Origin: Phycisphaerae bacterium
GTDB taxonomy: Bacteria; Planctomycetota; Phycisphaerae; Sedimentisphaerales; Anaerohalosphaeraceae
NCBI GenBank assembly: GCA_018433925.1
Contig: JAHDQI010000059.1
Location: 1 to 40,358, forward strand
Direction: 5' to 3'
Length of the DNA: 40,358 nucleotides
The translations under genes were made by a program, and so were the position numbers. Shown here piece by piece: positions 1 to 40,358 of the stretch (its first letter is position 1; each line of letters opens with the position of its first letter). A model generated the notes under the pieces. It was not told the origin of the DNA, did no database searches, and worked only from the letters and a program-made list of their open reading frames with translations.

Positions 1-1898
1 GCGCGGGACAGAACAAAGGGGCGTTTCTCCGGCCGTGCGTTTTGAATACCCTCGCGTGAGGCCTTGACCATGAGCAAACCATACACGTTGTGATACTGGA
101 TATGCGGTCCCGGCGGCAGGTCCCCGCCGCCTCGATGCCAATTATCCGCCGGCATGGTCCAGTCCCCCTTGAATACGGCCGGCTCGTTCATATCGTTCCA
201 GATTCCGTCTATGCCGACGGCAATGAAATCTTTATACAAATCGGCCCACCAGCGCCGCACGCGGGGCATGGTATAGTCAGGGAAAACACAATCGCCCGGC
301 CAGACCGGACCGACAAAGGGCTTGCCGGAGGCATCGAGAACCCAGACATCCTCTTTCGTACCGCTGTCATAGACAAAATAGCCCGGATCGTATTTGACCC
401 CGGGGTCGATCATCCAGACGCTCTTGAAGCCGAGGGAATGGAGATAATCGTTAGTGGCCTTAGGGTCAGGAAAACGAGTTGAGTCAAAGGTAAAGACCCG
501 AAAACCGTCCATGTAGTCAATATCCATCCAGATGACATCACAGGGAATCTGTTTGGCCCGGAACGTGTCGGCAACTTCTCGCACGCGGGCATCGGGATAG
601 TAGGAATAGCGGCATTGCTGATAGCCCAGCGCCCATCGCGGGGGCATCGGCATCGTCCCGGCCAGTTCGCTCAACTGAATCATGACCTCCTGCGTGCCGT
701 CGCCTTCAAGAATCAGGACGGGAAACGGCGGGGCTTGTTCAGGCACGGAAAAGAGCACCCCCGCCCGCAAGTCCAATTCGGCCTTCCAGGGGGTGTCAAA
801 GATTACGCCAAAGGCCGAGCCGTCCGGCCGCACGCCAAGGACCCACGGATGGGACTGATAGAGCTGGTCCGGCTTTCCATAGCCGTAATTGTCTTTGTTA
901 TACAGGACAATTTTTGTGCCGTTTCGCAGCAGTCGGCCGGTGACCTCGCCGGTGCCGTATAAGTCCACATCCGGCGGCAGCGACAGATAAACATGCTGCT
1001 GTTTATCGGCCCGGAAAAACCGCGGCCTCAGCGGCCATGAATCCGGCACCGGCCCGATGGCCTCCCGCGGCTTTTCGAGCACAAAAGAGGGCAGCGTCTT
1101 AGAATCCTCCGCTACGGCGGGCCAGAACCGAGCGATTGTTTTGCCGATTCTCTCCGCGGTGCCGACGGCCGCAGAAGCGCTTCCGATTCGTTCGATATAT
1201 TCTCCCGGCTGATCATCCGCCGGCGTAACAGAGGCCCAGTCCGGACCGAAAAGAATTTCATCAAATTCCCATGTATTGGACTGGTTGCCCGCCCTCAGAC
1301 GAATCTGGTTAAACGCCAGTTCGTGCTCAAAGTCCGTAAACAGGTGATCGGGCTGGCGGCCTTCGGGTCGCCGGCAGAACGGGTCCAGCCAGATACGGAT
1401 TGTTTCCGGTCCGTCAGAATCAAACTCGATACGCATGACAATCTTATGGACTTCCTGGTCGACAATAACCGGAATTTCGCCGATGGGAATGCCCTGCCCG
1501 TCTGAGGTCCAGAAACTAAAATAATCGGAAGTATAGTCATTGCCCAGGCCGAACACCTCTCGATCCTCCTGATACAGAAAGAGCCCGGCATATTTATTTT
1601 GATTGCTCTCGTCCAGATTGCGCAGGCAAACGCTCAGATACAATATCCGGGTGCCGGCCGCCTCCAGTTTTCCCTGCACATCCAGCGGATAGATCACGCC
1701 TTGGTTATGATCCTGAATACGGATTCGGCCGCCGATTTCGCGATGAAATCGATAATCCAGACTTTCATCCAGAATCGTCACCGCGGGGGACTTATCGGGC
1801 GCAGAGTCCTTTACAAAAGATGCCTGAAAATAGGGCTTCCCGAAAACGGGAGAACCCGCAAGCAGAAGGCTGATCAGAACAATCCATCCGTTTTTCAT
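1..1898 (-). CDS. Secreted GH31 alpha-glucosidase, C-terminus cut by window edge
   Basis: Hydrolyses terminal alpha-linked glucose (or xylose) from oligosaccharides by a retaining mechanism. About 632 residues are visible. The start is ATG at 1898, giving a short hydrophobic signal peptide (residues 1-19). Residues about 40-240 form a jelly-roll-like domain with a 'NQSNTWEFDEILFG' ending, typical of LamG-like folds, and precede the usual GH31 N-domain. The catalytic barrel shows WMDIDYMDGF and then DGIWNDMNEPA, whose Asp (about residue 569) is the expected nucleophile. The RPFVLSR motif lies at the very edge, so the acid/base Asp and the C-terminal domains fall outside the window. The gene begins 18 bases after the GH57 gene ends, on the same strand, so it is probably the last visible gene of the glucan operon. 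Family assignment is firm; substrate (alpha-1,4/1,6-glucan versus xyloside) is inferred from neighbours. Confidence 0.92.
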   Translation of the reverse strand, partial: MKNGWIVLISLLLAGSPVFGKPYFQASFVKDSAPDKSPAVTILDESLDYRFHREIGGRIRIQDHNQGVIYPLDVQGKLEAAGTRILYLSVCLRNLDESNQNKYAGLFLYQEDREVFGLGNDYTSDYFSFWTSDGQGIPIGEIPVIVDQEVHKIVMRIEFDSDGPETIRIWLDPFCRRPEGRQPDHLFTDFEHELAFNQIRLRAGNQSNTWEFDEILFGPDWASVTPADDQPGEYIERIGSASAAVGTAERIGKTIARFWPAVAEDSKTLPSFVLEKPREAIGPVPDSWPLRPRFFRADKQQHVYLSLPPDVDLYGTGEVTGRLLRNGTKIVLYNKDNYGYGKPDQLYQSHPWVLGVRPDGSAFGVIFDTPWKAELDLRAGVLFSVPEQAPPFPVLILEGDGTQEVMIQLSELAGTMPMPPRWALGYQQCRYSYYPDARVREVADTFRAKQIPCDVIWMDIDYMDGFRVFTFDSTRFPDPKATNDYLHSLGFKSVWMIDPGVKYDPGYFVYDSGTKEDVWVLDASGKPFVGPVWPGDCVFPDYTMPRVRRWWADLYKDFIAVGIDGIWNDMNEPAVFKGDWTMPADNWHRGGGDLPPGPHIQYHNVYGLLMVKASREGIQNARPEKRPFVLSR

Positions 1899-1916
1899 AC
1901 AATCCCTTTCGTTTTT

Positions 1917-4586
1917 TTATTGCCTGAGCCAGAACGAAGCAAGCAGAGCCAGATCCTCCAGGTCCAGATCATTGATTCGATTCAGGTCCGCCCCGCCGCA
2001 CCAGTGGTTCGCTTCATTGCAGCCGTCATTCATCCAATGCTCGGCAAAGACCGAAAAATCCTTCATGTCGATCTTCCCGTCAAACGTCAGGTCCCCGTGT
2101 AAAACAAGCTCATATAATTCCGCAGGATCGATCTGTCCGTCTCCGTTGCCGGGGGGAATCTGGAATTGCAGGCGGCCGCCGTCCTGCGTTTCATAGGCCG
2201 CAAACGCCAGGAACACCGACTGCGGCATGGCATCGAATACGGCCTCCCAGTCCATCGTGCCTTCCAGGACATCGCCGCAGACCCGCTGAGAGCCGGCGTA
2301 AAACCAGTCACACCAGCCGTTGGTTGACTCATTGCCCAGGTAGACCCGCCACCGGGCGGCCTGCCCGGTCTTGGCCCACGGCGCGGCGATCATGTCGGCA
2401 CTGCCATCGGTAACAAAAATAAAATGGTCCTCGCTGACGGCCGGATCGCAGGCCACGTACAACTGCCTGGCGTTCCAGCCGGCGTAGAAATCAACGCCGT
2501 TTGCCGAGCCGATCCACTGGGCGCCTTCATCCAGCAGACCGTCCATGACAAAATCGCTGGTCTGCCCGCTGCTTCCGCCGTCGCCGGTGCCCACATAGGT
2601 ATGCAGAATCGGGGACCGTTTGATGTGCCCCTTGTTGTCAACGGCCTCTACATAATAATCCACCAGCACACCGCCCTGGTCCACAATGGCCGACTCCTGC
2701 ACATGGATAGAGTACTGATCGGCAATTTCGAGAGGCATCTCGAAGAAATTGATGTCGGGATTGTTGTAGACATTGCCGGCCGGAAACGTGCGCGGCGTCA
2801 TCGGCAAACTCACCCACGGGCCGACCTCGTCACCGCCGGCAAAGGTTTCATTCTGATTGGAGGCCGGCGGATTGATCCCATCGTGATCGATTCGGTAATT
2901 GAAAGTTACCTCCGCCACGCCGGAGACATCCGCCACAAAGGTCCACACCCAGAAATCGCGGGCATGCTCGACTGCCTGATAGCCCCATAGCGATCCGAAA
3001 CCGACCCCGCCCGGATTATGCGGCAGTTGCTGGGGAATCCAGATCGTCGGCGGCGTCTGGTCCTGCGAGCCGTCGCCGATTACGAGGTTGGCTTTTTCAA
3101 TCGCGTTGTTGCAGGCAAGGGTCGGCTTGACCTCCATATCCAGCGTGGTCCCGTAATACATATAGCCGCTGGTCAGGGCCGGCAGGAAAAAATGCCAGGC
3201 CAGTTCAGCGTTCGTGGCCGAAGAGTCGGGCTTTTGAACCTGCGGGATACTGACCCCGCCGGCAATCTGCTCGGCCGTGAGAACCCGGTTCTGCGCCGCG
3301 GTGATGACGGCCCAGTTGCGCTCATCTTCCGCCCAGCCGCCGGCAATGTCAAATTGTCCGCCTGCATTAAAAAGCGGCCAGTTCCAGTTGATGAAATCCG
3401 GCGATCCGAAATCGCCGTCGGCATTAATCCACGAACCGTCTTCCACATGCACCACATCGTTTTCGTCCACCGGGTGTTCGGCCAGGTACTGAGCGACAAC
3501 CGTCGGGACATACCCGGCCGCAGCGGCCGCGCTGCAAAAGGAAGGCACGCTTTCCATATAATACGAATACCCCCCGCCGTAGGCGTTGTCGCCGTCGTGG
3601 GCCAGCACAATCAGCATCGGATTGCTCGATCCGAATGCCCAGGCAATCTGATCAATATCGCCGGTGCCGTACTGCTGATAGCCGTCAGACCAGCTCATCG
3701 CCTGGGCGACCGGCACGACGGTAATCTTGTGTTCCTGGCCGGTCTGGGGATCCACATATTTGGCCTTGTGCGGCTGATAGGCAAACGGGTAGGCGTTAGT
3801 CGGAGTGCAGCCGCGCTGGATGGTTTTGGAAAACCAGTTGTCCTGCGGCGGATTCTGCATGTCGGCCGGATTGGGCGGATCGCACATCTCACCGCCGGTT
3901 CCCAGCGTCAGGGGAAAGTTTTCGCATGCCCTCGACAGATGATTATTGGGCACAAACACCCACTCAATGCCCTCCTGCACCAGCACCGGAATCATCCGCT
4001 CGGAAAATGAAAGTTCGGCCGGGAAAAAACCGACCGAAAGACCGGGGCCCCATATCTGCGGGTATAATTGCTTGTAAATCTGAATTTCCTTGCGGAGGGC
4101 TTCTTCATCAACCAGCGGACCCAGGACATGATGGTATGAAAAAATCACGATATCCAGTTTTCGATGGCCGCCGGTGGTCAGCCAGTTTCGCGCCTGGCGG
4201 TTGGCGTTTTCCCAGCCGTCATAGTAGCCCAGCGCGCCGGCGGCGGCCAGACTTTCTACATTTTCAACCAGGCAGCCGGAATAGGAGATTTGGGCTCCGC
4301 CATGGGGCTGGGCAATCGCGGCAATCGCATCGCGAATCCGGTACTGATAGGCGGCCACGCGGTCGGCCTTTCCAAAAATCTCCGTCAGGTTATTTTCCGG
4401 ATGCGCCCCGCCAAGCGTGATGCTTTCCCAGGCCTTTTGATAGGTGCGACCGTCCCAGGTGCTCACTTCGGGCCAATAGATCGGCTGCTGCAGATGCCAG
4501 TGATAAGTCGTGTATACTTGTGAAAAAGCAAAGGGTGAAAAGAAAGCCAGAAAAACAAAAAACAGTGTCATCCGGATCTTCTTCAT
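1917..4586 (-). CDS. Secreted GH57-family glycosidase with C-terminal dockerin repeats
   Basis: 889 residues. Signal peptide at about 1-22 (ends AFS), then a GH57-like (beta/alpha)7 domain starting with the HWHLQQP motif (29-35). The FFPAELSF segment holds Glu191, the likely nucleophile, and LAHDGDNAYGGG holds Asp331, the likely acid/base. GH57 enzymes act on alpha-1,4/1,6-glucans (amylase, branching enzyme, amylopullulanase). Residues about 500-690 look like beta-sandwich domains. About 690-820 resembles a carbohydrate-binding or DOMON-like module. The last 60 residues carry two EF-hand-like dockerin segments (GDLTFDGKIDMKDF and GADLNRINDLDLEDL). The ATG directly abuts the TAA of the GH13 gene (no gap), implying translational coupling. 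No cohesin is visible, so the dockerin partner is unknown. The family call is good; the exact reaction is not determinable. Confidence 0.85.
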   Translation of the reverse strand: MKKIRMTLFFVFLAFFSPFAFSQVYTTYHWHLQQPIYWPEVSTWDGRTYQKAWESITLGGAHPENNLTEIFGKADRVAAYQYRIRDAIAAIAQPHGGAQISYSGCLVENVESLAAAGALGYYDGWENANRQARNWLTTGGHRKLDIVIFSYHHVLGPLVDEEALRKEIQIYKQLYPQIWGPGLSVGFFPAELSFSERMIPVLVQEGIEWVFVPNNHLSRACENFPLTLGTGGEMCDPPNPADMQNPPQDNWFSKTIQRGCTPTNAYPFAYQPHKAKYVDPQTGQEHKITVVPVAQAMSWSDGYQQYGTGDIDQIAWAFGSSNPMLIVLAHDGDNAYGGGYSYYMESVPSFCSAAAAAGYVPTVVAQYLAEHPVDENDVVHVEDGSWINADGDFGSPDFINWNWPLFNAGGQFDIAGGWAEDERNWAVITAAQNRVLTAEQIAGGVSIPQVQKPDSSATNAELAWHFFLPALTSGYMYYGTTLDMEVKPTLACNNAIEKANLVIGDGSQDQTPPTIWIPQQLPHNPGGVGFGSLWGYQAVEHARDFWVWTFVADVSGVAEVTFNYRIDHDGINPPASNQNETFAGGDEVGPWVSLPMTPRTFPAGNVYNNPDINFFEMPLEIADQYSIHVQESAIVDQGGVLVDYYVEAVDNKGHIKRSPILHTYVGTGDGGSSGQTSDFVMDGLLDEGAQWIGSANGVDFYAGWNARQLYVACDPAVSEDHFIFVTDGSADMIAAPWAKTGQAARWRVYLGNESTNGWCDWFYAGSQRVCGDVLEGTMDWEAVFDAMPQSVFLAFAAYETQDGGRLQFQIPPGNGDGQIDPAELYELVLHGDLTFDGKIDMKDFSVFAEHWMNDGCNEANHWCGGADLNRINDLDLEDLALLASFWLRQ

Positions 4587-6638
4587 TTACAGTACGCCGT
4601 CCAGCCAACTATCAATAAAGGTTTGCAGGTCGGTTATATCTACCCTGCCGCTGCTGTCGAAATCGGCCCCGCCGCAGGCATCCCACGGGTCGCAGGGCTG
4701 CTGCCACCACGGGGCAAACAGTGCAAAATCATCCAGGTCCACCCCGCCCTGGCCATCCAGGTTCGGAGTGGCACCCTGCGAGAAAATCAACAGGGTATAC
4801 GGTCCCACGCTGACATCGGCATTGTACGGCAGGCCGTCTTTGGCGCCGGAGACGGCATTAACATCGGTTGTGCTCCAATCGCCGAACTCCCCGTCGTACC
4901 CGATCCAGTCGCTGTTAAAGCGAACGCGCCAGCGGCCGGCCCGAGGGAATCCAATATTGTAATTCGTAAAGCCCTCGTACCTGAAATTGGCCACAATGAT
5001 GACATCATCGCCCGGCCCGCCGTTCCACCAGCGGTGGTAAGCGATCACTTTATCGGTATTATTGACGTGAAAAACGCTCACATTTTTAGCCAGCAGGCCT
5101 TTGGTCAGCCCGGCAAAGTTGCGCCGCAGCGCAATCAAATCCGTGTACAATTGTTTGATTCCCGAAAAAGTTGTATCGTTGCTCCAGTCCAGCGGGGTGT
5201 CGTCATGCCAGGCGCCGGTTTCGAGAAATTCCTGCCCCATAAACAGCATCGGAATGCCGGGACTGGTAAAGACCAGGCCGGCCCCGAGCGTAGATCGCTT
5301 TTTGGACCAGTAACTGGTCGGATCACTCTCGTTAATTCGAGAAGGCACACGTTTTTTACCGCTGGCAAGACCTACTTCGTCATGGCTTTCGGTATAGATC
5401 ACCCGCTGGGTGTCCCAGCCATTATACAAATGTATGATTTTATCCCGGACAGCCCACATATTACGATCCTCGTCATAGGCAGGTTGCAGTGTATCATTCA
5501 CTAACGTATGATGAAAGCCCGCATCCCACTGGGAGTCAAACCCGGCCCCGCCGGCGCCTGTGGGCTTTGTGATCCACTCGTTATCTCGCATGTCCTCGGC
5601 GATGGAGATTTTCTGCGGGAACGCCGCATTGATCTCGTCGTTGATCCACTGCATCAGCGACCAGCCCTCCGGAATATCATACGTATTGTAAAATTCATCC
5701 TCCCACTGACGAATATACGCTGTTCCATCCCATCGCAGGCCGTCCATGTTAAATTCAGTCAACCAGTACATCGCGTTATCCCGAATAAAGGAACGGACCT
5801 GTCCGGTTGAAAAATTCAGACGGCTTCCCCAGGGAGTTGAACGTTTTTCATCTTCATAGAAGTAGATGCCACCGGTATCCCAATACGTACTGAAGCCATC
5901 GAACTTCCAGACGGAGTACTGTAAGTCACTGGGGCCCATGTGGTTGTAGACTACATCAAGCAATACGGCAATCCCGCGCTGGTGGCAGGCATCAATGAAA
6001 TTCCGCATGGAATTCGGGCTGCCGTAAGCGCTTTCCGGGGCGAACAGATTGCAGGGATTGTAGCCAAGCGAATACTCACCCGGAAACTCCGCCACCGGCA
6101 TAACCTGTACGGCATTGATGCCGAGCGCCTGAAGATGATCCAGTTTTGACATCGCCAACTGCCACGTGCCCGGAGGGCCGCCGGGGGCATCGTAAAACGT
6201 GCCGATATGCATTTCATAGAGGACCATCTCGTTCCACGGCGGCGGGGTAAACGGCGCCCAGGAATAACTGTTATCGACAATGATTCCGTTACCGACTGAA
6301 CTGACCACGTCCCGCGCCCGCGGATCGATTTTCCAGGGATCGGATGAGCCACCAATCACATACTTGTATTGCTGATATAAGGACGCCCCCGGAACATCCA
6401 CTGACCAGATGCCGTCGCCTTCATAGGCCAGCGGATTGGCGGTGGTGCTCCAGCCGTTGAAACTGCCGGCCACATGGACAGCCGAGGCATTCGGGGCCCA
6501 GACGCGAAAGGTGGTGCCCCCGGGGTAGACAACAGCCCCCATCCCGGGCCGGGAAGAAGGACTCGCGCCCAGGACGGCCGCCGGCAGCAGACAACAGAAA
6601 ACAAGATGGTAAAAGATTATTTTTCTCATCCTGAACAT
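4587..6638 (-). CDS. Secreted GH13 alpha-glucan enzyme (branching-enzyme-like) with CBM48 and dockerin
   Basis: 683 residues. Signal peptide about 1-24, then a CBM48/E-set domain (about 35-125; FRVWAPNASAVHVAGSFNGW), then the GH13 barrel. Its four conserved regions are all present: DVVYNH (228-233), GLRWD with nucleophile Asp304, IAED with acid/base Glu348, and ESHDE with Asp420. The barrel order and SHDE signature resemble 1,4-alpha-glucan branching enzymes and related GH13 members. Cytosolic glycogen branching enzymes have no signal peptide, so a secreted glucan-degrading or transglycosylating role is more likely here. The C-terminus (about 625-683) carries two dockerin-like EF-hand segments (LDGQGGVDLDDFALF; ADFDSSGRVDITDL). 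It starts 4 bases after the SGNH gene's stop and runs straight into the GH57 gene. An alternative start lies three codons downstream (MRKII). Confidence 0.9.
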   Translation of the reverse strand: MFRMRKIIFYHLVFCCLLPAAVLGASPSSRPGMGAVVYPGGTTFRVWAPNASAVHVAGSFNGWSTTANPLAYEGDGIWSVDVPGASLYQQYKYVIGGSSDPWKIDPRARDVVSSVGNGIIVDNSYSWAPFTPPPWNEMVLYEMHIGTFYDAPGGPPGTWQLAMSKLDHLQALGINAVQVMPVAEFPGEYSLGYNPCNLFAPESAYGSPNSMRNFIDACHQRGIAVLLDVVYNHMGPSDLQYSVWKFDGFSTYWDTGGIYFYEDEKRSTPWGSRLNFSTGQVRSFIRDNAMYWLTEFNMDGLRWDGTAYIRQWEDEFYNTYDIPEGWSLMQWINDEINAAFPQKISIAEDMRDNEWITKPTGAGGAGFDSQWDAGFHHTLVNDTLQPAYDEDRNMWAVRDKIIHLYNGWDTQRVIYTESHDEVGLASGKKRVPSRINESDPTSYWSKKRSTLGAGLVFTSPGIPMLFMGQEFLETGAWHDDTPLDWSNDTTFSGIKQLYTDLIALRRNFAGLTKGLLAKNVSVFHVNNTDKVIAYHRWWNGGPGDDVIIVANFRYEGFTNYNIGFPRAGRWRVRFNSDWIGYDGEFGDWSTTDVNAVSGAKDGLPYNADVSVGPYTLLIFSQGATPNLDGQGGVDLDDFALFAPWWQQPCDPWDACGGADFDSSGRVDITDLQTFIDSWLDGVL

Positions 6639-6642
6639 GCCT

Positions 6643-7368
6643 TCAGTTGTCTTTTTTGCTCATGGCCAGGGTATACCGGTCTTTGAGAATCGGGCCCAAC
6701 AGCCGGTTCCAGGCGGCATATCCCTTCTCGCTCAGATGCAGGCGGTCCGAGAGATACAGTTCCGGATCGGGCGTGCCGTCTTCAGTCAACAGCACGGCAT
6801 CCACATCTACATACGTGATATACGATTGAGTCTGGGCATACTTTTTGTAAAGCTTGTTGACCTGCTCCATTTGCGGCCACAGGTGTTTTCGGGAGTCGCT
6901 GCGCTTGACCGACAGGCAGATGATCTCCGTATTCGGCAGGGCCTCATGAATCGTATCGGCCAGTTTTTCAAAATCCCCCGCCACAGACGCAGGAGGGAGT
7001 TTTCCCGAACAGTCATTATCACCGGCATAAACGACCACGACTTTGGGTTTGTATTTCAGGATAAAAGCGTCCGCATAATATATCGAATCAGCCATGATCG
7101 AGCCCCCGTAGCCCCGGTTAATCACCGGCAGGTCCCCAAAACCCTCGGCCGTCGGCCAATAGCGAATACTCGAACTGCCGACAAACACAACCGCATCGGC
7201 CGGGAAAGAGTTCTTGCGATCCCATTGGGCAAAGGTTTCGGCATCCTTACTCCATCGTTTCGGATCGGGATAATGCGACGAACCCTCCTCGGCCGCGATC
7301 GCATTCATACCGAAAACCCCAACCGCCATACAAACAAAACATACCCTCATCAGTGGCTTTCTTTTCAT
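6643..7368 (-). CDS. Secreted SGNH/GDSL-family hydrolase
   Basis: 241 residues with a signal peptide (about 1-26, ends NAIAA). It has the SGNH blocks: VGSSSIRYW with the probable catalytic Ser66 (block I, GDS replaced by GSS), NRGYGG (block II glycine), AGDND with Asn118 (block III), and DRLHLSEKGY with Asp208 and His211 (block V). Such proteins act as acyl- or acetyl-esterases, lipases or phospholipases. Between glycoside hydrolases, removal of ester groups from a polysaccharide is a reasonable but unproven role. Upstream, the gap of about 124 bases to the PEP-CTERM gene contains a strong hairpin, so the three downstream enzyme genes may be expressed partly separately. Family assignment is firm, substrate unknown. 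Confidence 0.88.
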   Translation of the reverse strand: MKRKPLMRVCFVCMAVGVFGMNAIAAEEGSSHYPDPKRWSKDAETFAQWDRKNSFPADAVVFVGSSSIRYWPTAEGFGDLPVINRGYGGSIMADSIYYADAFILKYKPKVVVVYAGDNDCSGKLPPASVAGDFEKLADTIHEALPNTEIICLSVKRSDSRKHLWPQMEQVNKLYKKYAQTQSYITYVDVDAVLLTEDGTPDPELYLSDRLHLSEKGYAAWNRLLGPILKDRYTLAMSKKDN

Positions 7369-7433
7369 GGACAGACTTTCCCTTCTCAGAACAACATTGC
7401 GGTTTGATTCTGTGATACAAGACCCAACACGCC

Positions 7434-7456
7434 CCTCCCGGCGGCAAGCCGGGAGG
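7434..7456. repeat. Intergenic perfect hairpin (9-bp stem)
   Basis: CCTCCCGGC (7434-7442), a 5-base loop, then GCCGGGAGG (7448-7456). It lies between the PEP-CTERM gene and the SGNH gene. Neither strand has a U-tract after the stem, so it is not a classic intrinsic terminator. It may stabilise or process the mRNA, or attenuate readthrough. Confidence 0.6.
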
Positions 7457-7492
7457 AGCTTATTGGTTTCATTCTCCCCTCCGGAGAAAACC

Positions 7493-8176
7493 TTATTTTT
7501 TACGGCGCAGCAGAACCACCGAGCCCAGGCCCAGCAGGGCCATTGTGGCCGGTTCGGGAACCACTTCCGCTTTTATCGTGCCCGCGAAAGCGTCCACGTA
7601 AAAGTTGACCTCTGAAGTCTCAGTAATCTGGAGGTACGTATCGGATGTGCCTACGGACCGCGCATCCCAACTGATCGAATCCCATGAGCCCGTAACAACA
7701 GCTTTCCAATAATAGTCACCGGGATCAAGTGTTTGGCTCAGCATGTAAATCCCGCCGCCGATGGAAGTCATTGCCGTAGCCGGATTGGCATTGTCCCAGC
7801 CCTGAAAACTGCCGGCAATCGTCCAGGCACCCGGATCGGTGCTCAAACCAATTCGATACTGGGTAGGATTCCAGCCGTCCGAAATCACGTTTTCGTTAAA
7901 CGTGACAGTAACCTGGCCTGCCGCATCAGCAAAGAGCCAACTGTTCGGTCCTGGATGACTCCAGTCCCATGTACCATCCGTAACCTTGAATTCATACCGG
8001 GCCCCGGCACCCAGATCGGTAATGGTAGCCGTATAGGTTCCATCCCCATTGTCGGTCATCAACTGGCCATCTGAAGTCCAGCCGTTAAACTCGCCCGCCA
8101 GGTAGTACGCCGCGCCGGCCGGGGCTGCCAGAACCAACACCACCAAAACCATCAATCCACACCATACTTTTTTCAT
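7493..8176 (-). CDS. PEP-CTERM protein with two starch-binding-like modules
   Basis: 227 residues from ATG 8176. That start is preceded by a GGAGAGG Shine-Dalgarno, while upstream in-frame codons have none and would add a charged, non-signal N-terminus. Signal peptide about 1-22. Two beta-sandwich modules follow. The first (about 23-110) begins YYLAGEFNGW and contains KVTDGTWDWSHPGPNSW. The second (about 112-200) begins WTIAGSFQGW. They resemble the X25/SusE-like modules of pullulanases and starch-binding proteins. The C-terminus (205-227) is a textbook PEP-CTERM tag: VPEPATMALLGLGS, hydrophobic stretch, RRKK. PEP-CTERM proteins are sorted by exosortase to the cell surface or exopolysaccharide. 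The N-terminal two modules are clearly paralogous to those of the next upstream gene. The likely role is glucan capture at the surface; binding itself is inferred. Confidence 0.85.
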   Translation of the reverse strand: MKKVWCGLMVLVVLVLAAPAGAAYYLAGEFNGWTSDGQLMTDNGDGTYTATITDLGAGARYEFKVTDGTWDWSHPGPNSWLFADAAGQVTVTFNENVISDGWNPTQYRIGLSTDPGAWTIAGSFQGWDNANPATAMTSIGGGIYMLSQTLDPGDYYWKAVVTGSWDSISWDARSVGTSDTYLQITETSEVNFYVDAFAGTIKAEVVPEPATMALLGLGSVVLLRRKK

Positions 8177-8220
8177 CTTGCCGTCCTCTCCAAAAAATAG
8201 TTTCCGTTTCTGTTTTTTAA

Positions 8221-8254
8221 AGGCCCCCCGCCGCACCGCCGCGGCGGGAAGGCC
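8221..8254 (-). terminator. GC-rich hairpin, possible attenuator/terminator
   Basis: On the minus strand an AGGCC...GGCCT outer stem encloses a CCGCCGC/GCGGCGG stem and is followed by only three U residues before AAAAAA. It sits between the dockerin/LamG gene (ending 8285) and the PEP-CTERM start (8176). The short U-run makes termination leaky at best; it may set the ratio between the two paralogous proteins. Confidence 0.45.
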
Positions 8255-8284
8255 TCTTCTCCCCATCCGGGAAGTTTTCAGTTC

Positions 8285-10366
8285 TTACGGAGCGGGCTGT
8301 ACGCTCGTATCCGCCAGCCACTGACCGGCCAGCAGGGCCACGTCGTTCAGATCAATGACGCAGTCACCGTCCAGGTCGTATTGCAGCGGGGCCGGACAAA
8401 CCGGCGTGCCCGTCACATCGGCATAGTTCTGTGCGATGGTCGCCGCATCCAGAGCATAGTTATAGATTTCCACTTCGTCAAGGACGCAGGGCGTGACATC
8501 CTCAAAGATCAGGCCGCTGAGGACATCTCCCCGGACCCGTCCGGCCAGGGCCACCGGTGAGCCGGTCGCCCCGATCAGGCCGCTGGCCTCATCTGACTCT
8601 CGAGCGATGCTTCCATCTTCGCTGCTGTACACCCGGCTGACTACGCCGTCAATATATACCTTCTTCTCCGCCCCGTCATAGGTGGCGACTACATAATGCC
8701 ATTGGTCATCGTAGACGGCCCGGTTGCTGGGGGTGCCGTCATCGTTGCCGGTGCCGCGAGTAGTAAAGCAGATTTGGTCAAGCGTAGCCCCACTGTGCCG
8801 CAATTGCCAGCCCTCGCTGCCTTCGCCGTTACGGGCCACCATAGGACCCCACGTGGCGGCAAAGGACGATTGAATCCAGCAGGCCGCCGTCATGCTCGCA
8901 TTGCAGATGTCAAAATAAGACACCTGATCGGGGTCGGTATAAAGAAGATCCTCCTGGCCTTCCTCATTGTCAAACTCCATCGCATCGCCGGAAATGCCTG
9001 AGACAAAGGCCGGGTCGCCATAGAGGAACGAGACCGGACTGCCCGCTACCTGGCTGTCCGGATCATTGTTCTCAAACGGCCAGTATGCCAGCCGCCGTTT
9101 GACACCCAGCAAAGCCGTCGCGGAGGTATCCGGCTTGCCGGAATCATTGTTGACAACGCAGTAATAACCGCCTTCGTCAGCCAATTCCACATTTTCAATG
9201 ACCAGCGTATCGGTCTGGGCGCCGGAGATATCGCCGCCGTCGGTCAGCAGGGTATCGCTGATGCCGTCCACATAGCGGTACCACTGAAACGTCGGCTCAG
9301 AAACCGAAAAAGCGGTCACCGCAAAGGTCGCCGTGCCGCCGGCCTGGACCACCTGGTAGTCCGGATCCTGTGTAATGTCCGGCGTCGTCAGTTCCGTGGT
9401 AAAGGTCCAGACAAAGCCCGGAATGACAATATCATCGTCCATCGCCATATCCACCCGCCAGAGGTAGGTGGTATCCGTCATCGCCCCGGCAAACGGGAAC
9501 GAGGCACGCAGGGTCTGGGGATCCCAGGTTGAAACGGTACCCTGGTAATACAGGTTAGGATCGGTTCCCTGGATGCCGATATAAATATCACTGGCATTCA
9601 GGTTGGGATCCACAACGCCGTCGTCATTGGGATCGGCCACGGTCCAGGATAACACAAGGCCGCTGATCAGTACATCTTCTTCAAAATTGTTCGGGTCGGG
9701 ATCGTGCGCCCGATCCGTCCTTCGAATCTCCAGGTTTACTCCCACCAGGCCGGCCAGGGCATCCACATAAAACCGCACCTCCTCCTGGCCCGGTTCGACG
9801 GTAAGGGTTGTATCGGCTGTACCCACAGACCGCGCATCCCAACTGATCGAATCCCACGACCCCGTCACCACCGATTTCCAGAAATAGGTGCCGGGGGCAA
9901 GTGTCCGGCTCAGCATGTAAAGCCCGCCGCCGATGGGGGTCATCGCCATTTCAGGATTTGCATTGTTCCAAAACAAAGGATCGCCTTCGGGACCGAAGCT
10001 GCCGGCAATCGTCCAGTCGCCCGGATCCGTGCTCAAACCAATGCGGTACTGGGTGGGGCTCCAGCCGTCCTCTATGACATTTTCATTAAAGGTGACGGTC
10101 ACCTGACCGGCCTCATCCGCAAAAAGCCAACTGTTCGCCCCGGGATGATTCCAGTCCCACGTGCCGTCGGTGACTTTGAATACATACCGGGCACCGGGCA
10201 CCAAGCCGACAACCGTCGCTGAGAACGTTCCATCCCCATTGTCAGTCATCAACTGACCGGCCGCGTTCCATCCGTTAAACTCTCCGGCCAGGTAGTATTC
10301 CGCACCGGCCGGAGCGGCCAGAACCAGTCCAGCCAAAATCATCACCTTCCAGAAATTCGTTTTCAT
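8285..10366 (-). CDS. Large secreted protein: two starch-binding-like modules, Ig-like, LamG, dockerin
   Basis: 693 residues from ATG 10366. A GGAGGG Shine-Dalgarno lies 8-9 bases upstream; the ATG five codons earlier overlaps that site and is unlikely. Signal peptide about 1-21. Two modules (about 22-212) closely match those of the adjacent PEP-CTERM gene (YYLAGEFNGW; WTIAGSFGPEG). Residues about 215-335 form an Fn3-like planctomycete module. An Ig-like domain follows (about 338-425; FQWYRYVDG ... GYYCVVNN), then a LamG/concanavalin-like domain (about 430-630; DDQWHYVVATYDGAEKKVYIDG). The C-terminus has one dockerin-like EF-hand, DLDGDCVIDLNDVALLAGQW. No catalytic domain is recognised, so it is probably a binding or scaffold protein for the glucan enzymes. 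The stretch 10367-10457 holds its ribosome site and nothing else recognised. Confidence 0.85.
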   Translation of the reverse strand: MKTNFWKVMILAGLVLAAPAGAEYYLAGEFNGWNAAGQLMTDNGDGTFSATVVGLVPGARYVFKVTDGTWDWNHPGANSWLFADEAGQVTVTFNENVIEDGWSPTQYRIGLSTDPGDWTIAGSFGPEGDPLFWNNANPEMAMTPIGGGLYMLSRTLAPGTYFWKSVVTGSWDSISWDARSVGTADTTLTVEPGQEEVRFYVDALAGLVGVNLEIRRTDRAHDPDPNNFEEDVLISGLVLSWTVADPNDDGVVDPNLNASDIYIGIQGTDPNLYYQGTVSTWDPQTLRASFPFAGAMTDTTYLWRVDMAMDDDIVIPGFVWTFTTELTTPDITQDPDYQVVQAGGTATFAVTAFSVSEPTFQWYRYVDGISDTLLTDGGDISGAQTDTLVIENVELADEGGYYCVVNNDSGKPDTSATALLGVKRRLAYWPFENNDPDSQVAGSPVSFLYGDPAFVSGISGDAMEFDNEEGQEDLLYTDPDQVSYFDICNASMTAACWIQSSFAATWGPMVARNGEGSEGWQLRHSGATLDQICFTTRGTGNDDGTPSNRAVYDDQWHYVVATYDGAEKKVYIDGVVSRVYSSEDGSIARESDEASGLIGATGSPVALAGRVRGDVLSGLIFEDVTPCVLDEVEIYNYALDAATIAQNYADVTGTPVCPAPLQYDLDGDCVIDLNDVALLAGQWLADTSVQPAP

Positions 10367-10457
10367 TTTGTTGCCCTCCATTCAATAAAAGATAAGTCTT
10401 GTTCCTGTTCTTTCTTTTGGCGTTCTCGCTGAATCCTCATCGCTTTCCAGCCGGCCT

Positions 10458-11306
10458 TTACCGAAGGGGCGGCTGCTGTTTCATCGGCTTTGTATATTTA
10501 TAGGTATCTTCGTAACCGGCAAAATCCACATGGCCGTCCAAAAAGAGAACGTTGGTCATCCCATCATCCCGTTTGTCCAGCGTCGTCTTATGGAAACTGG
10601 CAAAACAATCCCCAAATAGCCGCTCGCCGGGGATCGGCAGAAACGAATAGTTCCAGGCCTGCGGATCCTCCGGGTGATGCGGCGCCCCGCACAGGGCATT
10701 GTCATTAAATACAGCGGAATAACGGCTCGGCAGTAGCCAGCAGTTTTCCTCCGCAAAAAAGTATACGCTCGTCGGCGAACGAACTTCCGAGGCCTTGACG
10801 AACAGTTCCTGGTTATTGCTGTATAAGGTGTACATTTCAAATCCGCCCAGGAACGCGTTCATGCTGTATGAAAACTGCGGTTCAATCGGGATGACGGACG
10901 GATTGCACCCGCTGTAATGCTCCGATCCATAACTCCTGGCAAACCGCGCAAACGTCGGGCAGACATGCACCTTGCTCCACGAGCCGAAATAGGAAAACAG
11001 AACACCGCCCAATTCGGGACGACGGTCCGGATTCCGGGAAGCATCGTGCCACTGGCAGAACCGCGGATGATTGGACTCATCAATCGATTTATAAATCGAA
11101 TTCCAGGCATTGGGCAAAAGATCGTCATTATCATTGAGATACATCTTGCCCACAATTCCGTACTGTTTGAGGTTATTCTTGCAGAACACCTCCCAGGCAA
11201 TCGCCTTGGCCCGGCTCAGCGCCGGCAGCAGAATCCCCAGCAGCAGACCGATAATGGCGATAACCACAAGCAGTTCAATGAGCGTAAATCCGTTTTTTCT
11301 GTTCAT
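10458..11306 (-). CDS. Prepilin-like secreted protein (H-X9-DG type)
   Basis: 282 residues. The N-terminus [20 protein letters not shown] is a class III (type IV prepilin) signal with cleavage after Gly6 and Glu at mature position 5, followed by the hydrophobic helix. The C-terminal [11 protein letters not shown] is the ending typical of the large planctomycete and verrucomicrobial family of prepilin-like proteins with an H-X9-DG domain. These are numerous per genome and often sit in polysaccharide loci; their function is largely unknown. It lies 46 bases after the FecR gene with GGAG upstream of the ATG. It probably depends on a pilus/type II-like machine such as the one encoded from 15262 on, but that link is inference. 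Confidence 0.9.
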
Positions 11307-11323
11307 ACGTTTCTCCGTTTCTC

Positions 11324-11354
11324 CGACGGAAGATCAGGCCTCCGTCGTTTTTTT
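11324..11354 (+). terminator. Intrinsic terminator oriented plus (antisense to the operon)
   Basis: CGACGGA (11324-11330), 10-base loop, TCCGTCG (11341-11347), then seven T residues. The T-run follows only on the plus strand, where no gene ends. It would stop plus-strand (antisense) transcripts entering from the left. On the minus strand it lies between the FecR and prepilin genes, without a U-tract. Confidence 0.55.
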
Positions 11355-13080
11355 ATTTTTCGGCCGATTCGAGCGTCAGTTCCGGCCGGCCCAGCAGCGC
11401 CCAGTCATAGGCCTGTGTGTCGTCGGATTCGGTCACCGCCACCGTCAAAAACCGGTCCTGCTGCGCAAGATCAATGTGCACGCGGCCGGTCCCGTCTGCG
11501 CTGGACCGGACCTCATGAAAAACCCTGCGTCCGTCAACAAAGACCCAAAATTCAACCTTGGCGCATTGGGCATCAAATACTTTTTTGACCGCCGGAAAAT
11601 CATCAAACGAGCGGCCCTGTTCCTGCCGCAGCGACTGGCCAACGGTCTCCGAGACACCGATCAGGGTCTCAAAAGACCGAATCGAAAGGCCCGGAATCGC
11701 GGCGCGGATGCGGTCCAGATCAAACGTAATTCCCTGGTTGGAATGAATCGCAATCGCCGGGCGGTCCTTTGTTCCAAAGGCCATTCCTTCCAGGCGCAAA
11801 CCGTGACGGGGCGTGGTCGTTCCCTCATGAAACGCTCCGTTAAATATATATCCCCACAGGGCGCCGGAAGTTTTGGCAAACGCCTGGGTCGTCATTCCGC
11901 CGGAGGTGATTTGTGTCTGCCCCGGTTCTGCCCCCGGCACAAACACACCGTCTACAAAGGGAGTGGAGGCAACGGGTTTATAACCCCCTTCGGCGAAGCG
12001 TGTTTCAATGCTCTCCAGCCGGTCGATCCCCCGTCCCGTGACGGTATCGATACCCGCATGAAGCGCTGCCCCCCCGAATCCGCTGCCGCCCCCGACGACA
12101 TCGGCCAGGGACAGGGACTGTCCTCTCCAGACCATTTCGGCTTTTGAGTCAATTTCCCGCACGACCGCCTTTTCCTCGAGGGCAATTTCTTGAACGCCGG
12201 AATTTTCATACCGCACTTTTCGGGCCGTCCCGGCCGTCAGCGTCTCCGAAATTTTATGTTCACTTTTCTGGCCGGCAAATAAATTCGCCCGGCCTTTGTA
12301 CACATGCACTTCGGTATCCCCGTTGATCTGGCAGACAACCGCAAACTCTGTGCCGAGATCGACAATTCTCGAATTGGCTGTGGCCACCGAAAAACCCACC
12401 CCCTGCGGAGATACGCGGGCAAATAACTTGCCGTAATTCAGGGCAATTTCTGAATAAGAAACGAAATGAAACTCCGTCGGCCCCTCAAGCACCAATTCAA
12501 CGTGTTCATCGGTGACAAGTTTAACCACTCCCCCCAGCAATCGAAGGGGCCTCGAATGGGTGGTAATCCGCATGCCCGGTTCAAGCGACTGGCCGCCGGA
12601 CCACTGGGCATTTACGCTGTCCAGCACCGTGGCTGCTTCATACGGCAGGGATGGGGCCAGGTGAACCATCGCAATTATAAAAATCAGCGCCGCGGCTGAA
12701 AAAACGGCTGCCGCCAGAGAGAACTTGTTGATCGGTCGAACCTCCGGCTTTCGCGGGATCACCGGAGCCGCCATCTCCGCTTCCGGAACCGTGTCCGGAA
12801 TCACTTCAAGGGCCGGAGCGTTCTTTTCCTCTTCCCCCATCTGCTGCCAGAAATGATCTCCCAGAATGTCATTCTCGACACCTGAACGAACCTCTTCTGC
12901 CGAGGTCGAACCACGCAAGGAAAGCGCGCCGGTATCCTCCATGAAATGACAATAATACACACGGGCACGCGGATCACTGATAAGCCGGTCATTCAGCCAG
13001 ACCAGGTCCGAATCGCTGATTTCATTATCCAGCAGACGAAACAGCAGCTCATTGATTTTGTTCTGTTCCTGGATGTTCAC
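11353..13080 (-). CDS. FecR-domain anti-sigma factor with C-terminal NPCBM carbohydrate-binding domain
   Basis: 575 residues from GTG 13080, which overlaps the sigma factor TGA as GTGA and has GGGAG upstream; an ATG at 13116 is possible but less likely. The N-terminal cytoplasmic part (about 1-60; NELLFRLLDNEISDSDLVWL) resembles the planctomycete anti-sigma domain. A single membrane helix lies at about 120-142. The FecR domain follows (about 156-275; VDLGTEFAV, VHVYKGRANLF). The C-terminal about 150 residues match NPCBM (GITFDLDRIR ... AKVEFWVFVDGRRVF ... WALLGRPEL). Known FecR proteins relay an outside signal to an ECF sigma factor. Here the outside part may itself bind a glycan and release or activate the sigma factor. 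Domain architecture is visible; signal identity is inferred. Confidence 0.85.
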   Translation of the reverse strand: MNIQEQNKINELLFRLLDNEISDSDLVWLNDRLISDPRARVYYCHFMEDTGALSLRGSTSAEEVRSGVENDILGDHFWQQMGEEEKNAPALEVIPDTVPEAEMAAPVIPRKPEVRPINKFSLAAAVFSAAALIFIIAMVHLAPSLPYEAATVLDSVNAQWSGGQSLEPGMRITTHSRPLRLLGGVVKLVTDEHVELVLEGPTEFHFVSYSEIALNYGKLFARVSPQGVGFSVATANSRIVDLGTEFAVVCQINGDTEVHVYKGRANLFAGQKSEHKISETLTAGTARKVRYENSGVQEIALEEKAVVREIDSKAEMVWRGQSLSLADVVGGGSGFGGAALHAGIDTVTGRGIDRLESIETRFAEGGYKPVASTPFVDGVFVPGAEPGQTQITSGGMTTQAFAKTSGALWGYIFNGAFHEGTTTPRHGLRLEGMAFGTKDRPAIAIHSNQGITFDLDRIRAAIPGLSIRSFETLIGVSETVGQSLRQEQGRSFDDFPAVKKVFDAQCAKVEFWVFVDGRRVFHEVRSSADGTGRVHIDLAQQDRFLTVAVTESDDTQAYDWALLGRPELTLESAEK

Positions 13081-13607
13081 AGCCGCTCCCACTGGACCAG
13101 GGTCCGGTTGATGCAATGATACAGGGAACTATAAATACGGGAAATCTTCTTATACACAGCATCCGCGGAAAAAGCGGAGATCTGGGATATCTTTTTGACT
13201 GTGATGCCCTGCTCAAATCGCAGATGAATCAGTTTTCGGTTTTCAGCAGACAGTTTTTTCAGGCAGTTCCGAAGGGCCGATAATCGACGGTCAGTATTCT
13301 CGGATTCGGACTCTGCCAGCTTGCACAGGTCTTCATAAAACGAATCGCTGAACATTGGCCGGGAGGTTCGCTTTTGTTTCAAAAAATCCAGCGCCTTATT
13401 GCGGGCAATCCCGATCGCCCAGGCCGCAAAACTTCCCCGCTTGTCGAACTGATCGTAACGCTCCCATAAAATGCTGGCTGTCTCCTGGAGAAGGTCTTCG
13501 GCATCGTTATAATTATGAACCAGCATTAACAGGTAGGCATAGATCCGTTTTTGGGCACCATTGTAAAGGCGAAAAAACTGAACACTTTTTGGTTCTATAT
13601 TATCCAT
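13077..13607 (-). CDS. ECF-type RNA polymerase sigma factor
   Basis: 176 residues. Sigma-2 region about 18-85 (YNDAEDLLQETASILWERYDQ and SFAAWAIGIARNKALDFLKQ) and sigma-4 helix-turn-helix about 115-170 (LSAENRKLIHLRFEQGITVKKI). The length and the LRxCLxKLSAENRxLI pattern fit the planctomycete/verrucomicrobial ECF families. It is first in the minus-strand series and translationally coupled to the FecR anti-sigma. It probably directs transcription of the downstream glucan genes and perhaps itself. The ribosome site is weak (AGGACGAG far upstream). Confidence 0.93.
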   Translation of the reverse strand: MDNIEPKSVQFFRLYNGAQKRIYAYLLMLVHNYNDAEDLLQETASILWERYDQFDKRGSFAAWAIGIARNKALDFLKQKRTSRPMFSDSFYEDLCKLAESESENTDRRLSALRNCLKKLSAENRKLIHLRFEQGITVKKISQISAFSADAVYKKISRIYSSLYHCINRTLVQWERL

Positions 13608-13638
13608 ATTGTCTTGTATTTAGTTTCTCGTCCTTTCT

Positions 13639-13669
13639 ATTTTAACACAAAAAGCCCTTCGAGAGTCAA
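13639..13669 (-). promoter_or_regulatory. Possible sigma-70-type promoter of the ECF sigma gene
   Basis: On the minus strand, TTGACT (13669-13664), a 19-base spacer, then TAAAAT (13644-13639). The boxes match 5/6 and 5/6 but the spacer is long. Transcription would begin near 13632, about 25 bases before the start codon. Weakly supported. Confidence 0.35.
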
Positions 13670-13755
13670 CAAATCCTTACAATATACAGGCCATAACTTA
13701 TTCGAATTGAAAACGCAAAACTGACAGATTTTTTTGATTATCCCGCTTTTTTTCT

Positions 13756-13796
13756 GATAAATTAAATTGAATAATAGGTCTAATTTATCTTTTTTT
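13756..13796 (+). repeat. AT-rich 9-bp inverted repeat followed by T7
   Basis: GATAAATTA (13756-13764), 16-base spacer, TAATTTATC (13781-13789), then seven T residues. It lies in the 348-base divergent gap (13608-13955) between the ECF sigma gene and the kinase-like gene. It could be an operator dyad for a regulator of either gene, or a weak plus-strand terminator of a short transcript. The rest of the gap is AT-rich (about 13680-13810), and I see no convincing gene in it. Confidence 0.45.
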
Positions 13797-13955
13797 GTAG
13801 CTTTCAAAAACATACAAACCAGAAAAAGGGGTTTCTTGTTATTTGGGCTTCCTTGAATGCCGAAACAGGGGAAGAGTGTCTGTTCCGCACCGTAGAAACT
13901 GCGCAGGGACAGGGCAAAAATGTAAGAACGCCAAGATACAGAGAAGGTAGATCTG

Positions 13956-15230
13956 ATGGCAAACGAGAACAACTCACATGCAGCAACCGGGGACAGCGCG
14001 GCGGATTCGACCGGAAACGCCGCAGGACGGCAGGAAGCCGTTCTCCAGGTCAAAAATCAGTTGATCGACAACATGGCTTACCAGATTCGGACCCTTTCAA
14101 ACGCAATTATTGGGTTTTGCAATCTCCTGACCACCGAAGACCTCAGCGATACACAACGGGAATATGTCACGGAAATTCACCATGCCGGCCGCGGCCTTTC
14201 AGGCATTGTAAACGATGTTCTGGATCTGGCACGGATTGAAGGCGGGAACCTGAAACCCGATTATTCGGAATGTGACTTGGCCGGGCTGCTCGAAGACATT
14301 GAAACCGCCATTGCCCGGGCCGCCGGCCGTAAAGGTCTGGATTTCAATATTCATCCGGCCGGCGATGTGCCGGGGCGGATTTACACGGATTCGGCTCGGC
14401 TCAAACGCTGCCTTTTGAACCTCATCGGCAATGCGATCCAGCATACCCGTCAGGGATACGTCAATCTCCTGATCGGCGTGGAAAGCGGGTCCAAAGGATC
14501 GTCAATTCGGTTCGATATAGTGGACACCGGAGTCGGGATAAACGCGGAACAGCTTAGAACGATTTTCGATCCCGTGCGACAAACCGAAAAAATCAACACG
14601 GGTATGCTCGCCAGCATCCATCTGGGCGTACACGGTTGCGGAGTCCTGACGATGACCCGCCGCCTTGTCGAACTGCTTGGCGGTCGGATTGAAGTAACCT
14701 CTGAACCGGCCGTCGGATCAACATTTTCCGTCCTTCTTCCGGTGGGTCTCGATATGTCGTCCCAACCGCTTCTTGTCTGGCCGCCCTGCGAAGACGCCTG
14801 CGAGCAGCCCCCGGAAATGCCCGGCCGCCGCGGCCATATTCTCCTGGTCGAAGACGAGGAATCTAACCGCACCGTTCTCTCACTGCTGCTGGAAAATCTC
14901 GGTCTTAAAGTGACCACCGTAACGAACGGGCGGGAAGCAATTGAAATCACCCGACAACAAAACTTTGATGCGATCCTGATGGATATTCAGCTTCCGGATC
15001 TGAGCGGTTATGAAGTCACGCAGCAACTGCGCCGGCAGGGAATCGAGACCCCAGTCATTGCCCTCTCGGCCGGTGTCTTATCGGATTCCGATGACTGCCA
15101 AATCCGCAAACTCTTTAACGCATTTGCGGCCAAACCCGTGGACGCTAGACAGCTTGCCGATGTGCTGGAACCATTCCTGCCCGTCATTGAGAAATCCTCC
15201 GGCGCCCGTCAGTACCAAACGCAAAATTGA
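13956..15230 (+). CDS. Histidine-less hybrid kinase-like protein with receiver domain
   Basis: 424 residues, no membrane segment, start supported by GAAGG eight bases upstream. HisKA-like region about 30-95: where kinases read NMSHEIRTPLNAIIGF, this has NMAYQIRTLSNAIIGF. The phospho-acceptor His is Tyr42, Glu is Gln43 and the Pro is lost. The HATPase domain (about 105-265) keeps the N box (LNLIGNAIQHT), G1 (DTGVGI) and F box (IFDPV), but G2 is altered (GVHGCGVLTM for GTGLGL). The receiver domain (about 290-410; HILLVEDEESN, LMDIQLPD, ALSA, AKPVD) has an intact acidic pocket, phospho-Asp, Ser and Lys. It therefore probably cannot autophosphorylate in the usual way and may act as a pseudokinase or an acceptor for another kinase. 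Its stop lies 31 bases before pilB, suggesting co-transcription and a regulatory role in the pilus system. Confidence 0.9.
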   Translation: MANENNSHAATGDSAADSTGNAAGRQEAVLQVKNQLIDNMAYQIRTLSNAIIGFCNLLTTEDLSDTQREYVTEIHHAGRGLSGIVNDVLDLARIEGGNLKPDYSECDLAGLLEDIETAIARAAGRKGLDFNIHPAGDVPGRIYTDSARLKRCLLNLIGNAIQHTRQGYVNLLIGVESGSKGSSIRFDIVDTGVGINAEQLRTIFDPVRQTEKINTGMLASIHLGVHGCGVLTMTRRLVELLGGRIEVTSEPAVGSTFSVLLPVGLDMSSQPLLVWPPCEDACEQPPEMPGRRGHILLVEDEESNRTVLSLLLENLGLKVTTVTNGREAIEITRQQNFDAILMDIQLPDLSGYEVTQQLRRQGIETPVIALSAGVLSDSDDCQIRKLFNAFAAKPVDARQLADVLEPFLPVIEKSSGARQYQTQN

Positions 15231-15261
15231 ATCGAAACTGAATAAACACAATCAGCCGATT

Positions 15262-17049
15262 ATGAAACAAAAACTGCAAACAGATGAACCGATGCCCAAC
15301 CCGTCGCAAAACCAGACCGCGCTATTCGGCGACTGGCTGATTCAACGGCAGTTGATTCGTCCGGCGGACCTGCAGGAAGCCCTCCAGGAACAGAAAAAAA
15401 CCGAAAAACGGCTGGGACAAATCCTGACCGCGTCCGGAAAACTGTCCGATACGCAGGCCGCCCGGGCGCTGGGAGACTTTTTGCAGGTTGAATTTGTCTC
15501 CATCGAGGATTTATCCACGATCCAGATGGAGATCGCCAGGAGCATCCCCGAAAATCTTGCCAAGCGTTTCTGTGTCGTCGCGCTGCGCGAAGGCCCCGAA
15601 GGGGTCGAATTGGCGATGGCCGATCCTTTGAATGTCATCGCCATGGACACGGTCACCTTCAAACTGAAAAAAACCGTTCGGCCCTGCATTGCCACGGAGC
15701 GCCAGATTCTCCAGGTCATCGAACAGGTCTATCATGGCAGCGACCTCGATCAGCAGCGGATGCGGGATCTTGTTGAACTGGAAATCAGCACGGACGATGC
15801 AACGGAAGCCGCGCTGGACGAAGAAGCCCTGGCCGGAGACAGCAGCGGCATTGTAGATGCGGATGACGCCCCGGTCGTTCGGTTTGTCGACCTAATGCTC
15901 AGTCATGCCATCAAGAGCCGGGCCAGTGATATTCATGTGGAACCGCAGGAGCGGTCCATGCTGATCCGAATGCGGGTGGACGGCATCCTCGCGGAGATGG
16001 TCCCCCCGCCGCGAAAGATGCAGGCGGCGGTGATTGCTCGCCTCAAGATTCTCTCCGAAATGGATATCGCTGAACGCCGGCTGCCGCAGGACGGACGCTT
16101 TAAAATCCGCGCCGGGAAAGGCCGACCGGATATCGATGTGCGTGTCAACGCCCTGCCGACGATCTACGGCGAGAAAATTGTGCTTCGTATCCTCGACAAG
16201 ACTGCGGTCAATCACGATCTGAACACCATCGGGATCGAACCGAAACTGCTGCGGCAGTTCAAAGACATTCTTCATCAACCTCATGGCATCATCATCGTCA
16301 CCGGCCCAACCGGAAGCGGAAAAAGCACAACTCTTTATTCCGCCCTGAATGAGCTGAAAGACCCGCGCAAAAACATCACAACGGTAGAAGACCCCGTGGA
16401 ATATCGACAGGCAGGCATCAACCAGACGCAGGTCAAACCGGAAATCAACCTGGACTTTGCCCTGTGCCTGCGGGCGATCCTTCGACAGGACCCCGACATC
16501 ATCCTCATCGGCGAGATTCGCGACAAGGAAACTATGGAAATCGCGATCAAGGCCTCGCTAACCGGACACCTTGTACTCAGCACTTTCCATACCAATGATG
16601 CTCCCAGTGCAATCAGCCGCCTGGTTTATATGGGGCTGGAGCCGTATCTGCTGGCCTCTTCGCTGAATCTGATTCTGGCCCAACGGCTGGTCCGGCGTGT
16701 CTGTGAGAAATGCAGCCGTCCGGCCGCGCTCAGCGATGAACTCATCCAGCGGCTGAAAATCACCCCGGAGCAGTTAAAAAATGCCTCCCTGCGAGAAGGG
16801 GACGGCTGCAATCACTGCAACGGAACCGGTTATCGAGGGCGATTGCCGATTTTCGAATTTCTCGTCATCGACAACGAAATGCGGCAGCTCATCGCAACCG
16901 GGGCAAGGGAAATGGAAATTCGCTCCCTGACCCGAAACCGCGGATACGGCGATCTTATGGATTGCGGCATCCTGCGGATGCTCGAGGGAAAAACCACACC
17001 CGAGGAAGTACTTCGGGTGACCTTCTCGGAAGAGACTACAGAGGAATAA
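15262..17049 (+). CDS. pilB: Type IV pilus / type II secretion assembly ATPase (PilB/GspE)
   Basis: 595 residues from ATG 15262; an upstream extension in the same frame would overlap the kinase-like gene and is rejected. It powers pilin polymerisation at the inner membrane. N-terminal tandem MshEN-like motifs at 21-44 (LFGDWLIQRQLIRPADLQEAL) and from 50 (RLGQILTASGKLSDTQAARAL) suggest c-di-GMP binding, though the first lacks the usual RLG. The core ATPase has Walker A GPTGSGKST (348-356), Asp-box DPDIILIGEIRD, His box (STFHTNDA) and the zinc site CEKC (481-484) plus CNHC (516-519). PilT-type retraction ATPases lack this zinc site, so PilB/GspE is favoured. It is followed by a convergent gene on the other strand, 18 bases away. 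Confidence 0.95.
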   Translation: MKQKLQTDEPMPNPSQNQTALFGDWLIQRQLIRPADLQEALQEQKKTEKRLGQILTASGKLSDTQAARALGDFLQVEFVSIEDLSTIQMEIARSIPENLAKRFCVVALREGPEGVELAMADPLNVIAMDTVTFKLKKTVRPCIATERQILQVIEQVYHGSDLDQQRMRDLVELEISTDDATEAALDEEALAGDSSGIVDADDAPVVRFVDLMLSHAIKSRASDIHVEPQERSMLIRMRVDGILAEMVPPPRKMQAAVIARLKILSEMDIAERRLPQDGRFKIRAGKGRPDIDVRVNALPTIYGEKIVLRILDKTAVNHDLNTIGIEPKLLRQFKDILHQPHGIIIVTGPTGSGKSTTLYSALNELKDPRKNITTVEDPVEYRQAGINQTQVKPEINLDFALCLRAILRQDPDIILIGEIRDKETMEIAIKASLTGHLVLSTFHTNDAPSAISRLVYMGLEPYLLASSLNLILAQRLVRRVCEKCSRPAALSDELIQRLKITPEQLKNASLREGDGCNHCNGTGYRGRLPIFEFLVIDNEMRQLIATGAREMEIRSLTRNRGYGDLMDCGILRMLEGKTTPEEVLRVTFSEETTEE

Positions 17050-17067
17050 ACGCCGGGTTTTGCTTTT

Positions 17068-17484
17068 TTAGCGGTCGCGCCAGGCAATCTGGCCGAGATG
17101 CCCCCGGCGGCGGAGAGAACGCAGGTATCGGCTTGCGCGGACCCCGATGCTTTCGATCAGCAGCGCCACGAAAACACACCCGGCCAGCCCGAGAAAAATC
17201 ACCGAGATCACCCATCCGGGCCAGGCAATCAACCGAGAGGCCTCCGCAAAACGGGGATTGTAATGAGCCAAAAGTCCCAGCGCCCCAATGATCCCAAGCG
17301 AAAGAAGAGGAACCCGAAACCAGTTCAGGACAGAAAACCGGCTCTTGGCGGGAACCTTTTCTACCGGTTGTCTGAAATGCCGTACAGGCACTCCCCACAA
17401 CAACGCCCCATCCATTGTCTCCGCGGCTTGCTCCCTGAGAAGGCGGGCGGCCTCGGTCTTTTGATCTTTTATTGTATGTTCCAT
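17068..17484 (-). CDS. Small two-helix membrane protein, function unknown
   Basis: 138 residues from ATG 17484, with GGGGG six bases upstream (a second ATG two codons earlier overlaps that site). The N-terminal about 50 residues are charged and cytosolic-looking (EHTIKDQKTEAARLLREQ). Two hydrophobic helices follow (about 56-76 and 88-112), then a basic C-terminal tail (RASRYLRSLRRRG). I do not recognise the family. It is the only minus-strand gene inside the pilus locus, convergent with pilB and divergent from pilC. It may be a membrane regulator or an unrelated insertion; its reading frame with a good ribosome site supports a real gene. Confidence 0.6.
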   Translation of the reverse strand: MEHTIKDQKTEAARLLREQAAETMDGALLWGVPVRHFRQPVEKVPAKSRFSVLNWFRVPLLSLGIIGALGLLAHYNPRFAEASRLIAWPGWVISVIFLGLAGCVFVALLIESIGVRASRYLRSLRRRGHLGQIAWRDR

Positions 17485-17833
17485 AAACATCCCCCATTGA
17501 GATTGTACAGACCTGCCTTTACAAGCAATCTCTGACCTACTTATTATACCCATTTGAGGCATTCAATGCAAGAACAATCCCTCTCTTTCCGTCCTGTAAC
17601 AAGAACGGCTTATCGGACCTGCGTTACGAACCGCCGGCCCGCCGGAGCGAAAACAGCGACTCATAACAGGGGCCGGTAAAGTCCGATCAAAGCCGGCACT
17701 CCGCAATAAAAGATTTTATCGGAACTTCCTTTTTCTGCACCGTTGTACAGGCGGCTGCTTATTTTGTCCGAAACCGGCAGACCAAAAATGTCGAACTGAA
17801 AGTGAAAATGTACGGACTTATGAGGAGTGCGAT
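17485..17833. other. Divergent intergenic region upstream of pilC
   Basis: 349 bases between the small membrane gene and pilC. It contains a nested inverted-repeat structure (17606-17723, listed separately), an ATAAAA-GA-TTTTAT palindrome (17706-17719) and the GAGGAG ribosome site of pilC. No convincing -35/-10 pair was found by eye. Confidence 0.6.
17606..17723 (+). ncRNA. Candidate structured leader RNA upstream of pilC
   Basis: Outer helix: CGGC (17606-17609) with GCCG (17692-17695), and ATCGGAC (17612-17618) with GTCCGAT (17681-17687). Inner helix: CCGGCCC (17634-17640) with GGGCCGG (17670-17676). A second copy of TTATCGGA (17716-17723) could pair with TCCGAT (17682-17687) instead, giving two mutually exclusive folds. 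The layout looks switch-like, but I cannot match it to a known riboswitch class. Equal pairing is possible on the other strand. Structure is seen; function is inferred. Confidence 0.35.
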
Positions 17834-19045
17834 ATGCAGGCGTTTGAATATACAGCATGGGACACAAGCGGACAGTGCCACGAAGGCGTACGACAGGCCT
17901 CTTCGCGGCAGGAGCTGCTGGCCGTGCTGCGCCAGGAAAACCTCACGCCCGTCTCGGTCACCGAAGTGCAGACGGCCGCCGCGGAAGAAAAAGAAAAAAC
18001 CGCCCGCGTCCGCTATCGCCGTGTCCGCTCCGAGCAACTGTCAACCTTTTGCTGGCAGTTGGCCACCATGCTCGAAGGCGGCCTGTCCATCACTATTGCT
18101 ATCCAGACCATCGCAGATGACATCACCAATCCCTATTTCGAGGCCACCCTGAAGGATATCTCCTCCAATCTCGAAAAAGGCGAGACCTTTTCCGACAGCG
18201 TCAAGGCCTATCCGAAAATTTTCAACCACCTGGCCTGCTCCATGATTATGGCCGGGGAAACCGGAGGATCCATGGTCACCTCACTTCGGCGGCTGGCTGA
18301 ATATTATCAGGAGCGTGACAAGCTGGTCCGCAAAGTCCGCGGAGCCATGGCTTACCCGGCTTTCGTCGTCACCTTTATTGTCGTAATTATCGTTGTCCTG
18401 ATGACACTGATTGTACCCCGATTTCAAGTCATGTTTGACACCTTCAAGGGTGAACTGCCCGCGTTTACCCGCGCATTCATGGCCGTGTATCATGGGCTGG
18501 TCGGCAACCTGATTTACCTGATCCCCGGCCTGATGGTACTGATCGCCGCCGCAGTCGGTTTTTCCAAAACCGCGCCGGGACGCGCTTTTATGTGCCGCCT
18601 CGGACTCAACTTCCCGCTGATCGGACGCATCAAGCGAATGGCCTTCGTCTGCATGTTCTGCCGAACGCTGGCCACCCTGGTCTCTGCCGGGGTAACGGTA
18701 CTGGACGCCTTTGTCATCCTGGCCGAAATGAATTCCAATGACCTGCTGCGAAACGGCGTCCTCCGGGCCCGGCAGCGCATGACCGAAGGAACTTCCCTGG
18801 CCGACAGTCTGGCCGAGTGCGGTCTGTTCCCCGGGGTGGCCGTCAAGATGACCCAGATCGGTGAGCACTCCGGCTCGCTCGTGCCGGTACTCGAAAAAAC
18901 CGGCGAATTTTATGCTCGAAAAGTCGATGAGCTCGTCTCCGCCATGCTGAGTCTGCTCGAACCGATCCTGATCGTCACGGTCGGGTCCATCGTGCTGACT
19001 GTGCTGCTGGCGATGTACCTGCCGATTTTCTCGATGTCGGTATAA
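17834..19045 (+). CDS. pilC: Type IV pilus / type II secretion inner-membrane platform protein (PilC/GspF)
   Basis: 403 residues, start ATG 17834 with GAGGAG seven bases upstream. A short N-terminal MQAFEYTAWDTSGQ segment is typical of GspF/PilC. Two T2SSF repeats follow (about 68-190 and 270-392), with the QLATMLEGGLSI and RTLATLVSAGVTV signatures, and three membrane helices (about 172-195, 220-245 and 370-397). It anchors the ATPase PilB and couples it to pilin assembly. Length is normal for the family. It is separated from pilB by a gene on the opposite strand and a long leader, so it has its own transcription start or a processed leader. Confidence 0.95.
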   Translation: MQAFEYTAWDTSGQCHEGVRQASSRQELLAVLRQENLTPVSVTEVQTAAAEEKEKTARVRYRRVRSEQLSTFCWQLATMLEGGLSITIAIQTIADDITNPYFEATLKDISSNLEKGETFSDSVKAYPKIFNHLACSMIMAGETGGSMVTSLRRLAEYYQERDKLVRKVRGAMAYPAFVVTFIVVIIVVLMTLIVPRFQVMFDTFKGELPAFTRAFMAVYHGLVGNLIYLIPGLMVLIAAAVGFSKTAPGRAFMCRLGLNFPLIGRIKRMAFVCMFCRTLATLVSAGVTVLDAFVILAEMNSNDLLRNGVLRARQRMTEGTSLADSLAECGLFPGVAVKMTQIGEHSGSLVPVLEKTGEFYARKVDELVSAMLSLLEPILIVTVGSIVLTVLLAMYLPIFSMSV

Positions 19046-19112
19046 ACGCAATATGGAATAAAAAGAAGAAACGGCCAAGTCTGAATCTTCTGAGAAGCAG
19101 TAAAAACGGAAG

Positions 19113-19163
19113 CTCAACACGGAGGTTGAGATGGAACTTGTCAACAAAAAATGTACATTTTTT
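19113..19163 (+). promoter_or_regulatory. Hairpin and AT palindrome between pilC and the pseudopilin
   Basis: CTCAAC-N6-GTTGAG (19113-19130) is followed by an 18-base perfect palindrome of A6, TGTACA and T6 (19146-19163), with three more T residues. It lies just upstream of the pseudopilin ribosome site (AGGAGA). It may be an attenuator or an mRNA processing or stability element that lets the abundant pilin be expressed differently from pilC. Confidence 0.45.
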
Positions 19164-19179
19164 TTTAGGAGACAGACAC

Positions 19180-19572
19180 ATGACAGGCAGAAAAGGATTT
19201 ACATTGATTGAACTGATGGTCGTGATTCTGATCGTCGGTATCCTCGCGGCCGCTTCGATCCCCCTGATGCGAGGCCGCATTGATTCGGCCAAGTGGGCCG
19301 AAGCCAACGCCACAGCCGGCACGATCCGTTCGGCGGTACGCGTTTACTACGCCGAACACGGCTCCGCCCCGACAGGCGGCCTGGGAGTCGCCGCTACCCG
19401 CACGGCACTGGGCTTTGACGAAGCGGACTTGACGGGGACCTACTTTCTCCCCAGCGATTACACGATCGTCAGCGTCAACAGCAACGGGCAGGCAGAAATC
19501 CGGGTTCAGGGCAGCCAGGATAATGCCCCCACCGGAACCAAGACCCTGACGACAGACGGAGTCTGGCAGTAA
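19180..19572 (+). CDS. Major pseudopilin (GspG/PilA-like)
   Basis: 130 residues from ATG 19180 with AGGAGA eight bases upstream. The N-terminus MTGRKGFTLIELMVVILIVG is a type IV prepilin signal, cleaved after Gly6, with Glu at mature position 5. The hydrophobic helix runs to about residue 30, followed by RIDSAKWAEANATAGTIRSAVR, as in GspG-like pilins. The small C-terminal domain ends NAPTGTKTLTTDGVWQ. Its length and its place right after pilC make it the best candidate for the main fibre subunit. A prepilin peptidase is needed but is not in the window. Confidence 0.9.
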   Translation: MTGRKGFTLIELMVVILIVGILAAASIPLMRGRIDSAKWAEANATAGTIRSAVRVYYAEHGSAPTGGLGVAATRTALGFDEADLTGTYFLPSDYTIVSVNSNGQAEIRVQGSQDNAPTGTKTLTTDGVWQ

Positions 19573-19671
19573 GCGGGCAGGCAGGATAAATCAACAGCGG
19601 AGGAGGCCTTGTGCTTCCTCCGCTTCCTGCATCCCGATCAGACAAACGAACATCACACAAAGGAGTTCCGG

Positions 19672-20190
19672 ATGAACAGGAAGGCCAACAGCAGGAAACA
19701 CCGCCCGGCCGCCCGGCAACCCCGAAAGCCATCTGCTTTCAACGCAGCCCCAGGCGTAACCCTCGTGGAATTGATTGTCGCTTCCCTGATTCTTGCCGTG
19801 GCCGCCGTTGGAGCCCTCAGTTATCAGTACCATGCCGTCAAACGCGCCAGAATCGCGCGGGCAGAAATCTCCGCTTCCCAACTGGCCCAGCTCCTGATCG
19901 AAGACTGGAAAAGCCGCGGCGGAGACACCTTCTACGACCCGGCTGATCTCGAACTGGGCTTTGAGAAAACAGGCAACGTGGGGCAATACAAAATCACCCT
20001 GAACGATTTCCCCATGTGGGTCGAATTGCAACACGAAGACCTCGAAGTCGATGACGCCGCCGGCGTCACGCTCCGCGAAATCCGGATTACGATCTCCTGG
20101 CGGCGAGACTATGAAAACATCACACCCGCCGCCTCAGATCCAACGTTTACAACAACCACCTATGTCCGCCGTGATCAGTCCGGCGGATAA
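19672..20190 (+). CDS. Minor pseudopilin, PilV/GspI-like, with long leader
   Basis: 172 residues from ATG 19672 (AGGAG upstream). The leader is long (about 28 basic residues), followed by GVTLVELIVASLILAVAA, a class III signal with Glu at mature position 5. The rest is a small beta-rich domain without a recognised family. Position after the major pilin and the VTLVE motif fit PilV/GspI minor pilins, which prime the fibre tip. Assignment to PilV rather than another minor pilin is inferred. Confidence 0.82.
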   Translation: MNRKANSRKHRPAARQPRKPSAFNAAPGVTLVELIVASLILAVAAVGALSYQYHAVKRARIARAEISASQLAQLLIEDWKSRGGDTFYDPADLELGFEKTGNVGQYKITLNDFPMWVELQHEDLEVDDAAGVTLREIRITISWRRDYENITPAASDPTFTTTTYVRRDQSGG

Positions 20191-20203
20191 TTGAGGCCAG
20201 CCC

Positions 20204-20881
20204 ATGCAGACCGGGAAAACATCGCATAAACAAGGGTTCAGTTTGATTGAGTTGATGGTGGTGGTAGCCACGATCGCCATCCCGATCCTGGCAGTCGGCA
20301 TCCTCGCCGCCGGCGGATCCAAAAGTTTTCAGCAAACCTACGACAGCATTCATAAACCCATCAAAGAAGATGCCCTGGCCATTTTGACCACCTTTGGCAC
20401 AATCGGCCGCAAATCCAACCGAAGCAATTATAAAGTGTACCGCATTTCAAACGGCGTCTATACCGAGGCCCAGCCCCTGCCCAACCAGGAGACCACATAC
20501 GGACAGGCCGTTGAATTTCGCTACTGGGACGATCCTTTCGACCCCGCCAATCCCGGCGCCGAGACACTCGAAGTATCCAACACCGGAACGCATTATGTCC
20601 TCTTTTATCTCGACGGCGAGGCCCTCAAGGCCGACTTCGGAACTGTCAGCGGCAATACGGCCGCCATCCTGAACGGCTCCCGGACCACAGCCAATCTGGA
20701 TACCACGCAGGTACTGACCCAACAGGTCGATTTGACCGAAGGAACCGACCTGTTCACACATGATGTCATCGGCGGATCCGGGGCAGGATGCGTACGGCTG
20801 AAAATGACCCTGACAGACGGGGAAGACGAAAGCGTCGAAATCAAAACCTCCGTTCAGCTTCGCATGAACTGGCCCCGATAA
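20204..20881 (+). CDS. Minor pseudopilin, PilW/GspJ-like
   Basis: 225 residues; GAGG precedes ATG 20204, 13 bases after the previous stop. KQGFSLIELMVVVATIAIPI gives a clear prepilin cleavage site after Gly11 and Glu at mature position 5. The remaining about 190 residues form a beta-rich domain (YRISNGVYTEAQPLPNQ ... FYLDGEALKADF) that I do not match to a named family. Its order in the cluster suggests a PilW/GspJ-type role in the tip complex. Confidence 0.82.
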   Translation: MQTGKTSHKQGFSLIELMVVVATIAIPILAVGILAAGGSKSFQQTYDSIHKPIKEDALAILTTFGTIGRKSNRSNYKVYRISNGVYTEAQPLPNQETTYGQAVEFRYWDDPFDPANPGAETLEVSNTGTHYVLFYLDGEALKADFGTVSGNTAAILNGSRTTANLDTTQVLTQQVDLTEGTDLFTHDVIGGSGAGCVRLKMTLTDGEDESVEIKTSVQLRMNWPR

Positions 20882-20896
20882 ACCCAGGCACAGCCC

Positions 20897-22660
20897 ATGA
20901 GAAAATGTACCCGACAATTAAGAAAGCAGCAGGCCGGCGGCGTTCTCGTCCTGGCGATGATCCTGCTGCTGATCTTATCGATCATGGGCCTCAGTATGCT
21001 CACGGCGGCCGTCGGGGTCCAGCAGCAGTCCATCCGCGTAAAACGGGAAGCGGCGGCGGCCGCGGCCGCCGAGGCCGCCTATGAACAGGCCGTTTTCTGG
21101 ATGTGCCGCCAGCCCGATCTGTTCCTGGCCATCGACCAGGCCGAGCCGACCGGCACCGTAACCTTTCCCGACAGCGCCGGCTGGTATTCCATCCGGTTTG
21201 CCGCGTTTGCTGATTACCGGCCCGTCTTCGAAGTGCTGGCCCATGGACAATCCGGCCTCTTCGAAAAAAATATCCGGGTCTTTCTCGTACAGGCCATCAC
21301 CGGATGGGAGATGGGCTCCTGCCGCGTCCCCTCCGGATATACCGCCACCACGGAAGTCTTCTTTGCCGATCGCGAAATCATCGACATGCCGATCCATATC
21401 AATTCCTTTCAATCGCCGGATGATGAGAATATCGACATCCACGTCCAGGGCAATCCGGATTTTCGCCAGCCCGTCTCGATGAGCGAATCGCGGCATTCGG
21501 CCTCCGGCAAAGACAAGTACAGCGCACTGATCGACACATTTGACAACGGAATCTACTTTAATCAGCCCCAGAGCCGCATCAGCGATGAAGAAACCATCCG
21601 GATCAAACTCGACTGGTTCCGAAAAATCCTCGAAGAGCAAAAACCCGATCTGATCCTGAACCCTGCGGCCAGCCCGCATATTTCCGGAGGCCTGCCGACA
21701 GTCCACCTTGAATTCTTCGTGGGAACCGACGGCATCGGTTATCTTCGCATCACCAACCACTGCACAGTGCGCGGCTATCAGCGAAACATTTCACAAACCG
21801 ATACCTGGGATTATAAAATTACCCCCGGAACAGACGGCAAACGATTTGAAAAATACCCGATCTACGGATACCACTATATACCCGAAAACGCCTCCGCCAC
21901 CGGCCAGCAAACAACCCGGACCGTGCAAAGCACCTATGTCACACCCACGTACGGCACAATCCAGGGAACCCCCGGCGGAGAACTCTTCGTGGATGGCCAT
22001 GTCGTCATCGGAAGCAGCAGTGAAGAGGCCGCTTCCGTCCCGGGCCGCGTAATGAATCTGGTCCAGGGACGCATCACCGTTGTCGCTACCGGCAACATCT
22101 GGCTGACCAATTCCATTCAGGTTTCCGACAGGGACGATGCCGGCGGCAGCTACCCGCGTCTGGCCGACGGCCGCCCGGCCCATGAAAACCCCAACTCTCT
22201 TGGTCTGGTGGCACGCGGCGTCGTGAAAATTATCGATCCCGGCCTGGTCGAAAAGCTCGGCCAGCCGCCTTATGTGCCCAATACCGTCTATCAGCCGGTC
22301 GGAATCCTAGATCTCGGCCGGCCGGCTCATTCGCACCACCGGCACCTGCCTGACCCGCTGATCGTCGAGGCGGCCGTGACCGTCTGCGGGGGGGGATGGG
22401 GCGCCGAGAATGTCCTGCGGGGCTCCTACGGCGGACGCAAGGAGCAAAGCGGAAAAACCGATGACCTGCTGTTTCGGGGTCTGCTGGTCGAAGCCATTCG
22501 CGGCGTAGTCGGCGTCATCGGCACCGACGGCTATGTCAAACAGTATTATCTCGATGAACGCCTCACACGCGGCATCGTGCCGGGCAACCTCTGGTTCAAG
22601 GGAAAGTATATTCCTGTTCCGGGCGGCTGGATCGAAAGCCGCAATCTGACAACCGAATAA
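20897..22660 (+). CDS. Large PilX-like pilus protein, first of a tandem pair
   Basis: 587 residues. The N-terminus is RKQQAGGVLVLAMILLLILS, the PilX/GspK-type hydrophobic helix in which the usual Glu at position 5 is absent, followed by an alanine-rich helix (about 50-70). The C-terminal about 500 residues are far larger than in ordinary PilX (about 170-200 residues). They contain a GELFVDGHVVIGSS-type repeat and NLVQGRITVVATGNIWLTNS, resembling the beta-helical DUF4900-like domain found in some PilX proteins. The last 80 residues (GGGWGAENV, SYGGRKE, GYVKQYYLDERL) are shared with the next gene. Possibly a tip adhesin or tip cap. Confidence 0.85.
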   Translation: MRKCTRQLRKQQAGGVLVLAMILLLILSIMGLSMLTAAVGVQQQSIRVKREAAAAAAAEAAYEQAVFWMCRQPDLFLAIDQAEPTGTVTFPDSAGWYSIRFAAFADYRPVFEVLAHGQSGLFEKNIRVFLVQAITGWEMGSCRVPSGYTATTEVFFADREIIDMPIHINSFQSPDDENIDIHVQGNPDFRQPVSMSESRHSASGKDKYSALIDTFDNGIYFNQPQSRISDEETIRIKLDWFRKILEEQKPDLILNPAASPHISGGLPTVHLEFFVGTDGIGYLRITNHCTVRGYQRNISQTDTWDYKITPGTDGKRFEKYPIYGYHYIPENASATGQQTTRTVQSTYVTPTYGTIQGTPGGELFVDGHVVIGSSSEEAASVPGRVMNLVQGRITVVATGNIWLTNSIQVSDRDDAGGSYPRLADGRPAHENPNSLGLVARGVVKIIDPGLVEKLGQPPYVPNTVYQPVGILDLGRPAHSHHRHLPDPLIVEAAVTVCGGGWGAENVLRGSYGGRKEQSGKTDDLLFRGLLVEAIRGVVGVIGTDGYVKQYYLDERLTRGIVPGNLWFKGKYIPVPGGWIESRNLTTE

Positions 22661-22684
22661 CGTAATCGGGCGAGGCATATAACC

Positions 22685-24433
22685 ATGAAAATTCATACAC
22701 AAGAAACCCAGTCAGCCAGGCAGAACGGCTCGGCGCTGATTCTGGCCGTGATGCTCCTGCTGATGCTCTCGATCTTTTCGCTGGGGGTTCTCAAAAGCGC
22801 CGAAGGGGCCCATGTACAGGCCGTGCGGCATAAACGCGAGTCCGCCGCCCGCGCCGCGGCTCAGGCCGCCTACGAAAAGGCCGTCTTTGCGATGAGTCAA
22901 GAGCCGGACCTGCTCTCCACCCTGGCCGCAGGACCTCTTTCGGCTGCCCTGAACTTTCCGGACAGTCAGTCTTCCTATACCGTCAACCTGGCCGCATTCA
23001 TGCAGGCCAAACCCGTCTATCGAATCACCGCCGTCGGACAGTCCGGCACCTTCGATCAGACCATCCAAACGTACGTCATCCAGGCCGTTAACGGCTGGGC
23101 CATGGGACGCTGCCAGATCCCCACCGGGGCCACCTCGCTGACGGATGTCAATTTTGTCAACGGCGAAAAAATCAACATGCCCATCGAAATCAACAAGCTG
23201 AACGACAGCCCCGACCTGCGCGATATCAAAATCACCGGCAATCCTTCATTCCTTCAGCCCGTCAATGTCAGCGAGTCGCGCCGCTCGAGTGTAGGGGTGG
23301 ATAAATACAGGGATGTCATGTCCACCTTCAAGGCAGGCATCTTTTTCGATCAACCCCAGATCCGGGTGGTCGAAGAAGAGGTCATCAATGCGAAAATCAA
23401 CCGTTTTAAAAATAACACCAATACTCGATTCTCGTTTACCCCGGTTGCCGCTGCTCCGCTGCCCAATCGGCTGCCCGCGGTACATCTCGAATTTTTCGTC
23501 CAAAACGGCCGGGGCAAGGTGCGAATCACAAACCACTGCACCATCCGCGGATTCAAACAGGCCTATGACAATCGGACCTATGATTTCAAAATCAAACCCG
23601 GCTCCGGCGGGGACCAATTTGAGCGATACCTGATTTACGCCTATCATGTCCGCAGCAGCAATGCCGATGACAATGGGGATCGGTTTATCGTTCCTCTTGA
23701 GGAAACCTATGTCTCTCAGGATTTCGGAGGATTGGTCTCCATCGCCGGAGGGCAGATTTTCGTCGACGGCAATGTGATCCTCGGTTGTCGCTGGCCGGAT
23801 ATGGGCCCCCTGGCCGACATGGTCCAGGGCCAGATCACCGTGGCGGCCACCGGCAATATCTGGGTCGGCAATTCCATTACTGTATCGGACTATGACGATC
23901 TGGGCAATCACTATCCGCGCAAGGCCGACGGCCTGCCCAGCGATTTGAACCCCAATATTCTCGGACTTGTCGCCAAAGGAGTCATCAAAGTTGTCGATCC
24001 GGGCATGAGCGCTTACAGTTACGTGGATGGCTCGCCGATAGAACCTCCCGGATACGAATATGTTCCGATCGGACTGCCGGATAATCCCTTCTGGCCGAAC
24101 AGCAAAAACAGAAATCTGCCCGATCCGATCATTGTTGAGGCCTCGCTGACCATCGGAGGCGGCGGCTGGGGCGCTGAAAACGTGAAACGAAGCTATTATG
24201 GCGGAAGAAAAGAAAACGGCGGCGTCCAGGATACGCTGATCCTGCGAGGCAATATTACCGAGTCGATCCGGGGCGTGGTCGGGATTACCAACCAGGACGG
24301 GTATTTAAAGGAATATCACTGGGACCCGCGGCTGCAAACAGGGATTTTACCGGGCAATATCTGGCTGAAAGGAAAATTCGTGCCGGTGCCCGGCGGCTGG
24401 AATGAAAGACAGATTGTGCAGAATCAAGAATGA
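22685..24433 (+). CDS. Large PilX-like pilus protein, second of a tandem pair
   Basis: 582 residues, GAGG upstream of ATG 22685, 24 bases after the previous stop. It is paralogous to the preceding gene along its whole length: RQNGSALILAVMLLLMLSIF at the start, the alanine-rich RESAARAAAQAAYEKAVF helix, QTYVIQAVNGWAMGRCQIPTG, AATGNIWVGNSITVSDYDD, and the shared end GGGWGAENVKRSYYGGRKEN. Sequence has diverged clearly (by eye roughly half identical), so the duplication is not recent. Both copies are intact. They may form a heteromeric tip or bind different surfaces. Confidence 0.85.
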   Translation: MKIHTQETQSARQNGSALILAVMLLLMLSIFSLGVLKSAEGAHVQAVRHKRESAARAAAQAAYEKAVFAMSQEPDLLSTLAAGPLSAALNFPDSQSSYTVNLAAFMQAKPVYRITAVGQSGTFDQTIQTYVIQAVNGWAMGRCQIPTGATSLTDVNFVNGEKINMPIEINKLNDSPDLRDIKITGNPSFLQPVNVSESRRSSVGVDKYRDVMSTFKAGIFFDQPQIRVVEEEVINAKINRFKNNTNTRFSFTPVAAAPLPNRLPAVHLEFFVQNGRGKVRITNHCTIRGFKQAYDNRTYDFKIKPGSGGDQFERYLIYAYHVRSSNADDNGDRFIVPLEETYVSQDFGGLVSIAGGQIFVDGNVILGCRWPDMGPLADMVQGQITVAATGNIWVGNSITVSDYDDLGNHYPRKADGLPSDLNPNILGLVAKGVIKVVDPGMSAYSYVDGSPIEPPGYEYVPIGLPDNPFWPNSKNRNLPDPIIVEASLTIGGGGWGAENVKRSYYGGRKENGGVQDTLILRGNITESIRGVVGITNQDGYLKEYHWDPRLQTGILPGNIWLKGKFVPVPGGWNERQIVQNQE

Positions 24434-24443
24434 AGACGGACCG

Positions 24444-25529
24444 ATGTCACTAAAAACAAAATATCAAAACCTGCTTCGCAGACTGGAAACAAACACGCTC
24501 GAATGGGCAGGACTGGACATCGGCTCCGGTTCGGTAAAAACCATCCGGGGAAGCTGGAACGATCACCGGTTTACAGCCACCGGCGCCTGCCTGGTCGAAT
24601 TGGAGGATCGGGATCCGCAGGATACCCGGAAACAGGATGACCTCACACAGGCCATCCGTCTCTGCCTGCAAAAAACCGGCCTGAAAACACAATGCGCTAT
24701 CTGTGCTCACAGCGGGCCGGAAGTAGTCACCCGGCATTTTCGGTTCCCCCCCCTGCCCGATGAGGCCCTGGCCCAGGCCACTCAGCTTGAAGCCCAGCAG
24801 ATGAGCCCCTTTGATCCCGATCAGAGTATCATCTCGTATCAGGCCGTACCGGCCTCCGAGACGGCCGCTGAGTCCGGACGGGAGGGATTCCTCGTCGTGG
24901 CCATGCGAGAAGCCATCGAACAAAAAATCGACTGGGTCCGCGCCGCAGGCGGAAAAGTGCTGCTGATGGATGTCGAAGGACTGGCCGCCCTGAATTGCCT
25001 GCTGACGTGCCTGCCGCAAACCCGCAACAAAACGGTCGGCCTCATCCATATCGGAAACCGCTTTACCACCGTCTCGATTCTCGGCGAAAACGGCATTCCC
25101 TTCATTCGGGATCTGACCTATGCCGGGAAAAATATCCGGGCCGCGATCCGCCAGCAGACCGGCCTGTCCGATCCGGAAATCCGAAAGGCCCTGTTTCATA
25201 CCGACGGCCTTGTGCCCGATTCGGATGCACTTCGGACGGCCCTGAAAAACGCCGCCACGCGAAATATCTCCGACATCAACGAAACGCTTCGCTATTACCT
25301 GACCCAGAATCCGTCAGGCCAACTCAAACAACTCTACATAACAGGCGGCTGGGCCATGAGCCGGAGCTTTGTTGAACTGCTGGCCGGGGCGCTGCCGATT
25401 CAGGTGGAGGTCTTCAATCCGTTTCAGACTCTCCCCATCGAGGCGCCGCCTGCCCAGGAGTCACTGATGAAACAATCCGGCCCGGCCCTTGTGGTCGCTG
25501 CCGGTCTGGCCATGAGGACAATCCGATGA
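24444..25529 (+). CDS. pilM: Type IV pilus assembly protein PilM (actin-like ATPase)
   Basis: 361 residues from ATG 24444, 10 bases after the previous stop; an upstream in-frame ATG at 24402 would overlap the preceding gene. It has an actin/FtsA-like fold: AGLDIGSGSVKTIRG (phosphate-1 loop), VGLIHIGNRFTTVSIL (phosphate-2), YITGGWAMSRS (adenosine loop) and LVVAAGLAMR at the end. PilM sits on the cytoplasmic face and binds the N-terminal tail of PilN, aligning the inner-membrane ring. The next gene starts inside its stop codon (ATGA). Confidence 0.92.
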   Translation: MSLKTKYQNLLRRLETNTLEWAGLDIGSGSVKTIRGSWNDHRFTATGACLVELEDRDPQDTRKQDDLTQAIRLCLQKTGLKTQCAICAHSGPEVVTRHFRFPPLPDEALAQATQLEAQQMSPFDPDQSIISYQAVPASETAAESGREGFLVVAMREAIEQKIDWVRAAGGKVLLMDVEGLAALNCLLTCLPQTRNKTVGLIHIGNRFTTVSILGENGIPFIRDLTYAGKNIRAAIRQQTGLSDPEIRKALFHTDGLVPDSDALRTALKNAATRNISDINETLRYYLTQNPSGQLKQLYITGGWAMSRSFVELLAGALPIQVEVFNPFQTLPIEAPPAQESLMKQSGPALVVAAGLAMRTIR

Positions 25530-26185
25530 AATTTACCATTGACCTGCTCCAGGGAAAAGGACTTCCCCAGAAAAGCCGGCCGGGCACAATCGCACTGGCT
25601 GCCATCCCGTTCCTGGTCCCCCTTCTGGCGACCGGACTGATGGCCGGACAGTGGTATTACAAGCAAAGCTTGATCGCAACCGAACAGGCCATTCTCGAAC
25701 AGAATCAGCAATACATCCAAAAGCATAAAGAAGAGCTGGAGCTTTATGAATCCACGCAGGAACAGATACTCGGGGCGCGCCATGAAATCAAAAATATCCA
25801 GGAGGCCCTGGAGTTCGAAGTCTCATTGTCCCCCCTCCTGCTGGAGCTGGTAGAAACCCTTCCCGACGAGATTTTTGTCACCCGGCTGGATTTCGAATAT
25901 CAGCCGCTTCGCCGAAAGGCCGTCAACCCCGCCAATAACATGACCGTCTACCAGCGGGTGATTCGACGGACCCTGCGCATGATTCTGGCCGGTCCCAACC
26001 AGATCGAAACCGACCAGGCGGTCGATGCCTACATCCAGACGCTGCGCAGCAGCCCGGCGCTCTCGCAAGTTGCGGAGAAAATTCAAATTACCTCTCGGCA
26101 GGAAACCGAAATCGATAAAAAAATTCTCCTGGTCTATGAAATCAAATGTCCGCTCATTGAACAAATACAGAAGATGAACCCATGA
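25526..26185 (+). CDS. pilN: PilN-like inner-membrane alignment protein
   Basis: 219 residues. A short cytosolic N-terminus (MKFTIDLLQGKGL) is followed by one membrane helix (about 23-44), a coiled coil (about 48-95; EQAILEQNQQYIQKHKEELE) and a ferredoxin-like periplasmic domain (LLELVETLPDEIFVTRLDFE ... RMILAGPNQIETDQAVDAYI). This is the PilN/GspL C-terminal layout. It partners PilM and PilO. The start overlaps pilM's stop as ATGA. Confidence 0.85.
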   Translation: MKFTIDLLQGKGLPQKSRPGTIALAAIPFLVPLLATGLMAGQWYYKQSLIATEQAILEQNQQYIQKHKEELELYESTQEQILGARHEIKNIQEALEFEVSLSPLLLELVETLPDEIFVTRLDFEYQPLRRKAVNPANNMTVYQRVIRRTLRMILAGPNQIETDQAVDAYIQTLRSSPALSQVAEKIQITSRQETEIDKKILLVYEIKCPLIEQIQKMNP

Positions 26186-26799
26186 TCTTTCAAAGCAAAA
26201 AATACTGGATTACTGTCGGGGCCTTCTGGGCTCCCTGTCTGGCCCTGGTCGTCCTCGGCTATCTGCTGGCCATGGAACCCCAGGCCCGGCGGTACAAAAA
26301 CGTCCACGAGGCCTTCATTGTCAGCAATGATCGGGTCAGCGTGGCCCGACTGGCCTCTTTTGAGGACACCCGCAATCGGCAGCAAACGCTTCTGGAGAAC
26401 CTGCGCGGAACCATCAGCGAATTCATCGTCCCGGCCGATCAAAAAGATCGAATCCTCTTTGAAATCAGCCGCCTGGCCAGCACACTCGAACTGGCCGACT
26501 ATGCCGGAAAAAATCAGCAGGACCTCTGGAACATCGAAGAGGAAGAACAGATCAAAATCCACCGCTTGTGGATGACCATTAACTTCAAGTCCACATTCCG
26601 GCAGTTCGCCGAATTCCTGAACTCGATGGAACGAAACCTGCCGGCAGTATTTGTCGAAAGCGCAGGCATTGAATCCGTCCGGGAACAACCCGGCCGGCAC
26701 CGGGCCAAGCTCCTGATTGCCTTCTTTACGCGGCCCGAGACAAAATCCGCCGCCGCGGCCGAGCCGGACAAAACAACAACGCGGGAGTCTCTTTCATGA
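26182..26799 (+). CDS. pilO: PilO-like inner-membrane alignment protein
   Basis: 205 residues: a membrane helix (about 10-30), coiled coil and a small periplasmic domain (HRLWMTINFKSTFRQFAEFL) as in PilO/GspM. The C-terminal tail is low complexity (ETKSAAAAEPDKTTTRESLS). It starts ATGA over pilN's stop and ends ATGA over the ParA-like gene. Sequence similarity to PilO is weak by eye; the call leans on topology and position between pilN and the secretin. Confidence 0.78.
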   Translation: MIFQSKKYWITVGAFWAPCLALVVLGYLLAMEPQARRYKNVHEAFIVSNDRVSVARLASFEDTRNRQQTLLENLRGTISEFIVPADQKDRILFEISRLASTLELADYAGKNQQDLWNIEEEEQIKIHRLWMTINFKSTFRQFAEFLNSMERNLPAVFVESAGIESVREQPGRHRAKLLIAFFTRPETKSAAAAEPDKTTTRESLS

Positions 26800-27593
26800 A
26801 AACAATAGCCGTCATCAACCAAAAGGGCGGCTGTGGAAAAACCACAACCGCTGTCAACCTGGCCGCGGCGCTGGCCACCCGCGACCTTCGCACCCTGCTG
26901 GTGGATTTGGATCCCCAGGGACATGCCACGCTCGGCTTCGGACTCCAGCCCGACACCCTCGAACAAACCATTTACGATGTCATTGTAAACCCCCAGGCCC
27001 TGCTGACGCGAATCCTGCTGCCGACGCAGATCGCAACTCTGCAGATCGCACCCAGCAATGTGCTCCTCAGCGGCGCCGAATCGCAGCTCATGCGTATGGT
27101 CGACCGCGAGTATATCCTGCGCCAATGCCTCGCGGAAGTCGCCGACCGGTTCGACTGCTGCATCATTGACTGCTCTCCCTCGCTCAGTCTGCTGACCCTC
27201 AACGCCATGGTCGCCGCCGACGAACTGATTATTCCCGTCCAGACGCATTATTACGCCATCGAAGGACTTCGCCAGGTCATGGAAACGATTGATGTCATCC
27301 GGGAACGTTTTCATCCGGAGCTGCGTATGCGCGGCATCCTCCTGACACTCGCCGAGCGACGCACGCTCCTCAGCCGGCAGGTCGAAGAGCAGATGCGCGA
27401 ATACTTCGGCGACCGGGTTCTTCAAACCGTCATCCATCGGAGTATCCGTCTGGCCGAGGCTCCCAGCGCCGGTCAACCCGTAATCACCTACGCTCCCGAC
27501 TGCACCGGGGCAATCGAATATCAATCTTTAGCAGATGAGTTAAGCCATGACATCCAAATCAGGACTGCACAAGAAAGTTGCCTTCATATTTGA
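26796..27593 (+). CDS. ParA/MinD-like ATPase within the pilus operon
   Basis: 265 residues. Deviant Walker A KGGCGKTTT (10-18), LVDLDPQGHATLG (Walker A'), CIIDCSPSLSLLTLNAMVAA (Walker B), and the Soj/ParA ending (SRQVEEQMREYFGDRV, RLAEAPSAGQPV). ParA ATPases dimerise on ATP and move cargo along nucleoid or membrane. There is no ParB or centromere nearby, and the gene overlaps pilO by 4 bases, so it probably positions or controls the pilus/secretion machine rather than segregating DNA. It lacks an obvious C-terminal MinD-type amphipathic helix. Similar orphan ParA proteins place polar machines in other bacteria; the role here is inference. Confidence 0.9.
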   Translation: MKTIAVINQKGGCGKTTTAVNLAAALATRDLRTLLVDLDPQGHATLGFGLQPDTLEQTIYDVIVNPQALLTRILLPTQIATLQIAPSNVLLSGAESQLMRMVDREYILRQCLAEVADRFDCCIIDCSPSLSLLTLNAMVAADELIIPVQTHYYAIEGLRQVMETIDVIRERFHPELRMRGILLTLAERRTLLSRQVEEQMREYFGDRVLQTVIHRSIRLAEAPSAGQPVITYAPDCTGAIEYQSLADELSHDIQIRTAQESCLHI

Positions 27594-28248
27594 CGGAACG
27601 CCGTCCGGTTCAACGCCGAACGCCTCTGAAGCGCCGGTCTCCGACAAGACGCCGCAGACCCCTTCCGTGCGCCCGCCGACAACCACCTATGGGCCGCAGC
27701 CGATTGCCGCTCCGGCAAAACCGGCGACCGCCAGGCCCACGGCCAAAAAAACACAGCCCGCGGCACGACAAAAATCGAAGCAGGCACGCAAAAAACAAAA
27801 AACCGATCCAAAGCAGGCCAAAATGCTCGTCCTCGTCGCCGTCCTGGCCGTCGTGTTTGTAGGCATCCTCTTTTTCGTACTCAACAGCCCAACGCCGGCT
27901 CCTAAAAAGGCCGGCGCCGCCAACGCCGCGGCCGCCGCCGTCACCCCCTCTCCGGAACCGGAGGTCCCCGCCCCGGCCGCAACAAACTGGACTCGTCCGG
28001 AACCCTGGCCCGACGAAACACGCGATCCCATGACCCCCGGGCCCCAGGGACGTGCCGCCGACGGAAGCGCCTACGACCGGCTCGTCAAAGGCATCGTCTA
28101 CAGCCAGACAAACCCTTCGGCGATCGTTGGAGACCGGATTGTCTCTGTGGGAGATACCATCAACGGGATCACCATCGTTGCGATTGAAAAAGACGCCGTG
28201 GAATTCGAAAAAGACGGCAAACGATGGACACAGCCCGTTCAGCGATAA
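27547..28248 (+). CDS. PilP/GspB-like periplasmic connector
   Basis: 233 residues overlapping the ParA-like gene by 47 bases. The cytosolic N-terminus (about 1-92) is rich in Pro, Ala and Lys and disordered-looking. A single membrane helix follows (about 93-113), then a Pro/Ala linker (114-165). The small C-terminal domain (about 172-233) has GIVYSQTNPSAIVGDRIVSV, GDTINGITIVAIEKDAVEF and KRWTQ, characteristic of the GspB/PilP-type homology region that links the inner-membrane ring to the secretin. Its place just before the secretin gene fits. Confidence 0.78.
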   Translation: MTSKSGLHKKVAFIFDGTPSGSTPNASEAPVSDKTPQTPSVRPPTTTYGPQPIAAPAKPATARPTAKKTQPAARQKSKQARKKQKTDPKQAKMLVLVAVLAVVFVGILFFVLNSPTPAPKKAGAANAAAAAVTPSPEPEVPAPAATNWTRPEPWPDETRDPMTPGPQGRAADGSAYDRLVKGIVYSQTNPSAIVGDRIVSVGDTINGITIVAIEKDAVEFEKDGKRWTQPVQR

Positions 28249-28299
28249 GTCCGGCAATCGACCCGCTTTTTTAGACAGACAAGAGAAAGGAATGATAGG

Positions 28300-29790
28300 A
28301 TGGAAAAGACAAAGGGAAAACAAATCGGACTGCTGCTGCTCTTTTTGACAGCGGCCGCGGGGGTGACCGGACAGGAATCTCAGTCCCCCGACCCGGCTTC
28401 TACAACCGTTTCCGCCGCGGTGCGGGCCGAACTGCTGACCCCCGTACAGCAGCGAATGCAGCAAACGGTCAGCGTGGACTTTCGAGACACTCCGATTGAG
28501 GATGTGCTGCGGATTCTTGCGGTCAAAGCGGGCGTCAACATCATCAAAAGCCCCAAGGTCGAAGGAACCGTCACGGCCACTCTGACCGAGGTGCCCCTCA
28601 TCGAAGTACTCAGCAACATCCTCGAAATACACGGCTACAGCTACCTGGCCTCCAATAACATGATCCGGGTCATCCCGACCGAAGAGATCGTTGACGTTCG
28701 CGAAAAAACCGTCAGCCGGGTTTATCGGATCACCTACGCCGACGTCAAAGAAGTGGAAATGGCGCTTCGAAAATTTATCTCTGAACAGGGATCCATCTCC
28801 TCCAATCCCGGTACCAGCAATATCATCGTCACTGACGTGGAAAGCAAAATCAAAGCCATTGACACCTTCGTCGATGAAATCGACCGCATCACCCCGCAGA
28901 TTCTCGTCGAGGCCAAAATCTATGACATTTCCTCCAAGGACAGTCTCGATCTCGGCGTCCAGTGGCAAATGGGAACCAACACCGCGTACGGCATTGACGA
29001 TACCGGTTATTACAACGGAGATGCGGTCACCGGCTATATCGGCAATGCGATGCAGGGAACCAATACCAACCCGGCTATTACCAGTGTCTTCTCCGGCATG
29101 GTCGGCAAAACCTCCGGCACCGACGGGCTGTTCCGATTCGGCATCGTCAATGACGCGGTTCGGCTCGAGGCCGCCATCCGGGCACAGCAGGAAGACGTCC
29201 GCGCCAAACTCCTGGCCAATCCGCGCATCATGGTCCTCGACAATATGCAGGCCGAAATCAAGATCGTCGAAGAAATTCCCTATCAGGAACTAACCGAGAG
29301 CAGCGCCGGAGGCAGCATCGGAACCACCGAATTCCGCGATGTCGGCGTCGAGCTGCGGGTCACCCCGCACTTAACCCGGGACGGCCTTATCCGGCTGCTC
29401 CTGAATCCGAAATTCAGTATCCGAACCGGTGATGTGGTCGTCGCCGGCGCCAACAACGCCAGCCCACAGCCCATCGTTGCCAGCCGGGAAACCACAACCA
29501 CCGCCCTGATCAAAGACGGCCAGACCGTTGTCATCGGCGGACTGAAAAAACAGGACGTGTCCCAGCAGATCAACAAAATCCCCCTCCTCGGCGATCTGCC
29601 CCTGCTCGGCTTCCTCTTTAAATCCGAAGGCGAAACCACCATCAACAGCGAACTGGTAATCTTTATCACGCCTCACCTGGTCACCGACCCGGTACTGACT
29701 GAGGAAGAACAGCGGCACCTGGCCAATACCGTTTTTGTTTCACCCCGGGAGCCAAACACACGGGTAACGGTGGAACAGATGCAAAAATAA
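28300..29790 (+). CDS. pilQ: Secretin (PilQ/GspD family)
   Basis: 496 residues with a signal peptide (about 1-26). N0/STN-like domain about 63-130 (VDFRDTPIEDVLRILAVKAG), N1/KH-like domain about 145-200 (RITYADVKEVEMALRKFI), then the secretin beta-barrel domain (about 205-480): LVEAKIYDISSKDSLDLGVQ, AKLLANPRIMVLDNMQAEI, VGVELRVTPHLTRDG and the signature VVIGGLKKQDVSQQINKIPL. It forms the outer-membrane gate for the pilus or secreted pseudopilus. It is short for PilQ and lacks AMIN domains. Last gene of the cluster, followed by a good terminator. Confidence 0.94.
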   Translation: MEKTKGKQIGLLLLFLTAAAGVTGQESQSPDPASTTVSAAVRAELLTPVQQRMQQTVSVDFRDTPIEDVLRILAVKAGVNIIKSPKVEGTVTATLTEVPLIEVLSNILEIHGYSYLASNNMIRVIPTEEIVDVREKTVSRVYRITYADVKEVEMALRKFISEQGSISSNPGTSNIIVTDVESKIKAIDTFVDEIDRITPQILVEAKIYDISSKDSLDLGVQWQMGTNTAYGIDDTGYYNGDAVTGYIGNAMQGTNTNPAITSVFSGMVGKTSGTDGLFRFGIVNDAVRLEAAIRAQQEDVRAKLLANPRIMVLDNMQAEIKIVEEIPYQELTESSAGGSIGTTEFRDVGVELRVTPHLTRDGLIRLLLNPKFSIRTGDVVVAGANNASPQPIVASRETTTTALIKDGQTVVIGGLKKQDVSQQINKIPLLGDLPLLGFLFKSEGETTINSELVIFITPHLVTDPVLTEEEQRHLANTVFVSPREPNTRVTVEQMQK

Positions 29791-29814
29791 AACCAGCCCC
29801 AACAAACAGGTTCG

Positions 29815-29849
29815 GGACCGTCGAGAAATCCCTCCGGCGGTCCTTTTTT
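29815..29849 (+). terminator. Intrinsic terminator of the pilus operon
   Basis: GGACCG (29815-29820) and CGGTCC (29838-29843) followed by six T residues, 25 bases after the secretin stop. It lies just before the convergent oligoendopeptidase gene. Confidence 0.7.
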
Positions 29850-29865
29850 CTGCGCCGGACGTCCC

Positions 29866-31608
29866 TCACTCCGGCCGGGCCAACTCCCGCCTTAGCGACT
29901 CGACCAGCGGTGCAACGGTCTTTTCGGAGAAATCAAACTCCAGCCCCGCCTCCGCAAACAGCTCCGGCAGCGGACGACTGCCCCCCAGCGCCAACGCCTT
30001 GCGGTACCGGGCCAGGGCAGCCGACGGATCCTTTCGGGCCTGAAGCCACAGGCCCAGCGCACCCAGTTGCGCGATACCGTATTCAATATAATACAGCGGG
30101 GCAATAAACAGATGCAGTTGCCGCTGCCAAAGAGTCGCCTGTTCAGCGTCCAGCCCGGACCAATCCACCACGCCCCCGCCGAATCGTTCGTGAAACTCCA
30201 GCCACACCTGACGCCGCTGCCGGCGGGAATGGCCCGGATGCCCGTACAGCCAATGCTGAAAAGCGTCAATCGTCGCAATCCACGGCAGCAGGCGAAGGAT
30301 CATTTCAAAGTGCTGGCGGCGGGAACGTGCGGCATCGCAGTCGCTGTAAAAAAGATCCAGGTGGAAAGACGAAAACAATTCCATGGCCATCGAGGCGACC
30401 TCGCAGAATTCGATCGGCGCATGACGGTAACTCAGCAGCGGCTGATCGGCGCAGGCATACGAATGAAACGCGTGCCCCCCCTCATGTAGCAGCACGCGCA
30501 GGTCGTCATTGCTCCCGACCGCGTTACTGAAAATAAACGGCTTGCGGGCTTCCCATAGATTCTCCTGATACCCCCCCGGCGCCTTGCCCTTGCGGCTGGC
30601 CAGATCCAGCAGCCCCAGGTCGATCATCTCCTGAAACTGCCGGCCGAGCTGTTCATCGAGCCGACTGAAAATCTCCTTCGTTCTGGATACATATTCCTCG
30701 ATCGTCTCAAACGGCTTCAGCGGCGGCCTGCCCAGCGGATCGGCCTCCAGGTCCCACGGCCGAAGAGACGCCGGACCCATCTGCAACCTCCGCTGTTTAT
30801 GCAGATCCGCCAGTGCCGGGACCGCGTGTTTTTCAATCGCCTCATGAAACTGCCTGCATGTCTGCGGCGAATAATCAAACCGGTGGTATTCACGAAACTT
30901 GTAATCAAGATAACTGTCAAAGCCCGCCCCGGCCGCAATTTGGCCTCGCAGATCGAGCATCCGGTCGAAAATTTCATCGATGCGATCCTGTTCCTGCAAA
31001 CGGCGGTCCGCAGCCGCCTGCCAGGCGGACTGGCGGGTGCTTCGATTGGGCTCTTCCAGAAATTTCCGCATCTGGGACTGAGTATATTCCTGCCCCTGAA
31101 ACGAAACCATCATCGCCCCGCAGACGGTCTGGTAGTCCTGGGCCAGCAAATCTTCCTTGGTTTGCAGGGGCACGTTTGCCTCGCGAAACAATTCAACATC
31201 CGCTTTCGTATCCCGGTCATACACCTCGTATTTCCGCACATCCGGCCCAAACCGCTCGCGCTCGGCCAGGTACTTTCGATCCAGTTGGTCGGCCAGCGGT
31301 TTGACGGCCGGCAGAATGGTTTCCACATAGCCCTTATACCGCCCGGCCCGAACCGCATCATCTGTCTGACAGGTCATCTCGATATATAAAATCGACTTTT
31401 GCTGAGCCAGCACGGTCTCCAGTTCCGAACGATCCAGGACAAACCGCTCCAGGTCCTCTGCCGAAGCAATGGCCCGCTCACACAGCACCGCATAGATCTT
31501 CTTGACCTGCTCAACGTTCAGTGCATCAAAATCCGCGGGAACAAACTCCCGCGGCCGATACGGAGGAATCTTCTCAAACATACAACCATCCGACTGATTT
31601 CCCGCCAT
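29866..31608 (-). CDS. pepF: M3-family oligoendopeptidase (PepF-like)
   Basis: 580 residues from ATG 31608, with GGAG eight bases upstream; a TTG 24 bases earlier is less likely. Zinc metallopeptidase with HEGGH (375-379), giving two His ligands and the catalytic Glu376. A third ligand is expected in the FCEVASMAMELF helix downstream. The rest is helical, as in thimet-like peptidases, and the length fits PepF (about 560-600). It is cytosolic (no signal peptide) and cleaves short peptides, presumably in peptide turnover. It follows the COQ7-like gene by 27 bases and is probably co-transcribed with it. Confidence 0.93.
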   Translation of the reverse strand: MAGNQSDGCMFEKIPPYRPREFVPADFDALNVEQVKKIYAVLCERAIASAEDLERFVLDRSELETVLAQQKSILYIEMTCQTDDAVRAGRYKGYVETILPAVKPLADQLDRKYLAERERFGPDVRKYEVYDRDTKADVELFREANVPLQTKEDLLAQDYQTVCGAMMVSFQGQEYTQSQMRKFLEEPNRSTRQSAWQAAADRRLQEQDRIDEIFDRMLDLRGQIAAGAGFDSYLDYKFREYHRFDYSPQTCRQFHEAIEKHAVPALADLHKQRRLQMGPASLRPWDLEADPLGRPPLKPFETIEEYVSRTKEIFSRLDEQLGRQFQEMIDLGLLDLASRKGKAPGGYQENLWEARKPFIFSNAVGSNDDLRVLLHEGGHAFHSYACADQPLLSYRHAPIEFCEVASMAMELFSSFHLDLFYSDCDAARSRRQHFEMILRLLPWIATIDAFQHWLYGHPGHSRRQRRQVWLEFHERFGGGVVDWSGLDAEQATLWQRQLHLFIAPLYYIEYGIAQLGALGLWLQARKDPSAALARYRKALALGGSRPLPELFAEAGLEFDFSEKTVAPLVESLRRELARPE

Positions 31609-31635
31609 GCCTTGTTCTCCAATCCGCTGCAAGCG

Positions 31636-32178
31636 TTATCGTTTCTTGGGTCCGTCCAAATCCAACAGGCGCCGCCAGGTCTGGATATGCCCCTGCTCGT
31701 CGGCCTGATCCTTGGCGATTACGGCTCGCGTCGCGTCATCCCAGTCGGCCGCAGCCAGAAGTTCGCTGTAATGATCAACGGCCTTGGACTCAACCCAAAT
31801 CCCCATCCGCAGAATCGCCCGTCGGCCGCAAAGCCGGCTGCCGATCCCGAAAATCATCCCCACCGCCCACCAGAACAACCGCAGCGGGCCGGGCGTCAGC
31901 CCGTATTCATACAGCCGTGTCTGGAAATCCTGCTGATGCGTCATTTCGTTACACATCGCGGCAATCAGCTCGCGGTTCAGTTCCGTCTCGGCCCGGCCGA
32001 TCTGAAGCCGGTAGATTGTCACCGCCATGGTCTCAAGCGAATGCAGCGTTCGAAGGGCTTTGCGAATTTTCTTCCGCTCTCCCGCCGGCAGTCTGCGACC
32101 GCGAAAGGCAATCTCTTCATGCCGCCACTGCGGCCGAACCACCTCGACGCCTCCGTGTTCATCCGTTTTGTTTTGCAT
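31636..32178 (-). CDS. COQ7/ferritin-like di-iron protein
   Basis: 180 residues. The four-helix di-iron pattern is visible: Glu49 (LHSLETMAV), Glu78-x-x-His81 (NEMTHQQDF), Glu130 (WVESKAVDHY), Glu161-x-x-His164 (DEQGHIQTW). This ligand order matches the demethoxyubiquinone hydroxylase (COQ7) family. A hydrophobic segment (about 101-114) could dip into the membrane. No quinone-biosynthesis gene is nearby, so the substrate is open; many bacterial members are annotated only by fold. The 111 bases between its start and the upstream holin-family gene hold no other gene. Confidence 0.85.
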   Translation of the reverse strand: MQNKTDEHGGVEVVRPQWRHEEIAFRGRRLPAGERKKIRKALRTLHSLETMAVTIYRLQIGRAETELNRELIAAMCNEMTHQQDFQTRLYEYGLTPGPLRLFWWAVGMIFGIGSRLCGRRAILRMGIWVESKAVDHYSELLAAADWDDATRAVIAKDQADEQGHIQTWRRLLDLDGPKKR

Positions 32179-32264
32179 AGCCCGGTCCCATCATCGGCTA
32201 CATGGTTACCCAAATCCTTGATTGCCCGCCGCTGGACTTACGCACTCTCCTCCGTTGACACACG

Positions 32265-32287
32265 AAAAAACCGCCCTTAAAAACGGC
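32265..32287 (-). terminator. Weak terminator-like element after the small membrane gene
   Basis: On the minus strand GCCG, a 10-base loop, CGGT (4 bp with one wobble), then six U residues, just after the stop at 32290. The stem is short, so termination would be inefficient. Confidence 0.3.
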
Positions 32288-32289
32288 CG

Positions 32290-32568
32290 TCAATTGGAAA
32301 CAGTCTTTTTCTCGGCCGCCGGTCCGCCGCAAAGACAGTTATACAGCCACGCAAAGATCATCCCGCCGATCCAGCCGTCCACAAAGGCCCAGATCAGCCC
32401 GACCACGCTGCCGGTCGGCGAGATTGTATACCCCCGGTATACCGCGCTGAGAAATTCCGACTGGACCGCATTGCCCTCAAAGACGATGATCCACCACGTC
32501 AGGAAAAAAAGACCCAGCCCCCACACCAGCCCGCAGGTCAACCCAAATGCCTTTACATTCAGCTTCAT
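32290..32568 (-). CDS. Small membrane protein, 'bacteriophage holin'-annotated family
   Basis: 92 residues from ATG 32568 (AGGGAG nine bases upstream). Two hydrophobic helices: LTCGLVWGLGLFFLTWWIIV (about 9-29) and VVGLIWAFVDGWIGGMIFAW (about 56-76), joined by a loop containing YRGYTISPTGS. This matches a bacterial family commonly annotated as holin. There is no phage context, so a lytic role is not supported; function is unknown. It directly follows the transglutaminase-like gene (16-base gap). Confidence 0.75.
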   Translation of the reverse strand: MKLNVKAFGLTCGLVWGLGLFFLTWWIIVFEGNAVQSEFLSAVYRGYTISPTGSVVGLIWAFVDGWIGGMIFAWLYNCLCGGPAAEKKTVSN

Positions 32569-32584
32569 GGTTCGCTCCCTGTTT

Positions 32585-34522
32585 TTATCCTTCCCTTTGT
32601 TTATCCGTCTCCAAAGAGACAGGTTTCGATTCCATTGAATACTCACTTTCTTTAATAATATCAACACGAATGTTTGTATAGCGGGGACAAACTGATTTAT
32701 CGGGAGGATTCCCGAATTGCCGCGTATAAAAGACACGATCGCTTAACCCGGAATATCCCTCAAGTATCCCGCCCTGCCGGTAATAAAATGAAGCTTTTTC
32801 ACGGGTTCCCAGACCGACAAAAACAGAAGGGTGTTCTGTGGAGAACTCCCACGAACTCCAGAGACCTTTTTGGGCGGCTTGCAGCAAAGGCGAGACGCCG
32901 ATCAGCTCATCCGGAATCCCATCCCGATCCGTATCGGCCCAGGCCACCGCGTGAAAGGCCCCCTCGGCTCCGGCAAGAACATGCTTGAGTTGAACCCGCA
33001 GGCGGCACGGAACCGCAAGGGCCTGGTCGGGAAGGACTTGCCAAACATAACAGGCCTGTGCCTGAGTGACACGGATGTCAACCTGTTCTTCAAGCACTCC
33101 TAAAGTACCCCTTACTGCGGCTTCGTAGGTTCTTGCCAATTCAAGAATATCATCCGCCAGGAAGGGCCGGTCGCCAACCCTGAGCCACTTGACTGCCCCG
33201 CGCAGATATCGGTGTGTTGTCTGCTGAAAATCTTCGGAACAGGCAAACGACCTCGAAAGCACGGGAGCCACGATTTGATGAATCGCATAACAAGCCAGCC
33301 CCGGGTACTCCGGAAGCTGCTTTCGGATCCGATCGTACACCTCCCAGCCCTCTTCAGGGCGGATCCATCCTTCCCGGCACGCATCCGCCAATAGCTTCCA
33401 GGCCTCCGTGCAATAAGGATTTTCTTCAAGGGCCTGATTCAGAAGCGACAAATAGTGTGCCTTCTCCGCCTGAAGCATAAAAATATGACAGGCCGCCAAG
33501 GCATTTCGATATCGTTCATAAGAGAGATTCATCGCGCCGGCCAGCATAGCAAATTCGTACTGAATTTTTCGTTTTCGCGTCAAGGGACACAGAAAGTAGC
33601 CGTTTTTGCGCCCTTCCGTGCCGCCATACCGAACAGGGTACGGCCGCTCCCCCGCCAGCCACCCCTCATACGCATGCCATCGTTCCAGCAAACGGACCGA
33701 CGGAACACCAAGACATTTAAATACACCGCTGGCATAGTACGCCTGCTGCGAACAAACCCCGCCCCGCTGGAGAATGGCAGGAAGCGCCATGGCCCCCGGA
33801 ACCTCGGTATAATTCCGAGCACGATCACCGGTTATATATTTCGGATCCGAGTGAATCCGACCAAGACTTTCCAGGGATCGATCCCGGTAATGCCGAAGCG
33901 CCCATTCCCTCTCGGCGATGGGAATGTCATTATCCGCAATATGCAGAAGCAGCGGCCACGGCAGGGTATCCAGCGGGTAAAGCATCTCCCCCTGATGCTG
34001 AAGATAATAGCCAAAGGATTCGCGGCATGACGGAACCGGACGCCCCGCAGCCACCCAATCCATCCAGTCAGCTCGAATCGTTTCCCCTTTCGCCTGACCA
34101 TACACAAAGGCAAACGCCAGTCCGAGTTGACGGAATTGATCAAATTGTCGGCCGTAGGTTTTTTTCAACTCCCACAAACAGGGTACCACCTGGGGGCTAT
34201 AATCCGGATGCAGGCCCACTAACAAATCCCGATACAAATCCTCATCCCCCTCGATCCAATCCCAGAATCCAACCGGAGCGTCAATCTCATGTTTCGCGCG
34301 GCTTGCCGAATAACGAAAAAACTGATCCATCACAGAAGCAGACAAAACTCCCTCGGCGGCCGATTCAGAGAGCTTGTGTTCTTCCAGGGAGACTAAAAGA
34401 GATAAATCAGAATCCGAAAATGCCGAAAACGAAAAAAAACCTGCATACAGAAAGAGCAATATCCCCGTTCCTCCTCGAATCCGCCTGCATGGCAGCCCAG
34501 ATGCCTTTCTGTTCAAATCCAT
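32585..34522 (-). CDS. Secreted transglutaminase-like protein
   Basis: 645 residues from ATG 34522 (GGAG seven bases upstream), giving a signal peptide (GILLFLYAGFFSFSAFS). A much longer frame upstream lacks a ribosome site and would hide the signal. The transglutaminase-like core has QRGGVCSQQAYYASGVFKCL with Cys257 and WHAYEGWL with His283. The Cys-to-His distance (26) is short for the family and the Asp is not certain. After it come helical, repeat-like segments (about 315-480) and a C-terminal beta domain with a DTDRDGIPDEL calcium-loop-like motif. It may be a cysteine protease or amidase on the cell surface. Moderately sure of the fold, unsure of activity. Confidence 0.75.
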   Translation of the reverse strand: MDLNRKASGLPCRRIRGGTGILLFLYAGFFSFSAFSDSDLSLLVSLEEHKLSESAAEGVLSASVMDQFFRYSASRAKHEIDAPVGFWDWIEGDEDLYRDLLVGLHPDYSPQVVPCLWELKKTYGRQFDQFRQLGLAFAFVYGQAKGETIRADWMDWVAAGRPVPSCRESFGYYLQHQGEMLYPLDTLPWPLLLHIADNDIPIAEREWALRHYRDRSLESLGRIHSDPKYITGDRARNYTEVPGAMALPAILQRGGVCSQQAYYASGVFKCLGVPSVRLLERWHAYEGWLAGERPYPVRYGGTEGRKNGYFLCPLTRKRKIQYEFAMLAGAMNLSYERYRNALAACHIFMLQAEKAHYLSLLNQALEENPYCTEAWKLLADACREGWIRPEEGWEVYDRIRKQLPEYPGLACYAIHQIVAPVLSRSFACSEDFQQTTHRYLRGAVKWLRVGDRPFLADDILELARTYEAAVRGTLGVLEEQVDIRVTQAQACYVWQVLPDQALAVPCRLRVQLKHVLAGAEGAFHAVAWADTDRDGIPDELIGVSPLLQAAQKGLWSSWEFSTEHPSVFVGLGTREKASFYYRQGGILEGYSGLSDRVFYTRQFGNPPDKSVCPRYTNIRVDIIKESEYSMESKPVSLETDKQREG

Positions 34523-34689
34523 ACCTCTGCTCCGTGAAAGTCCTGCCTTTCCCTGCTTGAATCTAATCATACCCTTTGACTTGGAAAATGGTATACAAAA
34601 AGCACTCTCCTGACTGACAAAACAGCATTCCGGAGAAAATATCTGCCAAAATGACAAGGACAAAACCCATTTAAGCATATCATAAATAT

Positions 34690-34710
34690 ATATAAATAAA
34701 GCGTTTATAT
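34690..34710. promoter_or_regulatory. Inverted repeat upstream of the dnaK promoter
   Basis: ATATAAA (34690-34696), 7-base spacer, TTTATAT (34704-34710), ending 16 bases before the sigma-54 -24 box. AT-rich, so chance is possible; it could be a regulator site. Confidence 0.3.
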
Positions 34711-34725
34711 CTTTACTGGTGAATC

Positions 34726-34741
34726 TGGCACGTCGTTTGCA
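34726..34741 (+). promoter_or_regulatory. Sigma-54 promoter of dnaK
   Basis: TGGCACG (34726-34732), four bases, TTGCA (34737-34741). This is a full match to the sigma-54 consensus TGGCACG-N4-TTGCW, with GG and GC separated by the required 10 bases. Transcription would begin near 34752, leaving a 5' leader of about 47 bases with AGGAG before the dnaK ATG. The divergent 276-base gap (34523-34798) holds no other recognised element apart from the inverted repeat at 34690. Confidence 0.8.
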
Positions 34742-34798
34742 ATCAATTATAGACAAGGTATTTTGTCAACAAAGAAGACCAGAACAGGAGACAGGATT

Positions 34799-36733
34799 AT
34801 GGCTAAAATTATCGGCATTGACCTGGGGACGACCAACTCAGTAGTAGCGGTCATGGAAGGCAGCAGCCCAAAGGTGCTCATTAACGCCAGCGGGAATCGA
34901 TTAACGCCTTCTGTGGTCGGCTTTACGGAAAAAGGCGACCGCCTGGTTGGCCAGACCGCCAGGCATCAACAGGTCACCAATCCGCAAAATACTGTCTTTT
35001 CAATCAAACGCTTTATGGGGCGCCGCCACAAAGAGGTCAGCTCCGAGGAAAAGATGGTTCCTTATACAATTACCGGCGGGCCAGAGGAACTGGTAAAAGT
35101 CTCTGTCCGAGGAAAAGAGTATACTCCACCTGAAATATCCGCAATGATCCTTCAGGATCTCAAAAAGACGGCCGAGGACTATCTGGGTGAGAAAGTCGAG
35201 CAGGCGGTAATTACCGTACCTGCCTATTTTAACGATGCACAGCGTCAGGCCACTAAGGATGCCGGCCGAATCGCGGGGTTGCAGGTCGAACGAATCATTA
35301 ACGAACCGACTGCCGCGGCCCTTGCTTATGGCCTGGAAAAAAAGAAAAACGAAAAAGTCGCCGTATTCGATTTTGGCGGCGGAACATTTGACATCTCCAT
35401 TCTCGACATAGGAGACAATGTATTTGAGGTTCTCAGTACCAACGGCGATACCCATCTCGGCGGCGATGACCTCGATGAGGTACTCATTAACTACCTGGCC
35501 GATGAATTCAAAAAGACCGAAGGCATCGACCTGCGAACCGATCCCATGGCCCACCAGCGGCTCAAAGAAGCGGCCGAAAAGGCCAAGTGCGAATTGAGCA
35601 CACAGGTTGAGACAGCCGTGAATCTGCCGTTTATCACGGCCGACCAGAACGGTCCCAAACATCTGAATATCACCCTGACACGCAGCAAGTTCGAGGCCCT
35701 TTGCGAACCGGTTTTCAACCGGCTCAAGGACCCCTGCCGCAAGGCCATCACAGATGCCAAACTCTCCGCCGGAGAAATCAACGAAGTCCTGCTGGTCGGC
35801 GGATCCACCCGGATTCCCAAGGTCCAGCAAACTGTCAAGGAAATCTTCCAGAAGGAACCCAACAGAAGTTTGAATCCGGATGAAGTAGTAGCCATCGGAG
35901 CAGCCATCCAGGGAGCCGTTCTGGCAGGGGATGCGGGCGTTAAAGATATTCTTTTGCTGGATGTGACCCCCCTCTCGCTGGGCGTCGAAACCCTCGGCGG
36001 TGTCATGACCAAACTGATCGAGCGAAACACCACCATTCCGACCAGCAAAAAAGAAGTCTTCTCCACCGCCGCGGACAGTCAGCCCAGCGTGGACATCCAT
36101 GTCTTGCAGGGCGAGCGCGAATTCGCTCGCGACAATCGCACCTTAGGCCGGTTTCAGCTTACCGGAATCCCCCCGGCCCCGCGAGGCATGCCCCAGATTG
36201 AGGTAACCTTCGACATCGATGCCAACGGAATCCTCAACGTTTCGGCCAAAGACCTCGGCACCGGGAAGGAACAATCCATCAAAATCCAGTCCAGTTCGGG
36301 TCTCAGCGAAGAGGAAATCGAAAAGATGACCCAAGAGGCCGAATCGCACGCAGAAGAAGACAAGAAGCGTCGCGAAGTGGTCGACCTGAAGAATCAGGCC
36401 GATCAGATGGTCTATCAGACTGAAAAACAACTCAAGGAATACGGCGACAAGGTCCCCGCGGATGTCCGCAGTAAGATCGAAAACGCCATGAATAACCTCA
36501 AAGAAGCCGCCAAAGGGGACGACGGCGAGGCAATCAAGCGGGCCCTTGAAAACTTTAACAGCGAAGTCCAGCAGCTCGGAAAAATCCTCTACGAAGAGGC
36601 GGCCAAAAAACAGGCGGCCGCCGGCGGCGCCTCGGCCGAAGGCCCTCAGCCGCAGCAGACACCGCCACCAGAGGGCGAGGTCCATCGTAAAGGCAATGAC
36701 GATGTCATTGATGCTGAGTTTGAGGCCAAATAA
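34799..36733 (+). CDS. dnaK: Chaperone DnaK (Hsp70)
   Basis: 644 residues from ATG 34799, with AGGAG nine bases upstream. The ATPase domain has all Hsp70 signatures: [34 protein letters not shown] and [13 protein letters not shown]. The substrate-binding domain (about 390-505) contains [16 protein letters not shown], followed by the helical lid and an Ala/Gly/Pro-rich tail ending [10 protein letters not shown]. Length is typical. The cytosolic chaperone folds proteins with DnaJ and GrpE, neither of which is in the window. Upstream is a sigma-54 promoter; I found no CIRCE operator (TTAGCACTC-type repeat). A strong terminator follows, so dnaK is probably a single-gene unit. Confidence 0.98.
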
Positions 36734-36754
36734 AGTAAGGTTGTCTCTGTCAGG

Positions 36755-36795
36755 AAAAAAAGCCGCCGTCCCAAGCCAGGGAAGGCGGCTTTTTT
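36755..36795 (+). terminator. Intrinsic terminator of dnaK
   Basis: AAAAAAGCCGCC (from 36755) and GGCGGCTTTTTT (ending 36795) form a long stem, followed by the T-run. Begins about 21 bases after the dnaK stop. Confidence 0.9.
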
Positions 36796-36893
36796 AAGTG
36801 TCCCTTTTATTCAGAAATCAACGTTTTTTATCTTTCTTTGATTATCTTATGCAAAATCCAATTTTTTATTGGACTTTCTTGCGTTTTCAAACG

Positions 36894-36899
36894 TATAAT
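36894..36899 (+). promoter_or_regulatory. Possible -10 box for the DUF4174 gene
   Basis: A perfect TATAAT at 36894-36899, about 50 bases before the start codon. The only -35-like sequence (TTGGAC, 36869-36874) is 19 bases away and weak. Confidence 0.35.
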
Positions 36900-36949
36900 C
36901 GACAATGTAACGAGGGTGGTGCCGGGTTTCTATATGAAGGGAGTCAATA

Positions 36950-37327
36950 ATGGTAGTTCCCAAAACCAGGCCGGACGATTTCACCTGCAAAAACCCCCTC
37001 CTTTTCATTTTTTCCCCCAATCCCGATGATCGACACTATCAAATGCAGATGGAACAGCTCGACAGTATCCAGCTTGCCGTCGAAGATTGTCATTTGATGA
37101 TTGCCGAAATCTTTGAAAAGGGGGACGGCCGAATGGGCAGATCAGATCTGCCAACCGATCGCTGCAATCGTTTCCGGGAAAAATTCAATGTTCACCCGGG
37201 CCAGTTTAAGGTTTTTCTGGTCGGCAGCGATTCGGAAGTACACTTGGTTTCCGATGATTGCATTTCGTGGCAGGAATTGATGATGCGGGTCAGTACCATC
37301 GCAAGGCAGTTTAATCCCGTCTTTTAA
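36950..37327 (+). CDS. DUF4174-domain protein
   Basis: 125 residues, ATG 36950 with GGGAG upstream. The sequence has the DUF4174 pattern: NPLLFIFSPNPDDRHYQMQM at about 15-34, MIAEIFEKGDGRM, RFREKFNVHPGQFKVFLVGS and SDDCISWQELMMRVSTIARQ. The fold is thioredoxin-like with no CxxC. The function of the family is unknown. No signal peptide is obvious, although the 'LLFIF' strand is hydrophobic. It stands alone between dnaK and the Nfu gene. The 276 bases after it (37328-37603) contain no gene, only a repeated AGTACTT (37391 and 37455) and the Nfu promoter. Confidence 0.75.
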   Translation: MVVPKTRPDDFTCKNPLLFIFSPNPDDRHYQMQMEQLDSIQLAVEDCHLMIAEIFEKGDGRMGRSDLPTDRCNRFREKFNVHPGQFKVFLVGSDSEVHLVSDDCISWQELMMRVSTIARQFNPVF

Positions 37328-37540
37328 ACCGCCGCCGGATAACCCAATGAAATGCAGGAAAACGGAGAACGGGGGGAGGTTGTTTTAAAAAGTACTTCAA
37401 ATAATCACCCGTTAAAATCCAGAGCCCGCTTGTCTTTTAATTTTCAAAAAAGAGAGTACTTTCCAGGAACCTGTCGCTATGTACCCTCGTAAAACTTAAA
37501 GACTGTTGAATAAAGATTTTACGAAACATAAATTTTGTTT

Positions 37541-37569
37541 TTGTCGAACTCTTCCCAACCTGATACAAT
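37541..37569 (+). promoter_or_regulatory. Sigma-70-type promoter of the Nfu gene
   Basis: TTGTCG (37541-37546), 17-base spacer, TACAAT (37564-37569). The boxes match 4/6 and 5/6 with ideal spacing. Transcription would start near 37576, 28 bases before the ATG, with GAGGAG in between. Confidence 0.65.
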
Positions 37570-37603
37570 GACCGCCAACAATGTTTATTCGAGGAGAATG
37601 CAA

Positions 37604-37861
37604 ATGTGTGATACATGCGGATGCGGCGAAAAAAGTTTGGATGCCAAAGTAGCTGAAGTGATAGACTCAATCCGTCCGATGCTTCAAAACGACGGTGGAG
37701 ATATAGAATTGGTCGGCCTGGATCCGGACCACACCGTTCGGGTACGCCTGCAAGGAGCTTGCCGGGGATGTCCGGGAGCTCGTATGACGCTCAAAATGGG
37801 CGTTGAACGCCTTCTCAAACAGCGCATCCCCGAAATCAAGGAAGTGGTGGCCGTTGACTGA
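37604..37861 (+). CDS. NifU C-terminal-domain (Nfu-type) Fe-S scaffold
   Basis: 85 residues from ATG 37604, seven bases after GAGGAG; an ATG two codons earlier is too close to that site. The core has IDSIRPMLQNDGGDIELVGL and the cluster-binding GACRGCPGA (CxxC), characteristic of the NifU C-terminal domain that binds a [4Fe-4S] cluster for delivery to apo-proteins. An additional N-terminal CDTCGCG stretch could bind metal and is not typical of minimal Nfu proteins. Cytosolic. It ends four bases before the convergent membrane-protein gene. Confidence 0.92.
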   Translation: MCDTCGCGEKSLDAKVAEVIDSIRPMLQNDGGDIELVGLDPDHTVRVRLQGACRGCPGARMTLKMGVERLLKQRIPEIKEVVAVD

Positions 37862-37865
37862 TTCC

Positions 37866-39743
37866 CTATGGATTCGGCGGCTTCGGCCCGGCCGTTGGGG
37901 GCAAGTGGAGCTTATAAATAAAAATAAACCGAAGCGGATATAATTCATTTCGTATAATTTCAATCCGTTCAAAAGGGCCGATCTGCCTGGGAGGCAAAAC
38001 CATCTGGTTGTTCTGGCCGGCCCGAGGCCCCAGAAACGCAATTCTACCTAACTTATATCTTCTATAGTATGTATTTTGTGTGGCCAGCCCCAGCCGTGAA
38101 TCCCAGGCAATATAGGTAATATTTCTTTTGTAACAGTTCTCAATGAATTCCTCCGGGCCTTCCCCTTCAATCCGACGTGTGTGTACAAAAGAACTCTGTT
38201 TTCCCGGTGCAAACAGGGACAGGATATGCGGCATCGTCGTAGCCATCTTTTCTCCGGGAGATGCGGTTTTGATATACCAGACAGCCAAGTCCTTAAACTC
38301 CTTATCCATCGCTCCGCTGCCGATGCGCTGGAGAAGATTGATCTGGCTGGAGGTCAGGGCAAAAGCCGTCAGGCCGCAGGCCGCCAGTATCCATCCCGCG
38401 TGGGTACCCTTGGAACGCACCAGCTCAAGAAGGCCGTACAAAATCGCCGCCCCAAGTCCAACAAGGGGAACGTGTGCCGATTGCGGGCTGTATCGGCGAA
38501 ATTCGGAAAGATCTGCGATCAGCGATACCGCCAGCGCAACAGAGAGACCGAAAAGACCCAGTTGAAGTCCGATCATTACACGCCGCGGGATTCGCACCTT
38601 CTGCCGAATCATCGCCCCGATACCCCGGATTCCATACAAAACAATCAAAAAAACAATCCAGATAACCGGCACGGCATACCGGGGCAGAGTAAAGGTTCGC
38701 GTCGCATGAAGAAGAAAATAGAGCCCCGCAAACAGGGCAAGCGAAAGCACATCCCATTGTTTCCTGCAAATCCCCCAGCCAACGGCCATCAGAAGGGCGA
38801 GGACAAATAATACCTGGCTGATTCTCAATAAGCCCCACCCCGGCGGCACACGTTTCTGCACCTCGCCTTCCTCTTCTTCATCCTCCATCCTCCATTCCGA
38901 GGGGACCTTGTGGTAGGTCGAAAAGCTTTCCTGCCAGAGATAGGTTGAAAACTTGCCAACAACCATCGGTTTTCCCTCGGCCGCCGCCTTATAAGAGCCA
39001 AGATAATCACCGGAGCCGGGCGCTCCGTGACTGAGCACCTGGCCGAGCACCCACAAGGCAACCGGCAGGCCGGCCAAAAACGTCAGCCCCGCTGCAGCCA
39101 GCCACTGCCGCCACGAACGATGCCGAAGCAGGTCCCAGACGAAAACGATCAGGATTAAAACGGCCCCTTCATACCGGATCATGCTTGCGGCGAAGGCGGC
39201 CGCATACGCCCAGCGCCCCTTCTCAAAAAGAAGATAAAAAGTCAGCAGAATAAAGAAAATCAGCGGCAGTTCGACAATCGGATGCACCATCCACCGCAGC
39301 ACCCACGGGTTGACCAGCGCCGCCAGTGTGATCCAGAAGCTTGCCTTGCCCAGAAACCGCCGGGCAATGCCATACAGCAACAGACCGCAGAACGGATACA
39401 TCAGGGCATTGAGCAGCAGCCCCGCCGTCAGCACCGGATGCGGCCCCGGAACCACCGTGCTCAACGCAATCTGAAGAATCCCCAGCCCCGGCAGGCGCTT
39501 GAAACTGCCCGGCAACTGAAACCGAAGAATGCTTCTGGCCGTATCCACAAAGGCCGGAAAATCGGAATTGGGAACGGCCTGATGTCCGAAATACAGAATC
39601 GCCAGATACGCCCCAAACAGAAACACAATAGCCGGGCCGACCATCTCCCAGGAAAGCCGCCCCCCGAAGGAAATCAGCAGGAAACGATTCGGACGGGAAC
39701 TTGTTTGCGGAGTCGCCGTTTTTTTTCGTCGTCGGGAAACCAT
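37866..39743 (-). CDS. Polytopic membrane protein, GT39/PMT-like glycosyltransferase
   Basis: 625 residues with about 11-12 membrane helices (from about 32 to 460) and a C-terminal soluble domain of about 150 residues. The first periplasmic loop has AVPNSDFPAFVDTARSILRF, where Asp in a short loop after helix 1 resembles the catalytic Asp of GT-C enzymes of the ArnT/PMT kind. The loop with EEEEGEV is unusually acidic. GT-C enzymes transfer sugars from lipid carriers on the periplasmic side. It follows the GT2 gene by 3 bases, which supports a pathway where GT2 makes the lipid-linked sugar. Specific acceptor unknown. Confidence 0.75.
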   Translation of the reverse strand: MVSRRRKKTATPQTSSRPNRFLLISFGGRLSWEMVGPAIVFLFGAYLAILYFGHQAVPNSDFPAFVDTARSILRFQLPGSFKRLPGLGILQIALSTVVPGPHPVLTAGLLLNALMYPFCGLLLYGIARRFLGKASFWITLAALVNPWVLRWMVHPIVELPLIFFILLTFYLLFEKGRWAYAAAFAASMIRYEGAVLILIVFVWDLLRHRSWRQWLAAAGLTFLAGLPVALWVLGQVLSHGAPGSGDYLGSYKAAAEGKPMVVGKFSTYLWQESFSTYHKVPSEWRMEDEEEEGEVQKRVPPGWGLLRISQVLFVLALLMAVGWGICRKQWDVLSLALFAGLYFLLHATRTFTLPRYAVPVIWIVFLIVLYGIRGIGAMIRQKVRIPRRVMIGLQLGLFGLSVALAVSLIADLSEFRRYSPQSAHVPLVGLGAAILYGLLELVRSKGTHAGWILAACGLTAFALTSSQINLLQRIGSGAMDKEFKDLAVWYIKTASPGEKMATTMPHILSLFAPGKQSSFVHTRRIEGEGPEEFIENCYKRNITYIAWDSRLGLATQNTYYRRYKLGRIAFLGPRAGQNNQMVLPPRQIGPFERIEIIRNELYPLRFIFIYKLHLPPTAGPKPPNP

Positions 39744-39746
39744 CTG

Positions 39747-40358
39747 TTATGCTTTCCGATCCGGCATCTGATCGGTACTGCCTCGAGTTCCCCCTCCAGC
39801 TCTTCGGAGAATTTGATCTCGACGCGACAGATACAACTGTTCCTGAATCAGTTTGCGGTTGGCGCTGATCAGGTCAGCCAAAATTCCCAGCACCCAGAGC
39901 AGGAACATCATGATCAGCAGAATCGCCGCCAGCAGCAGAGATTGAAGATGCCCGCCGCCCCGGCCGCTGAAGAAAAAGAACAGATAGCGGATACACAAAG
40001 CCAGCCCCAACAGACCCGGCAGAACGGAACAATACAAAAAAGTCCGCAGCGGCTTATAGGTAATATAAGAACGCAGGATGATGGATGCCGACCGACGAAC
40101 ATAGCGAGGAATCGATGAAATCAGACGCGATTCACGCGTTTTCGCGTTGACCCGGATAGGCACATGGCCGATCCGCAGGTCCATGTGCCCGGCCTGGATG
40201 ATTGTCTCCAGTGTGTACGTATAGCGATTAAAGACGTGCAGTTTCATCGCCGCCTCAGCCGAGTACGCGCGAAACCCGCTGGTTGTATCCGGAATATCTG
40301 TCCCGGAAGACTGGCGCACCACCCGGCTGCCGATCTGTTGAAGCTTCTTTTTGCACCA
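39747..40358 (-). CDS. GT2 glycosyltransferase (polyprenyl-phosphate sugar type), N-terminus cut by window edge
   Basis: 203 C-terminal residues are visible. VVRQSSGTDIPDTTSGFRAY is typical of GT2 enzymes of the dolichyl/undecaprenyl-phosphate mannose or glucose synthase group. Next come VPIRVNAKTRESRLISSI and two membrane helices (about 117-133 and 143-165 of the visible part). The catalytic N-terminal part with the DxD motif lies outside the window. It probably forms a polyprenyl-phosphate sugar used by the adjacent GT-C-like protein. Confidence 0.85.
   Translation of the reverse strand, partial: WCKKKLQQIGSRVVRQSSGTDIPDTTSGFRAYSAEAAMKLHVFNRYTYTLETIIQAGHMDLRIGHVPIRVNAKTRESRLISSIPRYVRRSASIILRSYITYKPLRTFLYCSVLPGLLGLALCIRYLFFFFSGRGGGHLQSLLLAAILLIMMFLLWVLGILADLISANRKLIQEQLYLSRRDQILRRAGGGTRGSTDQMPDRKA

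Follow-up and report, generated by a model that had tools for sequence, protein, structure and literature searches.

Sequence evidence suggests activator-dependent sigma-54 control of dnaK and other chaperone genes in Planctomycetota

Known regulons with the same target genes as those considered here are the sigma-32 (RpoH) and HrcA/CIRCE regulons, which work by sigma competition or repression, whereas the locus described below points to another class of sigma factor and to activation. In Chlamydia, a member of the same superphylum, a sigma-54 promoter likewise precedes an Hsp70-system operon, hrcA-grpE, and the activator AtoC/CtcC is a two-component protein of the NtrC type, like our candidate (PMC7482065, PMC8762339). 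However, the chlamydial promoter is paired with a tandem sigma-66 promoter that HrcA/CIRCE controls, whereas we found neither HrcA nor CIRCE; furthermore, unlike in Chlamydia, groESL, hsp20, and clpB share the element with dnaK. Heat shock arrays of Rhodopirellula baltica showed higher levels of dnaK, groEL, clpB, and hsp20 but unaltered rpoH, rpoE, and rpoN, from which their authors concluded that this organism must have a significantly different response cascade (PMC2754498). Planctomycetes reportedly lack HrcA (PMC4989314), and they are said to encode rpoH (PMC4989314, PMC2754498).

A matrix survey published in PLoS One in 2025 predicted an enrichment of sigma-54 promoters at chaperone genes in Planctomycetota and Bacteroidota, with predicted promoters of GroEL, IbpA, GroES, GrpE, DnaJ, and DnaK in Planctomycetia and fewer in Phycisphaerae (PMC12316311). 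The survey makes the same claim as we do, at the level of orthologous groups; its main text names no upstream activator site, and we noticed in it no promoter architecture or candidate activator for the chaperones. Phycisphaerae are fully covered here for dnaK (80/80). Thus, the sigma-54 enrichment at planctomycete chaperone genes was already predicted. What appears to be new is the activator site, together with the promoter architecture and the candidate activator: we found no report of them in the open literature, most subscription papers being outside the scope of the search. How planctomycetes switch on their chaperones has been a question since the R. baltica arrays, and the palindrome and candidate activator make it directly testable.

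The window, i.e., the whole stretch of 40,358 nucleotides analyzed here, encodes on its forward strand a DnaK (Hsp70) of 644 amino acids (34799 to 36733; PF00012, E value of 3e-266) that is 80 to 91% identical to the DnaK proteins of most relatives. Its ATG at 34799 is preceded by a ribosome-binding site, AGGAG, read directly at 34786 to 34790 on the same strand. Further upstream, TGGCACGTCGTTTGCA (34726 to 34741, forward strand) matches the -24/-12 consensus TGGCACG-N4-TTGCW exactly, with 10 bases between GG and GC. A preliminary description of this DNA had claimed an exact sigma-54 consensus with correct spacing 58 bases before dnaK; the re-reading bears out the match and the spacing, and the distance also stands once it is specified that 57 bases lie between the element and the ATG, the figure of 58 counting to the A. 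From the usual distance of 12 bases, the dnaK transcription start is predicted near 34752. The element is the only sigma-54 match in the window with fewer than two mismatches, and matches with two mismatches are as frequent as in shuffled sequences. The genome, of 3.76 Mb and 98.8% completeness, contains two exact matches to the 16-mer pattern, one before dnaK and one before a pair of hsp20 genes. Since base composition alone would, by our estimate, produce roughly one such match in a genome, the single dnaK site proves little by itself. The looser pattern TGGC-N7-TTGCW, with 72 matches against 46 for the reversed pattern, is uninformative at the genome scale.

Evidence beyond chance comes from the conservation of the site across dnaK loci. 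The named dnaK genes closest to that of the window come from the order Sedimentisphaerales (class Phycisphaerae, Planctomycetota). The site was present 45 to 181 bases before the dnaK ATG in all 30 loci of one set, namely, that of the window and those of 29 relatives from its genus, family, and order, and it was also present in 80 of the 80 named dnaK loci of Planctomycetota. A matrix recovered 78 of the latter; the remaining two (L122 and L124) carry TGGCATCGGGTTTGCC, which is below the matrix threshold and was recognized by eye.

The genome also encodes the sigma factor that such a promoter would need: RpoN (G000:C386) is present with its activator-interacting, core-binding, and DNA-binding domains (PF00309, PF04963, and PF04552), and about eight strong Sigma54_activat proteins accompany it, in line with the activator-dependent RpoN control proposed in the preliminary description. 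The same description had seen no CIRCE, and this holds more widely: we found none by reading the window promoter and no match to TTAGCACTC-N9-GAGTGCTAA with up to four mismatches before dnaK in 80 relatives. Besides, hrcA (PF01628) is absent from the 98.8% complete genome. Control of dnaK by HrcA/CIRCE was rejected on these two grounds.

Inspection of the DNA preceding the sigma-54 sites brought a palindrome, CTGCCAAAATGGCA, to light. In the window, this putative upstream activator site is represented by CTGCCAAAATGACA at 34643 to 34656 on the forward strand, 69 bases before the -24 box, and TGYCANNNTGRCA occurs only once, at that position. A palindrome of this family, with up to three mismatches, was present in 72 of 74 nonredundant dnaK upstream regions (exact in 51), against 0.8% of shuffled sequences. 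Its distance to the -24 box ranges from 54 to 122 bases and clusters at 64 to 69, 96 to 102, and 119 to 122 bases, spacings that would roughly fit whole helical turns. A possible second, degenerate copy, TGACAAAACAGCA, with three mismatches, was recognized by eye at 34615 to 34627 on the forward strand, and several relatives have similar second half-sites at the same place. Within this genome, the palindrome also precedes hsp20, as TGTCAAAATGGCA, and groES, as TGTCAGGGTGGCA, the latter having four mismatches to the full consensus with the palindrome itself intact. We infer that the palindrome is the binding site of a sigma-54 activator. NorR-type enhancer sites consist of a pair of half-sites, GTCA-N3-TGAC, with a 3-base spacer upstream of a sigma-54 promoter. 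The palindromic pair found here has the same spacer, a likeness that serves as a lead only. The regulon differs, and NorR is an NO-sensing protein, whereas our candidate activator is a response regulator.

The preliminary description had suggested looking for the same element at other chaperone genes, and it was found before the hsp20 pair and groES in this genome and before groES/groEL, hsp20, and clpB in relatives. The pattern TGGCAC-N5-TTGCW has eight sites in the genome, three of which are chaperone promoters (dnaK, the hsp20 pair, and groES, the last with a weaker sigma-54 site than the other two). The other five precede a flgB-like gene, an amidotransferase-like gene, two nitrogen-linked genes that adjoin an activator of the GAF type, and a gene for an 827-amino-acid protein near a response regulator. 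The palindrome is absent from these five nonchaperone sites and was seen at the chaperone promoters only; therefore, the nonchaperone promoters must use other activators.

We further searched genomes blindly, without coding information, for the palindrome, a gap, and a sigma-54 site in combination, using the reversed pattern as a control. Within Sedimentisphaerales, this yielded 41 matches in 75 genomes and 65 matches in 73 genomes, and the reversed pattern yielded none. A degenerate composite pattern was found in 111 of 294 genomes sampled over Planctomycetota, i.e., in fewer than half of them and with few matches in some families of the same class, and its reversal was found in no genome. 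Among 130 inspected loci, which come from the phylum search and two narrower searches and include some from close relatives, 124 composite matches (30/30, 27/30, 30/30, and 37/40 by batch) precede dnaK, groES/groEL, hsp20, or clpB, some of them reached via a leading receiver or grpE-like gene; the genes were named by eye from sequence motifs, with Pfam checks for a few. Because blind matches precede chaperone genes, the regulon is coherent and old within the phylum. The three exceptions among the batch of 40 further phylum matches (L402, L404, and L430) stand before a TPR-like gene, a glycosyltransferase-like gene, and an unrecognized frame of 408 amino acids. At L250, L252, and L276, in three genomes, the composite element precedes a protein of 279 to 303 amino acids with the motif QANRxNAQKSTGPRT; the one that was scanned (L250) had no Pfam match.

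Taken together, these data support the earlier reading that dnaK is under activator-dependent sigma-54 control, and we hold with considerable confidence that an AAA+ activator acts on this promoter from the palindrome and that the chaperone genes form one regulon, old in Planctomycetota, which would stand in the place of the sigma-32 or HrcA/CIRCE systems used by other bacteria. Sigma-54 RNA polymerase would read the dnaK promoter, waiting at 34726 to 34741, until an enhancer-binding protein of the AAA+ type, switched on perhaps by heat or misfolding, binds TGYCA-N3-TGRCA (34643 to 34656), some 70 bases upstream, reaches the closed complex by looping, and uses ATP hydrolysis to open the promoter; RNA would then start near 34752. 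The same pair of elements would drive hsp20, groES-groEL, and clpB. Such an activator- and ATP-dependent Hsp70 switch would be a control logic unlike sigma competition or repression, with an enhancer-binding protein governing the cell's chaperone supply, and the distribution of the elements suggests an unusual activator-driven heat shock system across much of Planctomycetota. A more far-reaching version is possible but offered tentatively: dnaK, groESL, hsp20, and clpB would constitute a sigma-54 regulon with a dedicated NtrC-type activator acting through the palindrome, would be the main proteotoxic-stress response in place of sigma-32/HrcA, and would include a feedback receiver in some groESL operons. 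At several loci, a stand-alone receiver of about 125 to 138 amino acids is encoded at the head of the groES-groEL operon, behind the same palindrome and sigma-54 promoter; the receiver is full at L370 to L376, L384, and L386 and degenerate at L251, L255, L257 to L260, L266, L268, and L279. Its acidic pocket is present in other classes and lost in the Phycisphaerae family f7; the protein may feed back on the activator or on its kinase.

Cells normally require DnaK continuously, while a sigma-54 promoter gives no transcript unless its activator is at work. We saw no sigma-70-like promoter at 34400 to 34850; therefore, basal DnaK may also need partial activity of the activator, and a second, sigma-70 promoter that we missed may be the main alternative for this basal supply. 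This need for basal expression speaks for an accessory role of the sigma-54 promoter, in which dnaK would be transcribed mainly from a promoter of the sigma-70 or sigma-32 type and boosted from the sigma-54 promoter under some condition other than heat, e.g., a developmental or nutrient signal. The tandem sigma-66 and sigma-54 promoters before hrcA-grpE in Chlamydia (PMC7482065) and the fact that rpoN itself is not heat regulated in Rhodopirellula (PMC2754498) point in the same direction. We nevertheless regard an accessory role as unlikely, given the lack of a sigma-70-like promoter in the region named and a palindrome that joins exactly the heat shock chaperones and little else.

As to which protein would act as the activator, the genome has 11 matches to PF00158, of which 8 are strong, and the 3 weak ones probably represent other AAA+ proteins. 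In relatives, the number of strong sigma-54 activators goes down to four. One group, the R clade, is monophyletic (support of 0.989) and has a member in all 18 genomes compared by clustering, tree, and tblastn (this one, G001, ten relatives with few activators, and six distant Phycisphaerae), in which dnaK is palindrome positive. The helix-turn-helix (HTH) sequence of the clade, GERTLYRKIKEY, is nearly invariant, in keeping with what a conserved target site would require. Its member here, L005 (G000:C201), shares with the NtrC, AtoC, and ZraR family a receiver, an AAA+ domain with a GAFTGA-type loop, and a Fis-type HTH, and we consider this NtrC-type response regulator the most likely activator, an assignment that is probable to a modest degree, the tie between R and the palindrome being one of co-occurrence. 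In many relatives, R stands in an operon in the order pnp, histidine kinase, and regulator. R differs from the NtrC family in its proposed target, the chaperone regulon, and in its kinase: the one that was scanned (240 amino acids) has HisKA and HATPase domains only, and the lack of any recognizable sensor domain in it suggests a signal from the cytosol. In this genome, R has no neighboring kinase, and a cold-shock-type gene lies between pnp and R.

With the same promoter and palindrome, the activator could instead be a single-domain protein of the S clade, which lacks a sensor and might be controlled by a partner, like PspF. This clade extends throughout Sedimentisphaerales, with members in all ten genomes with few activators and in this one (L009, which in the genus is flanked by pheT and rplM). 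Stand-alone receiver-like proteins are encoded close to some copies, and in some lineages the groESL operon starts with a receiver gene. However, no S-clade member was found among the activators of G089, a complete genome, and G091, both of which keep the dnaK palindrome and sigma-54 site, and we demoted the clade for this reason. Some copies also lie near secreted-protein genes, suggesting another role, and an S-clade activator seems improbable to us. At L206, L209, L213, and L217, single-domain sigma-54 activators adjoin receiver-like proteins, and in some of these loci, short genes for PEP-CTERM-like secreted proteins are also adjacent.

Neither proximity nor autoregulation singled out an activator: the dnaK, groES, and hsp20 loci examined contain no gene for an enhancer-binding protein, and no inspected composite match precedes an activator gene. 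Two other proteins were rejected. The GAF-type activator L004 is a neighbor of ammonium-transporter-like genes with CTACA-N3-TGTAG in their promoters, and some palindrome-positive genomes have no clear member of its group; L008 adjoins a flgD-like gene and is therefore probably flagellar. The locus with L004 and the ammonium-transporter-like genes (L156; G000:C381:12000-20500), where sigma-54 sites and CTACA-N3-TGTAG were read by eye, is probably a nitrogen regulon. Two of the eight strong activators (L164:1-933 and L168:3243-3836) lie at contig ends and appear to be the two parts of a single divided gene; they are probably one protein whose N-terminal part of about 200 amino acids has no Pfam match, and its complete relatives are L308, L309, L348, L352, and L354.

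The protein that binds the palindrome might also be a repressor, or some regulator other than the sigma-54 activator. Its link to activation comes from sequence evidence, and a second, proximal palindrome in relatives could be the activator's site instead. Yet the distance to the promoter with its helical-turn clusters, the symmetry, and the conservation are typical of upstream activator sites, and the palindrome is missing from the nonchaperone sigma-54 promoters of this genome; we thus judge this explanation highly improbable. In the upstream regions of L045 to L124 and L361 to L430, the space from the activator site to the -24 box contains this second palindrome, GTAAGT-N15-ACTTAC. It was found with up to three mismatches in 33 of 74 loci, compared with 16% of shuffled sequences, has the 15-base spacer in 23, and mostly ends 15 to 18 or 26 to 28 bases before the -24 box; in the dnaK promoter of this genome, it is degenerate.

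In favor of a chance match, a 16-base consensus that happens to fall before dnaK, are the expectation of about one exact copy in a genome of this size and the looser matches in the window, which are no commoner than in shuffles. However, the conservation of the site at every named dnaK locus refutes a chance match, the blind search recovers chaperone genes with zero control matches, and we give this explanation a negligible probability.

Elsewhere in the window, a run of genes at 24402 to 29790 encodes PilM-like, ParA/AAA_31, and secretin (GspD-like) domains; the cluster probably serves type II secretion or a type IV pilus.
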